Part shown: positions 1-21,001 of the stretch, piece by piece
Numbering within the stretch: position 1 is the stretch's first letter
Layout: each line of letters begins with the position of its first letter
Virus record (IMG/VR): IMGVR_UViG_3300025325_000157
Span: 1-21,001 of that record
Length of the DNA: 21,001 bases
Reading direction: 5' to 3' (one strand)
DNA from: a virus
Position numbers and translations under genes: made by a program
The notes under the pieces: model-generated
What the model saw: only the letters and a program-made list of their open reading frames with translations
Database searches by the model: none
What the model was told of the DNA's origin: nothing

Positions 1-459
1 CCACATCGACTCCTCTGCACGGCCACGGCGGCACCGAACGACTATATCGAGCTAGGCACCTCGAGCGAAGCCCTCGGCGAGCTCGGCCACATGGACATGC
101 TCGCTCGCTTCTTCAAGAACGATCAGGGCAACACCATCAAGGGCCAGCGTTTCCGGTGGTCGCAGGGTGGTACGTTCGGGCGCGTCCAGTGGCGATTCAA
201 GGGTCACGCCGAGGATGCCTTCTGGCGGTGGGTGTGCTCTTGGGCGCGGGCGCTGCGCAAGCCCTCCGATTACGGCTTCGAGGACGACGGGTTCATTCTT
301 CCGCCGCTGGACCATCGTCAGCCTTTTGGCCATGATCCCTGTGGCCATCTGGTTGGCCTGGTTCTTCTCCATGGGATCGCCATCGCTCGGGATTGGCTGG
401 CGAGCAGGTCGCTGCTCTGGTCGATACCGACCAGTCCGCCGTCGTGTGGTGCCACCTGA
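1..459 (+). pseudogene. SNF2-family phage helicase, N-terminal part of a broken frame
   Basis: Frame 1 is open from the first base, so the gene starts left of the window. It reads as the middle of an SNF2/DEAD-like phage helicase: TATAAPND (residues 7-14 of the visible part) is the motif III region, followed by IELGTSSEALG, MDMLARFF, WRFKGHAEDAFWRW and a segment ending FILPPL near base 309. After about base 310 this frame stops resembling the family and ends at a TGA (457-459), while the matching C-terminal helicase domain resumes in frame 3 from about base 393. The gene is therefore frameshifted in the variable linker between the two helicase lobes. Expected role: ATP-driven remodelling of phage DNA during replication or recombination. 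A sequencing or assembly indel would give the same picture. The family call is firm; the pseudogene status is not. Confidence 0.65.
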
Positions 460-896
460 ACGCCGAAGGGGACCTACTGACCCGACTCATTCCCGGCGCG
501 GTTCAGGTGAAGGGCTCCGACTCGCTGGACGACAAGGAAGCCCGCCTCCATGCGTTCTCGAAGGGCAAGGTCCGGGTCCTCATCACGAAACCGAAGATCG
601 GGGCGTGGGGCCTCAACTGGCAGCACTGTGCGCATATGACCTTCTTCCCGAGCCATTCCTACGAGCAGTACTACCAAGCGGTCCGTAGGTCGTGGAGGTT
701 CGGTCAGAAGCGCCCCGTGGTGGTCGACGTGGTGACTACTGAGGGCGGCCAGAACGCGCTCACGAACCTCGAACGCAAGGCGGGACAGGCCGACAAGATG
801 TTCGACCGGCTCGTGCTCCACATGAACGACGCGCTGGCGATCCAGCGGTCGCAGGACTTCACACGCCCGATCGAGGTCCCGGCATGGCTGTCCTAG
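393..896 (+). CDS. SNF2-family phage helicase, C-terminal helicase lobe (separate frame)
   Basis: This is the second RecA-like lobe of the helicase begun at the window edge. Visible motifs are VVWCHLNAEGD (about residues 17-27), a GSDS turn (41-44), motif V TKPKIGAWGLNWQHC (65-79) and motif VI YYQAVRRSWRFGQ (93-105), which supplies the arginine finger. A stop at 333-335 separates it from any in-frame upstream coding. The only plausible start is a TTG at 393 with no convincing Shine-Dalgarno, so independent translation is doubtful and this is best read as the 3' piece of the same gene. Its end overlaps the start of the methyltransferase by 13 nt, which suggests translational coupling. Family assignment is strong; functional status is uncertain because of the frame break. 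Confidence 0.7.
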   Translation: MAGEQVAALVDTDQSAVVWCHLNAEGDLLTRLIPGAVQVKGSDSLDDKEARLHAFSKGKVRVLITKPKIGAWGLNWQHCAHMTFFPSHSYEQYYQAVRRSWRFGQKRPVVVDVVTTEGGQNALTNLERKAGQADKMFDRLVLHMNDALAIQRSQDFTRPIEVPAWLS

Positions 897-1864
897 ACCA
901 GCGCATCACGGATGAGTACGCCATCTGGAACGGCGACTGCATGGAGGTCATGCCGACCCTGCCCGATGGCTCCGTGCACCTGTCGGTCTACTCCCCGCCT
1001 TTCGCCGGGCTCTACCAGTACAGCTCGAGCGAACGGGACCTCTCGAATAGCCGCGACTACGACCAGTTCTTCGAGCACTACGGCTTCGTCGTCCGCGAGC
1101 TCCACCGCCTCACGATGCCCGGTCGCGTCACGGCGGTGCACGTCATGGACGTGCCCACTGGAAACACCGGCCGCGACGAACTGACTGACTTTCCCGGCGA
1201 CGTGATCCGCCTCCACCGGGACGCGGGGTTCGGCTACATCGCCCGCTACCACGTCTGGAAGGAACCCCTCACCGTGCGCAACCGCACGATGGTCAAGAGC
1301 CTCGCCCACGCCATGATCGTGGAGGACTCGTCGCGCTGCTCAGTCGCCTCGGCCGACTACCTGCTCGTCTTCCGCAAGCGCGGCGAGAACCCCGTCCCAA
1401 TCACCCATCCCGACGGACTGACCGAGTACGCCGGGGCGCGACCCATCCCCAACGATGTGATGGCCTATAGGGGCTGGACCGGCAAACAGATCGAGAACCG
1501 CTACTCGCACTGGATATGGCGACAGTACGCCTCGGCCTTCTGGGACGACGTGCGCCTCGATCGCGTCCTGCCCTTCCGCGAAGCGCGCGATGAGGAGGAC
1601 GAGAAACACGTCCATCCCCTCCAGCTCGACGTGATCGAGCGCTGCCTCGTGCTGTGGAGCAACCCCGGCGAGTCGGTCCTGACCCCGTTCATGGGAGTCG
1701 GCTCTGAGGTCTACGGGGCGGTTCGCAACGGCCGGAGAGGCTTGGGCATCGAACTCAAGCCGTCCTACTACCGGCAGGCCGTCAGGAACCTTGACGCAAT
1801 CAAGTACGACCACGCGCAGGACTCTTGGGAAGAGCACATCCCCGAATCGGCGGGTGTCGCGTGA
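884..1864 (+). CDS. DNA methyltransferase, beta class (N6-adenine/N4-cytosine type)
   Basis: A 326-aa S-adenosylmethionine-dependent amino-methyltransferase that probably modifies the phage's own DNA, protecting it from host restriction. The catalytic motif IV is SPPF at residues 37-40, after an N-terminal NGDCMEVMPTLPDGS segment. The SAM-binding motif I (TPFMGVGSE, residues 267-275) lies near the C-terminus and is followed by GIEL. The order IV then I is the beta-class arrangement of the N6_N4_Mtase family. SPP rather than DPP is commoner in N4-cytosine enzymes, but the target base cannot be fixed from this. No cognate restriction enzyme is visible nearby, so it is a solitary (orphan) methylase in the early operon. 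The ATG at 884 lies inside the end of the helicase frame, and the stop overlaps the next GTG by 4 nt. Confidence 0.9.
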   Translation: MAVLDQRITDEYAIWNGDCMEVMPTLPDGSVHLSVYSPPFAGLYQYSSSERDLSNSRDYDQFFEHYGFVVRELHRLTMPGRVTAVHVMDVPTGNTGRDELTDFPGDVIRLHRDAGFGYIARYHVWKEPLTVRNRTMVKSLAHAMIVEDSSRCSVASADYLLVFRKRGENPVPITHPDGLTEYAGARPIPNDVMAYRGWTGKQIENRYSHWIWRQYASAFWDDVRLDRVLPFREARDEEDEKHVHPLQLDVIERCLVLWSNPGESVLTPFMGVGSEVYGAVRNGRRGLGIELKPSYYRQAVRNLDAIKYDHAQDSWEEHIPESAGVA

Positions 1865-2226
1865 CCACCGAGCAGCTCGTCCTTTCCGCGCTGGAACGGG
1901 AAGTGCTGGAGGCCTTCGGAGACATCGAGTCGCCCACCATCGACCATCTTCGGACCTGGCTGAACGTCCCCCGCCGTCTCGTCGAGGAAGCGGTCGAGAA
2001 CCTCCGCCTCGCCGGCCATCCGGTCATCGGCGACGCGCACGGCCTCCACCTCGCCCGAGACTCGCAAGAACTCGCAGCCTACATCGAGGCCCGCCGCAGA
2101 CGGCTCGTGACGGTGTACGCCGGGACACGCGCTCTCCGCCCGACCCTTGCCCGCATGCGCGCCGAAGAGCGCGATGACGACGCCGAGAACCGGGAGTGGG
2201 TCAGGCATTGGGAGGGTGCGGCGTGA
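1861..2226 (+). CDS. Winged-helix-like small phage protein
   Basis: A 121-aa protein starting at the GTG that overlaps the methyltransferase stop (GTGA). The N-terminal 60 residues look like a winged helix-turn-helix: LEREVLEAF, then a helix pair around TIDHLRTWLNVPRRLVEEAVENLRLAG, then a short hairpin ending in GLHLARD. The C-terminal part is an Arg-rich helix (YIEARRRRLVTVYAGTRAL). Small proteins of this shape are common next to replication and recombination genes in phages of high-GC hosts, where they may bind DNA. I infer DNA binding only from the fold-like pattern. It sits between the methylase and another small ORF in the coupled early operon. Confidence 0.7.
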   Translation: MTTEQLVLSALEREVLEAFGDIESPTIDHLRTWLNVPRRLVEEAVENLRLAGHPVIGDAHGLHLARDSQELAAYIEARRRRLVTVYAGTRALRPTLARMRAEERDDDAENREWVRHWEGAA

Positions 2227-2447
2227 CCCGCCTTTCCGAAGATGAACTCCTGGCGGCCTACGGCATGAGGCCCGCCGACCTCACCACGCCCCACGAGCGC
2301 GAGACTCGGCCGGTCGGACTTGTCCCGGCAGAGCGCGTCACGTCCGGCGACGGTGAGAGTGCGGGCCATGGGGCGGGACGGGGGACCTTCGTAGGCGTGA
2401 CGGCCGACGGCCCCCGTCCCGAGCCTCGTGTGGTGAGGGTCGGCTAG
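2223..2447 (+). CDS. Small hypothetical protein
   Basis: A 74-aa ORF starting at a GTG that overlaps the previous stop (GTGA) and ending directly before the ATG of the replication protein. The N-terminus (MTRLSEDELLAAYGMRPADL) looks like a short, real helix. The rest is Gly-, Pro- and Arg-rich and probably disordered. I do not recognise a family. The tight stop/start spacing on both sides is the main support for it being expressed. Confidence 0.55.
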   Translation: MTRLSEDELLAAYGMRPADLTTPHERETRPVGLVPAERVTSGDGESAGHGAGRGTFVGVTADGPRPEPRVVRVG

Positions 2448-3257
2448 ATGCCCTGGATCGCCATCGACGTGAACCTAGCCGAGCACCCCAAGATGCTCGC
2501 GCTCCCGTCGGACGTGGCGCGCTACGGCTGGGTGCTCACGCTCTGCGCGGCGAAGCGGCAGAAGCGACCGGGCCAGTTCGCCTCGGAACTTCACTACGGG
2601 GGCGTCCTGCATCGCCACGCCAAGTATCTGCCGGACTACTGCCGTGTGGGGCTGCTCGAACGCCACGAGGACGGTTCGCTCCATGTCCATGACTGGCAAC
2701 GGTACCAGTGGGCGGCGACAAAGGCGAGACAGCGAGAGGACAGGAGCGAGACAAGCGAAGGACATGGAGAGGACTCGCGCGCGGGTAACGCTGTCCCTGT
2801 CCCTGTCCCTGTACGTAGCTCTACGGAGGGGGGGCCGGGGGAACCGCTGGCCGCGCTAGAACTGTCGCCCGCCCTGCTGCTCTACGAGAAGCTCCACGGC
2901 CGCATCCCCGGCAACTGGGAGGTCCGCGAACTCCATTCGCTGGTCGACCACCACGACTCAGAGAACGTCAGCGCCGCCATCGAGGCCGAGTACCAAGCTG
3001 ACTCCTCGCTCAAGAGTTTCCTCGGGCGGGTCAGGCGACGCCTCGAAGCCCTCGGCTTGGAACGGGACCGGCAGGCCGCCCAAGGCCGCGAGGATGCCGA
3101 GGTCGCCTACGTCCAAGAACTCGCCGCCAAGGCCGCCGCCATGAGCCCGGAGGAGCGGGCGCGGGTCGATGTCTTGCGGGCCGAGATCGGGTCCCGCTTC
3201 GGCAAGCCCAAGTCCGAGCGCGGTGGGATGAAGCGGCTCGGCGAGGGGGTGGCGTGA
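2448..3257 (+). CDS. Replisome-organizer-like replication protein
   Basis: A 269-aa protein whose first 85 residues resemble the N-terminal winged helix of phage replisome organizers and replication initiators: MPWIAIDVNLAEHP, then DVARYGWVLTL, then GLLERHEDGSLHVHDWQRYQ. The HVHDWxxYQ ending is typical of that domain. A basic and acidic linker with VPVPVPV follows, encoded by a CTGTCC hexamer repeated at 2791-2812. The C-terminal half is helical (LLLYEKLHGRIPGNWEVRELHSLVDHH and FLGRVRRRLEALGL), reminiscent of DnaD-like or DnaC-loader domains. Expected role: origin recognition or helicase recruitment. It starts at an ATG immediately after the previous stop and overlaps the VRR-NUC gene by 4 nt. 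The family is moderately sure and the exact function is inferred. Confidence 0.6.
   Translation: MPWIAIDVNLAEHPKMLALPSDVARYGWVLTLCAAKRQKRPGQFASELHYGGVLHRHAKYLPDYCRVGLLERHEDGSLHVHDWQRYQWAATKARQREDRSETSEGHGEDSRAGNAVPVPVPVRSSTEGGPGEPLAALELSPALLLYEKLHGRIPGNWEVRELHSLVDHHDSENVSAAIEAEYQADSSLKSFLGRVRRRLEALGLERDRQAAQGREDAEVAYVQELAAKAAAMSPEERARVDVLRAEIGSRFGKPKSERGGMKRLGEGVA
2791..2812 (+). repeat. CTGTCC hexamer microsatellite inside the replication gene
   Basis: Three copies of CTGTCC plus a partial fourth (CTGT) lie in frame and encode a Val-Pro-Val-Pro stretch in the linker. The hexamer keeps the frame when it slips, so copy-number changes would only alter linker length. Confidence 0.8.
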
Positions 3258-3571
3258 AGGCCCCCGCCGCCATCTGGCGCGTGCCGATGACCGAGGCCGA
3301 CCTCTCCCGTGCCGTCCTCGACATGGCCCGGCTGTTCGGGTGGATGGGATACCACACCTGGTCCTCGGTCCACTCGCGGGCGGGATTCGTCGATTGGGTC
3401 TTCGTCCGGCCGCCCCGCGTGCTCATGGTCGAGCTCAAGGCTGAGAAAGGGAAGCTGACTCAGGAACAGGTCGAGTGGATCTTCGCGCTCGGTCGGTGCC
3501 CCGGCGTGGAGACATTCGTGTGGCGACCAACCGACCTCGACGACGGGACGATCGAGGCGATACTGCGGTGA
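3254..3571 (+). CDS. VRR-NUC domain nuclease
   Basis: A 105-aa stand-alone VRR-NUC (PD-(D/E)xK superfamily) nuclease. The active-site pattern is complete: GFVDWVF gives Asp47, VELKAEKGKLTQEQ gives Glu60-Leu-Lys62, and Gln72 follows in the helix QEQVEWIFAL. The length matches phage VRR-NUC proteins. In many phages this domain accompanies SNF2-type helicases, as here, and is thought to resolve or cleave branched replication and recombination DNA. The GTG start overlaps the previous stop (GTGA), and its own stop overlaps the next GTG in the same way. The last codons (GTIEAILR plus stop) recur in degenerate form at 4071-4100, beyond the next gene. Confidence 0.88.
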   Translation: MKAPAAIWRVPMTEADLSRAVLDMARLFGWMGYHTWSSVHSRAGFVDWVFVRPPRVLMVELKAEKGKLTQEQVEWIFALGRCPGVETFVWRPTDLDDGTIEAILR

Positions 3572-4044
3572 GCGAGCTGGTACCGGTCACGCTCCGCGAG
3601 GCCAGCCGGTTTGTGGCCGATCATCATCGCCATAACGAGCCCCCGATCGGGCATCGCTTCTCGATCGGGCTTTCTGACAACGGGTCGCTTGTCGGGGTGG
3701 TGATTGCCGGTCACCCGATGGCGCGCAAGGCGGACGACGGACGAACGATCGAACTCCTCCGGGTCACCACCGAGGGCAGCAAGAACGCCTGCTCGCGTCT
3801 CTATGGGGCTGCGTGTCGAGCCGCCGCCGCGATGGGCTACCGGAAGGCCATCACCTACACGCTGGCCGAGGAACCCGGTACGTCTCTCCGCGCCGCGGGC
3901 TTCTCCGAGGACGGTCAGACCGAAGGGCACGGCGGCTGGAAGCATGGAGACGGCGCGCTCAATGTCGCCTTTCGGCCTCGGCTGTGGGAGCCCGCGAAGA
4001 TGCCGACCGGGCCGAAGACTCGGTGGGTTCGGATACTTCGGTGA
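3568..4044 (+). CDS. XF1762-like (GNAT-type) phage protein
   Basis: A 158-aa protein of the XF1762 type found in many phages. Visible blocks are LREASRFVADHHRHNEPP near the N-terminus, GHRFSIGLSDNGSLVGVVIAG, then ELLRVTTEGSKNACSRLYGAA and the pair AAAAMGYRKAITYT and GTSLRAAGFSEDG. The alternation of strands, the LRV strand and the GYRKAITYT/LRAAGF ending resemble the GNAT acetyltransferase fold, but substrate and activity are unknown. The GTG start overlaps the VRR-NUC stop. The gene is bracketed by a 20-nt near-identical direct repeat (3552-3571-like and 4081-4100-like gene ends), so it may have arrived by recombination. Confidence 0.75.
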   Translation: MSELVPVTLREASRFVADHHRHNEPPIGHRFSIGLSDNGSLVGVVIAGHPMARKADDGRTIELLRVTTEGSKNACSRLYGAACRAAAAMGYRKAITYTLAEEPGTSLRAAGFSEDGQTEGHGGWKHGDGALNVAFRPRLWEPAKMPTGPKTRWVRILR

Positions 4045-4100
4045 ACATCTTCGACCCCGCCGCCTTGGACTCAGGGGCCATTGAGGCGATACCGCGGTGA
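4041..4100 (+). pseudogene. 19-codon ORF resembling the tail of the VRR-NUC gene
   Basis: A GTG overlapping the previous stop opens a 19-codon frame whose product ends LDSGAIEAIPR. The VRR-NUC protein ends LDDGTIEAILR. The last 20 nt before and around the stop differ at one base from those at the VRR-NUC end. The simplest reading is a leftover 3' end of a second VRR-NUC-type copy, now serving only to pass ribosomes on to the next gene (GTGA overlap at 4097). A genuine micropeptide is possible but unsupported. Confidence 0.45.
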
Positions 4101-4720
4101 GCCGCGTCATCCGCCTCACCCCCTGGCGCATCCTCACTCGCCATGCGCGGCCCTACGTCGAGCCGGAGAGGTGGTCAACGCTCGGCGTGCGTCCGGGTGC
4201 TCTGATTGTGGCTGTCGGCCTGGCCCTCGTTATAGGTCTCCTGATAGGTGCGTCCGTCCGGGGAGCGGTGTCTAGGCAGCCCAGCAGCGTCGCGTCCGAG
4301 TCCCGCGACATAGGGGCCACCGCTCCCCCGACGGCCGGACCCTTCCCTCGGTTGGCACGATGGCCCGTGGAGCCGGTCGAGAGGCCGAGCCCTCCCACGC
4401 CATCTGCGGCCGTCGAACCGACCGGGGCGCGCTCCGAGCCCTCTCGCCCGGCGCGCTCCGGTCATTCGGTCTCGGGCTGGGCGACGTGGTACGCCACGGG
4501 CCCGGATTGCCTTTGTGCGGCGGCCGGGCCCGCCCTCAGGGTCGGCGACTGGCGGGGACGCTGGGTGACGGTCAACGGCTGGCTGCGCGTCCGGTTGATC
4601 GACTGGTGCGCCTGCGGCCCACGCAAGGGCATCCCGACGGTGATCGATCTCTCGGATGAGGCGTTCTCGCAGGTCGCGCCGCTCGGTCGTGGCGTGGTGG
4701 CCGTCAAAGTGAGCTGGTAA
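4097..4720 (+). CDS. Membrane-anchored RlpA/expansin-like (double-psi beta-barrel) protein
   Basis: A 207-aa protein with three parts. Residues 1-33 are basic and probably cytoplasmic. Residues about 35-55 form one strong transmembrane helix (ALIVAVGLALVIGLLIGA). A Pro/Ser/Ala-rich linker follows to about 122, then a compact domain at 125-207. That domain carries SGWATWYATGPDCLCAAAG, VRLIDWCACGP and IDLSDEAFSQVAPLGRGVV, which match RlpA/expansin-like double-psi barrels (WY start, D-x-C-x-C, IDLS-x-x-AF, L-x-x-G). Four cysteines (CLC and CAC) could form disulfides outside the cell. RlpA relatives bind or cleave cell-wall glycan; which applies here is unknown. The GTG start overlaps the 19-codon ORF. 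Its place in the replication operon, not the lysis cassette, is unusual. Confidence 0.75.
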   Translation: MSRVIRLTPWRILTRHARPYVEPERWSTLGVRPGALIVAVGLALVIGLLIGASVRGAVSRQPSSVASESRDIGATAPPTAGPFPRLARWPVEPVERPSPPTPSAAVEPTGARSEPSRPARSGHSVSGWATWYATGPDCLCAAAGPALRVGDWRGRWVTVNGWLRVRLIDWCACGPRKGIPTVIDLSDEAFSQVAPLGRGVVAVKVSW

Positions 4721-4734
4721 GGAGGACTCCACCA

Positions 4735-4908
4735 ATGGCTGACGCCGCCCGACGCGAATACGCCGCCACCGCCGAGAACGGTGCGCTCCTGGTCGAACTC
4801 GCCGCTCGAGAGGCTGGCCGCCGGAAGCACAAGAACTGGAAGCGGGTCCCGGCTATCGACCTCCTGCGAGTCCTCAGAGAACTCGGTTTCAAGGTCGTGA
4901 TGGCATGA
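4735..4908 (+). CDS. Small basic hypothetical protein
   Basis: A 57-aa ORF with the clearest ribosome-binding site of the early operon (GGAGGA at 4721-4726, 8 nt before the ATG). The product is Ala/Arg/Lys-rich and mostly helical: MADAARREYAATAENG, a basic KHKNWKR patch, then IDLLRVLRELGFKVVMA. The end looks like a short helix-strand element. No family is recognised. It begins after a 14-nt gap and its stop overlaps the next ATG (ATGA), so it probably restarts translation for the second half of the operon. Confidence 0.65.
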   Translation: MADAARREYAATAENGALLVELAAREAGRRKHKNWKRVPAIDLLRVLRELGFKVVMA

Positions 4909-5294
4909 CCGCCGCCGCGCGACTCCGCGAGCTGGCCCGGTATCAGAAGGCGGCTGCTCCTGATGAGGTCGCGTGGGTCATGGCGCATACCGGCATCGCC
5001 GCCGTCGCCGATGAAGTGGAGCGGCTGGAGGAGCGGTTGGCTACCTGTCAAGCCGCGCTCAGGGAAGGGGAGGACCTACTCGCCCGCAGTGAGGATGAGG
5101 TGGAGCGGCTGGAGGCGGTCAGGGAAGCGATGGGCCGGGTCGAAGCCGACCTCTACGAGAAGGCCGACTTTGCTGGTGGCGACGTGGCCGCCGCCTACAA
5201 CGACGCCTACCAAATGGTGAGGCTCGCCCTCCGCGCCGCCCTCGCCGAGACGGAGGAGTCGGCTTCCCGCGGAAACCGACCCGAGACCCCGTGA
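4905..5294 (+). CDS. Coiled-coil hypothetical protein
   Basis: A 129-aa protein starting at an ATG that overlaps the previous stop by 4 nt. Heptad-rich stretches at about 36-75 (VADEVERLEERLATCQAAL, then EDEVERLEAVREAMG) predict a coiled coil. EVERLE occurs twice, which suggests internal duplication. Flanking segments are Ala-rich helices, and the C-terminus is polar. No enzymatic motif is seen. It may oligomerise or act as an accessory replication factor; that is a guess from position only. Confidence 0.6.
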   Translation: MTAAARLRELARYQKAAAPDEVAWVMAHTGIAAVADEVERLEERLATCQAALREGEDLLARSEDEVERLEAVREAMGRVEADLYEKADFAGGDVAAAYNDAYQMVRLALRAALAETEESASRGNRPETP

Positions 5295-5575
5295 GCGCCT
5301 CCCGCATCCTGAAGTACCCCGTGCCGCCGGGCGTCTCGGAGATAGAGGCCAGCGTCGCCCGCTGGCTCGGGGTCGCTTGGCAGGGCGATGACCTTGTTGT
5401 GTGGGCGGAGGTCTGGGAAGGCGAGCCGGCCCGCGTCAGGCTAATCGTGGTGATGACCGGAGACTACGTGCCGTACACGGGAGCCGAGATGGTCGGCCAC
5501 GTCGGCTCGGCGCAGCGCATCCTCCCTGACGGCTCACCGTTCGTCGCGCACGTCTACGCCGGCTTCGTTCGATGA
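5291..5575 (+). CDS. DUF7352-like small phage protein
   Basis: A 94-aa protein with the pattern ILKYPVP, then a stretch ending in LGVAWQGDDLVVWAEV, then RVRLIVVMTGDYVP, then GHVGSAQRI and a final FVAHVYAGFV. This order of strands (initial KYP, VWAEV, TG turn, terminal AHVY) resembles the small beta-rich phage proteins grouped as DUF7352. Function is unknown; it is presumably cytoplasmic. The GTG start overlaps the previous stop (GTGA), and its stop overlaps the following ATG. Confidence 0.65.
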   Translation: MSASRILKYPVPPGVSEIEASVARWLGVAWQGDDLVVWAEVWEGEPARVRLIVVMTGDYVPYTGAEMVGHVGSAQRILPDGSPFVAHVYAGFVR

Positions 5576-5817
5576 CCCACCTCCTCGCCTTCGCTCTCGG
5601 CTTCCTCGCCCACCGCCTCGTCACGCGCTGGTGGCGCTGGGAGCAGGGCGCTGTGGTGCCCTACGAATACGGCGGTGCCATCGGCGCTCAACCGATGGAT
5701 CCCGAGACGTGGGCACGCATCATGACGGCTCCGGAGCGCGGGTCAGGAGGGTCGGATGTCTCCCTGTCCGAGTACCCCGCCGCCTACCTCCGACAGAAGG
5801 GCGGGGATGCGGGGTGA
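5572..5817 (+). CDS. Small membrane-associated hypothetical protein
   Basis: An 81-aa protein with one short hydrophobic N-terminal segment (LLAFALGFLAHRLVT, residues 4-18) followed by a basic and aromatic WWRW stretch, then a polar tail with PMDPETWARIMTAPERG. The pattern suggests a membrane-inserted N-terminus with the tail in the cytoplasm. No family is recognised. It is linked by 4-nt overlaps on both sides (ATGA upstream, GTGA downstream). Confidence 0.6.
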   Translation: MTHLLAFALGFLAHRLVTRWWRWEQGAVVPYEYGGAIGAQPMDPETWARIMTAPERGSGGSDVSLSEYPAAYLRQKGGDAG

Positions 5818-6029
5818 GCGTCACGAAGAGCGCGCGCCTCCAGAACGCGCCGGTCCTCGCCTGGTACGACGAGATGCTCGGGCAGCCCCGGAGCGACGTG
5901 CTGGTGGTCGTCTTGGAGCTTCACATCGACCGGTGGACCCGCGCTATCGACGGGCTACGGCTGGCCATGGAGCAAGCCGCTCGTGTCCTGCGCGGCCTCG
6001 CTGCCGTGATGCTGGAGCCGGATGCGTGA
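5814..6029 (+). CDS. Small helical hypothetical protein
   Basis: A 71-aa protein starting at the GTG that overlaps the previous stop. It is almost entirely helical: LAWYDEMLGQPRSDVLVVVLELHIDRWTRAIDGLRLAMEQ and a final AARVLRGLAAVML. The amphipathic pattern suggests a small dimerising or structural helix protein. Function is unknown. It is the last small gene before the integration module. Confidence 0.55.
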   Translation: MSVTKSARLQNAPVLAWYDEMLGQPRSDVLVVVLELHIDRWTRAIDGLRLAMEQAARVLRGLAAVMLEPDA

Positions 6030-6073
6030 TGACCGTCCGCGCCGTGGCCGCTCGCTGGTCCGTGAGCCCGTGA
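6029..6073 (+). other. 14-codon ORF resembling a truncated helix-turn-helix start
   Basis: An ATG overlapping the previous stop by 1 nt opens a 14-codon frame, MTVRAVAARWSVSP, ending in TGA directly before the excisionase ATG and in the same frame as it. The peptide looks like the opening of a MerR/HTH_17-type helix-turn-helix (compare TVREVAARxGVS). It may be the remnant of an earlier excisionase or repressor gene, or a coupling peptide that feeds ribosomes to the next start. No independent function can be claimed. Confidence 0.35.
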
Positions 6074-6469
6074 ATGACGCTCCTGACGATCGCCGAGGCC
6101 GCCGAACTGCTCCGGGTGAGCGCGGATACGCTCCGCCGTCTCCATCGCCGAGAGGGGCTGCCGATCATGCGGATCTCGGCACGGCGCTACCTCGTCTCCG
6201 AAGAGGCGCTCGGAGAATGGCTGGACAGCCGTACACTCCGGACGTGGGGAGACGGGGATGGGGCCGGGGTTCGCTCTACCGCCACGCCGTCATCGTCAAC
6301 GGCAAGCGCCGGGTCTACTACCGAGTCGCCATCAACCTCGGCACGGACCCGTTCGGCAAGCGCATCCGGCGCGAGTGGCAGAGGCGCACGAAAGAGGAGG
6401 CCACCCGCGTCCTCGAGGAGAATCTACGGCGGCTCCGTGTCGGCCTTCCCCTCGAGGAAGGGCGCGTGA
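6074..6469 (+). CDS. xis: Excisionase (HTH_17/MerR-like)
   Basis: The first 55 residues form a complete HTH_17-type excisionase domain: LLTIAEAAELLRVSADTLRRLHRREG is the helix-turn-helix, followed by the wing IMRISARRYLVSEEALGEWLDS. Such proteins bend attachment-site DNA and direct the integrase towards excision. The frame then runs on to a stop at 6467-6469, giving 131 aa, but everything after about residue 60 is Ser/Thr/Arg low-complexity and lies out of frame over the integrase gene. The real domain therefore ends near the integrase start, with a 253-nt overlap that may be a lost stop codon. The ATG immediately follows the TGA of the 14-codon ORF. The function call is good; the C-terminal boundary is doubtful. 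Confidence 0.8.
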   Translation: MTLLTIAEAAELLRVSADTLRRLHRREGLPIMRISARRYLVSEEALGEWLDSRTLRTWGDGDGAGVRSTATPSSSTASAGSTTESPSTSARTRSASASGASGRGARKRRPPASSRRIYGGSVSAFPSRKGA

Positions 6470-7338
6470 CGCTCGGGGTGTACGGCGCGGCATGGCTCGA
6501 GGGGATGCGCCCCAACGTCCGGCCGACGACGTGGAGCTTCTATGACGTCCTCGTGCGGCTCCATCTGGCCGACCTAGCCTACGTCGACCTCAATCGCCTG
6601 ACCGCGGGCATGGTGCGCGAGCTCGTGGCCACGCGTGTCAAGGAAGGCTACGCCTCGCGGACCGTCCGGGGCGTTGTCGGGGTGCTCTCGATGATCCTTC
6701 GCCAGGCCATGCGCGAGGGTCTGATCGTGATGAACGTGACCGAGGGCATCCGCCTCCCCAAGTTCACCGAGCGCCCCGCTCGCCCGTTCACGACCGAGGA
6801 GGCATACCACTTCCTCGAAGCCGTCAAGGGTGACTGGCTCGAGTCGCTATTCGTCACGGCCATCGGCACGGGCCTCCGGCGGGGAGAGCTCGTGGGCCTG
6901 TCGTGGTCGGACGTCGACCTCGAGGCTGGCGTTGTCCACGTCCGTCAGGCCAAGACCGCGCGAGGCGTGCGGACGATCCCGATGCCACCCTTCGTCATCG
7001 AGGCACTGCGCGAGCATGGCCGCGGGGTAGGGCCGATCTGGAAGGTCACCGAGGATGCCGTGACGCGGCACTTCCGTCTGCTCTGCCAGAGGGTTGGGCT
7101 GCCCCGGGTTCGCTTCCACGACCTTCGTCACACGACGGCTACGCTCCTACTGGCCGAGGGCGTCGACCCGCTGGTCATCCAGAGCATCCTGGGCCACACG
7201 AGCCTGGCCGTGACCGCGCGCTACGCCCACGTCGTCAGCGAGAGTCAGGTGGAGGCGATGCGGCGCCTCGGGGCTCGTTTGGCTGGACAATCGGCTGGAC
7301 ATCCAGACGAGGAAGCGAGCCGCGAGACGAACGGATGA
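6217..7338 (+). CDS. int: Tyrosine recombinase integrase
   Basis: A 373-aa tyrosine recombinase that would insert the phage genome at the tRNA-Gln-derived site just downstream. The N-terminus (GWGRGSLYRH to NLGTDPFGKRIRREWQRRT) is the AP2-like arm-binding domain, followed by a core-binding SAM-like domain (LGVYGAAWLEGMRPNVRPTT onward). The catalytic domain shows Arg221 in TGLRRGEL, Lys246 in QAKTARG, His301-x-x-Arg304 in HDLRH, His327 in LGHTS and the nucleophile Tyr336 in ARYAHV, so all residues are present. I chose the ATG at 6217, inside the excisionase frame; a GTG at 6244 is an alternative. The C-terminal tail is encoded by two of the GGCTGGAC repeats. Upstream extension of the frame only shadows the excisionase. 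Confidence 0.93.
   Translation: MAGQPYTPDVGRRGWGRGSLYRHAVIVNGKRRVYYRVAINLGTDPFGKRIRREWQRRTKEEATRVLEENLRRLRVGLPLEEGRVTLGVYGAAWLEGMRPNVRPTTWSFYDVLVRLHLADLAYVDLNRLTAGMVRELVATRVKEGYASRTVRGVVGVLSMILRQAMREGLIVMNVTEGIRLPKFTERPARPFTTEEAYHFLEAVKGDWLESLFVTAIGTGLRRGELVGLSWSDVDLEAGVVHVRQAKTARGVRTIPMPPFVIEALREHGRGVGPIWKVTEDAVTRHFRLLCQRVGLPRVRFHDLRHTTATLLLAEGVDPLVIQSILGHTSLAVTARYAHVVSESQVEAMRRLGARLAGQSAGHPDEEASRETNG
7281..7301. promoter_or_regulatory. Left pair of GGCTGGACA repeats, candidate integrase arm sites
   Basis: Two identical direct copies of GGCTGGACA (7281-7289 and 7293-7301) start 12 nt apart inside the 3' end of the integrase gene. A matching pair with the same 12-nt period lies on the other side of the tRNA-derived core. 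This symmetry is what arm-type integrase binding sites of a tyrosine recombinase attP look like; binding itself is inferred. Confidence 0.6.
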
Positions 7339-7358
7339 CCGATTTCCCGAGTGGTGAT

Positions 7359-7408
7359 TGGCTGGGGCGGAAGGATTCGAACCTTCGGTCTCCTGATCCA
7401 GAGTCAGG
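7359..7408 (-). other. attP core: 3' portion of tRNA-Gln(CUG) including CCA
   Basis: Read on the - strand, this 50-bp block is the 3' part of a tRNA. It has an anticodon stem 7404-7408 paired with 7392-7396 (5 bp, perfect), a seven-base loop with anticodon CTG (Gln), a 5-nt variable region, a 5-bp T stem with loop TTCGAAT, a CGCCCCA acceptor strand, discriminator G and an encoded CCA (7359-7361). G73 is the discriminator of known bacterial tRNA-Gln. The 5' half (D arm and TGGGGCG acceptor strand) is absent, so this is not a working tRNA gene. Placed 20 nt after the integrase stop, it is the segment of identity that lets the phage insert into a host tRNA-Gln gene and restore its 3' end. Phage genes on both sides favour attP rather than a prophage end. 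Confidence 0.88.
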
Positions 7409-7439
7409 CACGGCCCCCCTCGGGCTTGCGAGCACGAGG

Positions 7440-7470
7440 CGCATAGGGCCGCAGGCGAGGGGTCGCATAG
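7440..7470. repeat. CGCATAG direct repeat pair in the attP region
   Basis: Two direct copies of CGCATAG (7440-7446 and 7464-7470), 24 nt apart start to start, lie between the tRNA-derived core and the right GGCTGGAC pair. Short direct repeats in this position are where excisionase often binds, but a 7-mer pair could be chance. Confidence 0.3.
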
Positions 7471-7490
7471 AGCATCGTCCAGAGCTGGCA

Positions 7491-7511
7491 GGCTGGACAT
7501 TTGGCTGGACT
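7491..7511. promoter_or_regulatory. Right pair of GGCTGGAC repeats, candidate integrase arm sites
   Basis: GGCTGGACA (7491-7499) and GGCTGGACT (7503-7511) repeat with the same 12-nt period as the left pair and in the same orientation, about 83 bp beyond the tRNA-derived core. This stretch (7339-7644) has no convincing gene and appears devoted to recombination sites. Confidence 0.6.
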
Positions 7512-7644
7512 GAAGCCGCACGGGGAGCGGCCCTGATGCCTGGCTAGGCCCGTGCCCCGCCCGTCCGGCCCTGGTCACCATTGGGCCGGCGCTCGCCTCC
7601 CCGTCGGGCCCGCCGAGGAAGCGGAGCCCTCCTGGGCGGGCCCG

Positions 7645-7782
7645 ATGGCCTGCGGGGAGACGGTGGAGGTCAGGGGTCAGGAGCGCGACGGGGCCGTGCT
7701 CATCGTGTCCCGGCGACGCATCCGCCTGACCAGAAGGGAGGCCGAACGCTTGAGTCTGGCCCTGTGGGACCGCTCGACGTGA
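7645..7782 (+). CDS. Small hypothetical protein next to attP
   Basis: A 45-aa ORF (MACGETVEVRGQERDGAVLIVSRRRIRLTRREAERLSLALWDRST). The body is compact: a strand pair (TVEVRG, AVLIVSRRRIRL) followed by a helix (TRREAERLSLALW). The frame is open upstream to a GTG at 7552, but those extra 31 residues are Gly/Pro-rich, so I prefer the ATG at 7645. It may be a small regulator or an unassigned accessory protein; no family is recognised. It stands alone between attP and a palindrome at 7810-7827. Confidence 0.5.
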   Translation: MACGETVEVRGQERDGAVLIVSRRRIRLTRREAERLSLALWDRST

Positions 7783-7809
7783 CCGTTCCACGCACGAAAG
7801 CCCTTTGAC

Positions 7810-7827
7810 AGTATCGGCGTAGATACT
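7810..7827. promoter_or_regulatory. Palindromic site AGTATC-N6-GATACT, candidate operator
   Basis: A perfect 6-bp inverted repeat with a 6-nt spacer lies in the only short gap (7783-7848) between the integration region and the block of rightward genes. A TTGACA (7805-7810) overlaps its left edge, but no -10 box lies 16-18 nt downstream, so a standard promoter is not established. The AT-richness against the GC-rich surroundings makes a repressor or activator site plausible. Confidence 0.35.
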
Positions 7828-7848
7828 CGGGATGGAGCTGCTAGTCCG

Positions 7849-8064
7849 GTGACGATCGTCGCTGGGCCGGCGACCTCCTCCCCGGCCCGCACCGCCCAGG
7901 CCTACGTCCTTGACGCTGAGGGCATCGTCCACGTCCGCCGCCACTGGCCGCCCCACGAGTGCCGCTCGGTGCTCTCCGACTGCCCCGCGGCGTGGCACGA
8001 GCGGGTGGTGACGCGCGAGGAGTTCCCCGGGCGCTGGGAGTGGTGCCGGACGTGCGCGCCGTGA
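7849..8064 (+). CDS. Small Cys-containing hypothetical protein
   Basis: A 71-aa protein from a GTG at 7849. After a polar N-terminus comes AQAYVLDAEGIVHVRRHW, a strand pair, then four cysteines: Cys38, Cys45, Cys66 and Cys69, the last two as CRTC. The spacing would allow one zinc site, but this is not a recognised zinc-finger family. It opens the rightward block after the palindrome; its stop overlaps the next GTG (GTGA). Confidence 0.5.
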   Translation: MTIVAGPATSSPARTAQAYVLDAEGIVHVRRHWPPHECRSVLSDCPAAWHERVVTREEFPGRWEWCRTCAP

Positions 8065-8195
8065 GCGAGGCCGCCATCGCCCTGGTCGTGGCCGCGGCGA
8101 TCGTGCTGCTCGTCGTCTCCTGGCTCATCCCCGAGCTCGACCGTGAGGAGGCCCGCGAGGCGGGTGAGGCGATGGTCGGTGAGGAGACGCCGTGA
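8061..8195 (+). CDS. Small single-pass membrane protein
   Basis: A 44-aa protein made of one transmembrane helix (AAIALVVAAAIVLLVVSWLI, residues about 4-23) and a charged acidic tail (PELDREEAREAGEAM). It starts at a GTG overlapping the previous stop, and its own stop overlaps the next GTG. Small single-pass proteins next to lysis genes can be spanin- or holin-like accessories, but nothing here proves it. Confidence 0.5.
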   Translation: MSEAAIALVVAAAIVLLVVSWLIPELDREEAREAGEAMVGEETP

Positions 8196-8389
8196 GCTGG
8201 GCTAGGTACTCAGCGACGGGCTCCTGGCACCTGACGTACCTGTTTCCCGGCGTCACGGTCACGGGCAACGTGAAGGTTCGGACCCTCTGCGGGCGCCTCG
8301 TGGCCGTCGGTTCCCCCACAGTCGCGCAGCCGCCCGAGGACGAGCGGACCTGCGAGCGCTGTTTCCAGCTCCGCGAGGTCCGGGCCTGA
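8192..8389 (+). CDS. Small zinc-ribbon-like hypothetical protein
   Basis: A 65-aa protein with WHLTYLFPGV, then VKVRTLCGRL (Cys33) and a final CxxC in ERTCERCFQL (Cys54, Cys57). Short phage proteins with HxTY, a single CG and a terminal TCxxC are common in high-GC phages and probably bind zinc, with three visible cysteines and His13 as possible ligands. The GTG start overlaps the previous stop. The stop shares one base with the ATG of the cysteine peptidase gene. Confidence 0.5.
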   Translation: MSWARYSATGSWHLTYLFPGVTVTGNVKVRTLCGRLVAVGSPTVAQPPEDERTCERCFQLREVRA

Positions 8390-9153
8390 TGCCCGCCCCG
8401 TCCGGCCACAAGCACTGCTCAGAGCGCGAGACCCCGCCGTGGATCTGTTGCGTGCCCTGCTCGGGGGTCATGTTCGCGCGCCACGTCAAGGACCTCGGCA
8501 TCCCGGTCAAGATCGAGGAAGTTCACAAGCTGCGGATCGCCTGTGGCGCGAGTCACCCGTCGACCTGCTCGGCGACCAGCCCGTGCGGCGTGTCGAACAG
8601 CCAGCTCATCACCGGCCTTCGGCGACGTTACGGCATCCGCGGCCTCGTGACCGGGACCTCGTTCTCGGACTTCTGGGCGGCCTTCGACCCGGGCATGGTG
8701 GCGTGCTTCACCGGCAAGATGGGCGCGTTCCCCGTCGGCCACCGGCTGCGCCGTTTCGACGCGGACTTCACGGGCTTCCACAAGTGCTTCGGCTACAGAT
8801 TCAATGGCAACGACGTGATGTGGTGGGACAACCCGCTCGCGCCGCGCGGCATCGGCTACCTCGGCGAGAAGGTGACCAAGGACGAGCTGCGCATCTACAT
8901 CAAGGCGGCCATCGCGGCGGGCGGGGCGTGGATCGTCGGAGAGAAGCTGGTCACGGCGACGCTGGAGCCGGTGCTCGCGCCGACTCTGGAACCCGCGCTT
9001 GGACCCGTCCTCGAGCCCATCTTCGAGCCGGTCTTCGAGCCGGCTGAGCCGCTCATCCTGCCCGGGCGCGACCTCCCGGTCCCGGGTCGCGAGGTCCCGC
9101 GCGAGCGCCATGTCGCCCCGACGCCTCTGATCGGGCCGACGAGGCCGATCTGA
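8389..9153 (+). CDS. C39-like cysteine peptidase, candidate endolysin
   Basis: A 254-aa protein. Residues 18-170 show the layout of a papain/C39-like fold: a cysteine segment WICCVPCSGVMFA (Cys20, 21, 24), the helix QLITGLRRRYGI, then the block GFHKCFGYRFNGNDVMWWDNPLAP, in which His131 and Asp147 would complete the triad. A short hydrophobic helix (about 171-186) follows. Residues 191-220 form about four 8-residue units of the LEPxLxP type, probably a stiff spacer. The C-terminus is basic and Pro-rich. The next gene is a holin-type protein, so a role in peptidoglycan peptide cleavage at lysis is a reasonable inference. Alternatively it could be a virion protease. The ATG shares one base with the previous stop. 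Catalytic assignment is mine. Confidence 0.55.
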   Translation: MPAPSGHKHCSERETPPWICCVPCSGVMFARHVKDLGIPVKIEEVHKLRIACGASHPSTCSATSPCGVSNSQLITGLRRRYGIRGLVTGTSFSDFWAAFDPGMVACFTGKMGAFPVGHRLRRFDADFTGFHKCFGYRFNGNDVMWWDNPLAPRGIGYLGEKVTKDELRIYIKAAIAAGGAWIVGEKLVTATLEPVLAPTLEPALGPVLEPIFEPVFEPAEPLILPGRDLPVPGREVPRERHVAPTPLIGPTRPI

Positions 9154-9527
9154 TGGAAGGCGACTGGACCGGCTACACCGTTCTTTCCCAGCTTCTTGTT
9201 CCGATCGCCTTCGCTGCCCTCACCGGGCTCGGCGCGCGCCTCGCCTGGACGTTCGACCGCTGGATGACCGCGCGTCAGGGACCACAGCACCAGGCCAACC
9301 TCAAGCGCGACGCCCTCACCGCGATCCTGAGCGTCGAGCAGGACCACAAGGGCGCAGCGAACGAGGAACGTCAGGAGGTCGGCTTGGCCCGCCTCCGTGC
9401 GCTGGCCAAGGGCCACGGCTATCGCGTCGACCAGGAGCAGGCCGTCGCCCTGCTCGAGGGAACGCTCTACGAGTTCAGGACCGGACGGGCCGACGTGCTC
9501 CCGGTCACAGAAGGAGGAGAGGCATGA
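9153..9527 (+). CDS. LLH-type phage holin
   Basis: A 124-aa protein with one N-terminal transmembrane segment (LSQLLVPIAFAALTGLGARLAW, about residues 11-32) followed by a long amphipathic region. That region (KRDALTAILSVEQDH, NEERQEVGLARLRALAKGHGYRVD and a final AVALLEGTLYEF) matches the pattern of the LL-H phage holin family. Holins oligomerise in the inner membrane and time release of the endolysin. It follows the candidate peptidase with a one-base stop/start overlap, which fits a lysis cassette. Its stop overlaps the next ATG. Confidence 0.72.
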   Translation: MEGDWTGYTVLSQLLVPIAFAALTGLGARLAWTFDRWMTARQGPQHQANLKRDALTAILSVEQDHKGAANEERQEVGLARLRALAKGHGYRVDQEQAVALLEGTLYEFRTGRADVLPVTEGGEA

Positions 9528-9742
9528 GCGCCACCAGTACGGACATCTTCCCGACCACCAGTAACGCGAGCAATTCCCAGCTCGATGTGGACACCAGGCC
9601 GTACAGCGTCCGCTTGGCCGAGGAAGTGTTGGAGGTCTACCTGATCCTCAGTAGGGGCACGCCCTTCGTTGACGTTGAGACGGACCTCGCCGCCGCGATC
9701 GATCTCGTCAAGTTCGCGCATAGCTTAAAGGAGGAGGCATGA
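9524..9742 (+). CDS. Small hypothetical protein
   Basis: A 72-aa protein with a strong Shine-Dalgarno (GGAGGAGAGG) just before its ATG. The N-terminus is Ser/Thr-rich. The remainder looks like a small helical unit (RPYSVRLAEEVLEVYLILSR, then DLAAAIDLVKFAHSL). No family is recognised. It lies between two membrane proteins of the lysis region and overlaps the next gene by 4 nt. Confidence 0.6.
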   Translation: MSATSTDIFPTTSNASNSQLDVDTRPYSVRLAEEVLEVYLILSRGTPFVDVETDLAAAIDLVKFAHSLKEEA

Positions 9743-10035
9743 GCTTCGATTTCAGTGTGGTCTTGAGCGGCGAGGGCGTCGCCGCGAGCGCGGTGTTCCT
9801 GGCCGGTCTGATCGAGCTGGCCAAGCGGCTGCCCGGCATCGGCCCGATCCTCGACGCGGGCAAGGAGGCGTGGGCCTCGGTGGTCGGCGCTGCCATCCTG
9901 GTCGGCTACGCGGCATGGGTCACGGGCTACGTTCTGGACCCGGTCTCGAGCGGCGCCCTGTTCCTCATCTGGTACGGAATCGCCCGCTTGGCCACGGCCA
10001 GCTACGATACGGCCAAGGGCATTGTCGGCGGATGA
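9739..10035 (+). CDS. Multi-pass membrane protein, possible second holin
   Basis: A 98-aa protein preceded by a strong Shine-Dalgarno (AAAGGAGGAGG). Three hydrophobic stretches are visible: GVAASAVFLAGLIEL (about 13-27), ASVVGAAILVGYAAWVTGYVL (46-66) and GALFLIWYGIARLATA (72-87). Size, topology and place after the LLH-type holin suit a second holin or antiholin, but no signature residues confirm it. It overlaps the next gene through ATGA. Confidence 0.5.
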   Translation: MSFDFSVVLSGEGVAASAVFLAGLIELAKRLPGIGPILDAGKEAWASVVGAAILVGYAAWVTGYVLDPVSSGALFLIWYGIARLATASYDTAKGIVGG

Positions 10036-10610
10036 GCCTCCACCAGCGCCGCGCGCTCCGTGGTGCCCCGTACACCGAAGAGCACGCCGCCTCGCTCGCG
10101 CGGGTCGCTCGCCACGCCCAACGGCCCAAGGGCTTCGGCCCGCTGCTCACCTGGTTCAGCGAGGTATGGGCGGCCGAGCTGCCCGAACGACTCCATGCCC
10201 GCGGCGTGTGGCGCGATCGCCTCACGCGCCGGGAAGCCGATGATGGCGCGCAGCCCGTCGGCGGTTCGATCCTTGGCTCGCCCAACCTCGCTGATCCCTT
10301 TCGTCGGCTCATGGAGAACAGCCCCTTCGAGACCGAGCTCGCCGTGCTCGACAACCGCGAATCGCTGGAGCGCCACTACGCCCGCCCCTGCCACGCCGCG
10401 GTGGCGAGGATCGCCCATCACTACCCGATGGCTGCCCGCTGGCTGGCCGCGCTGGCTTTCTCCGACTTCGACTGGCAGGCCCTCGCCCTGCGCCGACGGT
10501 GGAGCGAGGAGGAGACGCGCTTCTACCTCGAACGGATCCTCGAGCTGCTGTGGTCCGAGTTCGAGGAAGCCCCCCATGAACGCTGGTCAGGAGGTGCCGC
10601 CGTAGCGTAG
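10032..10610 (+). CDS. Unrecognised 192-aa phage protein
   Basis: Starts at the ATG overlapping the membrane-protein stop. The product is helical and rich in Arg, Trp and Ala: PLLTWFSEVWAAELPERLH, a middle SPNLADPFRRLMENSPFETEL, and a C-terminal run AARWLAALAFSDFDWQALALRRRWSEEETRFYLERILELLW. The terminal helices resemble a helix-turn-helix pair, so a late transcription regulator is conceivable, as is a packaging accessory given that the HNH and terminase genes follow. I do not recognise the family and assign no function. Confidence 0.6.
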   Translation: MSLHQRRALRGAPYTEEHAASLARVARHAQRPKGFGPLLTWFSEVWAAELPERLHARGVWRDRLTRREADDGAQPVGGSILGSPNLADPFRRLMENSPFETELAVLDNRESLERHYARPCHAAVARIAHHYPMAARWLAALAFSDFDWQALALRRRWSEEETRFYLERILELLWSEFEEAPHERWSGGAAVA

Positions 10611-10666
10611 GATGTAGCCGAACCGAACCCGCGAGCCCGAGGCGCGACCCGGGCGGGGCCTGACAG

Positions 10667-11074
10667 GTGACCGACGCCCTTGAGTCACCCAAGGCGGTTC
10701 GGCGTCCCCTTCGGCAAGCGCTCATGTTTCGCCCATGCCTCGGCTACCGTGGGCGCCCCTGCCCGTGGGGCCGACTCCTCGCTCACGGCTCGCGCTGTCC
10801 CGACTGCGCCCGGGCTGAGGACCGCGCCCGGCGTCCTGGTACAGCGGCACGGGGCTACGGCACGACCCATCAGCGAGCGCGCAAGCGGCTGGCTCTGACG
10901 CTCCCCGCTCCGTGCGGCTACTGCCACCAGCCTGTACTACCGGGTAGCGCGTGGGCCGCGGCGCACGTGGTCGACGGCGACCCGACGCAAGGCTGGTTCG
11001 CAGCGCACTCGGCGTGCAACGAGCGCGGGAAGGGGAGGGCGGGTCAAATCCCTGGCACCCTCAACCCTCGCTGA
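10667..11074 (+). CDS. HNH endonuclease
   Basis: A 135-aa HNH nuclease. Zinc-ribbon cysteines are visible as CPDC (44-47) and CGYC (83-86). The core RPGTAARGYGTTHQRARKRL is typical of phage HNH proteins, and the catalytic region AAHVVDGDPTQGWFAAHSACN supplies His100, His114 and Asn118. HNH proteins beside the terminase genes are known in HK97-type phages to assist terminase in cutting cos DNA during packaging, and this one sits directly upstream of the small terminase gene. I list the GTG at 10667; the ATG at 10724 would remove 19 weakly conserved residues and is equally possible. Confidence 0.85.
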   Translation: MTDALESPKAVRRPLRQALMFRPCLGYRGRPCPWGRLLAHGSRCPDCARAEDRARRPGTAARGYGTTHQRARKRLALTLPAPCGYCHQPVLPGSAWAAAHVVDGDPTQGWFAAHSACNERGKGRAGQIPGTLNPR

Positions 11075-11143
11075 CCCATGTCTACCTTGATTTTCTGATG
11101 TACGGGTTCAGGACTCGCGCCCGTATCCCGTAACGGAGGCGCG

Positions 11144-11587
11144 ATGCCAGGCCCCCTTCCCAAGCCGCTCGCGACACGTCGGCGGCGCAACCGAACATCC
11201 ACCGCTGCGCGTTTCACCGACGATGGGAGCGCACGTCCCAAGCGCCGCCCGGAGCTGCCGAGATCGATGCTCTGGCACGAGCTGACGAAGTCATGGTGGC
11301 GCGACGTTTGGACCTCACCCATGGCTCCTGAGTACCTCAAGGTCGACGTCCACGGGCTGTATCGGCTGGCCATGCTCGTGAACCGCTTCTGGATCACCGG
11401 TGGTGACAAGGAACTGGCCGCCGAGATCAGGCTTCAGGGTCAGCTCTTCGGGTTGACGCCGATCGACCGGCGCCGTCTCCAGTGGGAGGTTGCGCGTGCC
11501 GAGGAGGCAGAGGAGCAGCGCAAGCGGCGGAAGCCACCCACGATGCCTGTGGCTGACCCGCGGAGCATCATCCGCGCCGTGTCGTGA
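11144..11587 (+). CDS. terS: Terminase small subunit
   Basis: A 147-aa protein with an ACGGAGG Shine-Dalgarno (11132-11138). The N-terminus is very basic (PLPKPLATRRRRNRTS). The body has LWHELTKSWWRDVWTSPMAPEYLKVD, then LYRLAMLVNRFW and the typical ending EIRLQGQLFGLTPIDRRRLQWEV of P27-like small terminases. It recognises phage DNA and loads the large subunit. A basic C-terminal tail follows. The stop overlaps the GTG of the large subunit by 4 nt, which fixes the operon order. Confidence 0.85.
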   Translation: MPGPLPKPLATRRRRNRTSTAARFTDDGSARPKRRPELPRSMLWHELTKSWWRDVWTSPMAPEYLKVDVHGLYRLAMLVNRFWITGGDKELAAEIRLQGQLFGLTPIDRRRLQWEVARAEEAEEQRKRRKPPTMPVADPRSIIRAVS

Positions 11588-13227
11588 CCACCCTGGTCAC
11601 GCCTCCGGCGGACCGGGTGCCGTGGCCGACCCTCGGACCCCAAGTCTGTCGGTTCATCGAGGAGGAGCTGGTCTTTGGACCGGGCGACCTGCTCGGGCAA
11701 CCGGCCCGCCTCGATGATGAGCAGCGCGGCTTCATTTTCAGCTTCTACGAAGTCCACCCGAGGGGTACGCCGAAGGCCGGTCGCCGACGCTTCCGCCGGG
11801 GTGCGCTCTTCCTGCGCAAGGGCAGTCGGAAGACGGAGTTGGCCGCCTGGATCGCGGCGGTCGAGGCGCATCCCGAGGGCCCTGTCCGGTGCGGTGGGTT
11901 CCGTCGTATCGACGGTCATTGGGAGCCGGTGGGCGGGCCAGTCATCGATCCCTACATCCCCATGCTGGCCTACACCGAGGAGCAGTCCGAGGAGCTGGCC
12001 TACGGGGCGCTCTACCAGATCCTCAGTCGGAGCCGGGTGGTCGACGACTTCGACATCGGGCTCGACCGCATCGTGCGGGCCAGAGGCGATGGCAAGGTCG
12101 TCCCTCTCGCCAACGCCCCGGAGGCGCGGGACGGTGCGCGGACGACGTTCCAGCACAAGGACGAGACCGGCCGCTGGCGTCTGCCGCGCCAGCGGGATGC
12201 CGATAGGGTCACCCGCTCGAACCTCCTGAAGCGCCCGTTGGCCGACCCGTGGGAACTCGAGACGACCCTGATGTATGAGCCCGGTGCGGGGTCAGTGGCG
12301 GAGAGCACGCACGACTACGCCAAGCTCGTGGCGTCGGGGGCGATCAAGGACTCGGGCCTCTTCTTCTTCATGCGCTCGGCCAGTGAGAAACACGACCTCA
12401 CGACTCCGGACGGCGTGCGCGCAGCGGTGCTCGAGGCCTCGGGGCCCCTGGCGGCGTGGTCCGACATCGACGGCATCGTCAGCCAGTTCTTCGAGCCGGA
12501 CGCCGATCCCGCCTGGCTCGCTAGGGCCTGGCTCATGCAAGGTCGCCTGCGTTCCGAGAAGGCTTTCGATGCCGAGCGCTGGAAGGACTTGGCGGATCCC
12601 GACCATGTCGTCCCACCGAAGGCGGTCATCACGATCGGCTTCGATGGCGCGAAGACGCGTGACGCCACGAGCGCTGTGGCGACAGAGGTCTCGACGGGCT
12701 ACCAGTGGCCGCTCGGCGTGTGGCCCGGTGTGACCGAGAGCGAACAGCAAGACCTCGAGCAGGAGGTCGACGTCGCCATCGACGAGGCCTTCACGACGTA
12801 TACCGTGGCCCACATGTACGCCGATCCGCCCTACTGGAAGGACAGCATCGCGCACTGGCAGGGCCGCTACGGCGAGGAGATCGTGGTGCGCTGGGAGACG
12901 TGGCGTCCACGGCCCATGGCCCGCGCCGTGCTGGCCTATGCCAATGCCATCGGCTCGGGCGAGCTTCATCACTCTGGCGATGCGACCTTCGCGGCTCATG
13001 TAGGAGCTGCATTCAAGCGTCCCCTGTCGCTCACGGATGACCAGGGCACGCGCCTGTGGACGGTCCAGAAGGAACGTCCTGACAGCCCCCACAAGATCGA
13101 CGCGGCTGTGGCGGGCCTGCTGTCATGGGAGGCGCGCGCGGACGTCATCGCGGCCGGTGCTCTCCAACCCGCCTTCCGCTCGGCCTATGAGACCGAACGC
13201 CTGACCTTCGCCGGAGGGACTGCATGA
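11584..13227 (+). CDS. terL: Terminase large subunit
   Basis: A 547-aa DNA-packaging motor and nuclease. The N-terminal ATPase has a variant Walker A, FLRKGSRKTELAAW (core residues 78-85), and the segment PYIPMLAYTEEQSEELAYGALYQIL typical of actinophage-type TerL. The C-terminal RNase H-like nuclease shows Asp354 (ITIGFDGAKTRDATS), Asp414 (MYADPPYW) and Asp506 (SPHKIDAA) as probable metal ligands. The length is normal. It translocates DNA into the prohead through the portal and cuts concatemers. The start is the GTG overlapping the terS stop. Its stop overlaps the next small membrane gene by 4 nt. Confidence 0.95.
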   Translation: MTTLVTPPADRVPWPTLGPQVCRFIEEELVFGPGDLLGQPARLDDEQRGFIFSFYEVHPRGTPKAGRRRFRRGALFLRKGSRKTELAAWIAAVEAHPEGPVRCGGFRRIDGHWEPVGGPVIDPYIPMLAYTEEQSEELAYGALYQILSRSRVVDDFDIGLDRIVRARGDGKVVPLANAPEARDGARTTFQHKDETGRWRLPRQRDADRVTRSNLLKRPLADPWELETTLMYEPGAGSVAESTHDYAKLVASGAIKDSGLFFFMRSASEKHDLTTPDGVRAAVLEASGPLAAWSDIDGIVSQFFEPDADPAWLARAWLMQGRLRSEKAFDAERWKDLADPDHVVPPKAVITIGFDGAKTRDATSAVATEVSTGYQWPLGVWPGVTESEQQDLEQEVDVAIDEAFTTYTVAHMYADPPYWKDSIAHWQGRYGEEIVVRWETWRPRPMARAVLAYANAIGSGELHHSGDATFAAHVGAAFKRPLSLTDDQGTRLWTVQKERPDSPHKIDAAVAGLLSWEARADVIAAGALQPAFRSAYETERLTFAGGTA

Positions 13228-13442
13228 CCATCAGCACCGCCCTCCGCCGGAGCGCGGCCGTCCGTACCTTCCTCCGGACGCAACTCGGCCGGATCGGCGA
13301 AGAGGACGTCATCGAAGCCATCGCCCTCGCCCTCATCGTCGTCGGTCTCGGTCAGCCGCTCGGCTTCTTCGTGGCCGGAGCCCTGCTCCTTCTCATCACC
13401 CCGATCGGAGCGGCGTTCCGCCTCCTCATCCGAGGTCGCTAG
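13224..13442 (+). CDS. Small membrane protein between terminase and portal
   Basis: A 72-aa protein: a basic N-terminus (LRRSAAVRTFLRTQLG), an acidic IGEEDVIEAI, then two hydrophobic runs (ALALIVVGLG and FFVAGALLLLITPIGAAF). It resembles small membrane proteins seen in this gap in some phages; the role is unknown. It overlaps the large terminase by 4 nt (ATGA) and shares one base with the portal GTG. Confidence 0.6.
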   Translation: MTISTALRRSAAVRTFLRTQLGRIGEEDVIEAIALALIVVGLGQPLGFFVAGALLLLITPIGAAFRLLIRGR

Positions 13443-15106
13443 TGGGCATCTCCTCCCGCGCCCTGAAGGCCGCCGTCGTCGGCTGGCCGGCGGTCGGCTG
13501 GCCGCCGCCCATGGGCTACACCGGCAAGTCGATCACCGACGTCACGGTGAACGCCACCACGGCCATGACCATCGGGGCGTGGCATGCCGGCGTGCGCCTC
13601 ATCGCCGAGGACATCGGCTCGCTGCCGCTTCACCTCTTCGAGAAGGTCGGCAAGGCCCGCATTGAAGCCCCCGATCACCCCTCGTATCCGGCCCTCGCCG
13701 TCATGCCGAACCCCGAGATGACGGCCATGGTCTGGCGCGAGACGATGGTGGGGCACTACCTGACCTGGGGGAACTGCTACTCCGAGAAGGAGTTCAACGG
13801 CCAGGGTCAGGTAGTCCGCCTGTGGCCGTTGCGCCCGGACCGCGTGCGCGTCGCCCGCGAAACTGACACCCAGCGCCGCGTGTACCTCTACACGACCTTC
13901 AAGGGTGAAGAGGTCCCGCTGCCGGCGCGCAACGTCTTCCACGTCCCGGGCTTCGGCTACGACGGGCTGATCGGCTACAGCCGCCTGGCCATGGCCCGGC
14001 GGACGCTCGAGAACGCCATCGCGGTCGAGGAGTTCGGGCTTTACACCTTCGCTAACGGTGCCCAGCCGGGTGTGATCATCAAGCACCCCGGGCAGCTTTC
14101 CCCCACGGCCAAGCTCTCGCTCAAGACGAGCTGGGAGGAGCAGCACAAGGGCCTGTCCAACGCCCAGCGCACGGCCATCCTCGACGAGGGCATGAGCATC
14201 GAGGAGGTCGGCTTCCCGCCCGAGGACGCTCAGTACATCTCGGCCAAGCAGGCGACCGTTGAGGAGATCGCTCGCTGGCTGCGCCTCGCGCCGCACAAGC
14301 TCTCCGACATGAGCCGGGCGACCTTCAGCAATATCGAGGAGTCGAACATCGATTATGTGGTCGGCACCTTGACACCGCCCTTGGTCCGTTTCGAGCAGCA
14401 GATCGACAAGGACGTGCTGGATGCGGGGCGCTACTACGTCAAGCACAACGCGGCGGCCCTGATGCGTGGCAACAGCAAGGATCGCGCTGCGTTCTACCAG
14501 ACCATGCGCCAGAACGGCCTGCTCACCGACGACGAAATCCGCGCCTTCGAGGATCTCAATCCCCTGAGCGAAGAGGACCGTCAGCACGTCCTGTGGCCGC
14601 TCAATAGCGTGCCCGCCTCGGCCTTCGATGCCAACGGTATGACCTTCCAGAACCGCGTTGAATCGGTCGGCGTGCTGGTCCGCGCTGGCTTCGAGCCGGC
14701 GGCAGCCCTGGTGGCCCTGGGAGTTCCCGCAGTGCCTCACACCGGGCTCGTGCCGGTCACCGTCACGCTCGACCCGCTGGCCGGAGCAGCGCCCAAGAGC
14801 ACTGCCCCAGAGGCGCGGGACGTGGAGGCCATCAGCGGGCTCCGTGCGGCGATCCGCTCACTTGCTGAGCCGCCGCCAGCTCCAATCGTGAATGTCGCAC
14901 CGCCGGTAGTGAACGTCCCGGCGCCGCTCGTGACCGTGCAAGCGCCCGACCTGAGTGAGATCGCCGACGGTCTCGAAGCCATCACGGCTCGCCTCGATGC
15001 CTCCGTGACCAAGACTCTCCTCCGCGACCCGGTGACACAGGCCATCGTCGGGGTCAGCGAAATCCGTAATGGCCGGACCAGGAAGGGGACCGCGCGTGGC
15101 CAATAA
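13442..15106 (+). CDS. Portal protein, HK97 family
   Basis: A 554-aa portal that forms the dodecameric DNA channel at one capsid vertex. The family pattern is clear: AWHAGVRLIAEDIGSLPLHLFE near residue 50, MPNPEMTAMVWRETMVGHYL, GNCYSEKE, LWPLRPDRVRV, then GYDGLIGYSRLAMAR, and later the EIARWLRLAPHKLSD segment. The C-terminus is longer than the core: after about residue 430 it has a Pro/Val-rich stretch (IVNVAPPVVNVPAPLVTVQAP) and then EIADGLEAITARLDASV and a closing VTKTLLRDPVTQAIVG. This tail may bind scaffold or the protease. It starts at the GTG sharing one base with the previous stop. Confidence 0.93.
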   Translation: MGISSRALKAAVVGWPAVGWPPPMGYTGKSITDVTVNATTAMTIGAWHAGVRLIAEDIGSLPLHLFEKVGKARIEAPDHPSYPALAVMPNPEMTAMVWRETMVGHYLTWGNCYSEKEFNGQGQVVRLWPLRPDRVRVARETDTQRRVYLYTTFKGEEVPLPARNVFHVPGFGYDGLIGYSRLAMARRTLENAIAVEEFGLYTFANGAQPGVIIKHPGQLSPTAKLSLKTSWEEQHKGLSNAQRTAILDEGMSIEEVGFPPEDAQYISAKQATVEEIARWLRLAPHKLSDMSRATFSNIEESNIDYVVGTLTPPLVRFEQQIDKDVLDAGRYYVKHNAAALMRGNSKDRAAFYQTMRQNGLLTDDEIRAFEDLNPLSEEDRQHVLWPLNSVPASAFDANGMTFQNRVESVGVLVRAGFEPAAALVALGVPAVPHTGLVPVTVTLDPLAGAAPKSTAPEARDVEAISGLRAAIRSLAEPPPAPIVNVAPPVVNVPAPLVTVQAPDLSEIADGLEAITARLDASVTKTLLRDPVTQAIVGVSEIRNGRTRKGTARGQ

Positions 15107-15536
15107 CCCGCAACTGACCAACGCCGCAGCCTCGGCCGCAGCGGATGCCGTGGTCGACCGGATCGACGTGGGCGGGCAGGGTTACCTGCGTATCTATTCC
15201 AGCACCCAGCCCGCCACGGCCGATGGCACCTTCAACAGCGCGGCTCCCAACGATCAGGTCCTCCTCGCCGAGCTGCGTTTCAGCGCGACGGCCTTCGGGG
15301 CAGCCTCGAACGGGGTGGCGACCGCGGCTGCGATCACGGCCGATGCGTCGGCCAACGCGACCGGGACGGCGGCATGGTTCCGCGTCCTCGACGGCGGGGG
15401 GGTGGATGTCACCGACAACGTCTTCGACGGCACGGTCGGGACCTCGGGTGCAGACATCAACCTCAACACCACGTCCATCGTGGCCGCCGCAGAGGTCAGC
15501 ATCTCGGCCTTCACCTACACCCAATCGAAGACCTAG
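15096..15536 (+). CDS. Phage structural protein, beta-rich (head region)
   Basis: A 146-aa protein. I take the GTG at 15096, which follows an AGGAAGGGG Shine-Dalgarno within the portal end and gives MANNPQLTNAAASAAADAVVD. The pattern GYLRIYSSTQPATAD, VLLAELRFSATAFG, TADASANATGTAAWFRVLDGGG and DINLNTTSIVAAAEVSI recurs as a small structural protein in many tailed phages of high-GC hosts. It is probably a virion protein (decoration or tail-tip), but the exact position in the particle is unknown. It overlaps the portal by 11 nt and the next gene by one base. Confidence 0.65.
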   Translation: MANNPQLTNAAASAAADAVVDRIDVGGQGYLRIYSSTQPATADGTFNSAAPNDQVLLAELRFSATAFGAASNGVATAAAITADASANATGTAAWFRVLDGGGVDVTDNVFDGTVGTSGADINLNTTSIVAAAEVSISAFTYTQSKT

Positions 15537-15769
15537 TGTGGACCAGCCGACGGACCTACGTGGCATGGGGCAAGTGGTGGGCCATCCAGTTCGTGCGTGG
15601 TGAGATCGGCGGCTTCGGCTTCCGGCCGGTCGTCACGCGACCGTCCCTCGATCTCTACCTCGGTCCGCTGACCATCGCCCTCGGGCGGAGCCCGCACATG
15701 ACCGACCCGGCTCAGCGCGAACGCTTCTCCTGCCGCGGCTTCTTCATCGCTGACCGACCGGTCCTCTGA
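15536..15769 (+). CDS. Small hypothetical structural-region protein
   Basis: A 77-aa protein from the GTG sharing one base with the previous stop. It is aromatic and beta-rich: TYVAWGKWWAIQFVRGEIGGFGFRP, then PSLDLYLGPLTIALGR and RERFSCRGFFI. The LDLYLGPLxIxLG core recurs in short phage proteins of unknown role. Tight spacing on both sides supports expression. Confidence 0.6.
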   Translation: MWTSRRTYVAWGKWWAIQFVRGEIGGFGFRPVVTRPSLDLYLGPLTIALGRSPHMTDPAQRERFSCRGFFIADRPVL

Positions 15770-16881
15770 TGGCCCTCGCGACCAAGGCCACGCGGGGCGC
15801 GGTCGGGACGAACAACTGGACCAACCCGTCCAACGCCACGGCCGACGACACGACCTACGCGACGTGCGCGCCGGGCAAGAACTCATCCGTCATCGGCGAC
15901 TGGGATTTCCTCGCCTTCACGGACGGTGAGCTGCCCGTCGGCTCGCTCATCCAGAGCGTCGTCATCCGCGCCAACTACAAGGTCAGCACGACCATCTCGG
16001 CCGCCTCACTCGGCATCGCCAACGGCAACAACGGTGCCTTCGATACGGAGGAGACGCAGGCGACCGAGCCGACCTCCGACGCCGACTTCGACACGACCTA
16101 CAACAGTCCGCCGTCGATCACTGACCTCAAGACGACCGGCCGCCTCGTGGCGCGCATCCGGGGCATCCGCGGCAACGACAACGACGCGGTCACCTTCAGC
16201 CTCGACTACGTAGAGCTGCGCGTCACCTACGTCGCCCCGATCACCGGGACCGGGGGAGTAGCCTTCGCCGCTCCAAGTTCCTCCGGAACGGCCAAGGAGA
16301 CCATGAGCGGCTCGGGCGGAGTGGTTATCCTGCCCCCCGCCAACGCGGGCACGGCCAAAGAGACGATGGCCGGCTCGGGAACCATCTCATTCCTCGCTCC
16401 CTCAGTCGCGGCCGATGGGACGGTCACCTCGACGGGGGCGACGGGAACAGGTGCCATTGCCTTCGCGGCGCCGGCCATCTCTGGGACTGGGAAGGAAGCC
16501 TTCCTCGGCTCGGGCGGTGTCACCCTCGCCGCTCCCGCTGCCGCGAGCACGGCGAAAGAGACATTCCTTGGGACCGGCGGGGAAGCTTTCCTCGCCCCGA
16601 CCCTCGACGGAACCGGCCTCGTCATCATCCCGGTAACGGGCACGGGGGCCGTTCTCATCGGCGGTCCGAGCGTATCGGCGACGGGCTCTGGTGGCGTGGC
16701 CGCTCCTCCCTCGGGCGGTGGGGGGCGGGTGGGCAGGTCGGCAGGTCGGCGTGTCGGCGGACTGGCGCCTATGCCACGAGTCCTGATCGCGGGCAGCGCC
16801 GCAGTAGGTATCTCAGGACCCTCGATCTCTGGCCGCGGTGAAGTCAACGACGACGCCCTCGCCCTAGCCCTCTTGCTCTGA
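15769..16881 (+). CDS. Repeat-rich fibre-like structural protein
   Basis: A 370-aa protein. Residues 1-155 look like a beta-sandwich (DWDFLAFTDGELPVGSLIQSVVIRANYKV through LDYVELRVTYV), as in carbohydrate-binding or capsid-attached domains. From about 160 to 310 come tandem units of 20-23 residues with the consensus G-[ST]-G-x-x-x-[FL]-x-[AG]-P followed by GTAKET-like ends, starting near 160, 181, 202, 226, 247, 268 and 291, with a decayed copy at 342-359. A Gly/Arg-rich break lies at 314-331. Such repeats usually build fibrous beta structures on the virion surface. Host binding is a plausible inference only. It sits between portal and protease, an unusual place for a fibre. The ATG shares one base with the previous stop. 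Confidence 0.6.
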   Translation: MALATKATRGAVGTNNWTNPSNATADDTTYATCAPGKNSSVIGDWDFLAFTDGELPVGSLIQSVVIRANYKVSTTISAASLGIANGNNGAFDTEETQATEPTSDADFDTTYNSPPSITDLKTTGRLVARIRGIRGNDNDAVTFSLDYVELRVTYVAPITGTGGVAFAAPSSSGTAKETMSGSGGVVILPPANAGTAKETMAGSGTISFLAPSVAADGTVTSTGATGTGAIAFAAPAISGTGKEAFLGSGGVTLAAPAAASTAKETFLGTGGEAFLAPTLDGTGLVIIPVTGTGAVLIGGPSVSATGSGGVAAPPSGGGGRVGRSAGRRVGGLAPMPRVLIAGSAAVGISGPSISGRGEVNDDALALALLL

Positions 16882-16892
16882 AGGAGCCCCCC

Positions 16893-17915
16893 GTGGCGAC
16901 CTGGGACGCGGTCTACATCAATGACTTGCCTGACTCCGCCTTCGCCTGCATCGATGCGGGCGGCGAGCTCGATGACGACGGGCGCACCGTACCCCGCTCA
17001 CTGCGCCACTACCCGCACCACAACGCGGCGGGGAACCTCGACCTACCGCATCTCCGCGCTGCACTGTCCCGGGTTGCCCAAGAGGCGACGACATCGTGCG
17101 GCGTCGGTCATCTGCGCGAGCACGCACAGGAGGAAGACGTGGGAACGTCTGACCATCAAGCCAACCGCAAGGCGTTCACGCCGCACGACCTGAAGCTCGA
17201 CGACGCGGGCTCCATCGCCTTCGCCTTCGCTCAGCTCAACGTCATCGACAAGGACGGCGACGTGACCTGGCCGGGCGCCTTCCCGGTCAAGGACGTGCCC
17301 ATGTCGGCCTACGGGCATACCTCCTGGGACGGCGCCCTCCCGGTCGGCAAGGGCAGCATCAGCGAGCAGGGCGAGTGGGCCGTGTTCAGCGGCCAGTTCT
17401 TCATGGACACCACGGCCGGGCGGGAGACGCACGCCACGCTCAAGGCTCTCGGGCCCCTCGCCGAGTACAGCTACGGCTACGACCCGCTCGACTACAGCTT
17501 CGGGCAGCAGGACGGCCAGGATGTGCGCTTCCTGCGCGGCCTCGACGTCTACGAAGTCTCACCTGTCCTCATCGGTGCCGGCATCGGCACCCACACCCTC
17601 GCGATCAAGAGCGGCGGTCCGGGACCGGACGCGCCGTATGCCGAGCACCTCTCCTGGCTACGGGAGCAGGTCAAGGCGCTCGTCGATCGAACGCAGGACC
17701 GAGCCGAATGGCGGGCCAAGGAAGGGCGAAAGCTCTCCGCGGCCGACCGCGACGGGCTCGCGGTCATCCTCGAAAGCCTCCGCGGCCTCGGGTCGACGGC
17801 TGACGAGCTGGCCGCCCTGCTAGAGGCGACCGACCCGAAGAGGGCCGAGCGCCTGCACCGGACGGAGCTCGAGGTTCTGCTCGCGACCGCCCGTGCCAAC
17901 GGCGTCCCCATCTGA
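16893..17915 (+). CDS. HK97-type prohead protease with N-terminal extension
   Basis: A 340-aa maturation protease that trims the capsid scaffold. The catalytic part lies at about 95-230: FAFAQLNVIDKDGDVTWPGAF, AYGHTSWDGALPVGKG with His142, and LAEYSYGYDP with Ser193, the His/Ser pair of the U35/S78 proteases. Residues 1-82 are an extra domain (INDLPDSAFACIDAGG, TVPRSLRHYPHH, LDLPHLRAALSRV, HLREHA), a module seen in front of some phage proteases and head proteins. The C-terminal 110 residues are helical and Arg/Glu-rich, possibly scaffold. The GTG start has AAGGAGC upstream. It is followed by a hairpin terminator and the major capsid gene. Confidence 0.88.
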   Translation: MATWDAVYINDLPDSAFACIDAGGELDDDGRTVPRSLRHYPHHNAAGNLDLPHLRAALSRVAQEATTSCGVGHLREHAQEEDVGTSDHQANRKAFTPHDLKLDDAGSIAFAFAQLNVIDKDGDVTWPGAFPVKDVPMSAYGHTSWDGALPVGKGSISEQGEWAVFSGQFFMDTTAGRETHATLKALGPLAEYSYGYDPLDYSFGQQDGQDVRFLRGLDVYEVSPVLIGAGIGTHTLAIKSGGPGPDAPYAEHLSWLREQVKALVDRTQDRAEWRAKEGRKLSAADRDGLAVILESLRGLGSTADELAALLEATDPKRAERLHRTELEVLLATARANGVPI

Positions 17916-17942
17916 CGCCATCCCCGTCTAGGCAATCCCCCG

Positions 17943-17963
17943 AGCCCCGGTGTCACCGGGGCT
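17943..17963 (+). terminator. Hairpin terminator before the major capsid gene
   Basis: A perfect 9-bp stem, AGCCCCGGT and ACCGGGGCT with a GTC loop, is followed by TCTTC. It lies 28 nt after the protease stop and 20 nt before the capsid ATG. The U tract is short, so it may only partly terminate or may protect the capsid mRNA end. Confidence 0.6.
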
Positions 17964-17982
17964 TCTTCATGTGGAGAACACG

Positions 17983-19317
17983 ATGACCAAGCACAAGACT
18001 CGCGGTGCCTACCTGCACGGCGAGATGGCCGAGCACATGCCGCGCCCGATCGGGTGGTACCCCGACGGCCGGCCCATCTATCCCATGGCCGGCGGCGAGA
18101 GCGCGCAGGCTCTCGGCCTGAAGCTCACCCAGGAGCGGCAGCTTCACGCTGACTGGCTCGCGTCGTTCAAGAAGGACGACGGCTATGACATGACCGCCGA
18201 GCAGGTCGGCGAGTTCCACACGCGCAACGATGCCCTCGAGAAGCTCCAGAAGGACTACGACGGCGCGCTTGTGGTCGAGAAGTCGGCCGCCGAGAACGCC
18301 GCGAAGCTGGCCCCCCAGGGCCGCATCATCTCTGGCGGCAGCGACGACCCGGTCGACCCTCGCATCAAGACGGCTGACCAGCTCGACGTGGCGTTCAAGG
18401 GCTTCCTGAAGACGCACGCGCCGGCCCTCAAGCAGATCGCTGGGGGTGCTGACGGTAAGGTCAGCTTCGAGCTGCCCGTGTCGACCAAGACGCTCGTCAC
18501 CCTGGCCGACCACTACCCGCCGGCTGATCGTCAGCAGACGACCGGCATGGCGGCCTACTACGGCGACACAGAGGATCTCTTCACACCGGGCTCGACCGAC
18601 TCCTCGAATATCGAGTACTTCATCCAGACCACGAACACCACCAACGCGGCGTTCGTGGCCGAGGGTTCGGCAGCCACCGACAGTGCTTACGTCTGGACCA
18701 AGACGACCGACGAGGTCGAGGAGATCCAGGCGTGGATCCCGGTCACCCGCGCTTTCTTCACCGACAACGCGGCGATGCAGAGCACCGTCACGGGTCGCCT
18801 GGCCTACGAGCTGCAGGCCGAGGTCAACCAGCAACTCCTCTCGGGCACCGGCACCACGCCGCAACTGTGGGGCGCCTTCATCCGCACCGGCTTCCAGACC
18901 CAGGCCAAGGGCGCCGACCCGGCGTTCGACGCCGTGGGCAAGGCGATCCTCAAGGTCCAGGTCACTGGCGACGCCCTCCCCGACGCCGTCGTGTTCCACC
19001 CGACCGACTGGTGGAACCTCCGCCTGACGCGGACCACCCAGGGCGTCTACATCCTGGGGAACCCCGCCGATGCTGGGCCCCTCCAGCTGTGGGGTCTGCC
19101 GGTTCGTCTGACGACGGGTATCGGCTCTGCCGGAACCGCCGGGGTCGGAGCTTTCCGCCAGTACGCCCAGATCTTCAACAACGGAGGCGTCCTGGTCGAG
19201 ATGTCGTCCGAGCACTCGACGTACTTCACGGAGCGCAAGATTGCGATCGCCGTGTCGCGTCGGATGTCTCTGGCGTCGTATCGGCCGTCCGCCTTCGCCA
19301 CGGTCACCGGCCTCTAA
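17983..19317 (+). CDS. Major capsid protein, HK97 fold
   Basis: A 444-aa protein. I start at the ATG at 17983 behind GGAG (17973-17976); the frame is open a little further upstream but runs into the terminator hairpin. Residues about 1-115 are charged and helical (EEKLQKDYDGAL-like region LEKLQKDYDGALVVEKSAAENA), corresponding to the delta/scaffold domain removed by the protease. The mature part begins near AFKGFLKTHA and shows HK97 features: QTTNTTNAAFVAEGSAATDS, EEIQAWIPVTRAFFTDNA, LQAEVNQQLLSGTG, ALPDAVVFHPTDWWNLRLTR and the C-terminal VLVEMSSEHSTYFTERKIAIAVSRR. It forms the icosahedral shell. Tandem in-frame stops (TAA TAG) end it. Confidence 0.94.
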   Translation: MTKHKTRGAYLHGEMAEHMPRPIGWYPDGRPIYPMAGGESAQALGLKLTQERQLHADWLASFKKDDGYDMTAEQVGEFHTRNDALEKLQKDYDGALVVEKSAAENAAKLAPQGRIISGGSDDPVDPRIKTADQLDVAFKGFLKTHAPALKQIAGGADGKVSFELPVSTKTLVTLADHYPPADRQQTTGMAAYYGDTEDLFTPGSTDSSNIEYFIQTTNTTNAAFVAEGSAATDSAYVWTKTTDEVEEIQAWIPVTRAFFTDNAAMQSTVTGRLAYELQAEVNQQLLSGTGTTPQLWGAFIRTGFQTQAKGADPAFDAVGKAILKVQVTGDALPDAVVFHPTDWWNLRLTRTTQGVYILGNPADAGPLQLWGLPVRLTTGIGSAGTAGVGAFRQYAQIFNNGGVLVEMSSEHSTYFTERKIAIAVSRRMSLASYRPSAFATVTGL

Positions 19318-19350
19318 TAGCAGCCTGACGGCTGAGAAAGGAGGCCTAAC

Positions 19351-19839
19351 ATGCCTGTCATCTCCGGCGGGGTCGTCGGACAGCCCGGCCAGACCCTCTT
19401 CGAGGAGGTCACCTTCACCGAAGCGGGCGCAGCCGGTACCTATACCGGCTCCGTCACCGTCCCGGCAAACTCGTGGCTCCTCGACATCAAGCTCTATAAC
19501 CTCGTCTACTGGACGGCCGGTACCAGCGCGACCATGAAGGTCGGCGACGTGGCCGACGACGACGGCTGGTTCACCGGTATTGATCTCAAGGCCACCGACA
19601 TCGTCGACCACTCCGGCGGTAACGCCGAGGTCATCGACTTCAACAATGCGGGCGGTAAGCCCGGCGCCTACCTCGTCGCCGCGACGGGCGAACGCGACCT
19701 GATGTACGCGAGCACGGCCCGCGTCATCAGCGGCGTCGTGACCACTGTCGGTACGACCGCCACGGCCGGCCGGACACGGATGCTCGTCATCTACTCCGAC
19801 CCGACCGTTCCGACTGTCGCTACCTACGTGGCGACCTAG
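19351..19839 (+). CDS. Head-region structural protein, possible decoration protein
   Basis: A 162-aa beta-rich protein with a strong AAAGGAGG Shine-Dalgarno after a small CAGCC/GGCTG hairpin (19321-19334). Segments include EEVTFTEAGAAGTYTGSVTVPANSWLLDIKLYN, TSATMKVGDVADDDGWF and RTRMLVIYSDP. The regular beta pattern and place directly after the major capsid gene suit a capsid decoration or stabilising protein. The family is not certain. Confidence 0.6.
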   Translation: MPVISGGVVGQPGQTLFEEVTFTEAGAAGTYTGSVTVPANSWLLDIKLYNLVYWTAGTSATMKVGDVADDDGWFTGIDLKATDIVDHSGGNAEVIDFNNAGGKPGAYLVAATGERDLMYASTARVISGVVTTVGTTATAGRTRMLVIYSDPTVPTVATYVAT

Positions 19840-19841
19840 TC

Positions 19842-20078
19842 GTGACCTCTCTGGGCTCTGCCGACACGCCGGACGGGCGAGGCTCGCTCTACGTCGACGC
19901 GACGTGGACGGTCCTCGTACCGGCCGGCTCACCTGAAGCCGCCTACGGGATCACCCCGCAGGACGCCAGGAGTCGCGGCCTCCTGCCGCTGGCAGAGCCC
20001 AAGCAGGCCGATCAGCCCGCCGACAAGATGCTCCGCAAGCCCGCCAATAAGGCGGTTCGGAAGCGACGCGCTAAGTAA
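19842..20078 (+). CDS. Small basic head-region protein
   Basis: A 78-aa protein from a GTG two bases after the previous stop. A short beta segment (GSLYVDATWTVLVPAG) is followed by GITPQDARSRGLLPL and a Lys/Arg-rich tail (MLRKPANKAVRKRRAK), which could contact DNA or the capsid interior. No family is recognised. Confidence 0.55.
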   Translation: MTSLGSADTPDGRGSLYVDATWTVLVPAGSPEAAYGITPQDARSRGLLPLAEPKQADQPADKMLRKPANKAVRKRRAK

Positions 20079-20084
20079 GTCCCA

Positions 20085-20113
20085 GGAGCCCCGGTCCCCC
20101 CGGCCGGGGCTCC
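20085..20113 (+). terminator. Hairpin terminator after the capsid-region genes
   Basis: A perfect 10-bp stem, GGAGCCCCGG and CCGGGGCTCC with a 9-nt loop, begins 7 nt after the previous stop. The following TCCTCGTC is pyrimidine-rich but not a full U tract. The stem shares AGCCCCGG with the hairpin in front of the capsid gene. Confidence 0.55.
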
Positions 20114-20141
20114 TCCTCGTCCCCACCAGAAGGAGCGCCAG

Positions 20142-20966
20142 ATGGCGACCGTCACCTTCGGCACCGTCGCCACGAACCCGGCGACCTCGATCGGCAGCCT
20201 TCGGCCCGGCGGCGTGGAGCAGATCGTCAGCAACTCGCAGGCCAACCCAACGGTCGTCACGACGCTCGACGCGCATGGGCTCTCGACCGGTGATCGGATC
20301 TTCTTCACCGCCAGCACCACCTCTGATCCGCTCCTGACCGCCACGCCGCATCAGGTTGCGACGGTCATCAGTGCGACGACGTTCTCGGTGCCCGTCAACG
20401 TGACCATCGCGGGCACTGCCGGTGCCTATGACCATTCGATCCTGTCGATGCCCGTCTCTAACCCGGCGCAGGTCAACGTCGGGCGCGTCCACGGGCTGCG
20501 CACGGGTGACACCGTGACCATCACCGCGGCTGGCACGACGCCGGATATCAGCGGCCTGCAGACGGTCACGGTGACATCGACCACGCAGTTCACCGTCCCG
20601 GTCAACGTGACCGTGGCGGGCTCCACGACCGCGGCGCACTACTCCAAGACGACCTACTACAGTGACCTCATCGACCGCGGCGCGGCCTCGGGTGGCGGGG
20701 CCATCGTCATCACCTCGACCATCGGCACGGCCCCCGTCACGGCGACCGTCAACATCCAGGGTTCCGCCGACGGGACGAACTGGTTCAACATCCCCTACGC
20801 CCTGGTGGCCACGCCGCGGACGTTCGTCGTGACTGCGCTCACGATCACCACGGCCGTCGCGACGACTTACCTGCTCCAGGAGCTCGTCTTCTGGCGCTAC
20901 CTGCGTCTGGCGACCTCTTCGGCCACCAACATCACCCTCGCGCTGACGGCGACCGTCCTTCCGTGA
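20142..20966 (+). CDS. Beta-repeat structural (tail or head-fibre) protein
   Basis: A 274-aa protein behind an AAGGAGCG Shine-Dalgarno. Two similar beta units lie at about 36-95 and 107-165: each has AHGLSTGDRIFF or VHGLRTGDTVTI, then a V-x-x-TTFSVPVNVTIAG or TQFTVPVNVTVAG ending, resembling FCCH-like ubiquitin-activating-enzyme modules found in phage tail proteins. The C-terminal third has NIQGSADGTNWFNIPYALVATPRTF and a FWRYLRLATS strand, a pattern seen in receptor-binding or head-fibre proteins. It is probably on the virion surface; the role is inferred. It stands after the hairpin terminator and 8 nt before the last ORF. Confidence 0.6.
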   Translation: MATVTFGTVATNPATSIGSLRPGGVEQIVSNSQANPTVVTTLDAHGLSTGDRIFFTASTTSDPLLTATPHQVATVISATTFSVPVNVTIAGTAGAYDHSILSMPVSNPAQVNVGRVHGLRTGDTVTITAAGTTPDISGLQTVTVTSTTQFTVPVNVTVAGSTTAAHYSKTTYYSDLIDRGAASGGGAIVITSTIGTAPVTATVNIQGSADGTNWFNIPYALVATPRTFVVTALTITTAVATTYLLQELVFWRYLRLATSSATNITLALTATVLP

Positions 20967-20974
20967 GGCCGTAG

Positions 20975-21001
20975 ATGGCCCTGCGTCCCGACTACTGCAC
21001 G
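20975..21001 (+). CDS. Start of a further phage gene, cut by the window end
   Basis: An ATG at 20975 opens MALRPDYCT and runs off the window. The position, after the capsid genes, is where head-tail connector genes usually lie, and short openings of this kind are common there, but nine residues cannot identify it. Confidence 0.45.

Follow-up and report, generated by a model that had tools for sequence, protein, structure and literature searches.

A candidate attP for tRNA-Gln(CTG) in the genome of a virus predicted to infect Chloroflexota

Positions 7281-7510 of a linear virus record of 21,001 bp, here called the window, are very probably the attP of a temperate tailed phage that integrates into the tRNA-Gln(CTG) gene of its host. 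Within this reading the host, judged from the tRNA sequence of the core, is probably a member of Chloroflexota. This is a standard tRNA-type attP working by an ordinary mechanism, and what it adds is the prediction of the host and an attachment-site anatomy that recurs across Chloroflexota integrases. The site combines a core made of the 3' part of a tRNA gene, a single junction that restores that gene, an adjacent integrase and phage genes on both sides and, as in the attP of lambda and L5, short repeated sites on both sides of the core (Table 1). A sequence-only reading had proposed that core, arms and recombinase occur together here; all are present, the arms as arm-like repeats, and their geometry matches that of an integrated, two-ended element in a Chloroflexota genome.

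Table 1. Positions of the attachment-site features and of selected genes in the window
Feature	Position	Strand	Basis or remark
DNA methyltransferase	884..1864	+	PF01555 E 1.6e-15; phrog_67 E 7.1e-36; int side of attP
HTH excisionase-like ORF	6074..6469	+	HTH_17 E 1.5e-11; phrog_66 excisionase E 1.9e-9
Tyrosine integrase (int)	6244..7338	+	PF00589 E 1.4e-25; phrog_1 integrase E 2.2e-71
Left putative arm-site pair GGCTGGACaatcGGCTGGAC	7281..7300	+	Inside int 3' end; similar pairs past int in relatives
attP core, tRNA-Gln(CTG) 3' part (nt 26 to CCA plus one base)	7358..7409	-	Sequence; 7358-7408 agrees at 50/51 bases with tRNA genes of five Chloroflexota loci
Predicted crossover region, anticodon loop CTCTGGA flanked by CCTGA and TCAGG	7397..7403	-	Inferred from sublocation in relatives and from Islander class A (PMC4383910)
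Right putative arm-site pair GGCTGGACatttGGCTGGAC	7491..7510	+	Direct-repeat and motif counts
Terminase large subunit	11584..13227	+	phrog_9 E 1.6e-49; opposite side of attP from int

The tRNA-derived core and the predicted host gene

Read on the minus strand from 7408 down to 7358, the core is CCTGACTCTGGATCAGGAGACCGAAGGTTCGAATCCTTCCGCCCCAGCCAA. It opens with a perfect anticodon arm (CCTGA-CTCTGGA-TCAGG, anticodon CTG), continues through an AGACC variable loop and a T arm (GAAGG-TTCGAAT-CCTTC), and closes with the acceptor 3' strand CGCCCCA, G73, CCA and one A, so that all its stems are intact; ARAGORN called no complete tRNA in the 21,001-bp window. Sequence and program thus agree with the sequence-only reading of 7359-7408 as the 3' portion of a tRNA-Gln, with anticodon CTG, G73 and CCA and lacking the 5' half. 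The bounds given there hold broadly, with identity to host tRNA genes reaching 7358 (the A after CCA) and 7409 (G26). The full tyrosine integrase placed 20 nt before the block is likewise borne out by profile matches, its stop lying at 7338 and the block starting at 7359.

Neither IMG/VR nor the genome collection contained an exact copy of the core (46-50 nt). We report a relaxed pattern, in which the anticodon arm, the T-loop consensus and the acceptor strand were fixed and variation was allowed in the variable loop and over most of the T stem. Among 84,980 prokaryote species it found 32 loci, 30 of them titled Chloroflexi, Chloroflexota, Dormibacterota or named members of these and 2 titled only 'bacterium', the phylum being read from record titles. 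The same relaxed pattern had no match in viral contigs, nor did the core match deposited phages; among plasmids its one match, in Rhizobium (86% over 50 bases), was put down to the usual resemblance among tRNAs. Five Chloroflexota tRNA-Gln(CTG) genes (L087, L095, L111, L112 and L113) agree with the phage block at 50 of 51 bases, including the A after CCA, and the sole mismatch falls in the variable loop, where the phage has C and the hosts have T. Another genome of the class to which these five belong (G170) has a tRNA-Gln(CTG) with the variable loop of the phage and one difference in the acceptor. In silico fusion of the five host 5' halves to the phage block gave an intact tRNA-Gln(ctg) in all five cases according to ARAGORN, which called no tRNA at the reciprocal junctions. 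The search for host genes with a matching 3' part, suggested on the basis of the window, was thus answered at 50/51. The claim that the target could be predicted from the window alone holds for the gene and not for the host, for which database searches were needed. As far as these sequences tell, the host most likely belongs in or near the order that supplied the 50/51 matches.

Isolated 3' halves of tRNA-Gln(CTG), with identity starting at about nt 27, are found in the class of genome G001 (177 genomes), namely in G006 (contig C5), G035 (C43), G069 (C69), G164 (C2) and G166 (C1). Such displaced halves in several genomes of the class indicate that tRNA-Gln(CTG) is used as a target by mobile DNA, at the same sublocation. 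The halves in G006, G164 and G166 (L174:1846, L177:7574 and L179:6970) have about 90 bp of upstream flank in common, and L177 contains a repeated GTGGGCACCTGA-like sequence; all three may be right-hand termini of related elements, partly decayed and of a single family. The 13.7-kb stretch of G166 from the full tRNA to the displaced half was rejected as an intact element, as its long ORFs, crudely screened for motifs, look metabolic and include no integrase; it may be a relic. No lysogen or prophage of the phage itself was found in the genome collection, the genomes of the class or the best-matching order, and the portal had no strong relative in 22 genomes of that order. A terminase relative (55%) is present in one genome of the class, on a 4-kb contig of the Chloroflexota MAG G028. 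A peptide-pattern search of IMG/VR returned no relatives of the integrase, and 80 terminase-related viral loci showed distant integrases only and no matching core.

Repeat pairs and related integrases

Each repeat pair consists of direct repeats, GGCTGGAC-N4-GGCTGGAC, with one pair on either side of the core; 7281-7300 and 7491-7510 are 90% identical. The two-octamer motif, with 2 mismatches allowed, has 2 matches in the window against 0.02 expected, at least 2 being reached in 0 of 100 shuffles, and the octamer alone occurs 6 times against 1.5 expected. Two direct-repeat pairs had been said to flank the block. The one just described stands; 7232-7249/7391-7408, if meant as the second, is 78% identical, weak and probably due to chance, and was rejected as an arm pair. 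The arm-like repeats around the core are thus there as described, except that the 3' end of int, instead of preceding the left pair, contains it. An extra GGCTGGAC copy at 6219-6226, just upstream of the proposed int start, is either a regulatory Int site or a chance occurrence.

The closest structural counterpart is an integrated element on contig 84 of the Chloroflexota MAG G006, where a related integrase lies beside tRNA-Cys(GCA) (14908-14981) and the last 44 bases of this gene recur identically 28 kb away, at 43069-43112. Each end of the element has a pair of ATAGGCTGTC repeats 12 bp apart, and one copy on the right has a mismatch. With its ends joined, the rebuilt attP reads arm pair, 59 bp, core, 84 bp, arm pair, and all repeats have the orientation of int. 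The window reads arm pair, 58 bp, core, 82 bp, arm pair, with the same orientations. The two therefore share a related integrase, its orientation, arm repeats paired at 12 bp on both sides and nearly equal gaps, and differ in that the G006 element targets tRNA-Cys, has a different arm sequence and is integrated.

Another element, on contig 2 of G106, spans about 52.6 kb between identical arm pairs CGCGCAGCAGAA, one at each end. The sequence shared there, CGGTTTTGAAGACCGG, is the anticodon stem-loop of tRNA-SeC, which suggests that the crossover again takes place at the anticodon loop. In this element (L215-L217; 79498-79682 and 132261-132320) int lies on the 5' side of tRNA-SeC, so the 5' rather than the 3' part of the gene would be replaced.

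At E<=1e-20, relatives of the integrase occur in 34 of the 177 genomes of the class, the best being 41% identical. In a phylum-wide set of 400 genomes, 30 have a relative at 1e-35 or better. The closest (L114/L191) adjoins tRNA-Lys(CTT) in the same orientation and has GTGGCTACAGT twice. Many of the relatives lie no more than about 250 bp from a tRNA gene, the 3' ends of int and tRNA facing each other. The isotypes are Lys, Cys, Thr, Asn and Pro in the class and Phe, Arg, Val, Lys, Met and Leu across the phylum, so that the closest integrase relatives adjoin isotypes other than Gln. For about half of the relatives no nearby tRNA was detected, and among those examined no related phage was established at a non-tRNA site. 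Just past int, 13 of 29 loci (not all independent, as L132, L136 and L138 have the same pair) have direct repeats of at least 9 bp that are paired at a period of 11 or 12 bp, against 3% of control windows, and no other period was enriched in the 29 loci. Phylum-wide, such pairs (at least 8 bp) are found in 10 of 15 loci.

Genes on either side of the site

According to Pfam and PHROGs, helicase, methyltransferase and replication initiation genes lie on the int side of the core, and terminase, portal and capsid genes on the far side. Int is preceded by an excisionase-like HTH ORF, whose domain occupies the first ~55-80 residues and whose end is uncertain. We propose that int starts with the GTG at 6244. 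The excisionase-like ORF stays open to 6469, overlapping int by 226 nt in a different frame, and its later part resembles an out-of-frame translation, so that the int start, the xis end or a frameshift is unusual here.

Past the right arm, at 7601-7648, a 19-nt inverted repeat (89% complementary, 10-nt loop) forms a strong hairpin. The ORF at 11144-11587 is a minor tail protein according to PHROGs (phrog_226) and a terminase small subunit according to Pfam (Terminase_7, E 1.2e-28); we favour the latter because it sits ahead of the large subunit. Between the portal and protease genes, the ORF at 15769-16881 has degenerate repeats of the kind FAAPSxSGTxKExxxGSGGV, and its product looks like a repetitive, structural protein.

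Proposed integration and alternative readings

By analogy with lambda-type integrases and with the sites of mycobacteriophages (PMC3203893, PMC10865867), the N-terminal domain of Int would bind four arm sites, two in each repeat pair, while the tRNA-derived core would pair with the tRNA-Gln(CTG) gene of the host. The catalytic domain would then cut, and the strands would be exchanged in the anticodon loop, flanked by the CCTGA/TCAGG inverted repeat. In the resulting prophage, the 5' half of the host gene and the 3' block of the phage would form a working tRNA-Gln beside int, the 3' half of the host being displaced to the far end.

In a record that is a linear 21-kb fragment, the block might be a prophage end (attL or attR) or the junction of tandem prophages instead of a free attP. 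A half displaced to attR would also be an incomplete tRNA, and a tandem junction and attP would be identical in sequence. This is very unlikely, as the block has phage genes to its left and right, ARAGORN found no tRNA 5' half in the window, and the core is flanked on either side by the same arm pair, whereas at each end of the integrated G006 element a single pair remains. The absence of a complete tRNA and the phage genes on both sides are why we call the site attP, as had been claimed from the sequence: the block does not continue into the remainder of a tRNA, and the recognisable genes on both sides are those of a phage. It is extremely unlikely that the block is a decayed phage-borne tRNA gene, or a sequence that resembles a tRNA by chance, and plays no part in integration. 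Some phages are known to have tRNA genes, in part degenerate ones, but here all stems are intact, the cut falls exactly at the anticodon stem as in the displaced halves of integrated elements, and the position beside int with symmetrical repeat pairs matches a real element, that of G006. Phages that disrupt a host tRNA gene without restoring it exist and have paired arm sites too (tRNA-dependent lysogeny, PMC10865867). They share a core of ~10-17 bp and bring a whole tRNA of their own, whereas here 51 bp through CCA are shared, the junction restores the tRNA and the window holds no complete tRNA, and we give an attP of that type almost no chance.

As attP, the site resembles those of mycobacteriophages Giles, L5 and Cluster K, which also have a tRNA- or tmRNA-derived core flanked by pairs of arm-type repeats next to int (PMC3203893). 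Their repeats are pairs of ~11 bp, in direct orientation in Giles and L5, and the K1 sites use the T stem region of tmRNA (PMC3203893). The host phylum is different, the integrase is ~31% identical to the best deposited phage integrases, the left pair lies inside the int coding end, and the core is 3' of int, whereas in Cluster K it is 5' (PMC3203893). Class A islands of Islander, with an attP centred on the anticodon of a tRNA gene, likewise have a block from the anticodon stem to the 3' end, a 3' tDNA fragment type (PMC4383910); here the block is unintegrated, in a virus record, and the host lineage is inferred.

Down to roughly the level of class or order, the tRNA core assigns this uncultured virus to bacteria that have been little studied. 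The window also holds an int-attP module with a predicted attB, of the kind from which integration vectors for mycobacteria have been built (PMC3203893), and the paired-repeat pattern is a simple marker for attP and arm sites in other anonymous viruses. More tentatively, and with slightly less than an even chance in our view, phages and islands of Chloroflexota may use one large group of integrases in which arm sequence and tRNA target diversify while the geometry stays fixed (a pair of ~10-bp sites 11-12 bp apart on each side, with similar gaps). If this is true, the targets and hosts of anonymous Chloroflexota viruses would be readable from sequence across the phylum.
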